This document shows positions 1 through 64,000 of a stretch of DNA of 64,000 bases, piece after piece (the stretch's first letter is position 1; every line of letters begins with the position of its first letter). The stretch covers positions 1-64,000 of the forward strand of contig SOIM01000037.1 of assembly GCA_004377185.1 (NCBI GenBank), written 5' to 3'. Source of the DNA: Methanomassiliicoccales archaeon. Its GTDB lineage: Archaea; Thermoplasmatota; Thermoplasmata; RBG-16-68-12; SOIM01. The position numbers were made by a program, and so were the translations under genes. The notes beneath the pieces were generated by a model, which was given only the letters and a program-made list of their open reading frames with translations, ran no database searches and had not been told where the DNA came from.

Positions 1-123
1 AAAATAGTTCATGGTAGAGCAACATAGCTAGCCACAGAATTTTGGGATGACGCTGCAGTTGGCGGGATTTGTGTCAAAACCAAATGGAGCGTTCACTTCT
101 TAGCAACAGAATCACTCTTCAAT

Positions 124-516
124 CTAGAAGATGCCCACCAGGATTCCGATATCTGGGAAGAGTGCCTTCGCAATGAAGTTGATGATGTAGATGGCCACAA
201 CGGTTATTATGGCAATCAGGATGGATTCCACTATCTCATCTCCAAGGCTGGTTTCGGAGACGATTACGAACCTTATGATTAATACCAGTAGAAAGAAGGC
301 TATTATTACGCCCACCAGCCCGAGGTGAAACTGGCTTTCGAGCATTCCCTCGAAGAGCGGGACCAAGACCACCGCCAGAAACGCGGTTGCGAAAAGCCTG
401 AGGAGGTAGGAAGCAGTGATGACCTCTTCCTTGCAGACCAGCCTGGTCGCGATGTAGAGGACTATCATCACTATGAGGATCTCAATGAAGAAGAAAGCCC
501 AGTTCATAAGCTCCAT
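124..516 (-). CDS. small four-helix membrane protein, function unknown
   Basis: The ORF encodes about 130 residues from an ATG at 516 (MELMNW), preferred over the longer track start because the first 26 residues of the longer form are poorly hydrophobic and would run into the divergent HDAC-like gene. Four hydrophobic segments are visible: WAFFFIEILIVMIVLYIATR, a second around LFATAFLAVVLVPLF, a third around LVGVIIAFFLLVLIIRF, and a last one around ILIAIITVVAIYIINFIA. No catalytic motif is recognised. It is transcribed away from the deacetylase gene, sharing an 83-bp intergenic region. I do not recognise a family; it is probably an integral membrane protein of the cytoplasmic membrane. Confidence 0.6.
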   Translation of the reverse strand: MELMNWAFFFIEILIVMIVLYIATRLVCKEEVITASYLLRLFATAFLAVVLVPLFEGMLESQFHLGLVGVIIAFFLLVLIIRFVIVSETSLGDEIVESILIAIITVVAIYIINFIAKALFPDIGILVGIF

Positions 517-599
517 GGTTGCATGTATGAGAAGAATATCCTTAAAACTAACGTTTCGGCAGGCAAACATTATTGGGGGCATCTGACGATACACTGTAC

Positions 600-1604
600 A
601 TGATTATCTATCATCCGAAGTACCTGGAACACATGCAGGATCCCTATCATCCTGAGTCTCCTCAAAGGTTGGATGCCATTCTGAAGAAGCTGGAAAGCAG
701 CGAACTGATGGGCGGTTGTCTCGTCCCTGAAGCGGCCACCAAAGAGGATATCCTCAGCGTTCATACTCCAGAGTATGTGGATTACGTCCAGAACTCCGGG
801 GAAGGGGTCATAGATTCCGATACTACTCTGCATACCGAGACGTACGAGATTGCTGTCCTGTCCGCTGGAGGAGGGTTACTGGCGGCGCGGAAGTCCGTGG
901 AGGAGAAGAAGCCCTACTTCGCCTTGATAAGGCCTCCGGGTCATCACGCGACCCCTGGTAGCGGAGGAGGGTTCTGCTATTTCAACAACATAGCCATTGC
1001 CGCGAAGGAGCTTCTCAAAGAGATGGAGAGGATCGCGATCATCGATTTTGACGGTCACCACGGGAACGGGTCCAGCGACATCTTCCAGAACAGCAAGGAG
1101 GTCGTGTACATGTCCACCCATCAGTGGGGGATATATCCCGGAACTGGTCCTGCCAACTTCGTGGGTGAGGGCGATGGAGAGGGACACATCATCAATGTTC
1201 CATTTCCAGGTGGGTCGGGGGACTTCTCCTTCTACAAGGCCTTTGACGAACTCTTCCGACCCGTCCTGAACCAGTTCAAGCCCGAGATGATCTTGGTGAG
1301 CTTTGGAGGGGATGCCCATTACAAGGATCCGCTCACGGGTCTGGCTCTGTCATCTTTCGGATACATGGATTTCATGAAGAAGATCTTCGATGCTGCCAAG
1401 GAACTGTGTGAGGGAAGACTGGCGGTGTATTTGGAAGGAGGATACCATCTCCAGGCGCAGGCCGAGGTCGTTGCGGGATCTATTGCCGTTTTCCAGGGCA
1501 AGGAACTTCACATGCAGTTCACGGACATATCAGATCAACTTGGCAGGGGAAAAGATGCCGTGGAAGAAGCAAAAGAAGTGCACAGTTCCTACTGGAAGTT
1601 ATGA
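600..1604 (+). CDS. histone deacetylase / AcuC / acetylpolyamine amidohydrolase family protein
   Basis: A 334-residue member of the arginase/deacetylase fold superfamily. The zinc-dependent signature is complete: RPPGHHA, GFCYFNNIA, the metal ligands in IIDFDGHHGNGS, SFGGDAHYKDPLTGL, and the LEGGYH loop. ATG at 600 (MIIYHPKYLEH) is preferred to the track start because it begins directly at the family's N-terminal strand. Such enzymes remove acyl groups from acyl-lysine or acetylated polyamines; the substrate cannot be told from sequence. It converges with the CBS protein gene, sharing 6 bp at the 3' end. Confidence 0.9.
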   Translation: MIIYHPKYLEHMQDPYHPESPQRLDAILKKLESSELMGGCLVPEAATKEDILSVHTPEYVDYVQNSGEGVIDSDTTLHTETYEIAVLSAGGGLLAARKSVEEKKPYFALIRPPGHHATPGSGGGFCYFNNIAIAAKELLKEMERIAIIDFDGHHGNGSSDIFQNSKEVVYMSTHQWGIYPGTGPANFVGEGDGEGHIINVPFPGGSGDFSFYKAFDELFRPVLNQFKPEMILVSFGGDAHYKDPLTGLALSSFGYMDFMKKIFDAAKELCEGRLAVYLEGGYHLQAQAEVVAGSIAVFQGKELHMQFTDISDQLGRGKDAVEEAKEVHSSYWKL

Positions 1605-2738
1605 CCTTTTCCTGCGCTTTCTCTTGTCCAGTCGCCTCTCCTTCTCTCTCTTGACGTTCCTCTCCAATTGGTCCAGCATTTCTTCCAAGGCGCTGAAGAG
1701 ATCCCAATCGTGACTTCTCGCGTAGTACATTTCGTTCTCAGTGGTCATCCTGGCCCGGATGGAGTGTTTGAAACTGTCTCCCTTGGTGTGGTACTTGGTC
1801 ATGTGTACGTTGAACACTTTGGGAGTTACGATCTTGCCGATCCTCCTGAGGGTCTTGCCCATCATCTCGTACATGGCATCGTAGACCTCTGGTCCCTCTT
1901 CCAGTCCGGATATCTGGACGTAGACCTCATCACCTTTTCTGAACCTCACCAACAGTTCCACCAGGTCTATCTGCGTGACAATGCCAACGGGGATATCCTT
2001 CTCCACGACGGCGATGTTGGAGACGTCGTGCTTTGCCATGAGTTTGATGACCTTGGAAATACTGGCGTCCTTAGTCACCGAGATCGGTGGAGACGACATT
2101 ATGCTCTTTACTTCCACATCAAGTGGACCAGTCTCCAGGCCTGCATCCTCGCCTCTCTTGACGGGTTGAATCACCAAGGGAGCGATGTCCTTCAGGCCCA
2201 CCACACCTACCAGGTGTTCAAACTCATCGATGACCGGGATGGACCTTGCCTCCAATTCCTGTATCAGGTGTCTCGCTCTTGAGACCATGTCATTTTCGTA
2301 CACGCACTGGACCGAGTGTGACATTACAGAATCCGTGGCCAACTCCGCAAGTTCCTCAAACTTCAGAATGGACCTGACCAGATCGGTCCTGGAAACCACC
2401 CCAATGAGCTTCTCTTTCTTCTTCACGGGAAGGGCCCGGACTCCTGTGGAAAGTACCGTCTCGGCGATCTGGGGCAAGGTGGTCTGGTCCTCAACATGTG
2501 TAACATGGGTCAGAACATGCTCAACCTTTGTGCTCGGTGGCAGTCCCCGCCTTCTGATCAAGAAATCGTAACTGACAAGCCCAAGGAACTCTCCGTCTCG
2601 GACGACCAAGACCTCGTGGACATCTTTTCTCTTCATCCTGCCTATGACTACCGAGAGAGTCTCATCGGGGGACGCAATGACTGGCTTGGCTGTCATCAGG
2701 TCTATGGCCTTGACCTTTTCGATATCCTTGAGTTCCAT
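1599..2738 (-). CDS. four-CBS-domain protein with C-terminal S30EA/HPF-like domain
   Basis: 379 residues from ATG at 2738 (MELKDIEKVKAIDLM); the extra 32 residues in the track are upstream of a TATA-like TTAAATAT. Two Bateman modules (four CBS motifs: VKAIDLMTAKPVIAS, VEHVLTHVTHV, ATDSVMSHSVQCV, VEVKSIMSSPPISV) occupy residues 1-265, so adenine-nucleotide binding is likely. Residues about 275-379 (GKIVTPKVFNVHM, IRARMTTENEMYYA, DWDLFSALEEMLDQLERNVK) resemble the beta-strands and last helix of the S30EA/HPF ribosome-hibernation fold, followed by a basic tail. I infer a nucleotide-sensing ribosome-binding factor. CBS assignment is firm; the S30EA-like assignment rests on pattern matching. Confidence 0.8.
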   Translation of the reverse strand: MELKDIEKVKAIDLMTAKPVIASPDETLSVVIGRMKRKDVHEVLVVRDGEFLGLVSYDFLIRRRGLPPSTKVEHVLTHVTHVEDQTTLPQIAETVLSTGVRALPVKKKEKLIGVVSRTDLVRSILKFEELAELATDSVMSHSVQCVYENDMVSRARHLIQELEARSIPVIDEFEHLVGVVGLKDIAPLVIQPVKRGEDAGLETGPLDVEVKSIMSSPPISVTKDASISKVIKLMAKHDVSNIAVVEKDIPVGIVTQIDLVELLVRFRKGDEVYVQISGLEEGPEVYDAMYEMMGKTLRRIGKIVTPKVFNVHMTKYHTKGDSFKHSIRARMTTENEMYYARSHDWDLFSALEEMLDQLERNVKREKERRLDKRKRRKRS

Positions 2739-2866
2739 TGTATCACTAGTCGTTCGTGTAATGGAAGTTCGATATTTAACCTTTCCAATGGTGGAAAATA
2801 CGCTCCGGCTCGTGGCATTAATCAACCACCGCAAACCTTTTTATGAACTAGACAGGTTTCCAAATC

Positions 2867-3142
2867 GTGAAGGTAAGAGCCCACGCTATTTTCAGAGGAC
2901 GGGTCCAAGGTGTCTTTTTCAGGGCCAATACCGAAAGGAAGGCAAGGGAGCTGGGTCTCGTTGGATGGGTAAGGAATCTCGCGGACGGAACTGTGGAAGC
3001 CGTCTTCGAGGGCAACAAGGAAGGTGTTTCCGAAGCAATAGAATGGTGCCGGGAGAACCAACCCTACGCAAAAGTATCCAGTGTTGATGTGGCGTGGGAC
3101 GACCCGACTGGCCAACACACAAGCTTCGAAGTGAGAAGATAG
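2867..3142 (+). CDS. acyP: acylphosphatase
   Basis: 91 residues, usual family length, starting at a GTG (2867) about 20 bp after a TTTTTATG TATA-like element. The active-site loop FRGRVQGVFFRANTE contains the catalytic Arg, and GWVRNLADGTVEAVFEG contains the conserved Asn and the beta-strand signature. It hydrolyses carboxyl-phosphate bonds of acyl phosphates in the cytoplasm. It is divergent from the CBS protein gene and convergent with the downstream hydrolase, which ends 1 bp away. No oddities. Confidence 0.95.
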   Translation: MKVRAHAIFRGRVQGVFFRANTERKARELGLVGWVRNLADGTVEAVFEGNKEGVSEAIEWCRENQPYAKVSSVDVAWDDPTGQHTSFEVRR

Positions 3143-3143
3143 C

Positions 3144-3977
3144 CTAGTCTATGGAGATCTGGTAAATCTCTTCGGGATGGGTCTTGTGAACTGCGAGGAC
3201 ATCCTCCTCCGTGAAAAGTCCGTCCCTCAGCATGGCCATTGTCGTTCTGGGAACGGTTGCTGGACCCAGGACCGCACCCGGTCTTCTCGGATCGTCTATG
3301 TAGTCCGTTTCCATCAGGAACCGATTGCCTTGGGATATTGCTGACCGTATGTTCTGCTTGCTGGCCAGTACGCTTGGGAACAGTCCGTGATTCTTGTCCA
3401 AGTCCACGATGGGCGGGCAGAAATGTTTCACAACCCTTTCCCGTGAGAGACCGACAGAGTCAGCCATTTCAGCCAGTTCCTTGAACGTACCCAGGGTCGC
3501 GGATTCGGTGTGAAGGACCACCGGACAATCAGTGTCTTTTGCGAGCTCCATGCCGTATTTGAGAATCTCATTTGAAACCTGCATTATCTCCTCGGAAACG
3601 GGGAAGTGCGGTCTCCCTATCTCACCCACAGCTATGGCCAGACCCTTCTCAACAAACCCTGCCGCCAAGTCCATTCCTTTCATCATGATCTCCTTTGCAG
3701 GCCCGATGGGAATCCTTTCAACCATGTGTACGAGGTCGACTGGGTACGGACCGACAGTGACGAAGACCTTTGCATCCGTTTCCTTCCTGACCTTCTCAGC
3801 CATATCCACCGTTCTCTGAAAAGCCTCTTGATAGCTCTTCTCTCCTGTGATGGGGATGTCTCGGTAAGGAATGTGTGCAAGAACCAGGTGGGTGCCCCCC
3901 GCTCTGCAGAATTTCTTGACGGCTTGGACGTTCTCTCCGTCCGGGCGGAGATGCATGTGGTTGTCTAGAATGAACAT
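3144..3977 (-). CDS. TatD-related TIM-barrel metal-dependent hydrolase
   Basis: 277 residues. An N-terminal DNHMHLRPDG metal-binding HxH motif, a central GEIGRPHFP, a VVLHTES histidine, VVKHFCPP, and a late METDYIDDP aspartate are arranged as in the amidohydrolase/TatD superfamily (archaeal COG1099-like group). This suggests a cytoplasmic metal-dependent phosphoesterase or amidohydrolase; the substrate is unknown. The gene starts at ATG 3977, beside the TBP gene which is transcribed in the same direction from further upstream. Confidence 0.8.
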   Translation of the reverse strand: MFILDNHMHLRPDGENVQAVKKFCRAGGTHLVLAHIPYRDIPITGEKSYQEAFQRTVDMAEKVRKETDAKVFVTVGPYPVDLVHMVERIPIGPAKEIMMKGMDLAAGFVEKGLAIAVGEIGRPHFPVSEEIMQVSNEILKYGMELAKDTDCPVVLHTESATLGTFKELAEMADSVGLSRERVVKHFCPPIVDLDKNHGLFPSVLASKQNIRSAISQGNRFLMETDYIDDPRRPGAVLGPATVPRTTMAMLRDGLFTEEDVLAVHKTHPEEIYQISID

Positions 3978-4019
3978 ATCAATCGAAAATGGTCTTTCGA
4001 GTATATATAGGTCGGAACA

Positions 4020-4571
4020 CTAACGACGAAGCAGACCAGCTCGGGTCAGTTCCTCTGTGATTTTCTCGACAGCCCTCTCTACGTCCTCTGGCTTCTTTGC
4101 GCCGGTGCAGACCAACTTCCCTGAGCCAAAGAGAAGAACCACCACCTTCGGGTCATCTATCCTGTAGACCAGTCCGGGAAACTGCTCGGGTTCGTACTCC
4201 ACCTTCTCCAGACCCAGGCTGATGGCTATCGCATTCAGGTTTATTCCTGACTCCAGGTCAGAAGAAGCAACTATGTTCTGAACCTCAATCTTAGGTTCCT
4301 TATCTATCTTGATTCCAGCCTTTTCGATCTGCTCTGCAACTTTGCTGATTGCCAGTTTCACTTGCTCCAAGCTTTTTGCTCCTGTGCACACGACCTTTCC
4401 ACTTCGGAAAAGAAGAGTGGCCGTCTTCGGATCTTTCAATCTATAGATCAGGCCGGGAAACTGCTCTGGCTCGTATTCTGCTCCCCCCAAGGCCAGGGCT
4501 ATTGCTTGAAGGTCAAGCTCACTCCCGAGAGAAGTCGAAGCAACAACATTTTCTATCTTTATTTTGGCCAC
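4020..4571 (-). CDS. tbp: TATA-box-binding protein
   Basis: 183 residues made of two imperfect repeats of about 90 residues, each with the signature ALALGGAEYEPEQFPGLIYR / LGLEKVEYEPEQFPGLVYR and a strand such as TATLLFRSGKVVCTGAKS. It bends promoter TATA DNA and recruits TFB and RNA polymerase. The start is a GTG at 4571 preceded by a good Shine-Dalgarno (GGAGGT) a few bases upstream, with TATA-like TATTTAAA and TTTTTAAA elements beyond it. Family length is normal. Only one TBP is present in this window. Confidence 0.98.
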   Translation of the reverse strand: MAKIKIENVVASTSLGSELDLQAIALALGGAEYEPEQFPGLIYRLKDPKTATLLFRSGKVVCTGAKSLEQVKLAISKVAEQIEKAGIKIDKEPKIEVQNIVASSDLESGINLNAIAISLGLEKVEYEPEQFPGLVYRIDDPKVVVLLFGSGKLVCTGAKKPEDVERAVEKITEELTRAGLLRR

Positions 4572-4738
4572 CTCAATACCTCCAACAAAGTGATTTATCG
4601 CCCACTTGGCTCAGAGTCATTTAAATACCCCTTTAAAAAGATATCGGATTGAATTCTCCGAATCCAGTGTAGTCTGACCGTCTTATTATCGGGAAATGCT
4701 CCCAAACTCTCAAAAAAGCAGGTTGCGAATGCATTATC

Positions 4739-5635
4739 TCACTCCGACCGATTTTCCAACTCTTTGACAATGGCCACCAATGTTGAATTCACTGGTGTGG
4801 GAATCCCTCTCTCTTCCCCAAGCTTGGAGATCGCTCCGCATATCGAGTCTATCTCCGTTCTCTTGCCATTCTCGATGTCTTGCAGCATGCTAGATTTGTT
4901 CCCCGCAGTCAGTCTGGCTACCTCTTTCGTCATGGATATGGCGTCTTCTATGTCGATTTCAATTCCATGCGCATTTGCGACCAAGACTCCTTCCCTGCAG
5001 ACTTCCTCGAGGTCCTGCTCGAGTTTTTCATCTTCCAGAAGAACCCCGTTCTTGCACCTAGCAATGGCCGTGATGGGGTTTATCCCTGCGTTCACGATCA
5101 CCTTCTTCCAGATCTCTTTTCTTATGTCATCCGAGGCCTGTGTTTCTATTCCAGATTCGTTGAACATCTTGACAATATCCGATACTCTATCTTCGGCTCC
5201 AGTGTAGTTCCCCAGAATGGTATCTCCGACTCCCGCGTGATATATCCTCCCCGGTCCTTCAAGGGTGACCCCATGGCTGGTGACACCTCCGATAACCTTG
5301 GACGCGAAACCAGAGATTATCTCCTCATTGCCCAAACCGTTCTGCAAGGTGAGAAAGACTGACTTGTCATAGAAAGCGTCCAGCGCTCTCATCGCTTCTT
5401 CGGTGTTGTAGGACTTCGTAGTTACTATTATGAGCTCGGGGTCTTCACTGCCATCCAGTTCTTCCTTTGTGTGTGGATGCACCACCACCTCCGTCACTCC
5501 TGTTATTCTCAGTCCTGCTTCCCGTACCGCTTTCAAATGTTGCTCCCTGCCCACCAAGGTCACATCATTCTTCTGCGACAGCAGGCCACCCACCAAGCTT
5601 CCCAACGCCCCTGCTCCGAATACGATTACTCTCAC
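4739..5635 (-). CDS. panE: 2-dehydropantoate 2-reductase (ketopantoate reductase)
   Basis: 298 residues. The N-terminal Rossmann motif VFGAGALGSLVGG, VGREQHL (NADP phosphate binding), TTKSYNTEEA, LQNGLGNEE and the C-terminal KVIVNAGINPITAIA, with SMLQDIENGKRTEID containing the conserved substrate-binding residues, are all typical of ApbA/PanE. It reduces ketopantoate to pantoate with NADPH, for coenzyme A biosynthesis. It may be co-transcribed with the upstream EndoV fusion gene (44 bp gap, same strand). Confidence 0.93.
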   Translation of the reverse strand: MRVIVFGAGALGSLVGGLLSQKNDVTLVGREQHLKAVREAGLRITGVTEVVVHPHTKEELDGSEDPELIIVTTKSYNTEEAMRALDAFYDKSVFLTLQNGLGNEEIISGFASKVIGGVTSHGVTLEGPGRIYHAGVGDTILGNYTGAEDRVSDIVKMFNESGIETQASDDIRKEIWKKVIVNAGINPITAIARCKNGVLLEDEKLEQDLEEVCREGVLVANAHGIEIDIEDAISMTKEVARLTAGNKSSMLQDIENGKRTEIDSICGAISKLGEERGIPTPVNSTLVAIVKELENRSE

Positions 5636-5679
5636 AGCCAGAAGATTGGGTATGTCATATAAAAAGTTCCTTTTCGGGT

Positions 5680-6612
5680 CTATCCCGTGCGTTTGTTCCT
5701 GAGCTCGGTCGCCATTCTGTGCGCTCTTCTCGTAGGTTCAGGAATCCGATGGAAACAAAGTTTCCTGGACAAATCAAGCGCGCTCTTCATCGAAATCATG
5801 TGTCCAGGGGAAACAAACACGTACCGATCCGATTTGGAGGACTTGAGAGCCATTCCCAGGACACAACCCTCATGGATGATACTGGAAAAATCGCCTATCT
5901 TCTTCGGGGTCTTCCCCAACTTGCCCAATAGAAGTCTCTTTGTCACGCCGATCGTGGGTACATTGAGCTCCAGGCCAGCGTGGGACGCAATCCCTATCCT
6001 CCTCGGATGCAGAATACCGTTCCCGTCAATCATCAGTACGTCCGGTTTTGTCTTAAGTCTCTTGAATATCTTCTTTATCATGGGGAGCTCTCTGTAAGAG
6101 AGGTATGTGCTCACATAGGGGAAGGTCACCTTCCCGCTCAACCTCCTCTCCTCCACGAGCTTCATTTTCTCAACATCTAGAATCACGCAAGCAGCAAAAG
6201 CAGAGTCACCCTTGTAGGCAACGTCTATTCCACCGACCGTCCTGACCCTCTTGAAACCATCCTCCAAAGACACCTTGGAAGCAAGCTCCTCCTGCTTTTC
6301 TCTCAACTTCGCCAGGATGCGTTCTGATTTGAAGTCCTTGAATAGGTGATCCTTGAGATTCCTCACCTTTCTGTTCTCTACCGGCACACCTTCCTCTTTC
6401 AGCATCTGGAGGTATCTGGACAATGCGGCCTCGCCTCTCGAAGTGACAACGCGATGTATGGGTAGCCCTCCGTCCCATTCTTCTTGGAGAAGGCTGTAGA
6501 TGGTTCTTGAGGCGACCACATCGCCTATCGCCCTCGCGATATCACCGTAGGTTGAGACCATCCCCTCCGGGATTTGTTCCACCATAGCGGAAAGCTCTTT
6601 CCTGAATCTCAC
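5680..6612 (-). CDS. nfi: fusion: alkyltransferase-like (ATL/MGMT-type) DNA-binding domain + endonuclease V
   Basis: 310 residues. Residues 1-75 match the helix-turn-helix part of O6-alkylguanine-DNA alkyltransferases (IPEGMVSTYGDIARAIG ... HRVVTSRGE), but the active-site PCHR is PIHR, so the alkyl-accepting cysteine is replaced by Ile as in non-catalytic ATL proteins, which carry other residues there. Residues about 90-300 are endonuclease V: VGGIDVAY, FPYVSTYLSYRELP, MIDGNGILHPRRIG and VSPGH, with the catalytic Asp/Glu/Asp set present. EndoV cleaves near deaminated bases (hypoxanthine). An AGT-EndoV fusion is known from Ferroplasma; here the first half probably senses rather than repairs alkyl lesions. 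Confidence 0.88.
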   Translation of the reverse strand: MRFRKELSAMVEQIPEGMVSTYGDIARAIGDVVASRTIYSLLQEEWDGGLPIHRVVTSRGEAALSRYLQMLKEEGVPVENRKVRNLKDHLFKDFKSERILAKLREKQEELASKVSLEDGFKRVRTVGGIDVAYKGDSAFAACVILDVEKMKLVEERRLSGKVTFPYVSTYLSYRELPMIKKIFKRLKTKPDVLMIDGNGILHPRRIGIASHAGLELNVPTIGVTKRLLLGKLGKTPKKIGDFSSIIHEGCVLGMALKSSKSDRYVFVSPGHMISMKSALDLSRKLCFHRIPEPTRRAHRMATELRNKRTG

Positions 6613-6722
6613 GAGAGAATCAAATGGCTACGAGCACAAAAACTTTTCCAATCGTTTATCAAACCCCAGAATGGGTCAGGTTGAACAGTTTGAAATACCT
6701 ACAACCAATTTCCGCAGGGAAC

Positions 6723-8012
6723 ATGTCAATTCTGCTGAAGAACGGAATCGTAGTCACCCAGAACCCCAAGAGAGAGGTCCTTGAAGGGGACGTCTACGTG
6801 GAGGACGGGAGGATAGTCGAGCTGGGAAAGGTCAGGACGGAGGCGGAACGTGTAGTCGACTGTTCAGGCAAGGTGGTGATTCCCGGTCTCATCAACACAC
6901 ACAACCACGTGGCTAACACCCTGATTCGTGGTTGCGCGGACGATGTTCACCTGCACGAGATGATGGAAAGGAGCTTTGATTTTGACGCAAAGGTCACCCG
7001 TCGGGACGTACAGGTCGGAGCTCTTCTGGGTTGCCTGGAGATGATGAAGTCCGGGACGACAACCTTCCTGGACGCTTTCTATTGGGAGGACGAGGTTGCG
7101 CGGGCCGTTCGGGAAGCGGGGATGAGGGCCTTTCTCGGTTGGGCGGTCCTCGATGAGGAACTCTCCACGCAAAGGGGCGATCCCTTGGACAACTGCGCTT
7201 CCTTCATTGGTAAACACAAGCAGGAGGAACTAATAACCCCGCTGGTCTTTCTGATGGGCGCCTATGTGTGTTCCGAGGAGACCTTCAGCGAAGGCAAGCA
7301 TCTGGCCGAGGATGAGGATGTCCTGCTTCATATGCACCTTTCTGAAACCAGGAAGGAGGTCTATGACCACCAGAAGAAGACCGGCATGAGGCCGATAGAG
7401 TGGTTGGACAAGATAGGTTTCCTTTGTGACAGACTTACGGCCGCACATACCGGATGGGTCACGATCGGTGAAGTGAGAATGCTGGCAAGGAATGGTACCA
7501 AGGTCTCTCACTGTCCCGTTTCGAATATGAAGTTGGCAACTGGAGGTGTTGCGCCTCTGCCGGAGATGTTCGAGAACGATGTTACTGTCACACTGGGTAC
7601 GGACAGCCCCATCTCAAACAACGGTCTGGACATGTTTGAGACCATGAAGTTCTGTGCCCTTCTTCACAAAGCGGACAGATGGGATGCAAGGGTCTTTGAT
7701 GCCCAGAAGGTGTTTGATCTTGCTACCATAGAAGGTGCCAGGGCGTTGAGAATGGAAGACCGGATTGGGTCAATAGAGGAAGGAAAAAGGGCCGACCTCG
7801 CTGTTCTGGATTTCAATGTCCCGAGGACCACACCCTGCGGCAAATCAAGAGTGGTTTCCCATCTCGTCTATTCATGCAACGGCTCTAACACCTCAACCAC
7901 AATAATAGATGGCAAGATAGTTGTGAACGAAGGGAGGTCAGAGCACCTCAAGGAAGATGTGATTCTGGAAAGGGCCAATGAGATAGCTGTGGAACTGTTC
8001 GAGGAGGAATAG
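6723..8012 (+). CDS. amidohydrolase: 5-methylthioadenosine/S-adenosylhomocysteine deaminase family
   Basis: 429 residues from ATG 6723 (MSILLKNGIVV), chosen because a TATA-like TTGAAATAC lies about 26 bp upstream and the family begins here; the extra 33 track residues are spurious. Metal ligands are visible in NTHNHVANTLIRG, HMHLSET, AHTGWV and GTDSPISNNGLDM, with HCPVSNMKLATGG as in MtaD/DadD-type enzymes. These deaminate SAH, methylthioadenosine or 5'-deoxyadenosine, in archaea probably serving SAM by-product recycling; the exact substrate is not certain. Its TAG stop is immediately followed by the rnhB ATG. Confidence 0.9.
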   Translation: MSILLKNGIVVTQNPKREVLEGDVYVEDGRIVELGKVRTEAERVVDCSGKVVIPGLINTHNHVANTLIRGCADDVHLHEMMERSFDFDAKVTRRDVQVGALLGCLEMMKSGTTTFLDAFYWEDEVARAVREAGMRAFLGWAVLDEELSTQRGDPLDNCASFIGKHKQEELITPLVFLMGAYVCSEETFSEGKHLAEDEDVLLHMHLSETRKEVYDHQKKTGMRPIEWLDKIGFLCDRLTAAHTGWVTIGEVRMLARNGTKVSHCPVSNMKLATGGVAPLPEMFENDVTVTLGTDSPISNNGLDMFETMKFCALLHKADRWDARVFDAQKVFDLATIEGARALRMEDRIGSIEEGKRADLAVLDFNVPRTTPCGKSRVVSHLVYSCNGSNTSTTIIDGKIVVNEGRSEHLKEDVILERANEIAVELFEEE

Positions 8013-8669
8013 ATGAAAGGAAGAATATGCGGAGTGGATGAAGCGGGCAGAGGTCCCGTTCTGGGACCGATGGTGGTATCTGGCGTATGTGTTGATGACG
8101 AATCTCAACTCGCAACGCTCGGCGTACGAGATTCCAAGAAGCTCAGGCCTGTAAGAAGGGAACAACTCGCTCGTGAGATTACATCCATTGCTGAGGTTGA
8201 GACGGTTGTGGTCCCGGCCGAGGAGATCGATCTGCTCCGAATGGAAATGACACTGAACGAGCTCGAAGTCAACATCTTCGGTTCCGTGCTGAGCAAGCTC
8301 AGACCCGAAATCGCATATCTCGATTCGGCCGATGTGAATGCCGAGAGGTTTGGTGTTAACGTTGCAGGCACGCTCGACTTCGAAGTTGAGATAATCTCCA
8401 AGCACGGTGCGGATGACATCTATCCCGTCGTGTCGGCCGCATCCATAATCGCCAAGACTACCAGGGACAGAGAGATTGCGAAGATCGAGAATGAAATCGG
8501 CGAAAGGATAGGAAGCGGATATCCTTCTGACCCCAATACGATTCAGTTCTTGGAAAAGTGGATAAGGGAGAAAGGCAATCTGCCCCCTCACACGAGGAAA
8601 TCATGGAAGACAGCAAAGAGGATTCTGCAAGGAACCAAGGTGAAGAAACTGAACGAGTTCGAGAGGTAG
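8013..8669 (+). CDS. rnhB: ribonuclease HII
   Basis: 218 residues, normal for archaeal RNase HII. Catalytic carboxylates are in CGVDEAGRGPVLGPM (Asp-Glu), in AYLDSADVN and further in AKTTRDREIAKI; RDSKKL and SGYPSDPNT are the other family motifs. It cleaves RNA in RNA/DNA hybrids, removing misincorporated ribonucleotides and primers. It starts on the base after the upstream deaminase stop, so the two are translationally coupled or operonic, and its 3' end overlaps the SCP2-like ORF. Confidence 0.97.
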   Translation: MKGRICGVDEAGRGPVLGPMVVSGVCVDDESQLATLGVRDSKKLRPVRREQLAREITSIAEVETVVVPAEEIDLLRMEMTLNELEVNIFGSVLSKLRPEIAYLDSADVNAERFGVNVAGTLDFEVEIISKHGADDIYPVVSAASIIAKTTRDREIAKIENEIGERIGSGYPSDPNTIQFLEKWIREKGNLPPHTRKSWKTAKRILQGTKVKKLNEFER

Positions 8670-9007
8670 GTGATGGTTTGGAAGAACTACTGACCGGAGC
8701 GATTGACAAGTTCAACAAGAAGATCGAGAAGGACGAGAAACTGCAGAAAGAATTCGAAGGTCTGACGAGGAAGATATTCATCGAAGTAACGGACGGAAAG
8801 GATTACCATCTCATTCTAGACAATAAAAGGATCACTGATTTTGGTGAGGGCGACATCGAGTCTCCGGACATCACGATAATCTCGGACACAAACACGATAG
8901 TAGGTCTCTTCAGCAAGGAGATTGGACCCATGAAGGCCCTTGCCACGAAGAAGTTGAAGCTCAAAGGATCGTTGCACGACATGCTAAGAATCAGGAAACT
9001 GTTCTAG
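8603..9007 (+). CDS. SCP2 sterol-carrier-like domain protein
   Basis: The C-terminal about 100 residues (FEGLTRKIFIEVTDGKDYHLILD, DITIISDTNTIVGLFSKEIGPM, LKLKGSLHDMLRIRKLF) match the SCP2-type lipid-binding fold found as small stand-alone archaeal proteins. The start is uncertain: ATG 8603 gives 134 residues and overlaps rnhB by 67 bp; a TTG at 8678, just after an AGGTGATGG Shine-Dalgarno-like stretch, would remove the acidic leader and the overlap. Function is unknown beyond likely binding of a hydrophobic ligand. Confidence 0.7.
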   Translation: MEDSKEDSARNQGEETERVREVGDGLEELLTGAIDKFNKKIEKDEKLQKEFEGLTRKIFIEVTDGKDYHLILDNKRITDFGEGDIESPDITIISDTNTIVGLFSKEIGPMKALATKKLKLKGSLHDMLRIRKLF

Positions 9008-9068
9008 TCCTGCAGATCGCTCATCTTTCGTCAGATTAGGGGTCTTGCCATATAAAACAAACGATATC

Positions 9069-9076
9069 TTTATATT
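9069..9076 (+). promoter_or_regulatory. TATA box of the initiator tRNA gene
   Basis: TTTATATT lies about 33-40 bp before the mature tRNA 5' end, placing transcription start near 9098 and giving a pre-tRNA leader of about 10 nt for RNase P. Confidence 0.6.
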
Positions 9077-9108
9077 GAGTCCTCATGATTGGCTTGGTAT
9101 TATCGGAC

Positions 9109-9219
9109 AGCGGGGTGGGGTAGCTAGGAAACCTTGGTCGGTGAGTTCCAACCGATGAGGCTTCAAATCCCATCGGGCTCATAACCCGAAGATCCCTGGT
9201 TCAAATCCAGGCCCCGCTA
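9109..9219 (+). tRNA. initiator tRNA-Met (CAT) with a 37-nt insertion
   Basis: The acceptor stem AGCGGGG/CCCCGCT, T arm CCTGG-TTCAAAT-CCAGG, anticodon arm TCGGG-CTCATAA-CCCGA (anticodon 9180-9182) and discriminator A9219 are clear. The A1-U72 pair and three consecutive G-C pairs at the base of the anticodon loop are initiator features. The 111-nt gene is 37 nt too long: the extra bases lie between the D arm and the anticodon stem. Removing 9134-9170 gives a 74-nt cloverleaf with a perfect GGGT/ACCC D stem and A26. CCA is not encoded. It stands alone upstream of ftsZ. Confidence 0.93.
9134..9170 (+). other. putative non-canonical tRNA intron (37 nt)
   Basis: Insertion between the D arm and anticodon stem of tRNA-iMet. 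Boundaries can slide within a few bases (9132-9168 to 9134-9170) with the same mature product. It contains a 5-bp hairpin TCGGT/ACCGA. I could not find a strict bulge-helix-bulge at these joints, so splicing by the archaeal endonuclease is inferred from the restored cloverleaf, not from the splice motif. Confidence 0.65.
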
Positions 9220-9395
9220 TCATCCATTTTCAGATGTGGCTCCCTCTTGCTACTGTTGCCAGATGATAACAGAAATGCTAAGTGAGTTGTTTCAAACCGG
9301 AAGAAGAGTCCCGATTCTTCATGCTTTTGTGTACCCCCGAACATTATCATAAATTCCTAGAGATAAAAATATCCACATTTTCCAGTCTAGAATAC

Positions 9396-9439
9396 TTTTA
9401 TATACTGAAAATGCCATTCAGTGGCATCCCGTTGGGATG
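9396..9439 (+). promoter_or_regulatory. ftsZ promoter and 5'-terminal leader hairpin
   Basis: TTTTATATA (9396-9404) predicts a start near 9425. A perfect hairpin CATCCC-gtt-GGGATG (9425-9439) would therefore sit at the very 5' end of the ftsZ transcript. The rest of the 230-bp stretch between the tRNA and ftsZ shows no gene. Confidence 0.5.
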
Positions 9440-9449
9440 ACAGGATGGG

Positions 9450-10580
9450 ATGACCATGAAGTCAATAATAAACGAAGCTCTAGCTCGACATGAGGAAGAG
9501 AAAAGACAGCAAGAAGTTATGGAAACACAGCCACCTACTGAGCTAACCGGAGACGACAAGAACCTAGAAGAGGTAGTCAAGTCGCTACACGTGAGCATCA
9601 AGATAGTGGGTGCTGGCGGTGGTGGATGTAACACCATCAACCGCTTGACTCAAGCTGGTGTCACAGGAGCCCAGCTCTGCGCACTGAACACTGATGCGAA
9701 GCATTTGTTGTCCATCCATTCGCCCAGGAAACTGCTTATTGGAAAGAGGGCGACCAAAGGATTGGGAGCAGGTGCCTTGCCCGAAGTGGGTGAGCAGGCG
9801 GCTCATGAGAACGAAGAAGAGATCCGGAACTTCATCAAAGGCGCACACGTGGTCTTCATCACTGCCGGATTAGGCGGTGGGACCGGAACAGGTGCAGCCC
9901 AATATACCGGACGATTGGCAAAGGAAGAAGGCGCCCTCACAATGGCCATTGTCACGATGCCTTTCAAGGCCGAGGGTCGAATAAGGATGGAAAATGCCGA
10001 AGCGGGTCTCGAGAAGCTGAGGAAGTTCTGCGACACCACCATTGTCATATTCAATGACAAGTTGCTTGAGCTGGTGCCAAGGCTGCCGATAGACGCTGCC
10101 TTCAAGGTGGCGGACGAGGTCTTGATGCAGTGCATAAAGGGAATGACCGAGATAATCACCAAGCCTGGATTGGTCAACCTGGACTATAGCGATCTCATGA
10201 CCATCATGAAGGGTGGCGGAGTCGCTATGATCGGAATGGGTGAGAGCGATGAGGCCAGGGACCGAGTGGACTTCGCCCTGAACGAGGCACTTGAATCTCC
10301 GTTGCTGGGTGAGGTGGACCTCACACATGCAAGAGGAGCTCTTGTGAGGATCGTGGGCGGTCCGGACTTGACGGTATCCGAGGCGGAGAGGGCTGCCGCA
10401 TTGGTCAGCGAGAAGGTGAATCCTTCCGCGAGGATCATTTGGGGCTGTTCGATCGACCCCGAAATGGAGAGAACCGTTAGGGTCTTGCTGGTGATTACCG
10501 GAGTCAAAGCGAAATCTCTGCTTGGCAAGGACGGAACTTCAATAATCGCACCGACAGAAGACGTTGATGTTGTCCATTAA
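9450..10580 (+). CDS. ftsZ: cell division protein FtsZ
   Basis: 376 residues. After a charged N-terminal extension of about 45 residues, the tubulin/FtsZ GTPase core follows: VGAGGGGCNTINRL, NTDAKHL, the T4 GTP-binding signature AGLGGGTGTGAA, IVTMPFKAEG and the T7 loop region with NLDYSDLMTIMKGGG. It polymerises into the division ring with GTP. The start is ATG 9450 or ATG 9456, six bases apart. The C terminus ends TEDVDVVH without a long tail. It lies between the initiator tRNA and the exosome superoperon. Confidence 0.97.
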   Translation: MTMKSIINEALARHEEEKRQQEVMETQPPTELTGDDKNLEEVVKSLHVSIKIVGAGGGGCNTINRLTQAGVTGAQLCALNTDAKHLLSIHSPRKLLIGKRATKGLGAGALPEVGEQAAHENEEEIRNFIKGAHVVFITAGLGGGTGTGAAQYTGRLAKEEGALTMAIVTMPFKAEGRIRMENAEAGLEKLRKFCDTTIVIFNDKLLELVPRLPIDAAFKVADEVLMQCIKGMTEIITKPGLVNLDYSDLMTIMKGGGVAMIGMGESDEARDRVDFALNEALESPLLGEVDLTHARGALVRIVGGPDLTVSEAERAAALVSEKVNPSARIIWGCSIDPEMERTVRVLLVITGVKAKSLLGKDGTSIIAPTEDVDVVH

Positions 10581-10621
10581 CCCTCAAAACTCTTTTCTAT
10601 TTGGGGGACAATGAACCTTCC

Positions 10622-10954
10622 ATGGTAGTCAAGGATAGAGTAGGTAGAAGCAGGTATATTGCTTTTGAGATTACGTCCGAGAAGGAACTGAGGACAGGGG
10701 ACCTCATCACAAGCTTCAAGAAGGCGGCTGACAAGTATGATGACGCGGAGAAGATAAGGCCTTGGCTCATCATGTTCAAGAAGGGAAAGGGAATCGCCAG
10801 GTGCTCCCATACCGCAAGGGATGAGTGCATCAATCTTCTGCAGTCCATCAAGAGCGTGGGAGGGACCGCGGTCAAGACGGAGACCTTGGGCACTTCAGGG
10901 ACGGTGAGGGGGGCTAGGCGCAAATATTTGGAAGGAAGAGAGCATGAGAAATAA
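10622..10954 (+). CDS. rnp2: RNase P protein component 2 (Pop5)
   Basis: 110 residues from ATG 10622 (MVVKDRVGRSRYIAFEI), the typical Pop5 N terminus; the track start is an upstream TTG. LIMFKKGKGIARCSHTARDE and SIKSVGGTAVKTETLGTSGT match archaeal Pop5, which with Rpp30 activates the catalytic RNase P RNA. It is the first gene of the Pop5-PsmA-SBDS-Rrp4-Rrp41-Rrp42 series, a conserved archaeal order; the usual neighbour Rpp30 is absent here. Confidence 0.92.
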   Translation: MVVKDRVGRSRYIAFEITSEKELRTGDLITSFKKAADKYDDAEKIRPWLIMFKKGKGIARCSHTARDECINLLQSIKSVGGTAVKTETLGTSGTVRGARRKYLEGREHEK

Positions 10955-11004
10955 GAACAAAGCTTTATATTCGAACCCTTCATTATCTCGGAAAAGGTGA
11001 GAAA

Positions 11005-11721
11005 GTGCAACCAGGTCAAATGGCATATGACAGGGCTATCACCGTCTTTTCACCTGACGGTAGGCTGTTTCAGGTAGAGTACGCAAGAGTGGCAGTGACC
11101 AGAGGCACGACGACCGCTGGGATCAAATTCGAAGATGGAACCGTCCTGATGGCTGACAAGAATATCGCAAGTAGGCTGATGGAACCGGAATCCATCGAGA
11201 AGATCTTCAAGATTGACGAGCATGTTGGCTGTGCAACTTCGGGCCTGGTCGCTGATGCGAGGGTTCTGGTGGACTATGCTCGAATCGTGGCTCAGATCAA
11301 CAAGGTCACCTATGATGAGAAGATCTCTGTGGACCTGTTGGTGAAGAAAATCTGCGATTACAAGCAGAACTACACCCAGTATGGTGGAGTGAGGCCCTTT
11401 GGTACCGCACTTCTGGTCGGTGGATGGGACGACACTGGACCACACCTGTTCGAGACGGACCCAAGTGGTGCGCTGGTTTCCTACAAGGCGGGGAGTATCG
11501 GTGCAGGAAGGAACACCGTTCTGGAGATGTTCGAGGATAAGTACGTGGATGACATTTCATTGGATGATGCGATTTTGCTTGGCTTGGAAGGTCTCCAGAA
11601 GTCCAAGGAAGATAAGCTGGATGTGGCAATGATAGAAATAGGATATGCGAGGAAAGGGGAAATCTTCCATATGTTGGATAGGGACGAAGCGACGAAGTAT
11701 CTGGACAAGCTCGAGTCCTGA
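11005..11721 (+). CDS. psmA: 20S proteasome alpha subunit
   Basis: 238 residues starting at GTG 11005 after a GGTGA Shine-Dalgarno; MAYDRAITVFSPDGRLFQVEYA is the alpha-type N-terminal signature, and VRPFGTALLVGGWDD and GSIGAGRN follow. Alpha rings form the gate of the 20S core and dock the PAN ATPase. A TATA box (CTTTATATT, about 10963-10971) about 35 bp before the start suggests its own promoter within the cluster. Length is normal and no N-terminal catalytic Thr is present, as expected for alpha. Confidence 0.98.
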   Translation: MQPGQMAYDRAITVFSPDGRLFQVEYARVAVTRGTTTAGIKFEDGTVLMADKNIASRLMEPESIEKIFKIDEHVGCATSGLVADARVLVDYARIVAQINKVTYDEKISVDLLVKKICDYKQNYTQYGGVRPFGTALLVGGWDDTGPHLFETDPSGALVSYKAGSIGAGRNTVLEMFEDKYVDDISLDDAILLGLEGLQKSKEDKLDVAMIEIGYARKGEIFHMLDRDEATKYLDKLES

Positions 11722-11734
11722 TAGGAGAAAAGGG

Positions 11735-12460
11735 ATGGTTAAGGAACTCAGGAAGGAACGTGGGTTAGGGATTTTTGAGAACAAGGTGATCGCAAGGCTT
11801 GAGAAGGGAGGCGAATCCTTTGAGGTTGTCGTTGAGCCAGATGTTGTCCAAGCCATAAGGGACGGAGAAGAGGCGGACTTGGAGAAAGGAATGGCCATCG
11901 ATACGATATTCCGGGATGCAAAGAAGGGTACCCGGTCCTCCGAGGAGAAGATGGAAGAGGTCTTTGGAACGACTGACCCGATCGCGGTTGCCAGAATACT
12001 GATAGAAGAAGGCGATATCCAGGTCACAACAGAACAGCGGAGAAAGATGCTGGAGGCAAAGAGAAGGTCCATTATCGACACAATAGCCAGGAACGCGATC
12101 AACCCACAGAGCGGCACACCTCACCCCCCGCAGAGGATAGAGAACGCGATGGCCGAGGCCAAGGTCAACGTGGACCCCTTCAAGTCTGTGGACGAACAGG
12201 TCCAGGACGTTCTTGCGGCCCTGCAACCCCTGCTTCCCATCAGGTTCGAGAAAGTGAAAATCGCTGTCAAATTATCGGCCGAGGATTGTGCGAAGTGCTA
12301 TGGTGACATGAAGGCATTTGGAAGAATTCTGCAGGAAGAATGGCAGAAGAGCGGCTTTTGGATAGGTGTAATAGAGATGCCAGCAGGTATGCAGACCGAC
12401 TTTTTCGACAAGCTAAATGAGAAAACGAAGGGTATGGTTGAAACCAAAATAGTTAAATGA
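11735..12460 (+). CDS. sdo1: SBDS/Sdo1 ribosome maturation protein
   Basis: 241 residues from ATG 11735 (MVKELRKERGLG); the track start reads through the psmA end. The N-terminal FYSH domain (KVIARLEKGGESFEVVVEP), the central helical RRSIIDTIARNAINPQSGTPHPP and the C-terminal EFG-V-like domain (RFEKVKIAVKLSAEDCAKCYG) are all present. In eukaryotes it releases Tif6/eIF6 from 60S subunits. In Archaea it is conserved between proteasome alpha and the exosome genes, as here. Confidence 0.97.
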   Translation: MVKELRKERGLGIFENKVIARLEKGGESFEVVVEPDVVQAIRDGEEADLEKGMAIDTIFRDAKKGTRSSEEKMEEVFGTTDPIAVARILIEEGDIQVTTEQRRKMLEAKRRSIIDTIARNAINPQSGTPHPPQRIENAMAEAKVNVDPFKSVDEQVQDVLAALQPLLPIRFEKVKIAVKLSAEDCAKCYGDMKAFGRILQEEWQKSGFWIGVIEMPAGMQTDFFDKLNEKTKGMVETKIVK

Positions 12461-12499
12461 TTAATCCTCCTTATTGACGCCCTGCGCGAGAGGTAATGA

Positions 12500-13189
12500 A
12501 TGGTTGAAGAGATTGTGAAACGTGAGCTTGTAGTACCTGGAGACCTTTTGGATGCACCGGATTTGAAAGCCGGTGTTGGTACATTTCGTGAAGACGGGAA
12601 GATATACGCGGCCTTGCTGGGCATAAAAAGCGAAAGAGCTGGCTATGTCAATATCGTGCCACTGGGAGGGAAGTACATACCCCGACCGGGGGATGCGGTC
12701 ATAGGAAACATAGTTGATATTGGCCCCTCTCACTGGTTGTTGGAAATCAATTCGCCTTATCCAGCACCACTTCACACCAACGAGGTCCCTTGGCGGGTGG
12801 AGTATGGAGACACTGCCCACTATCTTGATGTGAAAGATGTTTGCCTTACAAAGGTTCTGTCCGTGGACGAGACCAAGAGGGTTCAGCTGACTATGAAGGA
12901 ACATGGTCTTAGGAAGTTGAATGGTGGGCAGATTGTTGAGATATCCCATTCCAAGGTCCCCAGAGTGATTGGAAAGAAAGGTAGCATGATATCCTTGATT
13001 AAGGGCTTCACGAAGTGCAGGATGTTCGTTGGCCAGAACGGTAGGATTTGGATAGACGGTGAAGTTGACGATATTTTCAATGCCATTCGTGTCATCAAGA
13101 AAATTGAGGATGAAGCACAGGTAATGGGTTTGACGGAATCAGTTGCATCTATGTTAGAAGAAATATACGGACCTTCACGTGTTGAGTGA
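12500..13189 (+). CDS. rrp4: exosome cap subunit Rrp4
   Basis: 229 residues with an N-terminal domain ([11 protein letters not shown]), an S1 domain ([21 protein letters not shown]) and a C-terminal KH domain ([18 protein letters not shown]). It forms the RNA-binding cap of the archaeal exosome, feeding substrates into the Rrp41/Rrp42 ring. Start ATG 12500 follows a GAGAGGT Shine-Dalgarno-like sequence. The stop lies 22 bp before the Rrp41 start. Confidence 0.97.
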
Positions 13190-13211
13190 GTCTGTTTTAG
13201 AGGGAATTTAC

Positions 13212-13982
13212 ATGGAGTTAGAGAAACCTTTGTTAGATGAAAACAAAAGAAGAATTGATGGAAGAGCTGTTGATGAGTTGCGGCCAATCAAGATCGAGGC
13301 CGGAGTTTTGAATAGAGCGGACGGGAGTGCTTATCTTGAGTGGGGCGAGAACAAGGTTCTCGCTGCGGTGTATGGTCCTAGGGAAGCACATCCCAGGCAC
13401 AGACAAGATCCTACCAGAGCCTTGGTTCAATGCAGATACAACATGGCAGCTTTCTCAGTGAGCGATAGAAAGAGACCTGGACCGGACAGGAGGTCGGTGG
13501 AGATCTCCAAGGTCATATCGGAAGCGTTCTCATTCGTTGTGTTCAGGGAACAGTTTCCGAGGACGAGCGTGGACATTTTCATAGAAGTCCTTCAAGCCGA
13601 GGCTGGTACTCGTTGTGCCGGGCTTACCGCCGCCTCTGTTGCCTTGGCAGATGCCGGGATTCCCATGAGGGATCTGGTTGTTTCTTGTGCGACCGGGAAA
13701 GCAGATGGTGAATTGATCTTGGACCCAGGAAAAGAAGAGGACAATCGGGGTCAGGCGGACATGCCGCTTGCCGTAGTGCCCAGGACCGAAGACATCGTTC
13801 TTTTGCAGATGGACGGACATCTCACGCAAGAGGAGCTCAAGAAGGCGATGAGAATGTCAATTGACGCTTGCAAGGAAATATATGTTATTCAGAAGGACGC
13901 TCTCAGAAAGAGATATGCGGTTACGACAGAGGAGCCTGTCGAGGTCCAGGAGACGATCGATACGCAAATCAAGGAGGAATGA
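13212..13982 (+). CDS. rrp41: exosome catalytic subunit Rrp41
   Basis: 256 residues from ATG 13212 ([19 protein letters not shown]). RNase PH fold with [39 protein letters not shown] and the catalytic aspartate region [20 protein letters not shown]. It carries the phosphorolytic 3'-5' exoribonuclease site of the hexameric ring. Its TGA overlaps a non-used ATG, and Rrp42 starts 2 bp later after a strong AAGGAGG site. Confidence 0.97.
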
Positions 13983-13984
13983 GA

Positions 13985-14755
13985 ATGGGAGGAGTAATTC
14001 CCGAGTTGACCAGGAATCACATACACCGTCTTGCATCCGCTGGGAAAAGAGCGGACAGCAGGGCTCCCGATGAGTTCAGACCGTTGAAGATCGAGAAGGA
14101 CTTCGTCAAGTCCGCAGAGGGTTCTGCCAGGGTTCACCTGGGGAAGACGGATGTTCTCGTTGGTATCAAAATGAATCAGGGTGAACCTTATCCGGATACC
14201 CCAAACAAAGGTGTCCTTATAACAAGCGCGGAACTCATACCTATGGCAAGCCCGAAATTTGAGTCAGGTCCTCCCAGAGAGAACGCCATCGAACTTGCGC
14301 GTGTCGTGGATAGAGGAATAAGAGAGACCGAGACAGTTGATATGGAGAAACTCTGCGTAGAACCGGGGGAAAAGGTCTGGCTCATGTTTCTGGACCTTCA
14401 TATCCTGGACTATGACGGGAATCTCTTCGACGCTTGTTCCTTCGGAGCTCTTGGCGCTCTGACCAACACGGTCGTTCCCGCTTCCCGTTTCAACGGGGAG
14501 GATTTCAAGCTCGAGGTGGAACATTACCCGGTGTCCATCACTTCGGTAAAGATTGGGAGTTCCATATTCCAGGACCCCTCACTTGACGAGGAGATGGTCG
14601 CGGACGCCCGCCTGACGGTAGCCATTGATGAGAACGGGAACATCACAGCTATGCAGAAAGGTTTAAGCGGAAGCTTCACCTTTGACGAGGTGGAAAGAGT
14701 CATTGAACTCGCCAGAATCCGAGGAAACGAGATCAGGGAGACAATCAAGGGATAG
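13985..14755 (+). CDS. rrp42: exosome subunit Rrp42
   Basis: 256 residues starting at ATG 13985, chosen over ATG 13979 because AAGGAGG (13971-13977) is then 7 nt upstream. The RNase PH fold is visible (RADSRAPDEFRPLKIEKDFV, GSARVHLGKTDVLVGIK, LDLHILDYDGNLFDACS). It lacks catalytic residues by family but is needed for the Rrp41 active ring. It is followed one base later by the ribosomal protein gene. Confidence 0.96.
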   Translation: MGGVIPELTRNHIHRLASAGKRADSRAPDEFRPLKIEKDFVKSAEGSARVHLGKTDVLVGIKMNQGEPYPDTPNKGVLITSAELIPMASPKFESGPPRENAIELARVVDRGIRETETVDMEKLCVEPGEKVWLMFLDLHILDYDGNLFDACSFGALGALTNTVVPASRFNGEDFKLEVEHYPVSITSVKIGSSIFQDPSLDEEMVADARLTVAIDENGNITAMQKGLSGSFTFDEVERVIELARIRGNEIRETIKG

Positions 14756-14756
14756 A

Positions 14757-15056
14757 ATGGCAAAGAGGACCAAGAAGGTCGGACCAGCGGGCAAATACGG
14801 ACCCCGGTACGGTGTCAAGATTCGTAAGAGACTGAAGGAGGTCATGATAGCCAAAGCAAAGAAGTACACCTGCCCCAACTGCAACCATCAGTCGGTCAAG
14901 AGGGTGGGTACAGGGATCTGGAAATGCAGGAGATGTGATCTCGTGTTTGCTGGCGGTGCCTACAGGCCATTCGTTTCCGCAAGCTTCCGAAAAGAAGCGG
15001 TAAGGAGTCCTCAAGCTGTTGAGGAAGAACCCACGGAGGAAGAAGAGAATGTATAA
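14757..15056 (+). CDS. rpl37ae: 50S ribosomal protein L37Ae (eL43 family)
   Basis: 99 residues; KKVGPAGKYGPRYGVKIRKR is the conserved basic N terminus, followed by a C2-C2 zinc ribbon (YTCPNCNHQSVKR ... WKCRRCDLVFAGGAYRP). The C-terminal acidic tail EEEPTEEEENV is longer than usual. The gene overlaps rpoP by 8 bp, as its stop lies inside the rpoP start region. Confidence 0.95.
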   Translation: MAKRTKKVGPAGKYGPRYGVKIRKRLKEVMIAKAKKYTCPNCNHQSVKRVGTGIWKCRRCDLVFAGGAYRPFVSASFRKEAVRSPQAVEEEPTEEEENV

Positions 15057-15183
15057 ATGTGCAAGATGCAGGGAGCCCATCCTCACCAATATCAATACCG
15101 TTGGGATTCAGTGCAAGAACTGCGGCTCCAAGGTGTTCTATAAGGAAAGACCGAACGTCAAGAAGGTCGTGAAGGCGAGATAG
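15049..15183 (+). CDS. rpoP: DNA-directed RNA polymerase subunit P (Rpo12)
   Basis: 44-residue protein missed by the ORF track. It begins MYKCARCREPI, continues with QCKNCGSKVFYKERP and ends in a basic KKVVKAR tail: two CxxC pairs forming the zinc ribbon of RpoP/Rpb12. It is a core subunit of archaeal RNA polymerase. Its position between L37Ae and Pcc1 is typical of archaea. Its start overlaps the end of L37Ae, and Pcc1 begins 1 bp after its stop. Confidence 0.95.
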   Translation: MYKCARCREPILTNINTVGIQCKNCGSKVFYKERPNVKKVVKAR

Positions 15184-15184
15184 G

Positions 15185-15427
15185 ATGAGGAGGGCGGAGA
15201 TAGTCCTGACCGGTGGGAACGCAGAGCTTGTGCAGAAGGCTCTGGCCCCCGAGACCGGGCGGGAGATTCCAAGAACAAAGGTCTCCGTCTTGAAGGATGG
15301 CGAGAGGACCACGTTGACGATCGAGGCCGAGGACACAAGTGCGCTGAGGGCCGCGTTGAACTCATATGTCCGCTGGGCAGCGCTTGCATCAGCCGTTGAT
15401 GATGAGGTGAAGTCAAATGAGCGGTGA
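15185..15427 (+). CDS. pcc1: KEOPS complex subunit Pcc1
   Basis: 80 residues of the Pcc1/LAGE-like fold: an N-terminal strand (AEIVLTG), an LAPETGREIPRTKVSVLKDGE hairpin and a C-terminal helix (DTSALRAALNSYVRWAALA). Pcc1 dimerises the KEOPS complex that makes t6A37 in tRNA. It overlaps the prefoldin beta start by 11 bp. Assignment is helped by the rpoP-pcc1-pfdB order found across Euryarchaeota. Confidence 0.9.
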   Translation: MRRAEIVLTGGNAELVQKALAPETGREIPRTKVSVLKDGERTTLTIEAEDTSALRAALNSYVRWAALASAVDDEVKSNER

Positions 15428-15779
15428 GCTACCCCCACAGATGCAGAATCAGATTGCCCAACTCCAGCAGTTGCAGCAGCAGCTTCAGGTGATCGCGACC
15501 CAGAGGAGCCAGTTGGAGCTCAAGGAAAAGGAGATCGAGACCACCCTGGTGGAGCTGGAGAAGACCAACAAGGATACTCCCATCTACAAGAGCATCGGAA
15601 CGCTTTTGATAAAGACCGAGAACAGAAAGGACCTGAAGAAGGAACTGGACGAGCACAAGGAGGCAATCGGCATAAGGGTCAAGACCCTCAAGAGACAGGA
15701 GAAGACGCTAAGCGAGAGATATCAGAGCCTGGGGGAGAAGCTCAGTAACGTCTTGAAGGATACGGGAACCGCTGGATAG
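15417..15779 (+). CDS. pfdB: prefoldin subunit beta
   Basis: 120 residues: two long heptad-repeat helices flanking a beta-hairpin region (NKDTPIYKSIGTLLIKTENRKDL), the prefoldin beta architecture. The Gln-rich first helix (QNQIAQLQQLQQQLQ) is typical. With prefoldin alpha it forms the jellyfish-shaped hexameric chaperone that passes nascent chains to the thermosome. Last gene of the exosome superoperon. Confidence 0.96.
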   Translation: MSGELPPQMQNQIAQLQQLQQQLQVIATQRSQLELKEKEIETTLVELEKTNKDTPIYKSIGTLLIKTENRKDLKKELDEHKEAIGIRVKTLKRQEKTLSERYQSLGEKLSNVLKDTGTAG

Positions 15780-15845
15780 CCTTTTCCTTGAGCAGCTCAT
15801 CCCAAATCAAAAACCTTTTATCGAACACTTCCCTTTTCCAGTTGA

Positions 15846-16502
15846 ATGGCAGAGACATCGAAGCCACCACCTGCAAAAGCTGGTATGTCAAGATTCATCA
15901 TGTTCTTCATGATAATCCTGACGGTTTTCGTTCTCTTTGATCCAACCCTGAGGTCAGCTCTGGGAGGTGCCATGTCCTTCGTCATGAACCCCATCATCGG
16001 CTTTGGAGGCGCATACCCCATCCTGACCCTTCTCTTCGCGGGAATGATCACAAGCACGGTATCGATAGCAGGAAGGCATTTCTTCGTGGACTGGGTGGCA
16101 CAGGCAAAGACCCAAAAGATAATGTCCGCGTTCAACAAGGAGAGACGGGACGCGATGATGAAGCAGAACCTTGCGAAATTGAAGAGACTGAACGAGATGT
16201 CCTCGGAAATCATGCAGGACAGCATGAAACAGACCATGAACCAGATGAAGCCCCTGGCCTTCACCATGCTGATAATAATGATACTCTTCGCCTGGCTCTA
16301 CAGTTTCATTGGATACGAAGCGGTCGATACGGCATATTCTGTGCCCTGGGCCTTCAACTCGAACTTGGTACACTCTACTCTCCTTCCGAACTGGCTGTTG
16401 GTCTACATTCTCATTTCCATACCCTTCGGTCAGGTTGTAGGGAGGCTTCTGAAATACTTCACCTTCAAGAAAACGCTTCGGGAGAGGGGAATCCTGGACT
16501 AG
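15846..16502 (+). CDS. DUF106/EMC3-TMCO1-like membrane insertase family protein
   Basis: 218 residues with about four membrane segments: IMFFMIILTVFVLFDP near the N terminus, FGGAYPILTLLFAGMITSTVS, then a cytoplasmic coiled coil (RRDAMMKQNLAKLKRLNEMSS) and FTMLIIMILFAWLYSFIGY plus a C-terminal LLVYILISIPFGQVVG. This is the archaeal DUF106 family, related to Oxa1/EMC3/TMCO1 insertases by published structural comparisons. It starts leaderless after a CCTTTTATCG TATA element and is followed by cmk and cbf5, as in many archaea. Confidence 0.88.
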   Translation: MAETSKPPPAKAGMSRFIMFFMIILTVFVLFDPTLRSALGGAMSFVMNPIIGFGGAYPILTLLFAGMITSTVSIAGRHFFVDWVAQAKTQKIMSAFNKERRDAMMKQNLAKLKRLNEMSSEIMQDSMKQTMNQMKPLAFTMLIIMILFAWLYSFIGYEAVDTAYSVPWAFNSNLVHSTLLPNWLLVYILISIPFGQVVGRLLKYFTFKKTLRERGILD

Positions 16503-16514
16503 GGTGCTGGTTCT

Positions 16515-17066
16515 ATGATGATCACTATTAGCGGTCCTCCCGGAAGTGGAAAATCCACTGCCGCAGAACTTCTGGCCGAAAGAACCAGTTTCGATTTGAT
16601 ATCCGCGGGGAAGAGATTTCGGGAAATGGCCTCCAGAAGGAACCTTACGCTCTCACAGTTCGGTCTGCTTGCGAAAGAGGATTTCTCGATTGACAGGGAA
16701 TTGGATGAGTATGTGGTGCGGACTGTCAAGGACCTGGTTCAAGATGGGAAGAGCGCGGTCGTGGATGGAAGGCTCACTGGCATAATGCTGAAGAAGGAAG
16801 GTGTCAAATCTTTGAGGGTCTGGATTGATTGTCCTTTGGAGGTCAGGGCCGAGAGGGTGGCCGACAGGGACGAGAAGGAACTGTCACAGGCAAGGAGGGA
16901 CATAGTCGAGAGGGAGGCCCTTGAGGCTGAGAGATATCAGTCCATTTACCAGGTGAACCTGAGGGACCCGCACGTATATGACCTGGTTGTCGACTCTTCC
17001 AGTGAAAGCCCGGATGAGATCGTTGACATCATTCTCGAAAAGATGGAAGAATTTGGTGACTGGTGA
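16515..17066 (+). CDS. cmk: cytidylate kinase (archaeal type)
   Basis: 183 residues with Walker A SGPPGSGKSTAAELLAE, a DLISAGKRFREMA substrate segment, VVDGRLTG, and a LID-type region VADRDEKELSQARRDIVERE. It phosphorylates CMP/dCMP with ATP. The short archaeal form is usual. It lies between DUF106 (12 bp upstream) and Cbf5 (10 bp downstream), a conserved trio linking to rRNA and tRNA modification. Confidence 0.93.
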   Translation: MMITISGPPGSGKSTAAELLAERTSFDLISAGKRFREMASRRNLTLSQFGLLAKEDFSIDRELDEYVVRTVKDLVQDGKSAVVDGRLTGIMLKKEGVKSLRVWIDCPLEVRAERVADRDEKELSQARRDIVEREALEAERYQSIYQVNLRDPHVYDLVVDSSSESPDEIVDIILEKMEEFGDW

Positions 17067-17076
17067 GTGCTGGATC

Positions 17077-18009
17077 ATGGGCAAGAGGCCTGAGGAAAGA
17101 ACTGTTGACGAGTTGCTTCGACTTGGTATGATCAATCTGGACAAGCCATCTGGTCCAACCTCGCATCAGGTCTCTGCGTGGGTGAAGAAGATACTCAACG
17201 TGGAAAGGGCTGGGCACGGAGGTACGTTGGACCCAAGGGTCACGGGGGTCCTACCAGTTGCATTGATGGAGTCCACTCGAGCTTTGCAGGCGTTGCTTGC
17301 TGGCGATAAGGACTACGTGGGCGTCTTGCGATTACATCAGGATGTCGAGCGGAGGAGGGTCGAAGAGATTTTCTCGGATTTCAAAGGGGAGATTTACCAA
17401 CTGCCCCCTGTTCGGTCTGCCGTGAAGAGGGAAATAAGAAAGCGAACGGTGTACGAACTCGATCTTCTGGAGATGGACGGAAGAGATGGTCTTTTTTCGG
17501 TAAGATGCGAGTCTGGCACCTACATCCGAACGCTGTGCAACGACATCGGTGAGGCCCTTGGTATCGGGGGCCATATGGCAGACTTGAGACGAACACGCAC
17601 AGCTTCCCTGACCGAGAAAGAATCTCACACCCTTCAGGAGCTAAAGGATGCTTGGGTGGCTTGGGAATCGGAGGAGGATGACGCACCTATCAGGGAGGTC
17701 ATTCAACCCATGGAGAGACTTCTGGACCATCTTCCGAAAGTTCAGATCAAGGATACCGCTGTTGATGCAATCTGTCACGGTGCCAATCTGGCTGTGAATG
17801 GCATATCCAGGATTGAAGGTTCATTTATCAAAGGACAGTTGGTGGCGATTCTCTCTGGGAAAGGAGAAGGCGTTGCGATCGGTAAGACTTTACTAACCTC
17901 AAAGGAAGCGGTATCCGAGGAAGGCGGACTCGCAGTGGACACCAAGCGGGTTCTCATGGAACCTGGGACCTATCCTCGGCATTGGAAAGGATCCAAGAGA
18001 AGTGATTGA
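17077..18009 (+). CDS. cbf5: tRNA/rRNA pseudouridine synthase Cbf5 (TruB family)
   Basis: 310 residues from ATG 17077 (MGKRPEERTVDELL). The TruB catalytic loop HGGTLDPRVTGVLPV carries the essential Asp; KDYVGVLRLH and ESGTYIRTLCNDIG follow, and a PUA domain closes the protein (DAICHGANLAVNGI, KGQLVAILSGKGEGVAIG). It is the catalytic subunit of H/ACA RNPs in Archaea and also makes Psi55 in tRNA. Length is normal. The tRNA-Ser gene follows 73 bp downstream. Confidence 0.96.
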   Translation: MGKRPEERTVDELLRLGMINLDKPSGPTSHQVSAWVKKILNVERAGHGGTLDPRVTGVLPVALMESTRALQALLAGDKDYVGVLRLHQDVERRRVEEIFSDFKGEIYQLPPVRSAVKREIRKRTVYELDLLEMDGRDGLFSVRCESGTYIRTLCNDIGEALGIGGHMADLRRTRTASLTEKESHTLQELKDAWVAWESEEDDAPIREVIQPMERLLDHLPKVQIKDTAVDAICHGANLAVNGISRIEGSFIKGQLVAILSGKGEGVAIGKTLLTSKEAVSEEGGLAVDTKRVLMEPGTYPRHWKGSKRSD

Positions 18010-18082
18010 TCTCTCGTACGAGCAAGATAGTTTTTTATGCCGAACCTTGATTGTGTTCTCTCTCATCCCTGACAAGCAAAAT

Positions 18083-18168
18083 GCCGAGGTGGCCCAGACC
18101 GGTACGGCGCGAGCCTGGAAAGCTCGTGAGGTTTTTACCTCTCGGGAGTTCAAATCTCCCCCTCGGCG
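18083..18168 (+). tRNA. tRNA-Ser (GGA)
   Basis: Class II tRNA: acceptor GCCGAGG/CCTCGGC, discriminator G18168, anticodon arm CGAGC-CTGGAAA-GCTCG with anticodon GGA at 18117-18119, long variable arm GAGG-ttttta-CCTC, and T arm GGGAG-TTCAAAT-CTCCC. CCA is not encoded. A TTTTTTATG TATA-like box lies about 45-52 bp upstream. Its 3' end is duplicated at 18825-18842. Confidence 0.97.
18149..18166 (+). repeat. attachment-like direct repeat, copy 1 (inside tRNA-Ser)
   Basis: TTCAAATCTCCCCCTCGG, covering the T loop to acceptor stem of tRNA-Ser(GGA), recurs exactly at 18825-18842. An 18-bp tRNA 3'-end duplication is the classic att geometry left by tyrosine-recombinase elements. No integrase gene is present between the copies. 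Confidence 0.75.
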
Positions 18169-18222
18169 TGAATCTCATCAACGCTCGACCTTCCATCCAG
18201 GAAATCGAAACCTAGACATGAC

Positions 18223-18492
18223 TCAGAACAACTTCGAAAAGTCATCATAGACGTTCTTTCTGTGTCCGATGAACAATACGATCACTCTGTTCTCCACCTC
18301 GTCTATCTCATATATCGCTCTGTGGTCTCCGATCCTCAAGATCCAGAAATTGGAATATCTTAACCTTTTACCCCTTCTCTCAGGACGATTCTCCAATTCC
18401 TTCAATTTGCTCTTTATCCTCTCTTTTGTACCCTTCTCCAATCTCGACAGAAATCTAGCAGATTTTGGATGAAGAAGTACCCTAAAACTCAT
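18223..18492 (-). CDS. RelE/ParE-superfamily toxin
   Basis: 89 residues with the RelE fold pattern: VLLHPKSARFLSRLEKGTKERIKSKLKELEN, a basic GKRLRYSNFWILRIGDHRAIYEI core and a C-terminal VIVLFIGHRKNVYDDF, with the Arg and His/Tyr positions expected of an mRNA-cleaving RelE. It would cleave mRNA at the ribosomal A site if active. Its ATG overlaps the antitoxin stop by 4 bp (ATGA), the normal antitoxin-first order. It sits within the tRNA-Ser duplication. Confidence 0.9.
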   Translation of the reverse strand: MSFRVLLHPKSARFLSRLEKGTKERIKSKLKELENRPERRGKRLRYSNFWILRIGDHRAIYEIDEVENRVIVLFIGHRKNVYDDFSKLF

Positions 18493-18710
18493 TCGATTTC
18501 CTCAAGAGGCACCAGAATCTCGGGCTTCTCCCTCGCCTCTCTACTCCTTCCGACTAGCATCTTGTAGAACTCGCGTGTCTTCTCACGCTCTTCATACAGG
18601 GCGATGATTGTCTTGATCGCATCACTTCTGCTTCTGAACCTACCTTTGGATACCCATCGGTCGATTTCCTTGACAACATCTTCTGGCACTCTCAGTTGGA
18701 CTTGAACCAT
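18489..18710 (-). CDS. ribbon-helix-helix antitoxin of the RelE-type pair
   Basis: 73 residues. The N-terminal strand VQVQLRVPEDVVKEIDRWV and helix-turn-helix GRFRSRSDAIKTIIALYEE form a CopG/MetJ-type ribbon-helix-helix; the C-terminal tail (KPEILVPLEEIE) would wrap the toxin. It is likely autoregulatory: a perfect inverted repeat stands 10 bp upstream of its start codon and covers the predicted transcription start. Confidence 0.9.
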   Translation of the reverse strand: MVQVQLRVPEDVVKEIDRWVSKGRFRSRSDAIKTIIALYEEREKTREFYKMLVGRSREAREKPEILVPLEEIE

Positions 18711-18720
18711 AGTCCATCAC

Positions 18721-18740
18721 TGTAAACATTATTGTTTACA
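18721..18740 (-). promoter_or_regulatory. operator palindrome of the toxin-antitoxin operon
   Basis: TGTAAACA-ttat-TGTTTACA: 8-bp perfect arms and a 4-bp spacer, just upstream of the antitoxin start (18710). A TATA-like TTAAAGTATTTT (minus strand) lies right upstream, so bound repressor would cover the start site. Confidence 0.75.
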
Positions 18741-18824
18741 AAATACTTTAACTTTTCTTTTGAGTCTTCGTTTCAGACTCCCCTTCAGAATCCGGAGGTA
18801 TAAGCCTTTACTGGCAAAGTGGCA

Positions 18825-18842
18825 TTCAAATCTCCCCCTCGG
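18825..18842 (+). repeat. attachment-like direct repeat, copy 2
   Basis: Exact 18-bp copy of the tRNA-Ser 3' part, 676 bp downstream of the first. Flanking bases differ on both sides, so this is not a tandem tRNA. It marks the far end of the segment carrying the toxin-antitoxin pair. Confidence 0.75.
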
Positions 18843-18987
18843 TATCCAGTCAAAGGCTCAAAAACCTAAGAGTTGAACCATAGGGTCTATTCCAGGATTT
18901 GTACGGACATCACCCTGGCCGTCACAAAATCAGCCGTTGGAGCCTCTCACCGAAATCGTATTAGCGTATCAGGTTGTTTCCCCCAAT

Positions 18988-19458
18988 ATGTGGCGGGGAA
19001 AGGTAATCCACAACAAGTTTCTGGACACCAATTACGCGTGGATCATTATTTCTGTCGTATTGGTGATAGTTGCCATCGCCTTCCATTTCCTGGCGATTCA
19101 CTTCGATCTCTACGGCCATCCCCCTGACCCTGATATCAGGATAGATGTATACACCCACACGGTGAGCTCCATCGCTTTTATCGCCGTATTTCTCAACTTC
19201 AACTTTGGGAAAAAGAGACGATATTATTGGGGTATCCCGATCCTACTGGCAATGATCATAGGGGTCCTCTGGGAACTGTTCGAGGAAGGAGTCATCAGGC
19301 TGGGGCTCATCGCTTTCTACAACTCCTTCTGGAATGCGGTGCAGGACATCTTCATGGACATATTGGGAGGAATCACTGCGGGATACTTCGTTGACATCGT
19401 GGTGGAAGAGGTGCCTGATACGCTCGAATGCCCTTCACACAAAACGTCTGCTGGGTAG
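18988..19458 (+). CDS. DUF2238/YjdF-like integral membrane protein
   Basis: 156 residues from ATG 18988 (MWRGKVIHNKF); the track's TTG start adds 17 doubtful residues. Membrane segments at IIISVVLVIVAIAFHFLAI, SSIAFIAVFLNF, IPILLAMIIGVLWELFEEG and a C-terminal DILGGITAGYFV. The pattern of acidic and His residues facing membrane ends (DVYTHTVSS, GVLWELFEE, VQDIFMDILGG) recalls the YjdF/DUF2238 family, whose function is unknown. It lies just outside the tRNA-Ser duplication. Confidence 0.6.
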   Translation: MWRGKVIHNKFLDTNYAWIIISVVLVIVAIAFHFLAIHFDLYGHPPDPDIRIDVYTHTVSSIAFIAVFLNFNFGKKRRYYWGIPILLAMIIGVLWELFEEGVIRLGLIAFYNSFWNAVQDIFMDILGGITAGYFVDIVVEEVPDTLECPSHKTSAG

Positions 19459-19584
19459 TTTTGACAGAGAAGCACTAGTTTCTGAGATAATAGAGATTTG
19501 CGTGCAAGCTCTTTTGAGGGTCAAAATCCCGCAAGCCAGCACATCCGCTGGGAAGCGCTCTATTATTGAAAACAACCCTCCGAC

Positions 19585-20625
19585 CTAGGACGAATACACC
19601 TTCTTCTTCACTTCCATTATCGCCCTGACCGGAGTGGGGTCAACGCCTTTCAGAACAGCAAGATAGAAGCTGACGTAATCCCCGAGATACATGTTGTGAA
19701 GCATCCTGGATAAGACTGTCCGGCCTTGGGCCCACACCTCTTGCGTCTTTGATTTCTTGCCCAATATCTCCATTGTAGCCTCCACTTGATTCCTCGTCTC
19801 GGAATTCTCATGCCTATCTCTGAGAAAGATCGAGAGGAACTTCTTCCCCCTCGAATCAACCGCCCACGCCTCTATCTCATTGTGGTCCATTTCGGGAAGC
19901 TCGCTGCTCCAGGCCATCGTCTTTGCATTCTCGTTGATCTGGGTTTGCCATCTTCGGGCGACCCCGTTGTAGAAGGTATGACCGTAGATTATGGGTGTTC
20001 GTTTTTCCATCAGTTTTGCAACTCTCTTGGCAGTGTTCTCCTTGGTGTGTATGTTCACGGTCCATCCTTTCTGGGCCTCTTCAAGGACGCTCTTTGCCTC
20101 CTGAAGATCCTCTTCCACTCGCATCAAGCCCATCTCCTGAAGGACGTACGCGACCGAAGAGAAGAGATAGCCAATGGCCCCGCGGGGAGGCATGCCCGGC
20201 GGAAGAAGAACGAAAGGGAAGTCATTTGATTTACAGAACTTCTCCAACCTACCACCAGATGTTATTCCTATCATCTGGCACCCCTTCCTCAGCGCATGTT
20301 GCGCGCAGGACAGGGTCTCATTCGTATTCCCCGAATAGCTGACCGTTACGGCCAATGTGTCCCGGTCTGCGAATCTTGGCAGTCCCGAAGTTCTGTTCAC
20401 GAGTACGGGGATGTTTATCTGATTACTGAGCCAGTCTCTGACAAGTTCTCCGCCCACCGAGGATCCACCCATACCAGAGATGACAATACTGGAAGGAATT
20501 CTACGGGGGACGTCCAACCCGGTAACCAGCATCTTGCTTCTCTCTATCTGAGAAGGCAGGGATGATATTACCCCTAGCATGTTGGATTTGTCCACCGAAT
20601 GGATTTTCTCCGGATTGTCAAGCAT
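19585..20625 (-). CDS. bifunctional phosphoglucose/phosphomannose isomerase
   Basis: 346 residues with two SIS domains. VISGMGGSSVGGELVRDWL and VTVSYSGNTNETLSCAQ are the sugar-phosphate binding signatures, LPPGMPPRGAIGYLFSS is typical of the archaeal PGI/PMI family, and ELPEMDHNEIEAW carries the catalytic region. It interconverts fructose-6-P with glucose-6-P and mannose-6-P, feeding sugar-nucleotide synthesis for glycosylation. A TATA (GATATAAAAT, minus) near 20652 predicts a leaderless start at 20625. Divergent from ribB. Confidence 0.93.
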   Translation of the reverse strand: MLDNPEKIHSVDKSNMLGVISSLPSQIERSKMLVTGLDVPRRIPSSIVISGMGGSSVGGELVRDWLSNQINIPVLVNRTSGLPRFADRDTLAVTVSYSGNTNETLSCAQHALRKGCQMIGITSGGRLEKFCKSNDFPFVLLPPGMPPRGAIGYLFSSVAYVLQEMGLMRVEEDLQEAKSVLEEAQKGWTVNIHTKENTAKRVAKLMEKRTPIIYGHTFYNGVARRWQTQINENAKTMAWSSELPEMDHNEIEAWAVDSRGKKFLSIFLRDRHENSETRNQVEATMEILGKKSKTQEVWAQGRTVLSRMLHNMYLGDYVSFYLAVLKGVDPTPVRAIMEVKKKVYSS

Positions 20626-20676
20626 TCAGTCAACAATAGCCCTTCCGATTTTATATCTTTCCTTTTTGGTTGGTTC

Positions 20677-20692
20677 TACCATTTTTTTGGTA
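20677..20692 (+). promoter_or_regulatory. inverted repeat in the ribB promoter region
   Basis: TACCA-tttttt-TGGTA, 31 bp before the ribB ATG, within the expected core promoter of the riboflavin operon. It could be an operator; archaeal riboflavin genes are known to be controlled by the regulator/kinase RbkR, but I cannot match its motif from memory. Confidence 0.35.
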
Positions 20693-20722
20693 ATTACAAA
20701 AAAGTTAATATCTACAACAAGC

Positions 20723-21423
20723 ATGAGGAATCGTATGGAATCTCGAATCCGGGAAGCGATTGAAGACCTGAGGAATGGGAATATCGTCCTGATCTATGAC
20801 GCGGACGGCAGGGAAGAGGAGACTGACCTGGTGGTTGCTTCCCAGTTCACCACCCCGGATGTTGTCAGGACCCTGAGAAAGGATGGAGGCGGACTGATTT
20901 TCTTGATGGTTCATCCAGTTGTCACGGAGAAGTTCAAACTCCCATTTCTGACTGATGTCTACGAGGACAACTCCGACAGATACCCAGTGTTCAAGGCGCT
21001 CGTACCCAATGACATCCCGTACGATACGAAATCATCCTTCTCTCTCACCATAAATCACAGAAAGACGTTCACCGGCATCACGGATGTGGACAGGGCAATG
21101 ACCATGAGCGAATTCGCCAAACTGGCTGGATTGGTCGGTAAGCTCCATGACGGTTATGCCATGGACCTGTTCGGAAAGAGCTTCCGTTCGCCCGGACATA
21201 TACCCATATGTGCAGCTTCCCAGGATATTCTGAAGGAGAGGTTCGGACACACAGAGCTCAGCGTCGCGCTGTTGACGATGGCAGACCTAATACCGGTCGC
21301 CACTGGTTGCGAAATGATGGGTGATGACGGAAATTCCCTCTCAAAGGAAAAGGCGATGGCCTATGCAAAGGAGGTCGGACACGTTTTCCTGGAGGGTAGC
21401 GAGATAATCGAGGCTTGGAAAGA

Positions 21424-21436
<13 letters not shown>
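20723..21436 (+). CDS. ribB: 3,4-dihydroxy-2-butanone 4-phosphate synthase
   Basis: 237 residues from ATG 20723 (or ATG 20735). Motifs: YDADGREEETDLVVAS (acidic metal loop), FSLTINHRKTFTGITDVDRAMT (substrate His/Thr), RSPGHI and FGHTELSVALLTMADL. It converts ribulose-5-P to the four-carbon unit of riboflavin, needing Mg2+. First gene of ribB-ribL-ribC-ribH; its 3' end overlaps ribL by 13 bp. The 48 upstream residues in the track are not part of the protein. Confidence 0.95.
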
Positions 21437-22346
<910 letters not shown>

Positions 22347-22349
22347 AGG

Positions 22350-22754
22350 ATGAAGATAGGAATAGTGGTGAGCGAGTTCAACTACGACATAACCGGCGTT
22401 ATGCTGGAACGGGCAAAGCAGCACGCGGAATTCCTGGGACTGGAAGTGGCGGATGTCATCACTGTCCCCGGGGTCTACGACATACCGATCGCTCTGAAGA
22501 GTCTGCTCAAGAGAGAAGAGATAGATGCTGCGGTAGCACTGGGCGCTGTTCTTGAAGGCGAGACGGAGCACGATGAAGTGGTCATGGGTCAGACCACCAG
22601 GAAGATGGTCGATCTATCTGTTGAATACGAGAAACCAGTGGGTCTTGGAATCACGGGTCCTGGGATGACAAGGCTGCAGGCAGAGCAGAGAATCGACAGG
22701 GCGAAACAAGCTGTGGAAGCAGTTGCAAAGCTTCACAAAAGGTTGAAAGAGTAA
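22350..22754 (+). CDS. ribH: 6,7-dimethyl-8-ribityllumazine synthase
   Basis: 134 residues. [17 protein letters not shown] (substrate loop), [31 protein letters not shown] with the catalytic His, and a [10 protein letters not shown] variant of the usual GVLT segment. It condenses the RibB product with the pyrimidine. Last gene of the riboflavin operon. Length is slightly short, as usual in Archaea. Confidence 0.96.
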
Positions 22755-22887
22755 CGTATATATTCCTCTGCAAGAACCTCATTTTCAATTCCGAAATTGA
22801 TAACCAAAGGTTTATAGTCTGGAGAAAACTTCTTCTGGCTTGGCAACCGGGAAAGCAACATTCCAAGGTCGTCAGCAGGGGATCAAT

Positions 22888-23247
22888 ATGGCAGACGTTG
22901 CGTCTATTGAAGAGGTCTTGACCGGATTGGAAGAATACCCAGGAGTTAGCGAGGCCGTTCTCGTATCGAGAAGTGGCATGCATATCGCGGGAAATGTTCC
23001 CAAGGGGGCCCACGCTGAAACCTATGTCGCTATGTTTGCGATTCTTCTGGGCGCAGCGGAGACAGCCATATCCGAGCTCAAGGAAAAGCTGGACACTGTC
23101 GTAATCAACCTTGAACGCTCCAGGGTGATGATCGTGAACAACGGTCCCAAGGCATTGTTCGTGCTCAGGGTCACTCCAGACATCGACTTCAATGGGCTGG
23201 GCGACAAACTCGGAGAGATATCACAAAAGCTCGAGGGATTCCTCTAG
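22888..23247 (+). CDS. Roadblock/LC7 domain protein
   Basis: 119 residues from ATG 22888; a TTG at 22840, nearer the TATA (GGTTTATAG), is an alternative. The single Roadblock/LC7 domain is clear: EEVLTGLEEYPGVSEAVLVSRSGMHIAG, an acidic helix region and DTVVINLERSRVMIVNNGPKALFVLRV. Such small proteins bind Ras-like or MglA-like GTPases or act as homodimeric scaffolds. No partner GTPase is in the window. It ends 4 bp into the convergent PHP gene. Confidence 0.85.
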   Translation: MADVASIEEVLTGLEEYPGVSEAVLVSRSGMHIAGNVPKGAHAETYVAMFAILLGAAETAISELKEKLDTVVINLERSRVMIVNNGPKALFVLRVTPDIDFNGLGDKLGEISQKLEGFL

Positions 23248-23909
23248 ATCCTTTTCATCCCTCTTCCAATCCATTCCGATACTGTTTTTGCAACATATTT
23301 TGGAGATCCAATGGGCCTGCTCTTCCCGTATACTTTCGTCCTTCTCTTGAGGATCTCTTCCAGCACTTCTTCCTCGGTTTCCACATCCCTCTCAAAGATG
23401 GTCACTCCAGTGCCGATTTCACTGATCTCATGCGAATCGCTTCCGCCGGTCACCCCCAGTTCAAGCTTCTCTGCCAGGGCAATTGCTTTGCTGTTGCTAC
23501 CCTTGGGTGAGCGTGCGTTCAGCCCTTCTATGGCCGAGAATTTGGTGTTAAGGACAACCTTCTCACCAACTCCAGACCAGAACCTGTAGGGATGAGGAAC
23601 AATAGGAACACCACCCGCCCTCCGAATCGCTTCGACCGTTTCTTGCGGCGACAGATCCCTCTTGATCGTCTTGTCCAATCCGTATCCCAGGATGTGTCCT
23701 TCTGAAGAGGATATCTCCACGGCCCTCACAACCACGAATCCCTCCATCTCCTTTGCCAGCTCACAAGCTTCCAAAGAACCAGCGATCTCATTGTGGTCCG
23801 TAATCGCTATTCCTCTCAGGTTTCTTTTCTTCGCCATTTTCAAAATGTCCCTGACCTGGATGTCCGTGTCCGTCGAATAGGCGGAATGAATGTGCAAGTC
23901 CATCATCAT
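23244..23909 (-). CDS. PHP-domain metal-dependent phosphoesterase
   Basis: 221 residues. The PHP motifs are DLHIHSAYSTD, AITDHNEIAG, AVEISSSEGHILGYG, VPIVPHPYRFW and GGSDSHEISEIG, supplying the tri-metal site. This is the short stand-alone PHP family (nucleoside 3',5'-bisphosphate or oligoribonucleotide phosphatases and relatives); the substrate is unknown. Its start is 4 bp from the metG stop, so the two are co-transcribed. Confidence 0.9.
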   Translation of the reverse strand: MMMDLHIHSAYSTDTDIQVRDILKMAKKRNLRGIAITDHNEIAGSLEACELAKEMEGFVVVRAVEISSSEGHILGYGLDKTIKRDLSPQETVEAIRRAGGVPIVPHPYRFWSGVGEKVVLNTKFSAIEGLNARSPKGSNSKAIALAEKLELGVTGGSDSHEISEIGTGVTIFERDVETEEEVLEEILKRRTKVYGKSRPIGSPKYVAKTVSEWIGRGMKRI

Positions 23910-23913
23910 CGAA

Positions 23914-26109
23914 TCACGAAACCCTCGACCCGGGAGATACGTCCTTGTCCAGTGATACGAACGCTTCCCCTACCTTGAACGGCAGGAACCCTCTGTCCTC
24001 CTCTCCGAAGAACAGAATGATATTTGAGCCTGGTGGCGCTTCGAGTTCCATAAGATCCTCCTTTCCTACCTGTACGCCTTTTTCGGTCGCCAGGCCTGCC
24101 ACGATTCTAATTTTCTTGAAATCTTCAAACGTGATTGTTGGAGCTTTCTCGGTGCCCAAAACTCGCTCTCCCGCCCCTGCGCCAGTACTATCGATCAGCA
24201 GGGAAACTATCTCTCCATCCTCTGCCGCCAGGAGCATACCATTGGACCCGATTCCCCTGAGCTTTGCTGGTTGAAGATTGCACAGGACAATGATGCTCTT
24301 CCCCTCGATGTCCTCCTTTGTGTAATACGGCTTGAGGCCAGCCACGATTGTTCTCTTCTCGGTCCCTATGTCAATCTCCATCACAATTAGCTTCTCCGCG
24401 TTCGGGTGATCGGTCACATTCAGAACCTTGGCGACCCTTATGTCGAGCTTGTCCGCCTCATCCTCGATGCTGGCTTTCTCCGGGGATTCCAGCTTCTGGA
24501 AAAGCGGAGCAGGTTTGGTCAGCTTCCTGCCGACCGGGATGTCCTCGAGAGCGTAATCCCATCCTTGTTTTCCCACCTCTCCTTCGTGTCCGAGCATTTC
24601 CCAGAGCCTCTGAGAGGAGTGAGGAATGAAGGGTGAGGCCATTACGCAAAGTGATTGAACGATCCTCAGACAAACGTAGAGCGTAGTCGCGCAAGCTTCC
24701 CTATCCACCTTTATCTGGGACCACGGTGCCTTGGTGTCCACGTATTGGTTGCCGAACTTGGCCAGTTCCATGACCTTCTTCAAAGCTGCCTTGAACTCAC
24801 AAACCTCCAGATGGTCGCCCACAACCTTCCATTGCCTCTCGATCATTTCCAGGGCTTTTGTATCGATTTCCTCCAATTCTCCCGGTTGCGGCATCTCTCC
24901 ATAGTTCTTACCAGTAAATGTCAGCACTCTGTGAACGAAATTTCCGTATGTTGCCAAGAGCTCCCCGTTGTTCTTTGCCACGAAATCCTTCCAGCTGAAG
25001 TCCACGTCCCTGTTCTCCGGCATGTTCATGGCCAGATAATACCTGAGGGAATCGACCGGATAGGTGTCCAGAAAATAGTCCAAGCCAAGTGAAACCCCTT
25101 TGGATTTGGAGAACTTCTCCCCCGCGAATCTCATGAACTGGTTTGCTGGCACGTCGTAGGGAAGGTTCAGGGTTCCGTCAGCCATCAGAACGGCAGGCCA
25201 GAAGATCGTGTGGAAGAGGATGTTGTCCTTGCCCAGGAAGTAATAGTGCCTCACATCTGGGTCCTGCCAGTATTCCTTCCATTTGTCCGGTTCACCCTGC
25301 AATCGGGCCCACTCGACCGCCATGGAGAAATAGCCCATGAAAGCCTCGAACCATACGTAGATCTTCTTATCTTCATGCCCTTCGATGGGAATGTCAATTC
25401 CCCATTCTATGTCCCTGCTGACAGGTCTATCCTCCAAGCCTCCTTCCAGCCAGCTCCTGGTGAACTTGAGAACGGAAGCTCTCCAGTGGTCCTTGTCCTT
25501 CACGTATTCCTTCAATGGCTCTTCGAATGCGGACAGTTTGAAGAACAGATGGTTCCTCCTCTGCATGATGGGCTCTCCACTGCAGTTCTTGCACCTGGGG
25601 TCCACAAGTTGTTCCGGGTCCAGCAGTTTGCCGCATTCGTCACAGTTGTCCCCCCTTGCCGATTCATATCCACAATGGGGGCAGGTGCCCTCCACGTACC
25701 TATCGGGCAGGAACCGTCCGCAACTCTCACAGTATGGGAGCACCATCTCCTTCTCGTAGATGTATCCCTTCTCGTATAACCTCTTGAAGAAGTCTTGAGC
25801 CACCTCTTTGTGGGTTGGATTCTCGGTGCTCAGAAAAACGTCATAGGAAGAGCCCAGTTTTTGCAGGTAATTCCAGTTGATCTCGTGGTAGCGGTTGGCA
25901 ATCTCTTCTGGACTGACGCCTTCTGCTTCTGCACAGATTGTGGTGGGGGTCCCGTGCATGTCCGACCCAGAGACCATCAGGACCTCGTTGCCTCTCATTC
26001 TCTGAAACCGGGCAAAGATGTCTGGCGGAAGATAGCATCCCGCGACTCCTCCGATGTGGATCACGCCGTTCGCATATGGCCACGCGACACCGATGAATAT
26101 CTTAGCCAT
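23914..26109 (-). CDS. metG: methionyl-tRNA synthetase
   Basis: 731 residues from ATG 26109 (MAKIFIGVAWPYANG). Catalytic domain with HIGG in place of HIGH (eukaryotic enzymes have HLGN), two zinc knuckles (YCESCGRFLPDRY ... CPHCGYE and CDECGKLLDPE ... CKNCSGE), the KMSKS equivalent KFSKSKG, then the anticodon-binding helices. From about residue 600 an OB-fold tRNA-binding domain is fused (LDIRVAKVLNVTDHPNAEKL). It charges both tRNA-Met species. It starts upstream of the PHP gene in one transcription unit. Confidence 0.97.
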   Translation of the reverse strand: MAKIFIGVAWPYANGVIHIGGVAGCYLPPDIFARFQRMRGNEVLMVSGSDMHGTPTTICAEAEGVSPEEIANRYHEINWNYLQKLGSSYDVFLSTENPTHKEVAQDFFKRLYEKGYIYEKEMVLPYCESCGRFLPDRYVEGTCPHCGYESARGDNCDECGKLLDPEQLVDPRCKNCSGEPIMQRRNHLFFKLSAFEEPLKEYVKDKDHWRASVLKFTRSWLEGGLEDRPVSRDIEWGIDIPIEGHEDKKIYVWFEAFMGYFSMAVEWARLQGEPDKWKEYWQDPDVRHYYFLGKDNILFHTIFWPAVLMADGTLNLPYDVPANQFMRFAGEKFSKSKGVSLGLDYFLDTYPVDSLRYYLAMNMPENRDVDFSWKDFVAKNNGELLATYGNFVHRVLTFTGKNYGEMPQPGELEEIDTKALEMIERQWKVVGDHLEVCEFKAALKKVMELAKFGNQYVDTKAPWSQIKVDREACATTLYVCLRIVQSLCVMASPFIPHSSQRLWEMLGHEGEVGKQGWDYALEDIPVGRKLTKPAPLFQKLESPEKASIEDEADKLDIRVAKVLNVTDHPNAEKLIVMEIDIGTEKRTIVAGLKPYYTKEDIEGKSIIVLCNLQPAKLRGIGSNGMLLAAEDGEIVSLLIDSTGAGAGERVLGTEKAPTITFEDFKKIRIVAGLATEKGVQVGKEDLMELEAPPGSNIILFFGEEDRGFLPFKVGEAFVSLDKDVSPGSRVS

Positions 26110-26171
26110 TGGTGGTGAGAAAAGTCTCAAAGGATTTAAACTTGAGGTCTTGACCGCTCATCTGGGGAGAA

Positions 26172-26699
26172 TCAGTCCTTCCTCTTCAACGTCTTTGGAT
26201 AGACGTCCCTCGCTAGGTCCTTGTACAAGCTCTTGTAGTCCGTCCATTTCTTGATATATTCGTCCTTCACGTCCGAAACCACTTTCGCTGGGACCCCTAT
26301 CGCGATCTTTCTACCAGGGATCATCTTCCTCTGCGGCACAACGGCACCTTCCCCAATGACCGCCCACTCTCCAATCTCGGCACCCTGGCCAATGACCGCT
26401 CCCATACCTATCAAAGCCCAATCTTGGACCGTGCATCCGTGGAGGATGGCTCCATGGCCGACCGTAACATGGTCTCCTATTCTGCAATCTCCGTCCGGCT
26501 TGGCATGGATCACGCAGTTGTCCTCTATGCAGCTCTCGTCACCTATGAATATGGCACCGTAATCTCCTCTGATGCTGGCACCTGGACCGACCCAGGAGTA
26601 ATCCCCGATGACCACCTCTCCTATCACACTCGCAGTCTCATGAATGAATGTATCCTTCCCTATCTTTGGGGCTTTTTCATCCAGCTCGTAGACAGCCAT
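26172..26699 (-). CDS. gamma-carbonic anhydrase-like hexapeptide-repeat protein
   Basis: 175 residues of left-handed beta-helix (hexapeptide repeats such as VIGEVVIGDYSWVGPGASI) followed by a C-terminal helix. The three zinc-ligand histidines of gamma-carbonic anhydrase are present (NCVIHAK, TVGHGAILHGC). Homologues include Cam and PaaY/YrdA, some of which have weak or no anhydrase activity, so hydration of CO2 is possible but not certain. It lies 62 bp upstream of metG on the same strand. Confidence 0.85.
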   Translation of the reverse strand: MAVYELDEKAPKIGKDTFIHETASVIGEVVIGDYSWVGPGASIRGDYGAIFIGDESCIEDNCVIHAKPDGDCRIGDHVTVGHGAILHGCTVQDWALIGMGAVIGQGAEIGEWAVIGEGAVVPQRKMIPGRKIAIGVPAKVVSDVKDEYIKKWTDYKSLYKDLARDVYPKTLKRKD

Positions 26700-26820
26700 A
26701 GAATTCCCGTCCTCCCATCTCTAATGACTTTCTCCTCTTAAATGTGAATGATGGGTCTGAATGTGCTGGTTCATGGGTAAGGTTAAAGACTTTCAACATC
26801 TTCTCGGTGATGGTCATTCC

Positions 26821-28299
26821 ATGATCGACATAGAGAAGGTCCGAAAGGACATCGAGATGTGCGAAAGGGGACTCAACGAGGAATACTACCTCAACTGGTC
26901 CGGATTGAAAGAGGAATTGAACACAGCCTCGATAATGGAGAAATACTCCAGCCTGTACGAAAGGGAGGTTGTCGATCATGTTGCGGCGTTGAGGGAGATA
27001 TCTGAGCCAGAAGAGGAGAGACGGCTTCGGTATTTGCACCATGTGGTCACTCATTACTATATACTGGATAGAGTCAAGGACCTGACCGATGCAAAAGAAA
27101 CGGAAGAGGCAAAACTGAAGATCACGGTCGAAGGGGAGGAGATGCCATACCGGATTTCCGGCGTGACGATGATCAACGAGGACGACAGATTGAAGAGGCA
27201 GGCGATCCACAACGCCCGCCTTGGCGCGATCGATGGTCTGAACCAGATCTTGGAAGAGAGAATGAAGAGAATGCAGGCGCTGGCCAAAGAGCTGGGGTAT
27301 ACCAATTATGCAAAACTGTACGGGACACTGAAAGGTATCAACTTCACATCCTTGCTGAGCGAGATCAAGGAGCTCACGAGAAGAACGGACAAGCTTTACA
27401 GGGAGAAGATGTCGGAACTGACCGAAGGAATTGAACTCAAGCTGGAGGAAGCTGAGAAGCACGACGTCGCATACCTCCTGAGGGCGAAGCAGTTCGATCC
27501 TCACTTCACGAAGGGTGGCTCACTTCCCGCTCTTCGGGAAACCCTCAAGGGGTTGGGAATAGATTTGGACGCCCAGAAAAACATCGTCGTGGACGTGGAG
27601 GAGAGGGAGAAGAAAACACCCAGGGCTTTCTGCGCCCCCATCGAAATCCCGGACAAGGTGATGTTGGTGACAATGCCCCAGGGTGGATATTCGGACTATT
27701 CCTCGCTCTTTCACGAGGCTGGTCACGCAGAACACTTTGCAAACACCTCTCCAAAGGAACCTATGGAATTCAAGTACCTGGGGGATAACTCGGTCACGGA
27801 ATCCTTTGCTTTCGTGTTCGACTATCTTCTCACGGATCGAAACTGGGTGGACGAATACGTCAAGATGCCGGATACTGATGCCTACATCGAGCACTCATAC
27901 CTCGAGAAGCTGTTCTTCCTGAGGAGATACGGGGCGAAACTGGAGTACGAGATGAAGCTCCACACCGAAGGAGTGGCAGGTATGGACTCGGTTTACAAGT
28001 CCGTCCTGGAGGATGCCCTTATTTTCGATCATCCCGAGAAGCACTACCTGCTGGATCACGATGATGGGTTCTACTGTTCCCAGTATCTCAGGGCCTGGAT
28101 ATTCGAAGCGCAAATGAGGGACCTTCTGAAGGAGAAGTTCGGGGAGAAATGGTTCTTGAACGCTGATTCCGGGGTCTATCTGACAGATCTCTGGTCCGTG
28201 GGCCAGAAGTTCGACGTTGTCGAGCTTGCACAGAACGAAGGATTTCAGGGTCTGGATGTGGACCCGCTGTTGGAAGAGATAATGACCAACCTCGAATGA
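26821..28299 (+). CDS. M3-type oligoendopeptidase-like zinc metalloprotease
   Basis: About 492 residues from ATG 26821; ATG 26773 would add 16. The zinc motif FHEAGHAEHF and the downstream TESFAFVFDYLLTD glutamate define a gluzincin, and the all-helical surroundings plus a C-terminal GFYCSQYLRAWI segment resemble the M3/M32 clan. It is shorter than PepF (about 600). Probably cleaves peptides released by the proteasome; cytoplasmic, without a signal peptide. A GGTTAAAG TATA-like element and GGTGATG precede the chosen start. Confidence 0.82.
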   Translation: MIDIEKVRKDIEMCERGLNEEYYLNWSGLKEELNTASIMEKYSSLYEREVVDHVAALREISEPEEERRLRYLHHVVTHYYILDRVKDLTDAKETEEAKLKITVEGEEMPYRISGVTMINEDDRLKRQAIHNARLGAIDGLNQILEERMKRMQALAKELGYTNYAKLYGTLKGINFTSLLSEIKELTRRTDKLYREKMSELTEGIELKLEEAEKHDVAYLLRAKQFDPHFTKGGSLPALRETLKGLGIDLDAQKNIVVDVEEREKKTPRAFCAPIEIPDKVMLVTMPQGGYSDYSSLFHEAGHAEHFANTSPKEPMEFKYLGDNSVTESFAFVFDYLLTDRNWVDEYVKMPDTDAYIEHSYLEKLFFLRRYGAKLEYEMKLHTEGVAGMDSVYKSVLEDALIFDHPEKHYLLDHDDGFYCSQYLRAWIFEAQMRDLLKEKFGEKWFLNADSGVYLTDLWSVGQKFDVVELAQNEGFQGLDVDPLLEEIMTNLE

Positions 28300-28360
28300 T
28301 TCCCTTCTCTGAGAGTGTAACAGAAAGGGTTATTATGGGGAAGTTTGATACTTGCGAAAG

Positions 28361-28828
28361 GTGATTTCCGTCTTTAAGAGAAAGAAGGATGAAGAACCTG
28401 AAGCCACTGGCGAGATGGGCGAGTGCCCTTCCTGCGGTTCGACCATTGCTTTGGATGCGGATGAGTGTCCGGAATGTGGAGAGTTCTTTGCTCTTGAGGA
28501 CGTGGAGATAGAACCTGCTGGCACTGTTGTGGAGAAGGCAGGGAGAAAGGAGAAGGTCCTGTTCTACTTGGGTCTCATTCTAATCCTTGTCGGAGGTCCT
28601 GGGGTTTCTCTGGGTTCCTGGATGCACGATTGGTTCAAAATCCCGATCCCTGGCCCTGAGTACGATTCCTACAACGTGTTCGGACCTGTCAACGTGCTCG
28701 TGGCGACTCTTGGGCTCATCATCCTCATAATCGGGATAGTCTTCCTCATAATCTCCCTGAGGATGAGCCAGGTCGTGACCGAAGAGGACTACGAAGTGGG
28801 TATCGAGAGGGTCGAAGCTCAACGCTAG
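28361..28828 (+). CDS. zinc-ribbon membrane protein
   Basis: About 155 residues starting at GTG 28361 (leaderless given the TATTATGG box), or TTG 28352. Residues 20-45 form a zinc ribbon (CPSCGSTIALDADECPECGEFF), followed by an acidic linker and two membrane spans (VLFYLGLILILVGGPGVSLG and LVATLGLIILIIGIVFLIIS) with a short loop between. Function unknown; such zinc-ribbon/TM proteins are common in Thermoplasmatota. Confidence 0.7.
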   Translation: MISVFKRKKDEEPEATGEMGECPSCGSTIALDADECPECGEFFALEDVEIEPAGTVVEKAGRKEKVLFYLGLILILVGGPGVSLGSWMHDWFKIPIPGPEYDSYNVFGPVNVLVATLGLIILIIGIVFLIISLRMSQVVTEEDYEVGIERVEAQR

Positions 28829-28874
28829 TTGTTTTTGCATAAAGGTAATATTCTACCATTCAATAGCTCCAGCC

Positions 28875-29873
28875 ATGAAACCCGAGGTTGCTGCTGAGAA
28901 CGCGCTCACGTACGTTTTGGAGGCCGTTGCGGGGGAAAGAATCGTGGTGATTTATGATGATGTCCTCTCCGAGGTGGGGGAAGCCTTTGCCCATGGTGCC
29001 CTTGACATGGGTCTTTGGACAAGATCGGTGGTCCTTGAAACACGCAAGACGAGGAAGGCCATCCCGCCCGAGTTGAGGGAAATAATTGTGAACGAGCGTC
29101 CGGACATATACGTGAACGTGTTGCGGGGGCCGAGTGAGGAAACACCATTCCGAATAGCAGTCACCAAACTCCAGACAAGGAAAAAACTCAGACTCGGCCA
29201 CTGTCCTGGTATTGCGTTGGATATGTTGACCGAGGGAGCGATGGCCCTGACCGGCAGACAATATGAGAAGATGCAGGATTTTTCGAGAAAGCTGTTACGT
29301 TCTCTCTCCTCAGCCAATGAGATATGTGTCACGAGCCCTAGAGGTACGGATCTGACAATGAGCGTTAAAGACCGGCAGTTCTTTGCTGACACCTTCTTCA
29401 ACTGGAGAACGATGAAGTGGATCAATCTGCCCGTGGGCGAGGTTGCCGTTGGACCCGTTGAGAACTCTCTGGAAGGGACCCTGGTCTCGGAAGGGGCTAT
29501 TGGCGGAGTAGGGCTGATCAAGCACCCTGTCATCATTCCAGTCACGGCCGGGAAGGCTGGCAGTCCGAAGACCGATGAAGCAAAGGTCCGTAAGAAGGTC
29601 AGTCAGGCCCTCAAGACCGATGGTTGGTCTGGCATTGTTGGGGAATTGGGAATTGGTCTCAACCCGAAGGCCCGGTTCTCTGATGAGTTCCTTGAGATCG
29701 AGAAGATAGCCGGCACGTGTCACATCGCATTTGGGAACAACCTCGACTTCCCCGGAGGTCAGAACCCTTCCGCAAACCACATGGATTTCTTGATAACCGA
29801 CCCCACGATAGAGGTTGAAGGCCGGGCGGGCAGTGAGGAGATAATGAGGAAGGGAGAGTTCTTACTGGACTGA
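28875..29873 (+). CDS. aminopeptidase T / M29-like leucyl aminopeptidase family
   Basis: 332 residues. The C-terminal half has NLPVGEVAVGPVENSLEGTLV, GELGIGLNPKARF, HIAFGNNLDFPGG and NHMDFLITDPTIEV, the metal-binding Glu/His/Asp set of COG2309 M29-like aminopeptidases; the N-terminal domain (VIYDDVLSEVGEAFAHGALD) is the substrate-binding half. Probably a cytoplasmic metalloaminopeptidase. It lies between the zinc-ribbon membrane protein and the TRAM gene. Confidence 0.8.
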   Translation: MKPEVAAENALTYVLEAVAGERIVVIYDDVLSEVGEAFAHGALDMGLWTRSVVLETRKTRKAIPPELREIIVNERPDIYVNVLRGPSEETPFRIAVTKLQTRKKLRLGHCPGIALDMLTEGAMALTGRQYEKMQDFSRKLLRSLSSANEICVTSPRGTDLTMSVKDRQFFADTFFNWRTMKWINLPVGEVAVGPVENSLEGTLVSEGAIGGVGLIKHPVIIPVTAGKAGSPKTDEAKVRKKVSQALKTDGWSGIVGELGIGLNPKARFSDEFLEIEKIAGTCHIAFGNNLDFPGGQNPSANHMDFLITDPTIEVEGRAGSEEIMRKGEFLLD

Positions 29874-29911
29874 GCGGATATCATTATATAATCTGCAGTC
29901 AATCGGTGACG

Positions 29912-30148
29912 ATGTCCCAGGGAGAGAGAGACTTGGTTGACAAGGAAAGGACAAAGAATGACGCTCTCTTGGAAGTAGGAGAGATTTACCAAGCTCGGAT
30001 CGAGGAGACGGGAGAAGGTGGCAGCGGGATTGCGAATCTGGATGGGTGCATCGTTTTTGTTCCTGGTGCGGAACCTGGGATGGAAGTGCAGATCAGAATA
30101 ACGAAAGTGCTCGGCAGGATCGCCTTCGGTAAGATTGTCAAGCAATGA
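29912..30148 (+). CDS. TRAM-domain RNA-binding protein
   Basis: 78 residues from ATG 29912, leaderless given ATTATATA at 29883-29890. After an acidic N terminus the TRAM domain reads VGEIYQARIEETGEGGSGIANLDGCIVFVPGAEPGMEVQIRITKVLGRIAFGKIV. Stand-alone TRAM proteins act as cold-responsive RNA chaperones in some methanogens (TRAM0076). The candidate small-RNA region follows directly downstream. Confidence 0.9.
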   Translation: MSQGERDLVDKERTKNDALLEVGEIYQARIEETGEGGSGIANLDGCIVFVPGAEPGMEVQIRITKVLGRIAFGKIVKQ

Positions 30149-30162
30149 TTTATGGTTCGAAC

Positions 30163-30260
30163 TTTATAATTGCCCCCGATTGTGAAGTGTGGTTTTCTTT
30201 CAATCAACCGTCACAATACTTGGCTTTAACATCACTGGGAACATCCAGTCTTGTTTTTTT
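30163..30260 (+). ncRNA. candidate small RNA 1 with its own TATA box and terminator
   Basis: TTTATAAT (about 30163-30170) predicts a start near 30190. A terminator-like hairpin ACTGG-gaacat-CCAGT (30234-30249) is followed by T7 at 30254-30260, giving about 70 nt with no ORF. It could instead be the 3' UTR of the TRAM gene ending at 30148. A second hairpin (ATTGTGA/TCACAAT, 30179-30217) straddles the predicted start. Confidence 0.35.
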
Positions 30261-30294
30261 GGCATCTCTCTCCATCGGTTTCTTTGTGGAAAAG

Positions 30295-30394
30295 TTTATA
30301 TTCACCGTCGCTTATTATCTTTTAGTTATCTAAGCATCCCTCCACAACGAGGCCGTTCGGCTTGTTTTACCATCTGAACGGCCACCTTTTTTTT
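30295..30394 (+). ncRNA. candidate small RNA 2 with strong intrinsic terminator
   Basis: TTTATATT (30295-30302) predicts a start near 30322. The transcript would hold an unstructured 5' part containing CATCCCTCC, then a 10-bp stem GGCCGTTCGG/CTGAACGGCC (30351-30360 / 30374-30383) with a 13-nt loop, then eight T's (30387-30394). About 72 nt; no ORF of note. Confidence 0.5.
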
Positions 30395-30470
30395 GGAGTC
30401 GTTTTGGGTTCGTGTGCGTAGCTACTTCTGTACCAAGAACTTGTTCAAATGGACGAACGAGTATTGCCAG

Positions 30471-30650
30471 TTACTCCTCAAAAAGGGTCCCCGATTTGGC
30501 CCAGTTCTCCTTCTCGATGTCCTCAAAGATCACGTAGGTCTCATCTGGAGGCGCCTTTGCGATTCTTACGATGGCATCTGTTATCGCTTTTGCAAGCTCT
30601 CTCTTCTGCTCGATAGGTCTCGGCCACATGGTCACTCTTACGACAGGCAT
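30471..30650 (-). CDS. 4-oxalocrotonate tautomerase family protein
   Basis: 59 residues from ATG 30650 (MPVVRVTMWPRPIEQK), the usual length. Pro2, the catalytic base after Met removal, is present, and the family motif PIEQKRELAKAITDAIVRIA follows, with ETYVIFEDIEKENW as the second strand. It probably acts as a small ketonising tautomerase; its substrate is unknown. A TATA box (TATATAAATC, minus) lies at about 30689-30698. It is isolated within the small-RNA region. Confidence 0.9.
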   Translation of the reverse strand: MPVVRVTMWPRPIEQKRELAKAITDAIVRIAKAPPDETYVIFEDIEKENWAKSGTLFEE

Positions 30651-30883
30651 TCTACAACTCTCCTCTTCTTTCCCTATGCGTACCTGCGATTTATATACAA
30701 CTATCGAAAACACACTGGGACGCCTGGCATCGAAACTTCTCGGCCGTGTGATCGGTATTTCCTTTTTTTCCCACCAACCGCATTTATGCCGATTTCATCT
30801 CTCCCTTCCTTTCTGAACTTGCCTCCTTTTCTTGCTTACGGGATACCCCTAAAACGAGCAACTCTTAAGATGTCAAAGAAAGG
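30651..30883. other. gene-free stretch between the tautomerase and small RNA 3
   Basis: Contains the tautomerase promoter and a pyrimidine-rich run. A T7 run near 30762-30768 and a TTTATG box near 30784 are visible, but no convincing hairpin or ORF. I assign nothing further here. Confidence 0.4.
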
Positions 30884-30975
30884 TTTAAATAGAATCGCCA
30901 GTAATAGGATATTGGGTGTTTGAATGGGCAATCTCCCCCCTCCTAGAAGATTTTCCCGTTCAACACCACTTTTTT
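30884..30975 (+). ncRNA. candidate small RNA 3 with C-rich anti-Shine-Dalgarno-like loop
   Basis: TTTAAATA (30884-30891) predicts a start at about 30912. The RNA is almost entirely one hairpin: GGTGTT (bulged T) GAATGGG, 30915-30928, pairs with CCCGTTC-AACACC, 30955-30967, 13 bp with one bulge and one G-U. The 26-nt loop contains CTCCCCCCTCCTAG. Six T's end it at 30975. About 63 nt. No ORF. Confidence 0.6.
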
Positions 30976-31098
30976 CTCGGTGAGTCATTGTTTTCCTCTG
31001 TTTGCCCTGATCCGACTCTAATGCAAACGCGGTTTCCGTTCAGGCGTAGAAACCAAAATCTATAACAGTTTCCAAGCATATTAACCCCGAGTGATACA

Positions 31099-32430
31099 AT
31101 GAAGGTTCTCAATGTGGGAGGAGGGGCAAGGGAGCACTCGATCGTAGAGGCGCTGAGTAAGAGCGGTGCCGAGATATACTCGGTGATGAAGAACAAGAAC
31201 CCCGGAATCGCGAAGGCTTCCAAGGATTATGTCCTCATGGACGAGTGTGAGATTGAGAAAGTTGCGGAATGGGCCATTTCCAAGGGTGTAGAGCTGGCCA
31301 TCATCGGGCCTGAGTCACCTTTGGGAGAAGGCATCGTCGATCTGCTCGAGAGCAAAGGAATCCCTTGCGTAGGGCCCTCGAAGGCGGCAGCTCAGATCGA
31401 GATCTCCAAGGAGTACGCCAGAGACCTGATGAAAAGGAACAATATACCAGGATACGTTGAGCACCGGGCCTTTGACAATCTGGAGGACATCAGGCAGTTC
31501 TTGGAGGAGTTCGGTCGGGACGTGGTGGTGAAACCGATCGGCCTGACTGGCGGAAAAGGCGTGAAGATAATGGGGGAACAACTGAAGGACTATGACGACG
31601 TTCTGGCCTATTGTAGCGAAATACTCGAGAACGAGATCGGCGGTCAGTCCCGATTGATAATCGAGGAAAGATGTATCGGGGAGGAGTTCACCCTTCAGGC
31701 ATTCTGTGATGGCAAGACACTGGCTCCAATGCCGGCCGTGCAGGACCATAAGAGAGCTTACGAAGGGGATGAGGGGCCCAACACTGGCGGTATGGGCTCC
31801 TATTCCGAGTCAAACTGGCTTTTACCCTTCCTCACCAAAGAGGAATACGACCAAGCGGTGGACATAATGAAACAGACCATCGAAGCGATGGCTGCGGAAG
31901 GGACTCCCTACAAAGGCGTTCTTTATGGCCAGTTCATGTTGACCGCGGACGGTCTGAAGCTTATCGAATACAATGCAAGATTCGGGGACCCAGAATCAAT
32001 GAACGTCCTTCCCACGCTCCAGGATGATTTCCTGACCATATGCAAAGGGATAGTGGACGGCAACTTGAGCGCTGCCATCACGTTCGACCCGAAGGCAACT
32101 GTCTGCAAATATGTGGTCCCCATCGGCTACGGTGTGAAGTCTCTCGTAGGGGAGAAAATCTACCTGGATGAGGGAGCCATAAAGAAGACCGGAGCTGAGC
32201 TCTACTACGCTTCGGTCAACGAAGAGGGGGGACAGATATACACAACCTCATCGCGGTCGCTGGGCATCGTGGGGGTTGCCAATACGATTTCCGAGGCCGA
32301 GTTCATTTCCGAGGAAGCGCTCAGATACATCAGCGGAAAGGCATACATGAGGCATGACATAGGAAAGCCAGAGAGCATCCGAAGGAAGATTGAAAGGATG
32401 GAAGAGATACGGGGGAGTCGATCAGCATAG
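31099..32430 (+). CDS. purD: phosphoribosylamine-glycine ligase
   Basis: 443 residues, ATP-grasp enzyme. LNVGGGAREHSIVEAL (N domain), IIGPESPLGEGIVD, GPSKAAAQIEISKEYARDLM, VVVKPIGLTGGKGVKIM (ATP loop), EEFTLQAFCDGKTLAPMPAVQDHKRA, EGPNTGGMGSYS and FGDPESMNVLP are all diagnostic. It makes glycinamide ribonucleotide in purine synthesis. A 124-bp gap separates it from small RNA 3. Its TAG overlaps the proposed ATA start of the M20 gene. Confidence 0.97.
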   Translation: MKVLNVGGGAREHSIVEALSKSGAEIYSVMKNKNPGIAKASKDYVLMDECEIEKVAEWAISKGVELAIIGPESPLGEGIVDLLESKGIPCVGPSKAAAQIEISKEYARDLMKRNNIPGYVEHRAFDNLEDIRQFLEEFGRDVVVKPIGLTGGKGVKIMGEQLKDYDDVLAYCSEILENEIGGQSRLIIEERCIGEEFTLQAFCDGKTLAPMPAVQDHKRAYEGDEGPNTGGMGSYSESNWLLPFLTKEEYDQAVDIMKQTIEAMAAEGTPYKGVLYGQFMLTADGLKLIEYNARFGDPESMNVLPTLQDDFLTICKGIVDGNLSAAITFDPKATVCKYVVPIGYGVKSLVGEKIYLDEGAIKKTGAELYYASVNEEGGQIYTTSSRSLGIVGVANTISEAEFISEEALRYISGKAYMRHDIGKPESIRRKIERMEEIRGSRSA

Positions 32431-33509
32431 ATGTCCTTGACCTTACTAAGAAGCTCATCGGAATACCGAGTGCTTTCGGCAATGAGGGTGAGATGGGGGA
32501 ATACGTAGCAACCCTCCTGGACAAGCAAGAGGTCGTTCTCCAAAAAGTGCCTGGATATCCGCCCAATGTCGTTGCGAGAAGGATTTTGAGTGGAGATGCG
32601 CCTACCATCATTCTGAACGGACATCTTGACACAATCGAGCCCCTGTCCAGCTGGCAGGAAGATCCATTCACCCCCAGGTTGAAGGGAAACATGCTCTATG
32701 GTCTGGGAGCGTCCGACATGAAGGGCGGGCTGGCCGTTCTCATCAACGTTTTCAGGAAGGTCAGGAATAGCAGGATCAATCTGATGTTCGTTGGGACGGT
32801 GGACGAGGAAGGAGAATCCACTGGTGCCCATTCTTTTGTCAGAGAGTATGAGGGTGACTTCTGTCTGGTTGGTGAACCTTCAAGAGAAAGGATTGGACTT
32901 GGGGGAAGGGGAAGGTATGTTGTAGAGATTATTGCCAAGGGTAAGGCAGCCCAAGGTGCCAGACCTCACTGGGGCATTAATGCGATTGAAGACATGGCTG
33001 AAGTGGTTGGATCATTGAAAAGGGTCAGGATACGAAAGCACAGGGTGTTGGGAGAGGGATCCATCACCCCTCTGGGAATAGAAGGAGGGGAGGAATCGCT
33101 CACCATTCCTGAGACATGCAAGCTGAAGGTTGACCGGCACACGGTCAAGGGCGAAACAAGGGATATGATAAAGAGGGATTTTGAGATGGTCGTGGGCAAA
33201 CTGGACGTCGGTTCTCGAATTCGAGTTTCGTTCGCCAAGAGAGGAACCCCCTTCCTGAAGCCATATATTGTCGATAGAAGGAACAAGTACGTTCATGGGT
33301 TCATCCAGTCCTTCAAGTCCCGATATCGAAGGGAGCCGGTGATTACTTATGCGAAGTCGGTCGGGGACTACAATGTCTTCGGATCCCGAATGCCCACAGT
33401 GGTTTTCGGACCAATCGGCAGGGGCTCGCACACCTCAAAGGAAAGGGTGGACGTCCGATCCCTGTACCGATGCGAGAAGTTCCTGACTGAATGCCTGGAG
33501 GCTTTCTAA
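32427..33509 (+). CDS. M20 family metallopeptidase / deacylase with unusual start
   Basis: About 360 residues if read from ATA 32427. The family core is intact: IILNGHLDTIEP, YGLGASDMKGGLAVL, TVDEEGESTGAHSF, VGEPS and VFGPIGRGSHTSKE, i.e. the two-metal ArgE/DapE/CPG2 type; substrate unknown. The first ATG in frame (32493) cuts off a conserved N-terminal helix that can be read upstream (VLDLTKKLIGIPSAFGNEGE) with no ATG, GTG or TTG before an in-frame stop at 32391. ATA at 32427 overlaps the purD stop as ATAG, after GGGGGAG. Confidence 0.85.
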   Translation: MDVLDLTKKLIGIPSAFGNEGEMGEYVATLLDKQEVVLQKVPGYPPNVVARRILSGDAPTIILNGHLDTIEPLSSWQEDPFTPRLKGNMLYGLGASDMKGGLAVLINVFRKVRNSRINLMFVGTVDEEGESTGAHSFVREYEGDFCLVGEPSRERIGLGGRGRYVVEIIAKGKAAQGARPHWGINAIEDMAEVVGSLKRVRIRKHRVLGEGSITPLGIEGGEESLTIPETCKLKVDRHTVKGETRDMIKRDFEMVVGKLDVGSRIRVSFAKRGTPFLKPYIVDRRNKYVHGFIQSFKSRYRREPVITYAKSVGDYNVFGSRMPTVVFGPIGRGSHTSKERVDVRSLYRCEKFLTECLEAF

Positions 33510-33547
33510 CCCAAAGAATCTTATAAGCATTGGAGAATCAGCACTAC

Positions 33548-34165
33548 ATGGACAATCTCGAAGAAATCGCAAAGGAAATCCAGGCCAATCTTGATGAGAA
33601 GGATGAAATAAGAGAGGTTGCGCTGAAGTCTTCGAGAGCAATTCTGAGGCTATCTGGATCGGCACTCAGACAAATGCAGAAGGGAGAAGACGAGTCGGAG
33701 AACCTCCAGGCCGCCAGGAACGAAGCCCATCGACTGACCGGGGTCTTGGAAGGACATCCTGATATCTACTATTCAGGTTTTGTCGAGAATGCCTTCCAGG
33801 AGCTCACCGAGGCACACGTCCTTCGAAATATCCTGAGGGGAGAACGGATCCGGGACCCGAAGGAGGTCGGCGTTCATCCAATTGCGTACCTCTTGGGTCT
33901 GGGTGATGTCGTTGGAGAACTGAGGAGGCTCGCCCTGAATTCTCTCATTAACGGCGGGGTGAAGAAGGCCAAGGACTGCCTGGAGAAGATGGAGACGATC
34001 TACGATATTCTCATCCGTTTCGACTATCCAAGTGCATTGGTGCCCATCAGGAGAAAACAGGACATTGCCAGGAGTCTGATAGAGAAAACCCGTGGCGAGA
34101 TTGCCGTTGCTTCCACAAGCAGTGCCCTTGAGGCGAAAATAGGAAACCTGGAGAAGAAGATCTGA
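33548..34165 (+). CDS. translin family RNA/ssDNA-binding protein
   Basis: 205 residues from ATG 33548, all-helical, with the translin pattern: REVALKSSRAILRLSGSALRQM, YSGFVENAFQELTEAHVL and a C-terminal YLLGLGDVVGELRRLALNSL ... YDILIRFDYPSALVPIRRKQDIARSLIEKTRGE. Archaeal translins form octamers related to the eukaryotic C3PO ribonuclease; whether the Glu catalytic triad of Trax is present is unclear. Leaderless after a CTTATAAGC element. Converges with the antitoxin gene 1 bp away. Confidence 0.9.
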   Translation: MDNLEEIAKEIQANLDEKDEIREVALKSSRAILRLSGSALRQMQKGEDESENLQAARNEAHRLTGVLEGHPDIYYSGFVENAFQELTEAHVLRNILRGERIRDPKEVGVHPIAYLLGLGDVVGELRRLALNSLINGGVKKAKDCLEKMETIYDILIRFDYPSALVPIRRKQDIARSLIEKTRGEIAVASTSSALEAKIGNLEKKI

Positions 34166-34166
34166 A

Positions 34167-34610
34167 CTATCTGCGGAAAGTAACCTTCATGGTCTCTACT
34201 TGCGAGACTGGCTTCTTGTCTTTCCCCCTTCTTGAAAGGGTCACCAATCCCCATTTCTGAAGTGCGCTCAAATCGTCGTACACGTTCTTGTAGTTCCTGT
34301 TCAGTTGCCCTGCAAGGTCTGTTATTGATTTCACATCGTGCATTCTCACATATTCCAGAAGCTCCAGTCTTCTGGGGGAGAGGTCCGCGAATATCTCTGG
34401 CGTATCAATCTCTATCTTCTCGATGTACTCACAGCCCTCGGTTCTTAACGCTCTCCACAAAATGTAGTCGTCCACGAAGAAGGGGCTACCACACTTGTCA
34501 ACAGAAACCCTCTGATGCAGAGCCTCTATCGAACCGTAGCCTCTACCCAGCTCCTCCAGTTCGTTTTGGATGTCCTTCTGTCTGTGAATCTTCTCGGTTT
34601 CTATGATCAC
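34167..34610 (-). CDS. HVO_A0114-like winged-helix antitoxin/regulator
   Basis: 147 residues. The C-terminal winged helix reads LSPRRLELLEYVRMHDVKSITDLAGQLNRNYKNVYDDLSALQKWGLV, the HVO_A0114 group, commonly found next to TumE-type toxins. The N-terminal half (YGSIEALHQRVSVDKCGSP) is likely the toxin-binding part. It starts 9 bp after the toxin stop, so the toxin is first in this operon. Probable autorepressor. Confidence 0.8.
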   Translation of the reverse strand: MIIETEKIHRQKDIQNELEELGRGYGSIEALHQRVSVDKCGSPFFVDDYILWRALRTEGCEYIEKIEIDTPEIFADLSPRRLELLEYVRMHDVKSITDLAGQLNRNYKNVYDDLSALQKWGLVTLSRRGKDKKPVSQVETMKVTFRR

Positions 34611-34619
34611 TCTCTCCCC

Positions 34620-34919
34620 TCACAAAGCGGAAATGTCCATAGTCAACAGATTCTTTCTGAATTCTTTTACCAGTCCAGCCACTTGTTTCAATGACTTCTT
34701 TGGGCAAGGTTTCTGTTCAAGGAGGGAACCGTTCTCATCATATTTGTCGAAGTGTGGGCCTATCTCCCAATTGTCGAATCTGACCAGAGGAACCCACGAA
34801 CCCTCCGAAAGAACCTTGTACGTGTAGCTGAAGAACTGGATCTTGTTTCCCTCCAAAACCTCAATCGAGTCCAAGACCTCGTTCTTATGAACCCAAATCC
34901 GTTCTTTTGTAATTCTCAC
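34620..34919 (-). CDS. TumE-like (DUF6516) toxin
   Basis: 99 residues from GTG 34919. The core SYTYKVLSEGSWVPLVRFDNWEIGPHFDKYDENG matches the DUF6516/TumE pattern with conserved RxDN and PHxDK residues, then a KKSLKQVAGLVKEFRK helix. The family is annotated as the toxin partner of HVO_A0114-type HTH proteins, as found here. Mechanism is not established to my knowledge. The operon lies next to an AT-rich 270-bp region and may be a gained module. Confidence 0.75.
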   Translation of the reverse strand: MRITKERIWVHKNEVLDSIEVLEGNKIQFFSYTYKVLSEGSWVPLVRFDNWEIGPHFDKYDENGSLLEQKPCPKKSLKQVAGLVKEFRKNLLTMDISAL

Positions 34920-35189
34920 CTAATCACCGGCAAAAACGAGACAAACAAAATAAAACTATCTTTAGAAACTGAGAACTGCTTTCAATTCTGATAATATCCG
35001 TTTATTCGATTTCGTGAGAGCCAGTAATACATTTACCAAATACACCATAGTTTTTTCCTTTCTACTCTGGACGGTTCCTTTACCAATCAGACCATATTAT
35101 CATTTTTCTGTTCCATTTTTGATATTCAGGTCGAAATCTAGTTAAATCAAATCAGGAAATCAATTCCGTTAAATTCACGAGGATTTCAC
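34920..35189. other. AT-rich intergenic region between divergent operons
   Basis: 270 bp with much lower G+C than its surroundings, holding the promoters of the TumE operon (minus) and the sensor operon (plus). No ORF, tRNA or clear hairpin is seen. The low G+C fits recent acquisition of one of the flanks. Confidence 0.45.
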
Positions 35190-36131
35190 ATGGCAAATCG
35201 AGGTTCTGTTGGCGGGAGGAATGAACAAGACTCGTCCTCTTCGAGCGAATTCCCGAAGGACGAGAACGCGTACGGAGGTTTTGCCGAAGCCATATCCGCC
35301 CTCGAGAAGCTGAACCGTCTGGAATCCGACATCGCCACCATAATATCTGCGTGCAAGGTCCCCATCAAGGAAATCAAGAAGTTCTTCAGATGTACGACCC
35401 CTGACCAGGCTTCCAACGTCTCCATGTTCCAATACATGAGAGCGCTTTTCATGCAATTCGGCATAGATTTGGAGATATCGAGCATCGAACCATATTGCTA
35501 TTCTTTTACTGTGAGGAGTTCGGCAGTGTCTGACCTATACTCGGGCACCCGAGGTCGCACGTGCGATATAGTCGGTGAGGCAATATCCAGGTTCTTCCAG
35601 CGAGAGCTCAACCTTGACTGTCATGTCAAAGAGATTAGATGTGTGAATGCGGAGAATGGATGTTGTGAGTTTGAGGCAACGATAGACAGGGAAGACTTCT
35701 GTAGGGTGACTCTGGGAGATGCAGAAAGGGAGATACTGAGAACATTGATGCAATCCCACGGTCAGGATGATCTTCAAGGTGTCTCTTCCGACAGGATGGA
35801 CGAAGAACTGGAATTTCGAATAGCACTGCTCAAGAAGTGGGACCTCGTTGGTGAGGATGGGAAGGTGACCGAGCTTGGCATCAAGTGCACCACCCAGAGC
35901 CTGGAAGAGAACGATTTCGAACCACCATGGAGGGGGATGAGCGAACTGTCATCGGCCATTTCGAGCGCTCTGTCATTCGCCGAGGCCGGTCGAGTCTCGC
36001 TCTCCGATGATTCCCCCAATGACGATCAAACCGGCAAGATCTCTGACCTGAAAGAGGTCAGGGAGTGCAGAAGCTTTGCCGAGTTGCTGGCAAAGCAAGT
36101 CAACAAAGAATCCAAAAAGGAGGGATTCTGA
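35190..36131 (+). CDS. V4R-like sensor protein with winged helix
   Basis: 313 residues. After a Ser/acidic N terminus, residues about 60-175 resemble a V4R-type small-molecule-binding domain (FQYMRALFMQFGID, RTCDIVGEAISRFFQRELNLDCHVKEIRC, ending NGCCEFEATI with the Cys near the strand end typical of V4R). Residues about 178-245 look like a winged helix (AEREILRTLMQSHG, EEFRIALLKKWDLVGEDGKVTELG). This suggests a ligand- or redox-responsive regulator. First gene of a tightly packed operon; the KaiC-like gene begins 1 bp after its stop. Family match is moderate. Confidence 0.6.
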   Translation: MANRGSVGGRNEQDSSSSSEFPKDENAYGGFAEAISALEKLNRLESDIATIISACKVPIKEIKKFFRCTTPDQASNVSMFQYMRALFMQFGIDLEISSIEPYCYSFTVRSSAVSDLYSGTRGRTCDIVGEAISRFFQRELNLDCHVKEIRCVNAENGCCEFEATIDREDFCRVTLGDAEREILRTLMQSHGQDDLQGVSSDRMDEELEFRIALLKKWDLVGEDGKVTELGIKCTTQSLEENDFEPPWRGMSELSSAISSALSFAEAGRVSLSDDSPNDDQTGKISDLKEVRECRSFAELLAKQVNKESKKEGF

Positions 36132-36132
36132 A

Positions 36133-37005
36133 ATGAACAGGATAGAAACCGGAATATTTGGGCTCGATCAATTGATCGAGGGCGGATTGAACGAAAAGAG
36201 CACCATTGTGATAGTGGGCTCTAGCGGAACAGGAAAAACCACATTCGGAGTACAGTTCCTCTTGCATGGCATTGAGAACGGTGAGCAAGGTCTCTTCGTA
36301 ACACTCGAAGAATCGCCAGAACAAATAATGCGCCAAGCGGAGACAATTGGTTTGGACATGAGGAAGCACTATGAGAAGAACCTGTTCTTCATACATCTAA
36401 AAGGGAAGAACTTCAAGAAGATGATCGAAGAGCAGCTTCCACAGCTAGTCAAGGCCAGAAGCGACTACGACATCAGCACCAGGGTGGTAATCGATCCAAT
36501 AACCCCCGTCCTTTGGGCGACCGAGGACAAACTTGAGCAGAGGGAGCTCATCGGAAGGCTCTTCTACACGTTGAGGGAACTCGGAGTTGTCGTTTCGACC
36601 GTGGAGGAGCACACCAAGCCTGGCGAGGCGGTGGGAGAAGACGTGCTTCTTCCGATATACCTTGCGGACGGAGCTCTGCATCTGGAGTACTACCCCATCG
36701 GAGGAGCCTTCAACCGAACTCTCAAGGTTGTGAAGATGAGAGGGACCCACCACGGCGAGGGCGTGTATCCATACATGTTCATCCGAGGCTTGGGAGTGGT
36801 TGTTAGGGCATCCGCTACCGAAGTCACCCGCGAGCAGGGCGGGGACTACAGCGAAGTCTTTGACAAGGCAATAAAGACGGCCGAATCGAGCCAAGCACCC
36901 AAGCAGTTGTGCGGGAAGATAAAGAAGATGAAGGAATCCTGGGACTACGACTATTCCCCTGAAGAGGCTCTGCACATAGTCTTCGATTCATGCAAAATCA
37001 AGTAG
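36133..37005 (+). CDS. KaiC-like RecA-superfamily ATPase
   Basis: 290 residues from ATG 36133 (MNRIETGIFGLDQLIEGGL). Walker A VGSSGTGKTTFGVQFLLHG, catalytic-Glu segment LFVTLEESPEQIM, Walker B region STRVVIDPITPVLW, and the KaiC C-terminal VVKMRGTHHGEGVYPYMFIRGLGV. A single KaiC domain, as in archaeal signalling ATPases. Within the operon it probably acts as the nucleotide-driven switch between the V4R sensor and the Roadblock protein. The C-terminal 60 residues are extra. Confidence 0.9.
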   Translation: MNRIETGIFGLDQLIEGGLNEKSTIVIVGSSGTGKTTFGVQFLLHGIENGEQGLFVTLEESPEQIMRQAETIGLDMRKHYEKNLFFIHLKGKNFKKMIEEQLPQLVKARSDYDISTRVVIDPITPVLWATEDKLEQRELIGRLFYTLRELGVVVSTVEEHTKPGEAVGEDVLLPIYLADGALHLEYYPIGGAFNRTLKVVKMRGTHHGEGVYPYMFIRGLGVVVRASATEVTREQGGDYSEVFDKAIKTAESSQAPKQLCGKIKKMKESWDYDYSPEEALHIVFDSCKIK

Positions 37006-37016
37006 AGTGTGCACCC

Positions 37017-37808
37017 ATGACAGACCCGAAGAAGGATATCGACAAGCGGATGGAAGCCGGAACGGCCACCATGCTCAAGCACATGCTGGACCTGGAACTT
37101 AGGAAGGTCAAGGATGAGAATGGCATTGACGCGGTCATGTTCATGGGTGTGGACGGCCGGATGTTCTCCTCGGATATCCCTGTTGACCTTACTCCTCCGC
37201 AGTACAGGCTCTTGAACTTGGTGAAGTCACATCTTCCTCACATCTGCGGCCAGTTGAGCGCGGAGAACCTGCAGATATCCGTCCAGTACTACGAGGGTGG
37301 TACAATCATCATTTCAGGGGTGGGTCCGAACGCGTTTCTCATCTTCTTACTGACCAAGAAGATAGAGTTCAATGATATGGAGAAGATGCTCGCCAACGTG
37401 GAGGATGCCAGTGTCGTCATGAGGCATCTCTTCGAGCTGAGACCTCACTCCCCTGAAATCCTGTCAACCTACAGCGAGAAGGTCGCTGCAGAGCTCACTG
37501 ACCTATCAAGGCGACTGTTCGTGGAACGGTTCGAGGAAACACCGGGGTACAAGAAGAACATGGAGATACTGAACTTCGTCAAGAAGAAGATAAAACAAAC
37601 AGTGGGTGTGGGAGCCGTTGATGAAGTTGTGACCTTCTCTTTTAACGAGCTTGGTACATCCGCGGCCTATATGAATGACGACCTCTGGCTGAAGTTTATG
37701 GAGAACGTGATACACCACATTGAGGAAATGAGCGGAGACATGGTCGCCCAGGATTTCGCATCCACTTCGTTGCCTGAGATTCAGAAGAAGCTCAAATCAT
37801 TTGTGTGA
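37017..37808 (+). CDS. Roadblock-like domain protein with helical C-terminal extension
   Basis: 263 residues from ATG 37017. Residues about 25-120 look like a Roadblock/longin-type fold (GIDAVMFMGVDGRMFSSDIP, ISVQYYEGGTIIISGVGPNAFLIFLL). The C-terminal half is helical and includes FNELGTSAAYMNDDLWLKFMENVIHHIEEMSG, unassigned. It may connect the KaiC-like ATPase to the regulators downstream. Spacing to neighbours is 11 and 9 bp, so operonic. Confidence 0.65.
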   Translation: MTDPKKDIDKRMEAGTATMLKHMLDLELRKVKDENGIDAVMFMGVDGRMFSSDIPVDLTPPQYRLLNLVKSHLPHICGQLSAENLQISVQYYEGGTIIISGVGPNAFLIFLLTKKIEFNDMEKMLANVEDASVVMRHLFELRPHSPEILSTYSEKVAAELTDLSRRLFVERFEETPGYKKNMEILNFVKKKIKQTVGVGAVDEVVTFSFNELGTSAAYMNDDLWLKFMENVIHHIEEMSGDMVAQDFASTSLPEIQKKLKSFV

Positions 37809-37817
37809 GGCTCGGTG

Positions 37818-39548
37818 ATGGTTGATGAGAAACGGGTTGTGGAAGATCGGAGGGATGTAGCTCAAGCTCGCTGTCAGTATTGTGGCCGGACGTTCAAATC
37901 TCCCCGAGGAAGAAGCATTCATGAACGGGCTTGCAAGAAGAGAGAGTCGACCACTTCCCGTGAGGATGTCGTGGGAGAAGGCGTTCCAGAGCATGTATCA
38001 TCGGCAGTGACTTCTGCGTCGGGGGCCGAGGTCGTGGACATCGTCGAGGAGCTCACGGTCCCCATTCCTGCTGATCAAGAAGGGGGCCTCAAGGTTGACT
38101 TCCGGATGCCTGAAGCAAGCTATGTGTCTGATGCTTCAGCCGAGATAAAGCAACTCATCTCTCAGATGGAAAAGGAGAGGAAGAAGTGGGAAGAAGAGCG
38201 AAAGAGATTCATGGAACAGACCGAAGCCCTTGTGGTTGAAGAGGAACGCTATCCGACCACCGAGATTTCCGAGCCCCGGTCTCTGAGGGAACTGGACGTT
38301 GAGGATGTCAAGCTCTTTGAGATGAAAGTAGCAGGGGAATTGGATGAGATGAGGGCCCAGCTCCGGAAGAAAGCGGACGCGGAAATGACGAGGGAACTGC
38401 TCGAAATGAAGGAGGACGTGGCGACACAACTCGATTACCTGGATGATAATGTTGCCACGCTGACCACGGTACTGAGCGAATTCAGTGCACGTACTCTGGA
38501 CGACCTAGCGGTCTTGAGGAAGAACCTCAAGGTGAAAGCAGACGAGGGTGATTTGGATTCTGTGAAGAAAAAGATCCGAAGGATGAATACGAAACTTGAA
38601 GGGGTCTTGGAAGAGGTTGGCTACCGAGAAAGTCTAGATATATCAAAGATTCCTCCCGGAATACTGGAGCTTGTGTACCAGACTACTCTGGATGATATTG
38701 CCAGGGCCTTGAACAAGACGCTTGGACATTCGGATGCTGAGAAGACGATTTTGGGTGTGTTAGAGGAGGTTAGGCTGAAGACCAGTGGTAGCGAACTCTT
38801 CCGGTATCAGTCTCCTAGGTTCGAAATCAAAGGTATGGCTTCCTCAATGGAAAAGGGTTTGATATCGGCCAAGCAGGTGCAAATGACCTACGAAGAACTT
38901 GTCAAGAAGATGTTGGAACACATACCTAGACACACGCCCAAGAACTTCCGGGCGCTGATCAAGGTCAAGAGCCAGGAATTTGCAGTTGACAGAAGCAACA
39001 GGCTGGGAAAAGAACTGAGAAACATAAGCCAGGATGTTCAGTCTCTTCAGGGGTCACTGTCAGAAGTCTCTCAGAATGTGTCGGTAGAGGTATCGCGGTT
39101 GAGTTCACAGCTGAAGGACATCAGAAGGGAACTGGAGAAGGCAATCTCAGATAGCAAGGTCGAGGTTTCCGTCGGCGCATCGGAACCCAAGGATGAGGGT
39201 CAGTCACTGAGTAGGGAGGAAAGGATCGTTCAGGCGAGATTCCAACATGACGTGAATGGACATGAGGCGGATCCCACAAGCCAGTTGCAAGAGGAGGATG
39301 ACTCTGGGGCAATATCTTACAATGAAATCGAAGGTGTCGTTCTTTCTTCAATCCCAGAAGAGGGTGTCAGCTTCACCAAACTGAAGAAGAAATTGAGTCC
39401 CGCCTTTCCTGGAATGGACGTTCAGTCCGTTCTTGATTCGTTATTCCAAAGAGGCCTGACTGAGAAGAGGCCAAGAGGAAAAGGATTCATCTATTACGCC
39501 AAAGAAGAGGCAGAAAAAGAAGAAGGGAGTGGCCCCGAAAATGAGTGA
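37818..39548 (+). CDS. C2H2 zinc-finger / long coiled-coil / winged-helix protein
   Basis: 576 residues from ATG 37818. Residues about 15-40 form a C2H2 finger (CQYCGRTFKSPRGRSIHERAC). An acidic linker leads to long coiled coils (QLISQMEKERKKWEEERKRFM and RTLDDLAVLRKNLKVKADEGD), a conserved-looking middle (IPPGILELVYQTTLDDIARAL), more coiled coil, and a C-terminal winged helix (ISYNEIEGVVLSSIPEEGVSFTKLKKKL). DNA binding at both ends with an extended middle suggests a chromatin- or membrane-organising or regulatory role. It is not a family I recognise. Overlaps the next gene by 8 bp. Confidence 0.6.
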   Translation: MVDEKRVVEDRRDVAQARCQYCGRTFKSPRGRSIHERACKKRESTTSREDVVGEGVPEHVSSAVTSASGAEVVDIVEELTVPIPADQEGGLKVDFRMPEASYVSDASAEIKQLISQMEKERKKWEEERKRFMEQTEALVVEEERYPTTEISEPRSLRELDVEDVKLFEMKVAGELDEMRAQLRKKADAEMTRELLEMKEDVATQLDYLDDNVATLTTVLSEFSARTLDDLAVLRKNLKVKADEGDLDSVKKKIRRMNTKLEGVLEEVGYRESLDISKIPPGILELVYQTTLDDIARALNKTLGHSDAEKTILGVLEEVRLKTSGSELFRYQSPRFEIKGMASSMEKGLISAKQVQMTYEELVKKMLEHIPRHTPKNFRALIKVKSQEFAVDRSNRLGKELRNISQDVQSLQGSLSEVSQNVSVEVSRLSSQLKDIRRELEKAISDSKVEVSVGASEPKDEGQSLSREERIVQARFQHDVNGHEADPTSQLQEEDDSGAISYNEIEGVVLSSIPEEGVSFTKLKKKLSPAFPGMDVQSVLDSLFQRGLTEKRPRGKGFIYYAKEEAEKEEGSGPENE

Positions 39549-39789
39549 AGAAGAATCAGGGAGAGGTTCCGAGAAGAAAGGCATAGAGGACCTCTCCCGG
39601 ACCGAATTGCTGGTCTACGGAATCCTAACAGAGGAAGGATTCACCTTGGAGAGAATAGGAAAGGAGGTTGGGGACAAGGCCAGCTACACTGAGGTTCTGG
39701 ACGCGCTCAAGGTGCTGCTTGACAGTGAACTCGTGTCCGTCACCATGCATGGTAGACACACGATTTACCAAAGGGTTGAAGAATACTAG
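39541..39789 (+). CDS. small winged-helix protein
   Basis: 82 residues from ATG 39541. The core LSRTELLVYGILTEEGFTLERIGKEVGDKASYTEVLDALKVLLDSELVS is a winged helix similar in pattern to the C-terminal domain of the preceding protein, with which it overlaps by 8 bp. It may be a duplicated, detached copy that pairs with it. Confidence 0.65.
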   Translation: MSEEESGRGSEKKGIEDLSRTELLVYGILTEEGFTLERIGKEVGDKASYTEVLDALKVLLDSELVSVTMHGRHTIYQRVEEY

Positions 39790-39801
39790 GAGGTGAAAGA
39801 A

Positions 39802-40422
39802 ATGCTTGACGTAGCATTGGTGTCGCTCATCCAAGACATGAGCGACAAGGCTGGAGTGGAAGGCACAATAGAGTATTGGACGCGTGTCGGAGAGAACATG
39901 GCCAAAAGGTTAGGAAAAGAGGCGTACGTGGGCTGGCCGTCCTTTAATGTTGCCCTGCGAGAAGGGAGAACTGGATTCTCCATCGAGGGCGATGTCACTG
40001 CCCTGACCGATCTAGCAATAACGGACGTGGACGGGGACGTGGTTGGCTATCTGTACGCGCTCAAGCAGTGTTGCTTCGTGCCGACGATCATGAGAACGAG
40101 GCTGAGCGTTGGGGCCCTTCCGAGCGCAGACAGGGCGGTCGCGGAGGAGTACAACAACAGTGTCCACGATATCGCAGTGTGCAACTTCTGCGTTATCCAC
40201 GAGAAATTCAGGCAAGAGGCCTCGAAGAACATCACTGTCGGAGGCCAGGTACTGGACTGTCTAATGCTCGCAACAAGGGGCTTCACGGGAGAGACGAAGA
40301 TCTCCGAGGACAATCTCAAGAAGATTGGAATGAACCCCGAGTACGTGAGAAGCCTTCTGAGAAACTACGACTGCGTGTACGCGGTCCTTATGAAAGGCGC
40401 GAGACTTGTGAAGGAGGATTGA
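39802..40422 (+). CDS. uncharacterised Cys-containing protein, paralogue 1
   Basis: 206 residues from ATG 39802, set by GGAGGTGA 6 nt upstream. I do not recognise the family. It is a clear paralogue of the next gene: shared blocks are DKAGVEGTIEYW, WPSFNVALREGR, a Cys pair (QCCFVPTIM), AVAEEYNNSV, CNFCVIHEKFRQE and NYDCVYAVL. Conserved Cys and His suggest a metal or redox site or a small-molecule pocket. It is the sixth gene of the sensor operon and has no membrane segment. Confidence 0.6.
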   Translation: MLDVALVSLIQDMSDKAGVEGTIEYWTRVGENMAKRLGKEAYVGWPSFNVALREGRTGFSIEGDVTALTDLAITDVDGDVVGYLYALKQCCFVPTIMRTRLSVGALPSADRAVAEEYNNSVHDIAVCNFCVIHEKFRQEASKNITVGGQVLDCLMLATRGFTGETKISEDNLKKIGMNPEYVRSLLRNYDCVYAVLMKGARLVKED

Positions 40423-40424
40423 AA

Positions 40425-41039
40425 ATGTCCGAAGTAAGAGAAGAATTGACGGAAAGCAATCCATTCGTTGATGTGGCGACCCATCTGTTCCTGGAGGACA
40501 TAGCGGACAAGCAGGGCGCGGCCGGTCTCAACAACTACCTGATGAGCCTGGCTACATCGCTGGCAAAAAGCATGCCGGCGGAGGAGTATGATACCTGGGA
40601 AGATTTCCTGGATGCCCTTAGAAACCGCCAGTCCATACTGTCGGCGTTCGAAGTGGTCACCACACCCACCGATAACTGCGTGGTCAATCCGGTCTGCCCC
40701 TTCGCTCGAGGCTGGCTGGAATACACAAAGAGAATAGGCACTTTCTCCAAGATACATAGCGAGGTCGCGGAGTACTACAACTCGACCGTGAAGGCGGGTG
40801 CAATCAACTCCATGTGCATAATCCATCAGACCTTCAGAAGAGCTGCTGCCGATCGCATTTGTATCGCAGGAAAACAATTGCGTGTGGCACAGACGGCAGC
40901 CATCTGGAGCGACGGTGAGAAGAAGGTAGTGCCAGCAGAATGGCAGCCTATAATTCTGGAGAGGGCGGGCATCACCGAAACGGACCTCAATATGATTATG
41001 AGGAACAACGCCTGCGTTTGGGTTGTCTATACCGACTAA
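40425..41039 (+). CDS. uncharacterised Cys-containing protein, paralogue 2
   Basis: 204 residues from ATG 40425, 2 bp after the previous stop; the longer track ORF is a shadow of paralogue 1. Matching blocks are DKQGAAGLNNYL, WEDFLDALRNRQS, NCVVNPVCPF, EVAEYYNSTV, MCIIHQTFRRA and NNACVWVVY. Shared features are the Cys-x-Ile-His-xx-Phe-Arg motif and a near-C-terminal Cys. Tandem duplication with strong divergence suggests heterodimer partners. Function unknown. Confidence 0.6.
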   Translation: MSEVREELTESNPFVDVATHLFLEDIADKQGAAGLNNYLMSLATSLAKSMPAEEYDTWEDFLDALRNRQSILSAFEVVTTPTDNCVVNPVCPFARGWLEYTKRIGTFSKIHSEVAEYYNSTVKAGAINSMCIIHQTFRRAAADRICIAGKQLRVAQTAAIWSDGEKKVVPAEWQPIILERAGITETDLNMIMRNNACVWVVYTD

Positions 41040-41085
41040 GGCCTAACAACAGCTGGTTTGCCGGTTCAAAGGCAGATGTGATTCA

Positions 41086-41631
41086 TTGAGAGAACTGTGG
41101 AAAGACAACAACTATTCCTATTTGAAGCTGGAGGAGGCCAAAGAGGTCGACAACTTCCTGATAGAAGGGATCGAGGACGAGGAGAGCGGGTTCGACTTCT
41201 TCAAGGGACTTGGAATTGTCGGATACTCTTCCACGTTCAAGGCGTGGCTCAGGAAATTCCCAAGACCGATCTTTCTTGTTGCTGTCAAAGACAAGAGGCT
41301 CGTGTCATGGATGTATGTGGAGGAATGGGAAGAACCGGCGAATGACGGATTCCCAGTCTATGTTCTCCGGGCTGTTGAGACCCTTCCTGGGTTAAGGGGG
41401 AAGAGGATCGGGCTCAGACTGTTTCTGCTGATGTTGAAGCAGACTGCTGGTTATGTGATTACCAAACCTATCACACCCGAAGCAAGGCGTTTCTTCGAAA
41501 AACTCGGCTTCAAGGACGAAACTGAGATGCATAATCCACCTATCGACTTGTCCCACAGGTCCAGCTATCTCGTGTTTCCGGTATACAAAAGACGGGAGGT
41601 CCTCGAGGATTTTGAGGGATACTTGTCCTGA
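41086..41631 (+). CDS. GNAT-family N-acetyltransferase
   Basis: 181 residues, starting at TTG 41086. The acetyl-CoA loop is LRGKRIGLRLFLL after VYVLRAVETLPG, and a C-terminal PEARRFFEKLGFKDETEM closes the GNAT fold. The substrate is unknown. It lies 46 bp after the paralogue pair and may be the last gene of the sensor operon. It is convergent with the surface-protein operon, 3 bp away. Confidence 0.8.
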   Translation: MRELWKDNNYSYLKLEEAKEVDNFLIEGIEDEESGFDFFKGLGIVGYSSTFKAWLRKFPRPIFLVAVKDKRLVSWMYVEEWEEPANDGFPVYVLRAVETLPGLRGKRIGLRLFLLMLKQTAGYVITKPITPEARRFFEKLGFKDETEMHNPPIDLSHRSSYLVFPVYKRREVLEDFEGYLS

Positions 41632-41634
41632 ACA

Positions 41635-42414
41635 CTATCTCCTTCTTCTTTTCCTTCGGATGGTGGAGGGAAGCAATATCAGAATCACCAATATAAGAAT
41701 GACAACAATGGCGATGACTAGTATGCCTGGGTCGCCTCTTGGGCTGTAGAAATCCCCGATCACCAAAGTATCACCCATAGTCTTCTCAATCTTTCCGTCG
41801 CCATCGAGATCTATCTCAATTGTAATAGTGTGTCTTCCGGGCGATACGTCTTTGGTAATCCACTTCAGGCTGGCCGTTCCCTCGCTGAAGGGAGATATCT
41901 CATCTATGGTTGAGCCTCCTACGAACTCGCCATCCACAAGGAAACTGACCAAGACGTTCTTGAGGGTCGAGTTTGACGGATTGGATACCGTCGCCCTCAA
42001 GTTTATGGGGTTCACTACATAGATGTCGAAGGTTTCAACGGTCATTACTGTCTCGTTCCCTTTGTGGGAGAATGCCTCGATGTTCAACACCATACGCTGG
42101 GCGATCGGAGGGGCCGAGACATTGATCTGGAATATGTTACTATCTTGGGTTTCGTTAAATCTGTCCGCAAGTATCGGACTGGCTTCGGACACGTTCGCCC
42201 CCGTCAGATGCGCTCCCACCTGCCATTTACCACTATCCTCGGCTGGTCCGCCGACCACCGTCACGTTGTAGGCAGCCTTCTTCCCGACCTCCAAGGCCTC
42301 AGGTCCGATTACGAAGACCCTCACTTCAGAATCCTGTGCGACCGCCTCCTGGAAAAGTGGGACTGCGGAGATGAGCATCAGAACAGCAACTAGTGGGGCC
42401 AGTAACTTCCTCAT
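41635..42414 (-). CDS. secreted membrane-anchored protein (CARDB-like)
   Basis: 259 residues: Sec signal peptide (MRKLLAPLVAVLMLISAVP, cleavage near AVAQD), two Ig/CARDB-like beta domains (VTVVGGPAEDSGKWQVGAHL and ATVSNPSNSTLKNVLVSFLVDGEF), a C-terminal membrane helix (PGILVIAIVVILILVILILL) and a basic RRKRRRR stop. Several N-glycosylation sequons occur (NVT, NVS, NET). Its ATG overlaps the stop of the giant AglB by 4 bp, so the two are co-expressed; it may be a partner or substrate of AglB. Confidence 0.8.
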   Translation of the reverse strand: MRKLLAPLVAVLMLISAVPLFQEAVAQDSEVRVFVIGPEALEVGKKAAYNVTVVGGPAEDSGKWQVGAHLTGANVSEASPILADRFNETQDSNIFQINVSAPPIAQRMVLNIEAFSHKGNETVMTVETFDIYVVNPINLRATVSNPSNSTLKNVLVSFLVDGEFVGGSTIDEISPFSEGTASLKWITKDVSPGRHTITIEIDLDGDGKIEKTMGDTLVIGDFYSPRGDPGILVIAIVVILILVILILLPSTIRRKRRRR

Positions 42415-45400
42415 CGTCCTCTCCTCTCTCTCCTGCCTCTGAGCACCCTGTACGCTATCATCAGCAACAGGACCAACCCAAGGGCCACAATCACATACAA
42501 GTACGCATCCACTTCCTCCGTCAGGGACATGTCCCTTCCTGAAACGACTATATTGGGCACTTCCAGACTGAAAGTCGGCAGAAAGGCCGGTACACCCAGT
42601 ATGTCATCCACAGTTCTGTCATCGTTCTCGTAGCACAGTATAATCGCCCGACTCGATGGTGCTGTTCCCACGATGGTGAACCTGAGCGTCATCTTCAGAG
42701 TGGAGTTTCCATCCACCTCGACCGCCTCGAGGGTGTCCGAATACGTCTTGCGCACGGGATCCTGCATGTCAGCCATCCATCCATCTGACGACAGCTCATC
42801 GCCGTTGACTATGCTTAGGTAGAATTCCTCCTTGCTGTTCCCTAGGTTCTTCAGTTCAATCTCATACACGATATGAGTGCCATCGTATGTGGCTGGCAAG
42901 GTGGTCAGCACTAGATCCATTCCCCTGATCTTCTCTATGTCCACTTGAAGAACAACACTGTCTGTGGTCGCACTGCTATTCTCTGAGCGGACCACTGCAT
43001 GGAGGGGGCCATGGTCGACGGAAGCGTTTGCTGGAGTGTTTATCCTCACCTGCACTGAGGCGGTGTCTCCTACCGTCCCGTAGTCCAAGACGACCTTCGA
43101 TGGTGTGAAAGTATATTCCCAGTCATCGGACGGACCCGTCCCTTCCAGTGTGAAGGCATCTTCGACGTTTCCCTCATTCGTGACCGTTATTGTGTATACC
43201 ACGGATTGGCCCTGAGCGATCTCCTCCTTCTGGCCTGAATCCCATTCAACGGATACCAGCCTCTTCAATGTCTTTGTGAGCTGAAGATTCACCGCGGACA
43301 CGTCCTCAATCAGAACAGTCTTCGAGGCTTCGTACATGACCCCCGCACCCTTCTCCTCAACGGACGTGCTAGCCTCCACAAGGTACCCACCTGGTGGGAG
43401 ATAGAGCTCGTAGCGCCCCAACTCGTCCGTCTTCAACTCCACCGATCCGTTGGCGGTGAATTTCACGTCCGAGACCTGTCTCTCGTTGTCTCTGAAGGTG
43501 ACAACTCCCGAGACTCGGTGCCCCGCCAGCAGTGGTATGTCGTATTCATTCTCGCTGTAGGGTGCAATTGTGGTCTCACCCAGGAAGGTGTAATGTCCCA
43601 ACATCCTGTGGACGTAGATTGTATAATCGCCTGGCATGACCTCCACCGAGTAGTTACCTGTGGAATCTGAATAGACCGTCACGTTCTGCGCGGACAGGCT
43701 TCTCGCTATGAACTGGACCTGGACAGATGTTCCCACTCCACCTATGGAGACCCATCCAGAGATTGTGGAGTTCTCGAACGTCTTCTCGATCTGAATGTCG
43801 AAGACAACCGTAGATTCTCCTTGGTCTATGTGAAGGTTTGAATCGTGCGTGTATCTCACATATCTTGTGGTGCCTGCTTCCGATTCGGTCGTGCTGTGGT
43901 CCACATGCACCACATAATCTCCCCAAAGCAGATGTCCCTCGTATCTACCTGAGGATTCCGTCCTGAAGGTGACGGAACCGCCAACAGTCCTTTGGAATGT
44001 TATGTCCAGAGACTCCCGGACTATGGAGCCCTTGTATCTCAGAAGGCCTGTTACCCTTGTTGATTCTTCGAACTGCAAGTCGAGAATGGTGCCGCCCGCC
44101 ACCTGGAAACCCTCAATGAACGAATACTCATCCCCATCGAATTCCTCGGTCGAGGAAGCGGTATATTCACCTAGAGCCAGGAAGACCTCGAATTCACCGT
44201 CAGAGACGTTCAAGGTCAATACATCGGGTCCCACGATATCCACCAGTGCGCTTGCGGCTTCGCCCTCCAATTCGACCGTTCCTTGGACAAGCCCTCTCTT
44301 CACCACATCCAAATCATGGGCCAGGTCGTCCTGATCAATTATCAGTTGAATCTCATCTACCGTTCTGTTCTGGTATCTCAGGTCCCCCGAGAGCGATATG
44401 TTCTGATCGATCACTACGCGATAGCCTCCCGGCCTCAGGTTAACTGAGTAGGCGCCATTGGAGCTCCTCGTCCTGGTGCTGATGGACCCGTTGCTAATTG
44501 ACCGGAACTCAATATCCACATTATCTTCAATCAGGGGCATTTCATCCAATATGAGTGTTCCTGAAACTGTGATGTTTTTTGGTGTGACAGAGAAGTTGAG
44601 TTCTTCCCTCAAATCTTCAATCGGGGATAAGGGCCTGCTTACATCCTCGAAACCTCTGGCACTCACCAAGAGAGAATATTCACCGTCTGGTAGAAGTTGT
44701 GCCTGGTACGCTCCCTCAAAACCCGTCAGGAAGACGAGTGTCCTCCCTTCCTCATCTGTGTAGCTGAGAACAACATCCGCTAGACCCTCCTCCACATCTC
44801 TTTCGCCAGAATCGTCCATGTCATAATAGACAAAGCCAGCCATCTTCTCTGCCTCTTCGAGTGTTATTTCATGTTCCATGTTAACGTTCAAAACCACAAG
44901 AGATGCGTACACCTCGCCCTCACTGAACGCGCTAATCTTGTAGCTTCCGATGGGTAGCACAGCACTATACTCGCCGTACTTGTTCGTCTCAGCGTTGAAG
45001 GTCCCACTCTCACCCTCGAAGTACACTCTGACTCTTGCGAGAGGCTGTCCCCTGCTCAACGCAGTCCCACTCAACACCGCTGAGGGCGTCATGAGGATGT
45101 CCAAGGGCGTGTCTTTGCCTTGTTTCACATATCTGGACCCGACATATGCAGACCTTTGTCCATCCGAATCGTAGACCGAGTAGACGTTGTAGATCCCTTC
45201 TTTGAGCGATACCGAGAACCTACCTGAACCATCAGAATAGACCAATCTATCTTTCGGGTCCAGCGACTGCGATTTGAACTCGATGAGGGTGTAGGGGGCA
45301 ATCTTGGCACCAACCACTGTTCGGCCTGAGACAGTTCCAGTGGGGACCAGTGTGATGTTTAGAGTTTCGTTCTTGCCCATGGAAAGTACCACTCTCATGG

Positions 45401-48400
45401 GGAGGCTCGATTCGTCCCCTGTCTTGATTTCCAACGTCATTTCGCCAGAAAGCAGATTCTCAAGAGCGAAGCTCCCATTTGAATCGGAATTGGATGTGAT
45501 CGTGGTGTCATTTGTGCTGTCATACAACTGAACGCTCGCGTTCTGTGCTGACTCGCCCTTGTGGGTGCGGACGGTGCCTGTTATGGATGTTGCCGTGACG
45601 TTGATATCTCTCTCAAGGACCTCATCCCTTTCCACCGTCTGTGCCTCCAGTCCTATCAGTCTCTCTTCAGTTTCAAGAGTCACTTCGTAATCACCCGGAA
45701 AAGCACCTTCCAGATTGTAGCTGCCGTTCTCATCCGTGGTGACCTGCCAGATCTCGTCCACATCTGTGTGGTTGAATGTCAATTGCGCATTCGGGAAGAC
45801 AATCTCATCTTCGTCATATACGGTGTTGTAGTTCCTGTCAAGATACACAGTGCCCGTCAGGGAACCGCCCGAGACGTCTATGTCCTTCGTTATGATGTAA
45901 TCCAAGATTCCATCCCTGTCCGCGTCGATGTTCCTTCTCATTGCCTGGTCCTCGGTCACGTTGAATTTCACAATATCAAGTTCGGTTGCGCCAAGATTGG
46001 TGAGGTCCTGCAACTTTCCTACTGAGACCTGAAGTTCGATTTCTCCCCATGGAGCCAGAGCGCTGTATCTTCCCTCGGAATCCGTTCTTGTGAGATAATG
46101 GACCGTCTGTAGTTCGTCCCTTATCGTGATCCAAGCGCCCGAAAGTGGTGAAACACCATCCACAAGCACAGTGCCGTTGACGTAGGCCCCATCATAGTAT
46201 TTCAGTATCACGACTCCGTTGTACAAAGTCGACCTGGCGCTGGCGTCCACCACGCCTTCCATCTCCCCCGCGTTTATCTTCTGTTGTATGTCAATCGCGT
46301 CCTCAAAGTTGATGGCTGTCCAAGCTTCCGTATGATTTGCCAGCTCGTTCTGCGGATATGGGTTGAAATAGGCTGTCCTGTAGGCAACTCTGAAGTGGGT
46401 CATGTTCCAGCTCTGTATAGGTTGGTACTGCTCATATTCGCCGCTCAGGCCCGGAATCCACACGTTATCCTTCCCCAGGTCCTCTCCGCTGTAGCCCACG
46501 AACGCCTCGTATAGCATGCTTTTCCAGAACATGTCCTGATACTCGATCCTCACGTTACTGGTCGTTGCACCTATTGGAACCTCGTGTGGGGCGAACTCAC
46601 CCATGTTGGTCTCGGCAACGAGCTTGAAGAAGTCTATGGGCTGGTTCTGGACCATTCGATGGTCCGACAGCTTGGCAGGGGCATAGAAGATCCCGGTCTG
46701 TTGTCCCGAGAAGGGGAACAGTCGCGAATCGATCGCAAAATAAAGGATGCTCTTGCCTGTGACCTGCCTTATGTCGTGGTAGAAGTCCGCCATCTTGTTT
46801 ACGTCCAGATGGCTGATGAAGTGAACCCGCAGGGCGATGTACATGGCATTCTGAATATCCATCTGGCTGTCGCGGGGGCTGTATTTGTCTGGATCTGCAA
46901 GTATGGCCGGGATGTAGTTCCCCGGGTTCTTGAGTATGTCCTCAACCTTCTCGTACTCCATTCCATATCTGGTGATGATGTCTCTCACACCATCGCTCAG
47001 CCTTTTGCTTCCTCCGTTCGTGATGTAATCGCCTTCAATCAGCCTCGATATCAGAAGCGCTATGGCATCGTTCTCACCTTGCGCCATGATGAAGTTTCCA
47101 GCCAGCTGGTATCCGTTCAGGAAGTTGTCGGCAACGGTCGGATGCTTGCCCGCATTCACCGCCTCGAAACCGTAGTCCCACCAACTGAGGAAGGCTGGTC
47201 TGTCGGCCACGGGCAGTGTGTCCGCATCCTGTTCAGCAAGCCAATCCCAAGCGGCAGGCCAGTACCGTGTCTTCAGAGGTAGCGAGTATCCGAACGCCCC
47301 AAGGAAGAAGTTCCTTCCTTCCACGAGCCCAGCAGGTTCCAAAAAGTCTGGGAGCATGTCCGCGATGGCTTGGTCGTACTTCCTCTTCTCTTCGAAAGGC
47401 ATTCCCGCATCAACACCGTACCAGATGTTGGGAAGCAGGATCAGCCCAGTGATGAAGAGAGCCCCAACCACATGCCTCAGTTTTATGCTCTTCCTTATTG
47501 CATAGAGTTTGTTGCCCCTCCGTTCATCATACGACTTCTTAATACTCCGGAAGTCGAGCTTGTCAACTATGATTATGAGTGCCCATCCAGCCGTCATGGC
47601 GATGGCCGGAGCCGCATTGAACATGAACCTAGCGGCGGACAGGGCCATGAATATCGAGGCGCCGCTCCAAATGACCAGGAACAGATAGAAAGGCTCCAGT
47701 CTCTTCGGGATTTGAATGAAGAAATACGCTAAGGCGGCTAATGATAAATAGAAAGAGACGGCTCCGAACGCGAGAGCCATCTGGCTGAAGTTCGGGGCCT
47801 GCGCTTCCGCGATTGTTTCATATGTTTTGGTTCTCACGAAATAGCCAGCACCGCTTATGAAGCTCTGGGCGACCGCGGGATTGATGATGGCCAGTATTGC
47901 GAAGGATATCCCAAACGTCACGAACACAGCCGGGATCACCAATGCCCACGGAAGGTCCCTCGTGAAGGTGAAGATTGCGCCCAGGGCCACTGCAGCAAGA
48001 AACAGTATCATTGGCGCGTCAAACCAGGTCCGCACAAACCCGTAAGAATGGTACCACGGGAAGGAAACAAGAAGAGCAACGCCCACCGTTATTGTGAAGC
48101 AGATCAGGATGCCCATCGGGTCTTTGTTCCTGAGCCTGCCTACCAGAAGCTGGAAGCCGAAGTACACCAGGATGATGATAATTATGTAGGCAAAACCCTT
48201 CCAGGCCAGGGCTATCGCTGCAATGGAGAACGCTGACATCATCGAATAGAGAACTGATTTCTTGTTGTTGGCGAAGAAGTCCCTTAAACCGCCCTTGATG
48301 CTGCCCCATTTCTTCCAGCGGGTGACCCATTTCTTGTCCTCCAGCAGTTGGAGAGCTCTCAGAAAGAAGAAGAAGGCCGTGACTGCGAAGAACAGGGCGT

Positions 48401-48917
48401 ACGCGTCATGGTCCGCGTTCGAGAACGGACTACGTTGTATGTGTGCCGGCATTATTGCCAGGAGGAATGCGGCCGCCATTCCTGCCCTTCGTCCAAATGC
48501 CTCCTTGGTCAGGAAGAAGAGGGGGAATATGGTCAGGCTGCCCCAAACCGCAGTTGAGAACAGGAAGGAGAGCCAAACGGAAACATCAACGCTGGGTGCC
48601 AGTGGGGAGAAGACTATGCCTATCACCGCGACCGACCAGTCATACAATGGCGGTCTGCCCGCCCTCAATCCTATCGGATATCCCAGAAGCGGATCATGGA
48701 CCAGGTGTTTGCCGTTCTCCACAACATAATCGATTATCCTCTTGTGATAGTACGAGTCCGAACCGCCAGATACCAGAAAAGCAGGGTCCGTTGCAAGAGC
48801 GTATCCGAAGTAGGTCCTGAGAAACATGGCAACTGCGAAAATCCCAATGAGAATACTCAGAGTAGTCCAGTTCTTGCTGAACCATGCTCTTGCCTCATCT
48901 ATCGTACTAGATGCCAT
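42411..48917 (-). CDS. aglB: AglB/STT3 oligosaccharyltransferase with giant repeat-containing extracellular region
   Basis: 2168 residues from ATG 48917. The first about 500 residues carry some 11-13 membrane helices and the STT3 acidic motifs (GGSDSYYHKRI near 54; NADHDAY near 170). WWDYG, the sequon-binding motif, is at about 580. The soluble domain runs to about 900. Then come roughly ten Cna-B/carboxypeptidase-regulatory-like beta domains (GTVYLDRNYNTVYDEDE, SGTLILDEMPL and similar), two NEW3/CARDB-like domains from about 1885, and a final membrane helix (YLYVIVALGLVLLLMIAY) with a basic tail. It transfers lipid-linked glycans to Asn. Normal AglB is about 600-1000 residues. Confidence 0.93.
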   Translation of the reverse strand: MASSTIDEARAWFSKNWTTLSILIGIFAVAMFLRTYFGYALATDPAFLVSGGSDSYYHKRIIDYVVENGKHLVHDPLLGYPIGLRAGRPPLYDWSVAVIGIVFSPLAPSVDVSVWLSFLFSTAVWGSLTIFPLFFLTKEAFGRRAGMAAAFLLAIMPAHIQRSPFSNADHDAYALFFAVTAFFFFLRALQLLEDKKWVTRWKKWGSIKGGLRDFFANNKKSVLYSMMSAFSIAAIALAWKGFAYIIIIILVYFGFQLLVGRLRNKDPMGILICFTITVGVALLVSFPWYHSYGFVRTWFDAPMILFLAAVALGAIFTFTRDLPWALVIPAVFVTFGISFAILAIINPAVAQSFISGAGYFVRTKTYETIAEAQAPNFSQMALAFGAVSFYLSLAALAYFFIQIPKRLEPFYLFLVIWSGASIFMALSAARFMFNAAPAIAMTAGWALIIIVDKLDFRSIKKSYDERRGNKLYAIRKSIKLRHVVGALFITGLILLPNIWYGVDAGMPFEEKRKYDQAIADMLPDFLEPAGLVEGRNFFLGAFGYSLPLKTRYWPAAWDWLAEQDADTLPVADRPAFLSWWDYGFEAVNAGKHPTVADNFLNGYQLAGNFIMAQGENDAIALLISRLIEGDYITNGGSKRLSDGVRDIITRYGMEYEKVEDILKNPGNYIPAILADPDKYSPRDSQMDIQNAMYIALRVHFISHLDVNKMADFYHDIRQVTGKSILYFAIDSRLFPFSGQQTGIFYAPAKLSDHRMVQNQPIDFFKLVAETNMGEFAPHEVPIGATTSNVRIEYQDMFWKSMLYEAFVGYSGEDLGKDNVWIPGLSGEYEQYQPIQSWNMTHFRVAYRTAYFNPYPQNELANHTEAWTAINFEDAIDIQQKINAGEMEGVVDASARSTLYNGVVILKYYDGAYVNGTVLVDGVSPLSGAWITIRDELQTVHYLTRTDSEGRYSALAPWGEIELQVSVGKLQDLTNLGATELDIVKFNVTEDQAMRRNIDADRDGILDYIITKDIDVSGGSLTGTVYLDRNYNTVYDEDEIVFPNAQLTFNHTDVDEIWQVTTDENGSYNLEGAFPGDYEVTLETEERLIGLEAQTVERDEVLERDINVTATSITGTVRTHKGESAQNASVQLYDSTNDTTITSNSDSNGSFALENLLSGEMTLEIKTGDESSLPMRVVLSMGKNETLNITLVPTGTVSGRTVVGAKIAPYTLIEFKSQSLDPKDRLVYSDGSGRFSVSLKEGIYNVYSVYDSDGQRSAYVGSRYVKQGKDTPLDILMTPSAVLSGTALSRGQPLARVRVYFEGESGTFNAETNKYGEYSAVLPIGSYKISAFSEGEVYASLVVLNVNMEHEITLEEAEKMAGFVYYDMDDSGERDVEEGLADVVLSYTDEEGRTLVFLTGFEGAYQAQLLPDGEYSLLVSARGFEDVSRPLSPIEDLREELNFSVTPKNITVSGTLILDEMPLIEDNVDIEFRSISNGSISTRTRSSNGAYSVNLRPGGYRVVIDQNISLSGDLRYQNRTVDEIQLIIDQDDLAHDLDVVKRGLVQGTVELEGEAASALVDIVGPDVLTLNVSDGEFEVFLALGEYTASSTEEFDGDEYSFIEGFQVAGGTILDLQFEESTRVTGLLRYKGSIVRESLDITFQRTVGGSVTFRTESSGRYEGHLLWGDYVVHVDHSTTESEAGTTRYVRYTHDSNLHIDQGESTVVFDIQIEKTFENSTISGWVSIGGVGTSVQVQFIARSLSAQNVTVYSDSTGNYSVEVMPGDYTIYVHRMLGHYTFLGETTIAPYSENEYDIPLLAGHRVSGVVTFRDNERQVSDVKFTANGSVELKTDELGRYELYLPPGGYLVEASTSVEEKGAGVMYEASKTVLIEDVSAVNLQLTKTLKRLVSVEWDSGQKEEIAQGQSVVYTITVTNEGNVEDAFTLEGTGPSDDWEYTFTPSKVVLDYGTVGDTASVQVRINTPANASVDHGPLHAVVRSENSSATTDSVVLQVDIEKIRGMDLVLTTLPATYDGTHIVYEIELKNLGNSKEEFYLSIVNGDELSSDGWMADMQDPVRKTYSDTLEAVEVDGNSTLKMTLRFTIVGTAPSSRAIILCYENDDRTVDDILGVPAFLPTFSLEVPNIVVSGRDMSLTEEVDAYLYVIVALGLVLLLMIAYRVLRGRRERRGR

Positions 48918-49109
48918 GTTTCGCACCGCAGAAGGTGAAAAGCACCATATACTGACCGGCTATTTATTGATTATTCCCCAGTTACGTCCGTCTGGATGCT
49001 CACAATCCAATCCAGTTCTAGGCTTAATGGTTTGCTATTTGGTCATTTGGAACGAGCTGTCCGGTTTCTGCAGTCAGAATCCGAAATGGCCGTTCCCCAT
49101 GTTCTGAAG

Positions 49110-49829
49110 CTATTTGCCAGGTAAGCCTGAGGCCTTCCTGCCCAGTATAGTCATGTAGGCCGAGTATCTCCGCAGTCCTGGCATTGTTCCCAGAAGGGCC
49201 TCATCCAATCTGGTAGCAAATCTGCTGAATCTCCTTGCCATGCCTTTGAGGGTACCTGGCACTCTGTACGTTATGTGTGGGAGAAGATAGGACAGGAGGA
49301 AATGGTGCTCCTTCCATTCGGGTGAGAACTGATCATTCACAGCTTCATACAAATGGGCTGGATCCAGAGGTTGCTCCCCCGCCTCGTGTCTCTCGGTCGA
49401 GAAGTATCGTCTTGCCATATTGGCGAAGAAGTTGTGCGCAAGGGGTTCCTGAACCAGGAAGAGTCCTTCGTCCCTGAGGACCCTCTTCACCTCCGCCAGA
49501 CATTCATCCATTCTCCCTGGGAAGTGGTGGAGAATCGCCCTGGCCGTTACACCGTCCATTGAGGAGTCCTTGAACGGAAGGTTTGTCGCATCACCAAGAA
49601 CTGCCTGAACGCCCTCCACTCTGTTCTTGAGCACCTCCAGATCCGTGTCCAGTGAAATCACCGTGGTACGGCCGCCTTCCATTAGTGGGCTTGCGAAATC
49701 CCCCGACCCTCCTCCCAGATCCAGGACGAAATCTGGATGGATTCTTGCCATGGTTTCCTTTGGTCGGAGGGACAGTCTCTCCCACAGCATTCTGTTCACC
49801 ACTGGGTCAACTTTCCACTCAACTCTCAA
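49110..49829 (-). CDS. class I SAM-dependent methyltransferase
   Basis: 239 residues. The SAM-binding motif I is VLDLGGGSGDFASPLMEGG, motif II acid loop is ISLDTDLEVL, motif IV is GVTARAILHHFPG, and VKRVLRDEGLFLVQEPLAH follows, as in UbiE/Methyltransf_11 proteins. The C-terminal 80 residues are basic and specific. Substrate unknown; glycan or lipid modification fits the AglB neighbourhood. Overlaps the upstream methyltransferase by 11 bp. Confidence 0.85.
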   Translation of the reverse strand: MRVEWKVDPVVNRMLWERLSLRPKETMARIHPDFVLDLGGGSGDFASPLMEGGRTTVISLDTDLEVLKNRVEGVQAVLGDATNLPFKDSSMDGVTARAILHHFPGRMDECLAEVKRVLRDEGLFLVQEPLAHNFFANMARRYFSTERHEAGEQPLDPAHLYEAVNDQFSPEWKEHHFLLSYLLPHITYRVPGTLKGMARRFSRFATRLDEALLGTMPGLRRYSAYMTILGRKASGLPGK

Positions 49830-50541
49830 GTGACGACCTCTTCTTGCCTACTACCTGGAAGGCGTTCGAGAAATTCCAGAAGAAGGGTGAAGTCTTGACC
49901 AACTGGGACCCTATCTTGTACATCAACTTTCCAGGATTCCTTGGCGGTTTGAACTCGAAATCGATCGGATATTTGGAAAGGAGTCTCCTTAACATACTAT
50001 ATGATAATGGATAGACATTGTAGACTTTCCCCCTCCCGGTTCGTCTCACCTCCTTCTCGGCCTTGTCTCTGGGAAGATAGGAAAGGAAGAGCAGACCGAA
50101 GTGACCCTCCATTGGCCAGAATTTATTGTTCGTAGTGAGATAGAAGACGCCCCCATCATTCAAGGAGAGCACGATCCTCTGAAGGAGCCCATCCTGGTCT
50201 TCCACATGTTCCAGAACATCGCTGCAGAGAACTATGTCGTACTGCTCTTCTCCATCAAGATCGAAGAGGGATTTCACTTCAAAGGTCGCATTCACGATGC
50301 CCTCTCGTTCGGCCCTAGCCTTGCATCTGGTGATGTAAGATTCATTTAGGTCTATGCCCTTGATTCTCTTCACCCTCGCGGCCGCTGGAAGTGAGAGAGC
50401 TCCAAGCCCGCAGCCCATATCCAGGACACTGCATTCCTCCAGCGGTTTCGTCAGCTGTGGATAGAGAAGGGACAGAATGTCATCGATGTGTTCCTCCCTG
50501 TACCGCATTCGTTCGTAGCACTTCTCTTCCAATCTGGACAA
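49819..50541 (-). CDS. class I SAM-dependent methyltransferase (UbiG-like)
   Basis: 240 residues. Motif I is VLDMGCGLGALSLPAAA, then GIDLNESYITRCKARAE, DIVLCSDVLEHVEDQDGLL and LSLNDGGVFYLTTNN. The C-terminal part (SMLRRLLSKYPIDFEFKPPRNPGKLMYKIG) is typical of small UbiG-like enzymes acting on lipids or glycans. It is the first gene of a two-methyltransferase operon and is divergent from the Trm112-like gene. Confidence 0.85.
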   Translation of the reverse strand: MSRLEEKCYERMRYREEHIDDILSLLYPQLTKPLEECSVLDMGCGLGALSLPAAARVKRIKGIDLNESYITRCKARAEREGIVNATFEVKSLFDLDGEEQYDIVLCSDVLEHVEDQDGLLQRIVLSLNDGGVFYLTTNNKFWPMEGHFGLLFLSYLPRDKAEKEVRRTGRGKVYNVYPLSYSMLRRLLSKYPIDFEFKPPRNPGKLMYKIGSQLVKTSPFFWNFSNAFQVVGKKRSSLES

Positions 50542-50663
50542 GAATCAAACCTCTACGGAATTGGCATTACGGTATATTTACTCTTAATATTAATGTCGCT
50601 GAGGCGAATTTATATTAGAACCTTCTCTGTTCTAGGCTTGGTGCTCCTTTGAAGAGGTCTTTG

Positions 50664-50828
50664 ATGGAAATCATCTGCTGTCCTGTCTGTAAGGCTGATC
50701 TGGAGTTGAAGGTGGACAAAGAAGAAGGGGAGGAGATCATAGAAGGGTCGCTCACATGCGTGAAATGCAGACATCCATACCCAATAGAGGACGGGATACC
50801 GAACCTTCTGCCGCCAGAGACTAAATGA
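50664..50828 (+). CDS. Trm112-like zinc protein
   Basis: 54-residue ORF not in the track: MEIICCPVCKADLEL, an acidic hinge, LTCVKCRHPYPIEDGIPNLLP. Two CxxC pairs plus the PIEDGIPNLLP end are the Trm112/YcaR signature. In Archaea, Trm112 activates several methyltransferases that modify tRNA and other targets. It lies opposite two methyltransferase genes, from which it diverges. TTTATATT (about 50609) drives it. Its stop overlaps the tsr3 stop by 8 bp. Confidence 0.85.
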   Translation: MEIICCPVCKADLELKVDKEEGEEIIEGSLTCVKCRHPYPIEDGIPNLLPPETK

Positions 50829-51321
50829 ACTCTTCTTGGGCCTTTACGACTTCTCTGCTTGTTCTTGCCTTTGCGTATTCCTCCAAGGGTTCTCTGTTGA
50901 GCTTGAGAAACTGTTCCCCCCATGAGAATTTGCCCAGGACAGTTTCTGCTTGATTGACCTCCCCCAGGATGTACAGAGCTGCTGCCAGTGCCTCAACGCT
51001 GGAGAGCTTGAAAGGTTTCCCGTAGTTCACCGGGTTTGCTGCAAGGAGATAGGGTAGAGCCCTTTCGTGGATTCCGGGTATTTTTGGGAACACTGCTGCC
51101 TTCCAAGAGACGTCAAGAACGACAATTCCCCTCCTCTCTGCCCTTGGTTTGTCTTCGACAGATAGGGCCTTCTCCCCCTCCGGTGTGAGCAGTATCGAAC
51201 CCAATGGGATGATCCTTGTTGAGTGCAGAAGTCTTAGCAGTCCAAATCTAGCCAGCTTCCTGGAAGTGCATTTCTTGGGGTCGCATTGCTTTGCGTCATA
51301 GGCGAAGAGGTTCACTGTCAC
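50821..51321 (-). CDS. tsr3: Tsr3 rRNA aminocarboxypropyltransferase
   Basis: 166 residues from GTG 51321, chosen because a TATA box (CCTTTAAACC, minus) about 26 bp upstream makes the mRNA leaderless there. FAYDAKQCDPKKCTSRKLARFGL and the SPOUT-like core GIVVLDVSWKAAVFPKIPGIHERALPYLLAANPVNYGKPFKLSSVEALAAALYILG (quoted as landmarks) are diagnostic. It adds the acp group of SAM to the small-subunit rRNA near the P site. Confidence 0.92.
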   Translation of the reverse strand: MTVNLFAYDAKQCDPKKCTSRKLARFGLLRLLHSTRIIPLGSILLTPEGEKALSVEDKPRAERRGIVVLDVSWKAAVFPKIPGIHERALPYLLAANPVNYGKPFKLSSVEALAAALYILGEVNQAETVLGKFSWGEQFLKLNREPLEEYAKARTSREVVKAQEEFI

Positions 51322-51337
51322 GTCAACCGAATTGTGA

Positions 51338-51553
51338 TTGAGGTTTAAAGGATTCGGGATAATAACAAATAATAGCCTTGACAGAATGGTCGGAGGCACT
51401 CTTGCGGGAGCAAATTACCAGACGGCTGAGACCTTCGACCCAGCAAACACTCCTTGGTTGCTCATAAGAATAGGCGATACCGACATCACGCAAAGCGGAG
51501 AAGGCTATTGGATTCACCTCTCCGATCCCTTCGATTGGGTCGTGACGAACTAG
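51338..51553 (+). pseudogene. decayed fragment of a surface-protein domain
   Basis: A 71-codon ORF whose second half, GANYQTAETFDPANTP and TDITQSGEGYWIHLSDPFDW, resembles the C-terminal 'GYWIYV..W' domain repeated in many Thermoplasmatota surface proteins. It has no signal peptide, anchor or promoter, and its N terminus overlaps the tsr3 promoter. Probably a remnant of a larger gene. Confidence 0.5.
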
Positions 51554-51698
51554 CCTCTCACCCTTCCACGATTTGAAGACCAAACCACAAAATGTATATT
51601 GCCCAGTATTCTCTAAAGATAGCTAACACCAGCGAAGAAAAGAGAATGTATAAATATTGGTTAAATGATGACCAAAGACAACTCCTAAGGTGTTATGT

Positions 51699-54600
51699 AT
51701 GAAAGATGAGAATAGTTTAGAGAGAAACAAAGTGGGCAAGGAACGCAGGAGGATGGGGCTTAAGAGGATTCTAGCAATCGCGGTTCTATTGACACTCCTA
51801 GCGGGTATTCCTGCTGTTTCTTTTACGGGAATAGCCTACTCGGATGTTAGAGTGGAGACCAAGATGATTGTGACAGAGGAAAGCGTTGATGTCCCCGAAG
51901 ACGTCATGGCCAAGTCAGCTCGACTTCTGGGTTTGGATCCGGTCACAAATAGGTTCCAATTCCCAGAGCAGCAAGGTAAGGAAGTGACCACCACAACTAT
52001 CGGGAGACTGCAAGCTACCACATTACCATATGCTGGTCAGAAGGCGACCGGCGACGGTGGGGTTAACCCTTCTCCGCAAGGTAACCCAAACCCTGAACCG
52101 ACGGACGCACCCTTCCAGGACCCTGACATTCTGGTCTACAATGATGCTGTGAACAGTCAGAAGAATACTAGCATTACTTCACTCTCGAACGGTGAATTGT
52201 ATATAGCATACGATCACGACCCAGGCGTGGGTCTTAGAGATGTATATGTAGCAAAATCAATTGATGGTGGCCTCACCTGGATGCAGAGGGATATTGCAAC
52301 CGACTTTGCTGAGGACGAATCCTGTCCTACCATAGCATCGACATACGTTCCTAGCGCCTCCTCAGAGATGATGACCGTTTGGTACAATGGAGACCAGCTC
52401 GAATTTGCGTGGTCGACTGACGGCGATACGTGGACTATTGAGAGTGGAGGCACTTGGTGGGCCGATGTCAACTGTCCATACGTAGACATGGAGGGTGATT
52501 TCTGGGTCATCGTCGCGGAGTACTATAACTCTGGCGGCCCTACTATAGACACATGGCTAGTTGGCTGGACATCGGACGGAGGAGCCAATTGGATTTTCAG
52601 ATACTTTGGTAATATGTGGGCTGACGCATGGGTGTACCGACCTCGCGTGGCGATACAGGACGATGATGAAGTTGTTGTTGCGCTTGATATCCAGGATCAA
52701 AGTGATCCGATTCCTGCAAACTGGGTTTTTAACACCATGGTAGTACACGGATTTCTGGATGATACAGGTGTGAGCGTCGGGACCTTCATCTATTGGCCAG
52801 GGAGAGAATCGTATAGACCGACCAATCCAGCCATAGAGGCGAATAATCGGGATGTGATATGGATAACGGAAGTATACAATCCTGCTGCGCGTAACACTGC
52901 CTATCTCTACTGCGCTAATGCCACCAATGTGTGGGATATCATTAACGCCTCCTGGTGGGCATGTGGAGGCACAGGATTTCTTGCCTACGACCCCCTTGAC
53001 ATACTTGACCAGAAATATCCGATGTTCCACAGAGAAGGGGACAGTGTTTACGCTGTTTGGCTGAACGGAACGGACATAAACTACTATTACTCACCAAATG
53101 GTGGAGGCAATCTTGAAGGGGATCCCGCAGGGGGACCATATAAGGTAAATCAACCAGGAGTTGGCACTGCTTTGGACGCCTGGCATTCTCCGGATGTCGT
53201 TTTCGCCAATGGCAAGCCTGGGGTGGCTTGGCATGATGCCCGGGGTGGCGACTCGATCTACTTCAATACGTGGGTAGGTGTCGTACAGTATAGTTTGGAC
53301 ACCAATCCATATCATCCGTTTCTCGGAACCCGCGAAGTGGGAGAACCCCTCTTCACATATGGTCTGCACATCTATCTGTGGGTCGATGGGTCTTCCCATA
53401 GTATCCAAGCTGTCGACCAGTATGACGACGGACAGACGCGCTACAACTTCAGTCACTGGGAGTTCGATGATAGCGTTAACAATCCTGAGACATATGTGGT
53501 TGGTGGAGCCGTTACCTGGAACACAGCGAACTATAGCTGGGAATTCATGCTGACCATGATCGGTGGCGGGGGTAACACCATTCCGCCCCCTGGATGGCAA
53601 GCCAGAGGCGCCAACGTAACCATAGAATGTCTCCCACCGCCGCCACCCGGCCCGGGCTCAAGCTGGAGCTTCCAAGGATGGACTGGAATAGGCGATGGAA
53701 GCTACACAGGGACCAACAATCCTTGGTATGTGATCATGAATGAACCGATCATACAGATGTGCACGTGGATAAAATCACACGAAGTCAACATCTACACTAT
53801 TCCATCCGGTCTGCAGTTCTCAGTGACCGGTGGAGTGTACGTAGGAAACCCCAAAACCGAAGCCGACAACCCGTTCACATTCGTTGATTCCGAAGTGTAT
53901 AGGCTGGATACACCTTCACCGCAATCGGTGTTGCCGGATGAACGCCTCGTGTGGTGGAATTGGTCAGACCTCGGACCGAAGATGCACAACGTGGCTGTGA
54001 CAGAACCTACGAACTTCACTGCTACCTTCAAGTACGAATACTCGATTACACTGATTACCAACCCGGGAGGCTTGGACGTCATAGTGAACTCGCTGCCCCA
54101 TAACACCCCGTATTCCTGGTGGTGTCCCGATGGCACCTTCGTCTTCCTCGACGTACCCGAGCCCCAAGACTTTGGGGTCCCGGGTGAGCGTTACGTGTGG
54201 GCCAATTGGAGCGATGGTCTAGCGAAGGACCATCAATACACCTGCAACGGACCAGAAGTGGTCACCGCAAACTTCACCAAGCAGTTCGAGATTACGATAA
54301 CTACAGACCCACTTCTACCTATGCCTGCGGCTTTGATTATTGATGGAAGCCCCCAGACTCCACCTCACATGGTTTGGTGGGACGAGGGCTCAATCCACAC
54401 CTTGGAGGCGCCTCAGAGCGTATCAATCAGTGTAGGCGAACAGCTGAACTTCTCATACTGGGACGACTTGGGTGCCAGGATTCATAATTACACACCTACT
54501 CAGCCTGAGACAGTGACCGCGTACTACGAGGAGCAGTGGTTGATATCTCTTCGAGCGAGCCATGCGAACCTCCAAATCAGGCTGGACGGTTCTACAGTCG

Positions 54601-56270
54601 CTTTGGACTATGACTACTGGTGTGATAAGGGTACAAGTCACTTCCTGGAAGCCGACCCCCTACAGTTCTTGGGCAGTCACACGCAATATGTGTATTTGAG
54701 TTGGGATGACGGTGGAAATCAGAACCACTGGTTCACTTGTACTGAAGCAAAAGCCATCACAGTCATGTACAGAGAAGAGTTCAGGGTATACATCAACTCT
54801 ACTGTAACAGGCAGTGCGACTATTCTGCCAGAGGTTTCAGTGGGTGTGGGAGTACCCAACCCGACTCCAATAATGGTTTGGTGGCCATCAAACACATCAA
54901 TGTCACTGGACACAGAAGAATTCCAGCCAGGCACCGATCCCGCGACCGGAACGAGAATCAAGTTTGTCGATTGGGGGGACGGTTTCGGCTTGAGGACGAG
55001 AGATGTGAATATCATCTCAGCTCCGACGGAATTTGTGGTCAACTTCAAGACCCAGCACAAATTGTCGTTCGTCTATTCGCACGGAACTCCCCAAATGATC
55101 CCGACCGGAGAAGCGGTCACAGATGGATGGTACTATGACGAGGGAACGGTTGTAACGATCTCCATTGACGATGTGGTTCCCGATACTGCTGACCATAGGT
55201 ACAGATTCTACGGATGGACAGGGAATGGGTATACTGGTTCGGACAACCCGACCCAGATCACTATGGACGCACCGATCACACAGACAGTAGCCTATCGGAG
55301 CCAGTATCTGCTGACACTTGACTCAGTTTATGGAACGCTGGTCGCTTCTGGATATAACGAAACACACGCCACAGTACCCAATGCCTATTGGTATGTCGAG
55401 GGTGACCTGGCAGTATTCGAGGTCGAGCGCTTAGTCCAGATAGCCGTTGACGAGAAGGCGGAGTTCAAGATTTGGACAGGCGTCACTCCCGGAACCAGTA
55501 ATGCAACCAGCGCAACGATGAGCGAGGCTAAGGTGGTCACAGCTAACTGGGATCTCTACTACCTGGTCACGGTTGTTAGCCTGCACGGCACTGTGCAAGC
55601 TCCCGCATGGGTCATACATGACGGGTCACTGTCCATAACCATCGAGGCCATGGTCTACGATGGTGACGATACCAGATACGTCTTCAAAGATTGGTCGAGC
55701 CTAAATGCCAGTAAAGGAGGCTACAGTGGCGATGAAAGAGAACATACACTGACGCTTGTGACCGGACCTATCATGGAGACGGCCAGTTGGATTACTGAGT
55801 ACAGGGTTTCATTTACGCACTACGTGAACAACGACCAGGCAACAGCCCCGACTGGTGCCAACCCGAAGGGCGACGGCTGGTTTGAGGATGGAACCCTGTT
55901 CCATGAGATCGAAGTGGCCGGGAGCACCACCGAGGGCGATTGGATCTACACATTCGACAAGTTCACAGGACCGGGAGTAGACGATACCAACAACAAGACG
56001 ATGATTGACATTAACGAACCCATGCCTCTGGACGTCTACTGGTTAAAGGAGAAGAAGGAAGAAGCGAACATATTTGCCGAGCTGTGGTGGCTCTGGGTGG
56101 TAATAATTATCGTCATCGTGGTGGTTGTTGTGGCTGCTCTCATGATGAGAAAGAAGCCCGCGGCACCCGCTGAGGAAGTTCCACCCCCGGTTGAGGAAGA
56201 GGTTCCGGCAGAAGAATCTACGGAAGCACCAGAGGAAGCGCCTTCCGAAGCGCCCCCTCCACCGGCCTGA
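51699..56270 (+). CDS. giant surface protein: sialidase-like propeller plus InlB-B-like repeats
   Basis: 1523 residues from ATG 51699 after AAGGTG; ATG 51753 is an alternative. Signal peptide (KRILAIAVLLTLLAGIPAVS). Residues about 145-520 have BNR/Asp-box features (SIDGGLTWMQRD, STDGDTWTIE, TSDGGANWIFR) of a sialidase-like beta-propeller. Then about ten repeats of 70-90 residues with W..W and GWTG.G.YTG motifs (Flg_new_2/InlB-B-like) to about 1450. A membrane helix (LWVVIIIVIVVVVVAALMM) and a Pro/Glu-rich cytoplasmic tail end it. TATAAATATT at about 51647 is the promoter. Likely adhesion or S-layer-associated. Confidence 0.85.
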   Translation: MKDENSLERNKVGKERRRMGLKRILAIAVLLTLLAGIPAVSFTGIAYSDVRVETKMIVTEESVDVPEDVMAKSARLLGLDPVTNRFQFPEQQGKEVTTTTIGRLQATTLPYAGQKATGDGGVNPSPQGNPNPEPTDAPFQDPDILVYNDAVNSQKNTSITSLSNGELYIAYDHDPGVGLRDVYVAKSIDGGLTWMQRDIATDFAEDESCPTIASTYVPSASSEMMTVWYNGDQLEFAWSTDGDTWTIESGGTWWADVNCPYVDMEGDFWVIVAEYYNSGGPTIDTWLVGWTSDGGANWIFRYFGNMWADAWVYRPRVAIQDDDEVVVALDIQDQSDPIPANWVFNTMVVHGFLDDTGVSVGTFIYWPGRESYRPTNPAIEANNRDVIWITEVYNPAARNTAYLYCANATNVWDIINASWWACGGTGFLAYDPLDILDQKYPMFHREGDSVYAVWLNGTDINYYYSPNGGGNLEGDPAGGPYKVNQPGVGTALDAWHSPDVVFANGKPGVAWHDARGGDSIYFNTWVGVVQYSLDTNPYHPFLGTREVGEPLFTYGLHIYLWVDGSSHSIQAVDQYDDGQTRYNFSHWEFDDSVNNPETYVVGGAVTWNTANYSWEFMLTMIGGGGNTIPPPGWQARGANVTIECLPPPPPGPGSSWSFQGWTGIGDGSYTGTNNPWYVIMNEPIIQMCTWIKSHEVNIYTIPSGLQFSVTGGVYVGNPKTEADNPFTFVDSEVYRLDTPSPQSVLPDERLVWWNWSDLGPKMHNVAVTEPTNFTATFKYEYSITLITNPGGLDVIVNSLPHNTPYSWWCPDGTFVFLDVPEPQDFGVPGERYVWANWSDGLAKDHQYTCNGPEVVTANFTKQFEITITTDPLLPMPAALIIDGSPQTPPHMVWWDEGSIHTLEAPQSVSISVGEQLNFSYWDDLGARIHNYTPTQPETVTAYYEEQWLISLRASHANLQIRLDGSTVALDYDYWCDKGTSHFLEADPLQFLGSHTQYVYLSWDDGGNQNHWFTCTEAKAITVMYREEFRVYINSTVTGSATILPEVSVGVGVPNPTPIMVWWPSNTSMSLDTEEFQPGTDPATGTRIKFVDWGDGFGLRTRDVNIISAPTEFVVNFKTQHKLSFVYSHGTPQMIPTGEAVTDGWYYDEGTVVTISIDDVVPDTADHRYRFYGWTGNGYTGSDNPTQITMDAPITQTVAYRSQYLLTLDSVYGTLVASGYNETHATVPNAYWYVEGDLAVFEVERLVQIAVDEKAEFKIWTGVTPGTSNATSATMSEAKVVTANWDLYYLVTVVSLHGTVQAPAWVIHDGSLSITIEAMVYDGDDTRYVFKDWSSLNASKGGYSGDEREHTLTLVTGPIMETASWITEYRVSFTHYVNNDQATAPTGANPKGDGWFEDGTLFHEIEVAGSTTEGDWIYTFDKFTGPGVDDTNNKTMIDINEPMPLDVYWLKEKKEEANIFAELWWLWVVIIIVIVVVVVAALMMRKKPAAPAEEVPPPVEEEVPAEESTEAPEEAPSEAPPPPA

Positions 56271-56369
56271 TACCGTTCTACAGCTGAATCAACGTTGGAA
56301 TACCTAAGCAGCGTAAGCTCTCCCACCAACCACCGCAACACATATTTCCAACCAACACAATCCCTGTGC

Positions 56370-56430
56370 TGCCACTGTGATGACAGATACGACTCTGAAC
56401 TGTGATGAGTGATGGGCGAACTGAGTGGCA
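56370..56430 (+). ncRNA. C/D box small guide RNA
   Basis: Complete architecture: terminal stem CCAC/GTGG (56372-56375/56425-56428), box C GTGATGA (56377-56383), 11-nt guide, box D' CTGA (56395-56398), 3-nt spacer, box C' GTGATGA (56402-56408), 12-nt guide GTGATGGGCGAA, box D CTGA (56421-56424). It would direct 2'-O-methylation by fibrillarin. The D guide complements UUCGCCCAUUA-type sequence of the archaeal 23S peptidyl-transferase region as I remember it. Confidence 0.85.
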
Positions 56431-56485
56431 TCATTTCACCCAATCAACATTTTTATACTAGGATGCCGATACAGCCTCAGAAGGG

Positions 56486-56980
56486 ATGGGTGATACATTG
56501 GTCAGTGGACTAGACATCATAGGACATAATCGACCTCTTCAACGGCATTGGATGAGACGAACGGCAGCTTTTTTCGTGGACGCGGTTCTGGTGTTGTTTC
56601 CATTGTGGATTGCTTTGGAAGTACTGCGGATAGGATCCATCCACGTCTTTGGAGTGGCCTCCGGACTGCTGTTCTTTCTCTATTCGTCCATATCCGAGGC
56701 CCTATGGGGTCGAACACCGGGCAAGGAAATGATGGGTCTGAAAGTTTACTCGCTCATGGGAAAGATGGACCTGCACAAGGCAATGGTCAGGAGCGCCGCC
56801 AAGTTCTTCTGGTACGTTCTTCCTCCACTCGATGCTGTCCTTGGGCTGGCATCAAGCGGGGATCCAAGGCAGAGACTATCCGACAGGATAAGCAATACCA
56901 CGATCGTGAAAGCCACCATTTCGGCCCCATTGCCAAGGAAATCCCAGGACAGATGGATCAGGGTGGTCAGGAAGTCCTAG
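56486..56980 (+). CDS. RDD family membrane protein
   Basis: 164 residues from ATG 56486 after a TTTTTATAC box. The RDD signature is RRTAAFFVDAVLVLFPLW, with further membrane segments at GVASGLLFFLYSSI and in AAKFFWYVLPPLDAVLGLA; GRTPGKEMMGLKVYS and DRISNTTIV are the conserved cytoplasmic motifs. Some RDD proteins are Na+/H+ antiporters; function here is unknown. It follows the C/D RNA gene by about 55 bp. Confidence 0.85.
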   Translation: MGDTLVSGLDIIGHNRPLQRHWMRRTAAFFVDAVLVLFPLWIALEVLRIGSIHVFGVASGLLFFLYSSISEALWGRTPGKEMMGLKVYSLMGKMDLHKAMVRSAAKFFWYVLPPLDAVLGLASSGDPRQRLSDRISNTTIVKATISAPLPRKSQDRWIRVVRKS

Positions 56981-57041
56981 AGGTCAGATTTCTCTTCGGA
57001 TCGAGATATCCTTTATATATTCCCAGCCAAATAGCTGCGCC

Positions 57042-57446
57042 GTGGGAAAGATTCTCGTTGGCTATGACGGCTCGGAGGGGGCCAAGAAGGCCATTGACAG
57101 AGCGGTCTCCATGATGAAGGAAGGGGACCAGATGATGGTCGTGTTCGTTCTACCACCCACCAAAATCGAGGAATTCGAGGGATTTGACACGAATCTGACC
57201 GAAGAAAGGGCAAGAGGGCTCTTGGACGAGATTGTGGAATCCCTGGACAGAAAGGGCGTTCCCGTCACTGCTAGCATAAAGGAGGGGGATGTCGCGGACG
57301 AGATCATAAAGCTCGGGGCCGAGCTGGAATGTGATTTGATCGTCGTGGGCTCGTACGGCTTGTCCAAGGTGGGGGCGTTCGCCCTCGGAAACGTCGCGGA
57401 AAAGGTGGCCAAGAAATCCACCAGACCAGTGCTTCTGGTAAGGTGA
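57042..57446 (+). CDS. universal stress protein (UspA family)
   Basis: 134 residues from GTG 57042, about 20-28 bp after TTTATATATT, so near-leaderless. ILVGYDGSEGAKKAIDRAV and the ATP-binding C-terminal loop IVVGSYGLSKVGAFALGNVAEKVAKKSTRPVLLVR are diagnostic (G-2x-G-9x-G-S/T type). Single-domain Usp, likely an ATP-binding homodimer in the cytoplasm. Confidence 0.95.
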   Translation: MGKILVGYDGSEGAKKAIDRAVSMMKEGDQMMVVFVLPPTKIEEFEGFDTNLTEERARGLLDEIVESLDRKGVPVTASIKEGDVADEIIKLGAELECDLIVVGSYGLSKVGAFALGNVAEKVAKKSTRPVLLVR

Positions 57447-57495
57447 TGACTACCTTAAAATACTACATCCACCTTATTATAGACTCGGTGTAAGA

Positions 57496-57750
57496 ATGCT
57501 TTTTGTGACGATTCTAAAGGCGCTTCCGGGGAAGTATGAAGAGGCAACCAGACTGTGCAGACATCCTAAGATTCCCGAGGGTGTTGAAGTCAAGATGTTT
57601 CTAGGGCTATTTGGAAAACCTGATTCCATCGTGATATTCGAAGCTCCAGATGCGAGCACTGCGGGTGACTTTGCTATGCAGTTCGGACGAGTGGCAGATT
57701 CCTCTACATTGCTGGCCTTGCCGATAGAAGAATTCAAGTGGACCTGGTGA
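57496..57750 (+). CDS. GYD/DUF3303-like small protein
   Basis: 84 residues. MLFVTILKALPGKYEEATRLC, VKMFLGLFGKPDSIVIFEAPDAST and a C-terminal LLALPIEEFKWTW fit small dimeric alpha/beta-barrel proteins of the GYD or DUF3303 type. The ligand is unknown. It is leaderless after a TTATTATAG box. Convergent with the small membrane protein gene. Confidence 0.65.
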   Translation: MLFVTILKALPGKYEEATRLCRHPKIPEGVEVKMFLGLFGKPDSIVIFEAPDASTAGDFAMQFGRVADSSTLLALPIEEFKWTW

Positions 57751-57768
57751 TCAACCTTCGGAAGATTC

Positions 57769-57960
57769 CTAAGTCTCTTTCTCTTCTTCCTCGATTTTCT
57801 GCGCGGGCTCTTCTTCTGGCGGCGGAGATTCCTCTATTGGCGCTTCTCCCCGTCTTTTCTGCCTTCGGAACATGAGGTACACCAACAGCGCCATCGAGAA
57901 TCCCTCCACGATGACCGCCACTAACAGGGCCCAAATCAGAAGATCTGGTATATCAGACAT
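57769..57960 (-). CDS. small single-span membrane protein with acidic tail
   Basis: 63 residues: one membrane helix (LLIWALLVAVIVEGFSMALLVYLMF), a basic RRQKRRG anchor and a Pro/Glu tail (PIEESPPPEEEPAQKIEEEE). The tail resembles the cytoplasmic end of the 1523-residue surface protein. Function unknown. Confidence 0.55.
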   Translation of the reverse strand: MSDIPDLLIWALLVAVIVEGFSMALLVYLMFRRQKRRGEAPIEESPPPEEEPAQKIEEEEKET

Positions 57961-58230
57961 CTGTTTTCCTCCAGACTAACCCTCTGGTCTTCTGGTTTCC
58001 AACTCCCTTGGCCGCTTCTTCTCCAGCGTGGACTCCACACATTTACCAGGAAAGAAGTCACCAAGCGGAGATAGACTTAACGTTTATTAAATCATCGTTC
58101 GAGCGGTTCTTGTTCGATGTTCAGCAACAACCTCAGGAAAAGAAGTCAAAGTGAATAGAAGAGAACAACATCAAACGTTTTCTGTCAAGATTCAATCCAA
58201 AAAAAAGAAAAAGAAAGGGGTTGGGTGTCT

Positions 58231-58728
58231 CTAGGCCTGGGTAGTGAAGTCATCTGTGTCCAGTGTTGAACCGTCCTTCCACAGCATCCTGATGTCGTAG
58301 TTCGTATTCTTGGCGAGGCTAGTTATCAACAGCTGGTCCCCACGGTCGACCAGACCGTTTTTCCCATAGTCTCGGTACGTGAGGGTTCCCATATTGTCTC
58401 CATCCGCCAGAGTCATAACAGTCCCGTCTGCGTTGGCACCGAAGGTGTACGTACCTGAGGAGGTGCTCGTTGACAGCACTATCTTCAGGCTCACTGGAGG
58501 CGGGGTCACGCTAAACGCAGCAAACTCCACTGTGGCGGTCGTGTTGCTAGTCGGGGTCGCATAGGCGAATTGACCAGTCGGCGGCACATCACCGGGCGTC
58601 GGGGTAAGCCCGATCACCATTATGTACAACACAGCTGCCAAAACCACGGTGATCGCTACCATCAGAATGGTAGCAATAACCGGAGACACAGCTTTCTCAT
58701 CCTCTCGGATGAAACTTCGTTTCTTCAT
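58231..58728 (-). CDS. type IV pilin-like protein
   Basis: 165 residues. The class III-like signal is EDEKAVSPVIATILMVAITVVLAAVLYIMVIG, as in archaeal pilins of the DUF1628/Pilin_N group, with processing expected just before AVSP. A Ser/Thr-rich beta region (TSNTTATVEF, TSSGTYTFGANADG) with potential N-glycosylation sites follows. It would be assembled into an adhesive pilus by machinery not in this window. A T-rich run follows its stop. Three KaiC-like genes lie upstream on the same strand. Confidence 0.88.
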   Translation of the reverse strand: MKKRSFIREDEKAVSPVIATILMVAITVVLAAVLYIMVIGLTPTPGDVPPTGQFAYATPTSNTTATVEFAAFSVTPPPVSLKIVLSTSTSSGTYTFGANADGTVMTLADGDNMGTLTYRDYGKNGLVDRGDQLLITSLAKNTNYDIRMLWKDGSTLDTDDFTTQA

Positions 58729-58739
58729 GTGTTATGTCA

Positions 58740-58792
58740 CTCCTGTAGGTTTCCCTACAATCCATAAACTTAGGTGTGCTCGAATATAAAAG
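58740..58792 (-). promoter_or_regulatory. pilin promoter with 5'-terminal GAAA-tetraloop hairpin
   Basis: On the minus strand TTTTATATT (58783-58791) predicts a start near 58762, and the hairpin TGTAGG-GAAA-CCTACA (58744-58759) begins about 3 nt later, directly followed by the GGAG Shine-Dalgarno and then the ATG at 58728. The hairpin could protect the mRNA 5' end or control ribosome access. Confidence 0.55.
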
Positions 58793-58860
58793 TTTTGGTC
58801 ATAATGTCGTTAGATGACACTCGATTTGCGAATTTCAGGTATCTGGGTGCGAAAACTGTC

Positions 58861-59592
58861 CTATAACGGTGTGATGCCCTCTTTTGAGATCGTATAGGGG
58901 AGTATACCAGTCTTTTCCGGGTGGTTTCTGACCTTTCTTATTAACAGATACCTCTTGAACTCGTCTCCGGTTCTCTGCCGCTCGAGCTCGATTATCACAT
59001 CCACGATCTCTTCCACTCCGCTTTCCGTTCGAGTGTCGTGAACGTCTGTCAGCATCGTCAGGAGGGCCACACTCCTATTGTGCTGGACGTGGGACTTTAT
59101 CGTACGCAGTGCGGACAGAACATTTCGGTCCTGATAGTACTCCAGGAAGAAGTCCATTGAATCGATTACGATCCTGAAGGGGGGTTTGAGTTTGGATATT
59201 TCGTACGTGAGCGAGGTGAGGAAGTTCACCTGTTTTCTCATCTCCTCTTCGCCCATCTCATACCTTCTGATGTCCTTCGTCTTCAGGCCTTCTTGCCTGT
59301 ACCTGCTGATCTCCAGTTCCCTCGCGAGGACCCGGTCATAGTACCGCTCCCCGATGTTCACTATCTGTATGTCTGACTTCCAGCCGAAGTGCTCCATCGT
59401 CGATGTCACGTCCTCGTCTCTCTCGGTTGTGGTGAAATAGACCATGTTCTCCTTGCCCGTCGCTGCACTGGCAAACTGCTTTGCGAAGAGCTCAGATCCC
59501 GACCCTGGTGAGCCTGTAACCAGAATGACCAATCCCTCAGGCAGTTCTTCCATCAGACTCTTGTCCAGAGCTGGTATCCCGATTGATATCAT
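58861..59592 (-). CDS. KaiC-like RecA-fold protein with degenerate Walker A
   Basis: 243 residues from ATG 59592 (MISIGIPALDKSLMEEL). The P-loop position reads TGSPGSGSELFAKQF: Lys-Thr of GxGKT is replaced by Ser-Glu, while the Walker B-like FRIVIDSMDFF is kept, so ATP hydrolysis is doubtful. The C-terminal IVDVIIELERQRTGDEFKRYLLIRKVRNH is KaiC-like. Last of three tandem KaiC-family genes and the one nearest to the pilin gene (132 bp). Confidence 0.8.
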   Translation of the reverse strand: MISIGIPALDKSLMEELPEGLVILVTGSPGSGSELFAKQFASAATGKENMVYFTTTERDEDVTSTMEHFGWKSDIQIVNIGERYYDRVLARELEISRYRQEGLKTKDIRRYEMGEEEMRKQVNFLTSLTYEISKLKPPFRIVIDSMDFFLEYYQDRNVLSALRTIKSHVQHNRSVALLTMLTDVHDTRTESGVEEIVDVIIELERQRTGDEFKRYLLIRKVRNHPEKTGILPYTISKEGITPL

Positions 59593-59593
59593 C

Positions 59594-60163
59594 TCAGACC
59601 TCCGCTGCCGATATCGTCTCATCACATACGAGGTTCAGTATGTTCCTTATATCGTCGGATTCGTACTCTTCCATGGAGAAGATGATCGCGTACGCGTTCT
59701 TGGACCTCAGGTTGTTCACAAACATATGAAGGAATTCGGACAGGATACTGGTGCTATTATGAATTGCAAGTGAATTGATGGAATCCAATATCACAAGGTC
59801 GTTATGGTCAATGGTCTTTCGTATGAGGTACTCCACTTTCAGCATGACGTTCTCGAGCATTGTGGGGCTCTCGACATAGATGGCATTCTTGTGCTTGGAG
59901 GATGCGCCCATCATGAACTGCGACACGCAGTCCACGAAGTATATCCTCTCCAGGTCAACCTCCAAGACCTCCAGCGCGTTCACTATGGACTGCGAAGGTA
60001 TCGTTGAGGTCACGTAAATCGAATCCAGATTCTTGCTCGGGGCGAAGGAATCCAGAATACCCCTGATGGTATCGAAGTAGTTGTCCGCTCTTATCCTCAA
60101 GGCAATGGCAGAGGATTCGGGCAGGCTCTCCAATCTCTGGGCAACTCTCACCGAAACGCTCAT
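59594..60163 (-). CDS. KaiC/DUF835-like RecA-fold protein lacking a P-loop
   Basis: 189 residues. No Walker A is present; the core strand-helix pattern remains (SIYVTSTIPSQSIVNALEVLEVD, RIYFVDCVS, DLVILDSINSLAIHN as Walker B equivalent). It resembles the shortened RecA-fold partners found with archaeal KaiC-like ATPases. It starts on the base before the upstream ATPase stop codon's end and is followed 1 bp later by the degenerate P-loop gene, so a heteromeric assembly is likely. Confidence 0.7.
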   Translation of the reverse strand: MSVSVRVAQRLESLPESSAIALRIRADNYFDTIRGILDSFAPSKNLDSIYVTSTIPSQSIVNALEVLEVDLERIYFVDCVSQFMMGASSKHKNAIYVESPTMLENVMLKVEYLIRKTIDHNDLVILDSINSLAIHNSTSILSEFLHMFVNNLRSKNAYAIIFSMEEYESDDIRNILNLVCDETISAAEV

Positions 60164-60934
60164 CTATGCACCTCCAGCCACGCTTCCGCCTTTGAGAAGG
60201 GGAACCAGCAATACCCCGCAGTGGGTCAGATCCAGCACGTACTTGGCCCTGGAATGCATCGTCCCTCTCATCTTGACCACCTGGAGCGTTCTGAGGAGAT
60301 CTCCTCTCCTCTCCAGGTTTCCCATGAAGATTATTCCATCTGCGATGGCTTCTTCCACGCCAAATAGAGAATACCGTTCCTCGGCGGGCGATATCTCCGA
60401 GACCAACAGACTGGTGCAGCCCTGTGCAGATAGAACAGCACCCAGCTTGAGGATGAATTCTCTGATCTTCTCCTGCGTTCGGAGCCTATAGCAAACGGAT
60501 GTGATCGAGTCAATGACCAGGCGCTTGGTCTGGAGCTCGGTGACTATGTCGCTCAATGCATCGATAAGCACGTCCACCTCCTCCATCTCAAACTCAAGCT
60601 CCTCCAGTCCAAGCTGTGCATAGATGACTGGCATATCTACGAAGACCAGTTTGCCCTCCTTGATCAGCTTCTCGTCAAAGAACTCGTACGGGATGATGTT
60701 GTCCATCAGCCTATCACAGCTTTCTGTCACGGATATGAAAAGGCAGTTCTCCCCTCCGAGTGCCCCGTGAACCAGGAACTCCATACAGAGGGTGGTCTTA
60801 CCTGTTCCAACACTCCCCGTGACCAGCACAGTGTTTCCCCTCGGAATTCCACCATCTAGGATGTTGTCCAAGGCATCTATCCCAGTGACACAGCGGTCTT
60901 TCTTCCTTCCCCCTGTGAGAACTTCCTCAGCCAT
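60164..60934 (-). CDS. KaiC-like RecA-superfamily ATPase (canonical)
   Basis: 256 residues. Walker A VTGSVGTGKTTLCMEFLVHG, LFISVTESCDRLM with the catalytic acid, Walker B KRLVIDSITSVCYRL, and the KaiC end VVKMRGTMHSRAKYVLDLTHCGVLL. Single KaiC domain, resembling FlaH/ArlH and signalling ATPases. It is promoter-proximal in the trio, with genes abutting; it may regulate or power surface-structure functions with the pilin downstream. No ArlI/ArlJ genes are seen. Confidence 0.88.
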   Translation of the reverse strand: MAEEVLTGGRKKDRCVTGIDALDNILDGGIPRGNTVLVTGSVGTGKTTLCMEFLVHGALGGENCLFISVTESCDRLMDNIIPYEFFDEKLIKEGKLVFVDMPVIYAQLGLEELEFEMEEVDVLIDALSDIVTELQTKRLVIDSITSVCYRLRTQEKIREFILKLGAVLSAQGCTSLLVSEISPAEERYSLFGVEEAIADGIIFMGNLERRGDLLRTLQVVKMRGTMHSRAKYVLDLTHCGVLLVPLLKGGSVAGGA

Positions 60935-61037
60935 TTCAACCCCTTTATGCCGACCACTCTTATATCTATTTTCATGTCATTATCTTGAACGTCCGAAATC
61001 GATACGTTTTTAAGTAGCCTCTCCACTTTTGCCCTGC

Positions 61038-62336
61038 ATGCCAGAGAAACCTATATTGCAGGTTGCACTGGATTTGATGAACTTGCACCGCATTCTCAAG
61101 ATTGCCGAGGAGGCGGTTGAGGGTGGCGTGGACTGGTTGGAGGCCGGCACTCCCCTCATAAAGAGCGAAGGGATGGATTCGGTCCGCGAGCTCAAGAAGA
61201 GATTCCCTGGCAAGAAGATCGTGGCCGACATGAAGACCATGGATACGGGTGCGTACGAAGTGGAGATGGCTTCCAAGGCCGGAGCGGATGTGGTCATCGT
61301 GATGGCCCAGGCGGACGACAGCACCATAAGAGAGTCGGTCCGGGCGGCCGAGCGCTATGGCACTGAGATAATGGCAGACCTGATCGGTGTCGAGAAGAAG
61401 GCTGAGAGAGCAAAGCAGGTCCAGGATCTCGGCGTTCATTACCTTTGCGTCCATGTCAGCATAGACGAGCAGATGTTGGGGAAGGATCCTCTGGCTGAGC
61501 TGAGAGAGGTTTCGGACGTGTCCCAGGTCCCCGTCGCAGTTGCTGGAGGACTGAACTCAGAGACTGCGGTCCCCGCTCTCGAGGCTGGAGCTTCCATAAT
61601 CATCGTTGGTGGAGCGATAGTCAAAGCGCCTAATGTCACCGAAGCAACCTCGAACATAAGGAAGGCCATTGACCAGAAGGAGATAGTCAAGTCGGAGTTG
61701 TACAAGAAGTACAAGGAAGAGGAGCTGTACGAGGTCTTTTCCAAGGTTTCGACGCCTAACATAGCGGACGCGATGCAGAAGATGGGTACGATGGAAGGTA
61801 TTGTGCCCAGAATAAACCATGGAACGAAGATGGTGGGCCAGGCCCTGACGGTCAAGACCGCGGACGGTGATTGGGCAAAGCCTGTGGAGGCCATTGAGAA
61901 GGCCAAGAAGGGGGATGTCGTTGTTGTGGATGTTGGAGGCGGAAGAATCGCGATCTGGGGTGAACTGGCATCCTGGAGTTGCAGGCAAAAGGGGATTTCC
62001 GGCGTTGTGATAGATGGTGCTGCAAGGGATATCGACACAATACTCGATATCGACTTCCCCGTGTTTTCGAGACACATTGCTCCCAGGGCGGGCGAGCCCA
62101 AGGGTCACGGAGAGATCGGCTGTGAGATTGAGGTCGGAGGCCAGAGAGTAAGGACCGGTGACTGGATCGTCGGCGATGAAAGTGGGGTGGTCGTCATACC
62201 CAAGGGGATGGCGGTTGAGATGGCGAACCGCGCCATGGATGTTTTTGAAAGAGAGAACAGGATTCGAGAGGAAATCCAGAGGGGGAAGACGCTCTCAAGC
62301 GTTCTGGAACTCGAGAAATGGGAGACTGTGGACTGA
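61038..62336 (+). CDS. fusion: 3-hexulose-6-phosphate synthase + RraA-like domain
   Basis: 432 residues from ATG 61038. Residues 1-210 are an OMP-decarboxylase-fold HPS (LQVALDLMNLHRIL, VADMKTMDTGAYEVEMA, PVAVAGGLNSETAVPALEAGASIIIVGGAIV). Residues about 225-420 are RraA-like (ISTPNIADAMQ-type segment STPNIADAMQKMG, VVVVDVGGGRIAIWGELAS, GVVIDGAARDID). HPS condenses formaldehyde with ribulose-5-P or, in archaea, runs backward to make ribulose-5-P from fructose-6-P. The RraA part may be an aldolase/isomerase or structural. TTTTTAAG at about 61009 is the promoter. Confidence 0.9.
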   Translation: MPEKPILQVALDLMNLHRILKIAEEAVEGGVDWLEAGTPLIKSEGMDSVRELKKRFPGKKIVADMKTMDTGAYEVEMASKAGADVVIVMAQADDSTIRESVRAAERYGTEIMADLIGVEKKAERAKQVQDLGVHYLCVHVSIDEQMLGKDPLAELREVSDVSQVPVAVAGGLNSETAVPALEAGASIIIVGGAIVKAPNVTEATSNIRKAIDQKEIVKSELYKKYKEEELYEVFSKVSTPNIADAMQKMGTMEGIVPRINHGTKMVGQALTVKTADGDWAKPVEAIEKAKKGDVVVVDVGGGRIAIWGELASWSCRQKGISGVVIDGAARDIDTILDIDFPVFSRHIAPRAGEPKGHGEIGCEIEVGGQRVRTGDWIVGDESGVVVIPKGMAVEMANRAMDVFERENRIREEIQRGKTLSSVLELEKWETVD

Positions 62337-62345
62337 GATTTCGGT

Positions 62346-63011
62346 CTAAAGAAGATACAGAGCTGCAAGCAGCCCCACGGCCGCAACCACTAGGAGCACG
62401 TAGACGGCCACGCTCCATCTGTATATCTTTGACCCATCAAGTGGCGGAAATGGAATGAGATTGAACCCACCCAGCACCACATTTATCCATGCTAGCAGGT
62501 AGAATATCCCTGCCAGGTCAAACCCGAAAGGAAAGACCGGGACCGGGAAGGCTCTTGCAGTAAAGTAGATGGCCACGAACATCGCTCCGATCGATAGGTT
62601 GGTCACGGGTCCGGCCGCGCTGATCTTTCCGTTTTCCTCTACCGTGATTGGGCCACCGATGATGACCGCACCAGGTGCTGCGAAGATTATTCCGAACAAG
62701 GAGGTGACGATCGCGAAAAGGAGTCCCGTCACGTAGTAGCTGTACTCCGCCCAGCAACCGTATCTCTGCGCGAGGAACTTATGGGCCATCTCGTGGAAGA
62801 AGAACGCTGTCAGGACGGCCAGGAAAGATATCACGAACACATACGCGAACTTCGAACTTCCCAGTTCTCTGGCTAGTCCATCTATCCCTCCAGAGAAGAA
62901 TATGGCAAACGCCAAGGTGAGAACCAGTACGGATATTGCTATCTCCCTGAGCTCTCTCCTGCTGAAACGAAAACCACCGGCCTGGGGATACTGGTATTGT
63001 GGCCAAGCCAT
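62346..63011 (-). CDS. M50 site-2-protease-like intramembrane metalloprotease
   Basis: 221 residues with about five membrane helices. The zinc motif is FFHEMAHKFLAQRYG (HExxH) in a membrane helix, and the third ligand region NLIPFPPLDGSKIY is the S2P N-x-x-P-D-G motif. It cleaves membrane-bound substrates within the bilayer; its target is unknown. The Tyr/Pro-rich N terminus (WPQYQYPQAGGFRF) is cytoplasmic. No PDZ or CBS domain is fused. Confidence 0.92.
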   Translation of the reverse strand: MAWPQYQYPQAGGFRFSRRELREIAISVLVLTLAFAIFFSGGIDGLARELGSSKFAYVFVISFLAVLTAFFFHEMAHKFLAQRYGCWAEYSYYVTGLLFAIVTSLFGIIFAAPGAVIIGGPITVEENGKISAAGPVTNLSIGAMFVAIYFTARAFPVPVFPFGFDLAGIFYLLAWINVVLGGFNLIPFPPLDGSKIYRWSVAVYVLLVVAAVGLLAALYLL

Positions 63012-63041
63012 ACTTCTGCTATTCTCCCTGGATATTTATTT

Positions 63042-63953
63042 CTATCCTCTCTTGAACTTGGCCCCGCAGTTGTCGCAGGAAGGTGAGCCTGGGTCCAATC
63101 CTGACTGGCAGAGCGGGCAACTCACCCTTCCTTTCTCAGGTTTGGGAGACTCTTTCTTGGGGGTCTGGGGCTTGTTCTTTCCTCTGGTGACAAAATCCGA
63201 TTTCAACATCCGTTCGAGCTCGTCCACGTCAAACCCACCTTCCTCCCACGATTGGAGCTGATCCTCGCAGTCTCGAGTAATAGAATAACTGACCTCATTT
63301 TCCCGCAACATCTCTGTGATCTCCCTTTGCATGGAAACTGGCATCTCTCTGAACCCTTTGTCTTGATGTATCTTGTTGTAAGCTTCCCCTATGCACTTCC
63401 CAAGGTTCTTCTCGAGCTTCTGAACATTCTCATCCAGACCAATCATTGTACAGTACCCGCAAACCACACATTTCTTCGAAGAAGCGTCCACTAGGCTCTT
63501 GCATGTGGGACATTCCACCACTTCGGACGCCACCTTCTTTTTCTTCGTTCCCAGAACGTCCATAAGCATTATTCTCCGAGCTATGATATGATGAAGGCCC
63601 TTCTCCTTCTGCCTCTTGGTCAGGGTCAAAGCGATCAAGGAGGCAAAGTCGGTGACTCCCTCCTCGAACAGGTTGGAGGCCATTTCCTCTGTCACACCGG
63701 GAACCAGCTGGAACCTCTTCACGGCTTCCTCCCTCTGGAGACTCGTCTCTTCCGCCTCTTCTTTCTCCCTCTTGGCCTCGTTGACGCTCTTGCCACAGTA
63801 TTCGCAGACGAATGAGAAAGCAGGAAAGGGATTTCCGCAGGACTGGCATAGAACCTTCTTGCCGGTTATGACTGTTCCGCATCTCTCACAAAGCCCATCC
63901 TCTCCTACGAAAAAACCGCAGACAGTGCATTTCGGCTGGCTCGCTTGTGACAT
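63042..63953 (-). CDS. multi-zinc-ribbon protein with helix-hairpin-helix-like segment
   Basis: 303 residues. Four to five zinc ribbons: CTVCGFFVGEDGLCERCG, LCQSCGNPFPAFSFVCEYCG, CPTCKSLVDASSKKCVVCG, and CPLCQSGLDPGSPSCDNCG at the C terminus. Between the second and third lies a helix-hairpin-helix-like FQLVPGVTEEMASNLFEEGVTDFASLIAL; a helical region precedes the last ribbon. This suggests nucleic-acid or ribosome binding, or a scaffold. Function unknown. It ends 30 bp upstream of the M50 protease start and may be co-transcribed. Confidence 0.7.
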   Translation of the reverse strand: MSQASQPKCTVCGFFVGEDGLCERCGTVITGKKVLCQSCGNPFPAFSFVCEYCGKSVNEAKREKEEAEETSLQREEAVKRFQLVPGVTEEMASNLFEEGVTDFASLIALTLTKRQKEKGLHHIIARRIMLMDVLGTKKKKVASEVVECPTCKSLVDASSKKCVVCGYCTMIGLDENVQKLEKNLGKCIGEAYNKIHQDKGFREMPVSMQREITEMLRENEVSYSITRDCEDQLQSWEEGGFDVDELERMLKSDFVTRGKNKPQTPKKESPKPEKGRVSCPLCQSGLDPGSPSCDNCGAKFKRG

Positions 63954-64000
63954 GTTGCATCCCTGCTGATGGATGGAGTGGAAGGTGATTTACTAGCACA

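Follow-up and report, generated by a model that had tools for sequence, protein, structure and literature searches.

A putative D-loop intron in the initiator tRNA gene of a Thermoplasmata archaeon and its predicted removal by a single-gene, two-repeat endonuclease

The initiator tRNA gene and its surroundings

The window considered in this article is a stretch of 64,000 nucleotides of contig SOIM01000037.1 (GenBank assembly GCA_004377185.1), assigned to a Methanomassiliicoccales archaeon of the Thermoplasmata. At positions 9109-9219 (+) lies an initiator tRNA gene of 111 nt that is interrupted by an insertion 5' of the anticodon stem, and the identification of this gene in a preliminary description of the DNA is borne out by A1-U72, the GGG/CCC anticodon stem, the CAT anticodon and A73. 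The neighboring genes are archaeal and encode RNase HII, an SCP2-domain protein, FtsZ, proteasome alpha, Rrp4, an RNase PH-type exosome subunit and a TruB/Cbf5-type protein. The TATA-like sequence found upstream of the tRNA occurs 5 times in the window against 0.61 expected, and AACGATATNTTTATAT is kept upstream of the initiator tRNA in three genomes of the same family but a different genus (G002, G003, G004). The features of the locus are listed below, where the arrow marks the predicted cut in each bulge of the bulge-helix-bulge (BHB) motif.

9069..9076 (+): TATA-like box, TTTATATT, about 33-40 nt upstream of the tRNA
9109..9130 (+): 5' exon of tRNA-iMet, positions 1-20a; 100% identity in three family relatives
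9125..9128 (+): predicted BHB central helix, 5' strand TAGG; homologous register in 80 distinct initiators with a D-loop intron
9129..9131 (+): predicted 5' bulge AA↓A, 5' splice site after 9130; placed by the BHB cut rule, AAA/AAA bulges in 69/80
9131..9166 (+): putative intron of 36 nt; mismatches to family relatives only at 9137-9158, product as in uninterrupted relatives
9132..9160 (+): predicted intron hairpin; 9132-9136/9156-9160 adjoins the central helix, followed by 9138-9142/9151-9155
9161..9164 (+): predicted BHB central helix, 3' strand CTTC; A-U, G-U and G-C pairs plus a U-C mismatch
9165..9167 (+): predicted 3' bulge AA↓A, 3' splice site before 9167; placed by the BHB register
9167..9219 (+): 3' exon of tRNA-iMet, positions 21-73, CCA not encoded; 100% identity in three family relatives

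In its unspliced form the gene was missed by ARAGORN, whose sole tRNA in the window is a tRNA-Ser at 18082, and the Rfam tRNA model gave only a spurious match to it (9151-9219, 29.6 bits); once the insertion is taken out, ARAGORN calls a perfect tRNA-Met(CAT). Because the first program missed the gene and the second misplaced its match, the single initiator gene would seem absent from the annotation. A second, uninterrupted initiator tRNA, which the preliminary description had raised as one observation that would speak against its reading, was looked for in the assembly (93.65% complete) and none was found, so that 9109-9219 is the only initiator tRNA gene in it. A second copy of GGCTCATAACCC in the genome (C59) proved not to be a tRNA.

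Intron boundaries and the BHB motif at the junctions

Removal of 36 nt leaves GGAAATCCCATC, a 75-nt tRNA that folds into a cloverleaf of the same form as that of uninterrupted relatives, with a D arm like that of uninterrupted initiators from the order and class of this archaeon, which have GGAAATCCC or a close form (read in e.g. G006, G005, G010, G016 and G075). The same product results from four junction placements, from 9129-9164 to 9132-9167, among which the BHB register singles out 9131-9166, with cuts after 9130 and before 9167; the predicted spliced junction 9130/9167 is AGCTAGGAAATCCCATCGGG, with GGAA joined to ATCCC. Comparison with the relatives thus puts the intron in the D-loop, at 20a/21 in tRNA numbering. 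The preliminary description had proposed an insertion of 37 nt (9134-9170) at the Thermoproteales-like position 25/26, which leaves a 74-nt tRNA with GGAAACCCATC where the relatives have GGAAATCCC. That product is accepted by ARAGORN, and a perfect, fully paired GGGT/ACCC D stem can be drawn for it, but the three placements that yield it offer no BHB register (central helix of 0-2 pairs), GGAAACCC at such length occurs in no listed uninterrupted relative, and the relatives agree with the 36-nt excision instead; the longer insertion and its site are consequently regarded as improbable.

In a BHB motif a helix strand of 4 nt precedes a bulge of 3 nt on either side, and the cut falls after the second bulge base. 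When this register was applied to the 80 distinct initiators with a D-loop intron, 97% of the helix cells were standard pairs and all four pairs were present in 72/80, while registers slid by 1-4 nt were at most 52% paired; the sequences are mostly from one family (f15), so that these counts are not independent and stand for a few separate lineages instead of 80. The helix also covaries, the first exon base being T or C and its intron partner A or G accordingly: TAGG/CCTA is found in families f6 and f21, and CAGG/CCTG in f15, f17, f20 and Hermodarchaeota. The window's family is the exception. Its AAA/AAA bulges are present, and its TAGG/CTTC helix has 3/4 pairs, one of them G-U, the outer pair being lost. 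On the intron side the hairpin contributes 5 consecutive pairs starting at the end of the central helix.

An outer helix adjoining the central helix, as in a strict BHB, was not found at this locus, the stretch of 5' strand that separates the D stem from the central helix being unpaired. Known relaxed BHB forms do not require a directly adjoining outer helix, and since the D stem does not lie directly against the central helix the motif is best described as a relaxed BHB. The preliminary description had seen no obvious strict BHB at the joints, an apparent lack that was partly an artefact of the misplaced boundary. The correct register has AA↓A bulges on both sides and a central helix of 3/4 pairs, and all 4 pairs are present in homologues from other families. 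In a cloverleaf-constrained fold a GAA/UUC pairing is 2 kcal/mol better than the BHB register and would bury the 5' site. An alternative 4/4 helix (AGCT/GGCT, cut after 9127) was set aside, as its product would lose one of G18/G19.

Conservation and distribution of introns in initiator and other tRNA genes

The three family relatives from a different genus share the 111-nt layout, and the window differs from them by 0 exon mismatches and by 11-12 mismatches that are all intronic, at 9137-9158. Identical exons, a diverging intron and a preserved TATA-like box are what one would expect to see in a working tRNA gene whose intron can be removed, and this conservation rules out an assembly error. 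The family genomes with an initiator all carry the gene with the D-loop intron (4/4) and an uninterrupted D arm occurs in none of them (0/4); in G001, from the window's genus and 76% complete, no initiator tRNA was detected at all, and this genome was left out of the comparison. It might be argued that this copy has fallen silent or is in decay and that translation relies on another initiator tRNA outside the assembly, given that the latter is 93.65% complete and that some isoacceptors were not found in it. Against this, exon conservation among four genomes is 100% beside a diverging intron, the TATA-like box is conserved, and in the four family genomes where an initiator was found it is the intron-bearing gene and never an uninterrupted one, all of which makes a silent copy very improbable.

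Among 400 sampled genomes of the class, the initiator has a D-loop intron in 73, representing 10/105 genera and families f1, f6, f15, f17, f20 and f21, and an uninterrupted D arm in 218. Within the order to which the window belongs, it was found in f1 and f6 and not in f2, f3, f4 and f5. A scan of GTDB species genomes returned 85 stretches, mostly labelled Thermoplasmata and a few Asgard. Judged by its conservation in three other family genomes and in 73/400 genomes of the class, the insertion is not a chance feature. Presence and absence alternate even within a single genus (g20), where the intron occurs in G047 and G067 and not in G075 and G115, and once its intron is cut out the G047 gene is identical to that of G075 at all 75 nt. 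Such precise presence and absence bears on whether the insertion could be kept as an expanded D arm of a functional tRNA. The insert can indeed fold into a hairpin stacked near the D stem, but the BHB motif is conserved between families, the genome encodes a splicing endonuclease and RtcB, and introns elsewhere in the initiator gene of relatives obey the same rule; retention of the insert is thus hardly credible.

The initiator tRNA is an intron hotspot among the relatives of this archaeon. Its introns are located in the T-loop in G005, G010 and G016, at 37/38 in G006, G039 and G049, and at two positions in G009, G013 and G067; the same range of sites, D-loop, 37/38 and T-loop, sometimes two in a gene, is seen in the relatives' initiators L036, L038, L046-L048, L059, L060, L182-L185, L203 and L205. 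In Asgard archaea, initiators of Hermodarchaeota (L090, L109) and Lokiarchaeota (L095) have an intron at the same D-loop position, apparently with a second intron at 37/38 in the former two and with a 3/4 central helix, as in the window, in the latter. Three contigs filed under bacteria (L071, L130 and L139; Acidobacteriaceae, Proteobacteria and unclassified bacterium) contain archaeal-type initiator tRNAs and are probably misbinned archaeal contigs.

At the Rfam gathering score, introns at 37/38 were found in five other tRNAs of the genome (Val, Asn, a CAT tRNA, Phe and Tyr). A weaker search, below the Rfam tRNA gathering cut-off, revealed T-loop introns at 59/60 in a tRNA-His(GTG) (30 nt; G000:C37 ~44800-44925, L206) and in a CAT tRNA, either elongator Met or Ile2 (38 nt; G000:C29 ~47150-47262, L207). 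Their central helices have 4/4 pairs (TTCA/TGAA and TTCG/CGAA, respectively), and the T-loops are normal once the introns are removed. With the initiator, three tRNAs of this genome would need cutting outside the anticodon loop, and non-canonical splicing looks systematic because of these two further tRNAs with T-loop BHB introns. Two other tRNA loci were observed in the genome. One is a likely tRNA-Trp (G000:C30 ~100420-100597, L209) whose long intron contains a C/D-box RNA similar to Rfam sR3 (25.7 bits, under the cut-off). The other is a tRNA-Thr 3' half (G000:C36:132877-132939, L208), which lies roughly 1 kb away from a complete tRNA-Thr (133953-134025) and is possibly the trace of an integrated element.

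The splicing enzyme and the proposed route

Domains of the tRNA_int_endo family (PF01974) occur in one gene of the genome only, L176:714-1919 (-), which encodes a protein of 401 aa built of two repeats, with two N and two C domains. The catalytic Tyr, His and Lys, assigned like the residues of the acidic loop from known structures of the family, are kept in the C-terminal repeat only, and the acidic loop is retained in the N repeat, as in alpha'2 enzymes. A single gene with an inactive N repeat, a catalytic C repeat and no separate beta subunit corresponds to the alpha'2 type, and from this architecture the enzyme would act as a homodimer. The epsilon2 form (ARMAN, ASL; alphaN-alpha-betaC with the catalytic unit central) does not fit, the catalytic repeat being C-terminal. 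The Crenarchaea-specific loop (CSL) of (alpha-beta)2 enzymes, a Lys-bearing loop of 15-18 residues in the catalytic unit, is absent, since in the alignment with 3p1z a gap follows YGKMI at the Aeropyrum CSL site; no CSL-like insert was seen in the aligned endonucleases of the class and, by eye, no insertion specific to intron-bearing genomes. K262, at the root of the turn where the CSL emerges in other archaea, is a conserved basic residue, most of the aligned endonucleases of the class having Lys or Arg there. In the window's genus the inter-repeat linker (residues ~218-233) is very Lys-rich (KPKGKRGKKRKKPK), unlike in most other families of the class. The RtcB ligase is encoded in the same genome (607 bits).

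The most probable reading, at about 0.9, is that the insertion is a 36-nt archaeal BHB intron at D-loop position 20a/21 that is removed by the alpha'2-like endonuclease, with joining by RtcB. In the precursor the 5' exon TAGG would pair with CTTC near the 3' end of the intron, leaving two three-base bulges, AA↓A each; the single-gene, two-repeat enzyme would cut after 9130 and after 9166, these being the predicted phosphates, and RtcB would ligate the exons to the 75-nt initiator tRNA. The preliminary description had left the choice between an endonuclease of relaxed specificity and another mechanism; the former, acting on a BHB, seems the best reading, and the latter is not needed. Against a BHB intron stand the central helix of 3/4 pairs, the competing GAA/UUC fold and the reviews that call alpha'2 enzymes narrow. 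According to these, alpha4 and alpha'2 enzymes are of narrow specificity, and relaxed or non-canonical introns are efficiently removed only by (alpha-beta)2 and epsilon2 enzymes (PMC6379350, PMC4090602, PMC4033280), while a structural paper of 2025 puts breadth of specificity down to Lys loops (PMC12397907). On the other side, the homodimeric endonuclease of Ferroplasma acidarmanus, another member of this class, cleaves a minimal BHB without a tRNA body at 30 degrees (PMC8707768), which supports experimentally the position independence of a Thermoplasmata enzyme; it measures 288 aa against 401 aa here, and the substrate used was a mini-BHB rather than a D-loop or 3-bp motif. We tentatively consider that alpha'2-like enzymes of Thermoplasmata without CSL may be broadly specific, accepting D-loop introns, T-loop introns and, in the window's family, a BHB reduced to three central pairs, and that K262 might replace the loop Lys.

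The predicted intron resembles the non-canonical BHB introns of Thermoproteales, Thaumarchaeota, ARMAN and the Asgard lineages Atabeyarchaeia and Freyarchaeia in its BHB-type junctions, short length, location away from 37/38 and occasional occurrence of several per gene. It differs in belonging to Thermoplasmata with a single alpha'2-like gene and no CSL, in recurring in the initiator and in the 3/4 central helix of the window's family. Canonical euryarchaeal 37/38 introns, also present in the genome (Val, Asn, Phe, Tyr, one CAT), are presumably processed by the same enzyme; here, in contrast, the site is the D-loop and the 3' bulge lies opposite unpaired 5'-exon nucleotides instead of being a strict bulge. 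Split or permuted initiators (Nanoarchaeum equitans, 37/38; Thermofilum pendens, 59/60; PMC3218864) share a disrupted initiator and the splicing endonuclease, whereas the present gene is one collinear unit with a cis intron.

Judged by sequence comparison, the mechanism would be the ordinary archaeal one in an unexpected setting. What appears unusual is the initiator D-loop position in Thermoplasmata, the weakened motif and a sole enzyme of a type described as canonical-only, since reviews tie non-canonical tRNA introns to Lys-loop (alpha-beta)2 or epsilon2 enzymes and limit euryarchaeal alpha2 enzymes to canonical sites. No report of an initiator D-loop intron in Thermoplasmata was found in the literature searched, from which e.g. 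Sugahara 2008 and Marck and Grosjean 2003 were absent. In a class whose endonucleases are single-gene, two-repeat enzymes, the initiator is thus interrupted at three sites, D-loop, 37/38 and T-loop, with gain or loss even inside one genus; whether intron diversity depends on enzyme type, as has been supposed, could therefore be put to a direct test with a single enzyme and a handful of precursors.

Follow-up and report, generated by a model that had tools for sequence, protein, structure and literature searches.

Between a minus-strand tautomerase gene and purD lies what is very probably a gene for a small RNA of an uncultured archaeal group, found in the window (the whole 64,000-nt stretch of DNA analysed), which is contig C17 in an archaeal genome assembly totalling 2.64 Mb in 60 contigs. 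The named relatives of the locus are MAGs of Thermoplasmata/Euryarchaeota, and the order is perhaps GTDB RBG-16-68-12, Ca. Angelarchaeales, described in PMC9038741. The features of the locus are the following:

30884-30892, + strand: TATA box TTTAAATAG, its centre about 27 nt ahead of the first G of the RNA
30915-30975, + strand: small RNA gene (very probable), 61 nt, supported by covariance models R1 and R2 and by its conservation against diverged flanks
30915-30928, + strand: 5′ stem arm GGUGUU(U)GAAUGGG with one bulged U, from the fold and covariation
30929-30954, + strand: C-rich loop of 26 nt, CAAUCUCCCCCCUCCUAGAAGAUUUU, from alignment A5, its core CAAYCUCCCCCCUCCUWGAA nearly invariant
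30955-30967, + strand: 3′ stem arm CCCGUUCAACACC, from the fold and covariation
30970-30975, + strand: U6 tract, a probable terminator, with a T-run 3′ of the stem in every homologue
31052-31065, + strand: promoter-like box of purD, ACCAAAATCTATAA, from the alignment, conserved in five genomes of family f1
31099-32430, + strand: purD (GARS; Pfam GARS_A/N/C), the neighbour of the RNA

Structure of the small RNA gene

The stem of the window RNA comprises 13 bp with one bulged U and is separated from the U6 tract by AC. Folding of the 61-mer gave -20.3 kcal/mol with a z-score of -4.6, and none of 200 shuffles folded equally well. Over the 92-nt span taken by an earlier, sequence-only reading the signal was diluted (z = -1.9). 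That reading had described a compact standalone gene with a TATA box, a start at the foot of the stem, a 13-bp stem, a 26-nt loop and a six-T end, all of which we confirm, except that its length of 63 nt has to be corrected to 61 nt. In family f1, to which the window belongs, an inner 5-bp helix (AAUCU/AGAUU) can reduce the loop to 13 nt; according to the alignment of homologues it is not retained in other families.

All homologues have a TATA-like box about 30 nt 5′ of the stem and at similar spacing, a stem of 12-13 bp, a loop of 26-27 nt and a T-run within a few nucleotides of the stem, so that each is equipped with its own promoter-like box and T-run, as a standalone gene would be. The window RNA has no Rfam match at the gathering score, and matches of the homologues at E<=5 are at chance level only. 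This holds also for ctRNA_pGA1 (RF00236), to which one homologue is weakly similar (22.8 bits vs. a gathering score of 45, E = 1) and from which the window RNA differs in not being plasmid-borne, as far as its neighbours show. Elsewhere in the window, a borderline Rfam tRNA match at 9151-9219 (+ strand; 29.6 bits, cut-off 29), not reported by ARAGORN, may represent an intron-containing tRNA, one with atypical arms, or a false match.

Conservation and covariation

Within family f1 the RNA occupies the same place in 5/5 genomes, and each of the other four copies is identical to that of the window in 60/61 positions. Identity to the window is 30-57% in the 60 nt upstream of the TATA region, 37-58% in the spacer between the RNA and purD, and 65-82% in the DNA of purD itself, the lowest of these last values belonging to a purD truncated where its contig ends. 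With covariance models, the RNA was detected in 13 of the 37 genomes of the order, in five families (f1, f3, f4, f5 and f6), which bears out the conservation of stem plus loop in relatives on which the sequence-only reading had staked its proposal.

The first model (R1), built from f1 sequences, matched f3, f5 and f6 at E-values of 1e-9 to 6e-5, and genus g9 of f4 only at 0.1-0.3. The f4/g9 loci are credible, since two of the three share a contig with purD, about 2.5 kb upstream of it, and the full loop is present. The second model (R2) added sequences of f3, f4 and f6, and scored 64-86 bits in all 13 genomes; its input sequences match by construction, but those of f5 (G008 and G012), left out of its building, still reached about 65 bits (E ~3e-12). 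The RNA was not found in f2 (5 genomes) or in genus g5 of f4 (19 genomes), nor upstream of purD in these groups where that region was read. Scans of sampled genomes of the class (300 in total) and of the phylum (389) gave no further copies either, although their stricter filters could let diverged copies escape. Two kinds of further candidate were rejected: three matches of the exact core pattern outside the family in the 389 phylum genomes, all without such a hairpin, and weak extra model matches (E 0.07-2), nearly all inside long open frames. As a minor observation, in G012 the RNA and folD occur together twice, almost identical, on the short contigs L160 and L161, probably owing to a strain mixture in the assembly.

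Results of the covariation analysis showed that 98.6% of stem cells are paired, compared with 36-55% in slid controls, and that 12 cells carry double changes; 0/500 shuffles scored as high. The alignment used had been fitted to the model, and a MAFFT-based count agrees in direction. Three stem pairs are altered on both sides. Among the compensatory changes, one pair goes from A-U to U-A to C-G and another from U-A to C-G. In the loop, CAA, CUCCCCCCUCCU and GAA are identical in 14/14 sequences, the core CAAY(C)CUCCCCCCUCCUWGAA is nearly invariant, and about 18 positions are identical across the five families. As the core of the loop barely varies whereas the stem changes, function probably resides in the loop, with the stem as its holder. 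From its sequence and conservation, we regard 30915-30975 as very probably a real small-RNA gene, the representative of a new RNA family.

Possible action of the loop

The 16S rRNA of the window genome ends in GGAUCACCUCCUACG, with the terminal sequence GGAUCACCUCCUA, and CCUCCU is common to this tail and the loop (as CCUCCUA in f1), in agreement with the earlier statement that the motif equals the core of the 16S 3′ end. Most loops outside f1 hold ACCUCC plus CCUCCUU, and both ACCUCC and CCUCCU occur in the 16S tail. In all homologues the loop offers, in CUCCCCCCUCCU, an unpaired C-rich stretch that can base-pair with Shine-Dalgarno (SD) sequences.

Beyond its observed anatomy, structure, conservation and independence from its neighbours, we propose that the RNA would be transcribed from its own TATA promoter, with its 5′ end near the first G of the stem and its 3′ end at the U-run, and that the stem would serve as a scaffold presenting the single-stranded C-rich loop. 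The loop would act in trans, its CUCCCCCCUCCU core, a copy of the anti-SD sequence, pairing with G-rich sites of the AGGAGG type in a subset of mRNAs, presumably those of genes with strong SDs, where binding of 30S would be blocked. Such trans antisense action on G-rich or SD sites appears to be the likeliest mechanism, to which we give a probability of about 0.45, because tests of possible partners yielded nothing decisive. It is supported by the fixed loop over a changing stem, by the CCUCC(U) shared with the 16S tail and by the existence of SD sites. Against it, extended loop complements are not enriched: across the 13 genomes, 18-nt complements are at about the level of a reversed control and not clearly commoner, and the best sites lie mostly within genes, most of them without a credible start-site target. 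Furthermore, the constraint, which runs from CAA to GAA, exceeds the anti-SD core and is wider than a short seed for many targets would require. A strong SD is also missing from most window ORFs, candidates being found in about 10 of the 57 long ORFs, a figure inflated by the several starts tried per gene, vs. 3% of internal start codons. Of the suggestion that the loop blocks translation with CCUCCU as its seed, the presence of an anti-SD core therefore stands; pairing with mRNAs found no such backing, and the conserved stretch is longer than the proposed seed. In one genome (G013, contig C102; L153, about 1490-1535), CGAGGAGGCGGGAGGTCGCCCGGAGGGGGGAGTGGGTTG lies upstream of a possible start and matches the loop complement twice; this single-genome site may be a candidate target.

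Among known systems, RoxS/RsaE, FsrA and CsfG of Firmicutes resemble the window RNA in being short and structured with an exposed C-rich strand, and in such sRNAs this single strand can pair with SD sequences (PMC8216469). The window RNA differs from the RoxS/RsaE type by its lack of an Rfam match, its archaeal TATA promoter, its one stem and its almost fixed 26-nt loop. By analogy it perhaps works like RoxS or FsrA without being a member of these groups. The sequence-only reading had compared it with C-rich-loop sRNAs of Gram-positive bacteria; the host here is a thermoplasmatal archaeon with few strong SDs among its window ORFs. The sRNA162 of Methanosarcina mazei is, like the window RNA, an archaeal standalone sRNA, and its single-stranded region was reported to occlude a ribosome-binding site that had been predicted (PMC3510493). 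However, sRNA162 folds into three stem-loops, is shared with two close relatives only and varies most in its linker (PMC3510493), whereas the RNA described here is one hairpin, kept over five families, with the loop as its most constant part.

Two classes of RNA were rejected. An H/ACA guide RNA would carry an ACA box 3′ of the stem, where we found AC-U6, UCCCU6, CCUUUU and similar sequences instead. Y RNA, the partner of Ro60, has an end-to-end stem, a pyrimidine-rich loop and a U tail, and the window RNA recalls it in the stem formed by its two ends, its pyrimidine-rich loop and its U tail; yet a Ro60/TROVE gene is absent from eight carrier genomes, and there is no Rfam match. To our knowledge, few archaeal small RNAs persist beyond close relatives. 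Here, one well-defined RNA family that Rfam lacks spans five families of one archaeal order and has an anti-SD core in its loop. The RNA may regulate translation, and if it does, archaea would have arrived independently at a C-rich-loop strategy resembling the one known from Gram-positive bacteria.

The main rival to antisense action, in our view rather unlikely, is that the loop is a decoy or site for a protein recognising the 16S 3′ end or C-rich single strands, so that the RNA titrates this protein or joins an RNP. Possible partners, we assume, are a ribosome-assembly KH protein such as Dim2/Pno1, an initiation factor or a ribosomal protein. The 18 or so fixed loop positions, CUCCCCCCUCCU included, fit a protein site better than a loose seed, and the occurrence of both 16S-tail motifs in most non-f1 loops points the same way. 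A specific form of this idea, which we consider unlikely, is that of an archaeal RNA mimicking the 16S 3′ end, that is, a structured, invariant copy of the anti-SD, which would act as a decoy for tail-holding proteins in ribosome assembly or initiation and not on single mRNAs.

It is improbable that the RNA pairs with rRNA, at the AAGGAGGG strand of 16S helix 44, to act on the ribosome or as a guide. The 16S genes of G000, G006, G008 and G019 contain CAAGGAGGG, the site is missing in G005, the one RNA-less member of the order checked, and very few shuffles pair as well as the non-f1 loop (2/300 in G009, 6/300 with the sequence of G000). However, the window genome's own loop is no better than shuffled ones (175/300), and this strand is normally paired within helix 44. 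Over the whole 16S and 23S, pairing of the loop was special relative to shuffled loops in G009 only, in a rough scan in which some rRNA stretches were on the wrong strand. Separately, the 16S genes of G019 and G009 have an insertion right after GTCGTAA and before the 3′ tail (about 230 nt in L109, at about 2920-3188; in L108 near the 16S 3′ end), which is probably an rRNA intron.

Relation to neighbouring genes and reading frames

A role in cis, as leader, attenuator or riboswitch of the one-carbon and purine genes folD and purD, would suit the position of the RNA directly upstream, and on the same strand, of purD in f1 and f3 or of folD (Pfam THF_DHG_CYH) in f5 and f6, with purH/purN nearby in several genomes. 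We consider this role largely refuted. In g9 of f4 (three genomes), the next gene is convergent, with its 3′ end towards the RNA, and looks like a winged-helix regulator from its sequence; there is no co-directional mRNA in this case, and the RNA is kept without a downstream cistron. The downstream genes have TATA-like boxes of their own (purD in f1, folD in f5 and f6), and from the conserved box of purD it and the RNA look like separate units. Moreover, the RNA is ended by the U-run, the linker is not conserved, and pairing of the loop with the purD and folD starts is mostly not above that of shuffled loops. The convergent arrangement and the U-tract thus argue for a separate gene rather than a leader. 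Taken with the fold, the conservation of the RNA and not of its flanks, the homologues in five families and the covariation, the convergent neighbour in g9 supports the preferred explanation, a standalone gene whose RNA would act in trans.

A mini-ORF or leader peptide, MGNLPPP, could be read from the in-frame ATG GGC AAY CTC CCC CCT CCT of f1, f6 and G008, but is highly improbable, being contradicted by the frame data: f4/g9 has no start codon and f3 has TTG, an additional C shifts the frame by +1 in G012, f1 lacks a stop there, third codon positions vary no more than the other two and the stem covaries. No frame with start and stop is kept across the families, as expected of a non-coding RNA. 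Finally, although a hairpin with a U-run resembles an intrinsic terminator, a mere terminator or chance hairpin is refuted, with a promoter-like box directly 5′ and the loop as the most conserved part, and decisively by the 60/61 identity within f1 against diverged flanks together with the covariance-model homologues in four families beyond f1.

The ancestral arrangement of the locus seems to have been purN-purH <- RNA -> folD -> purD. The four genes are clustered around the RNA in f6 (L158, 1477-6303, and L157), and this cluster is partly broken up in the other families.
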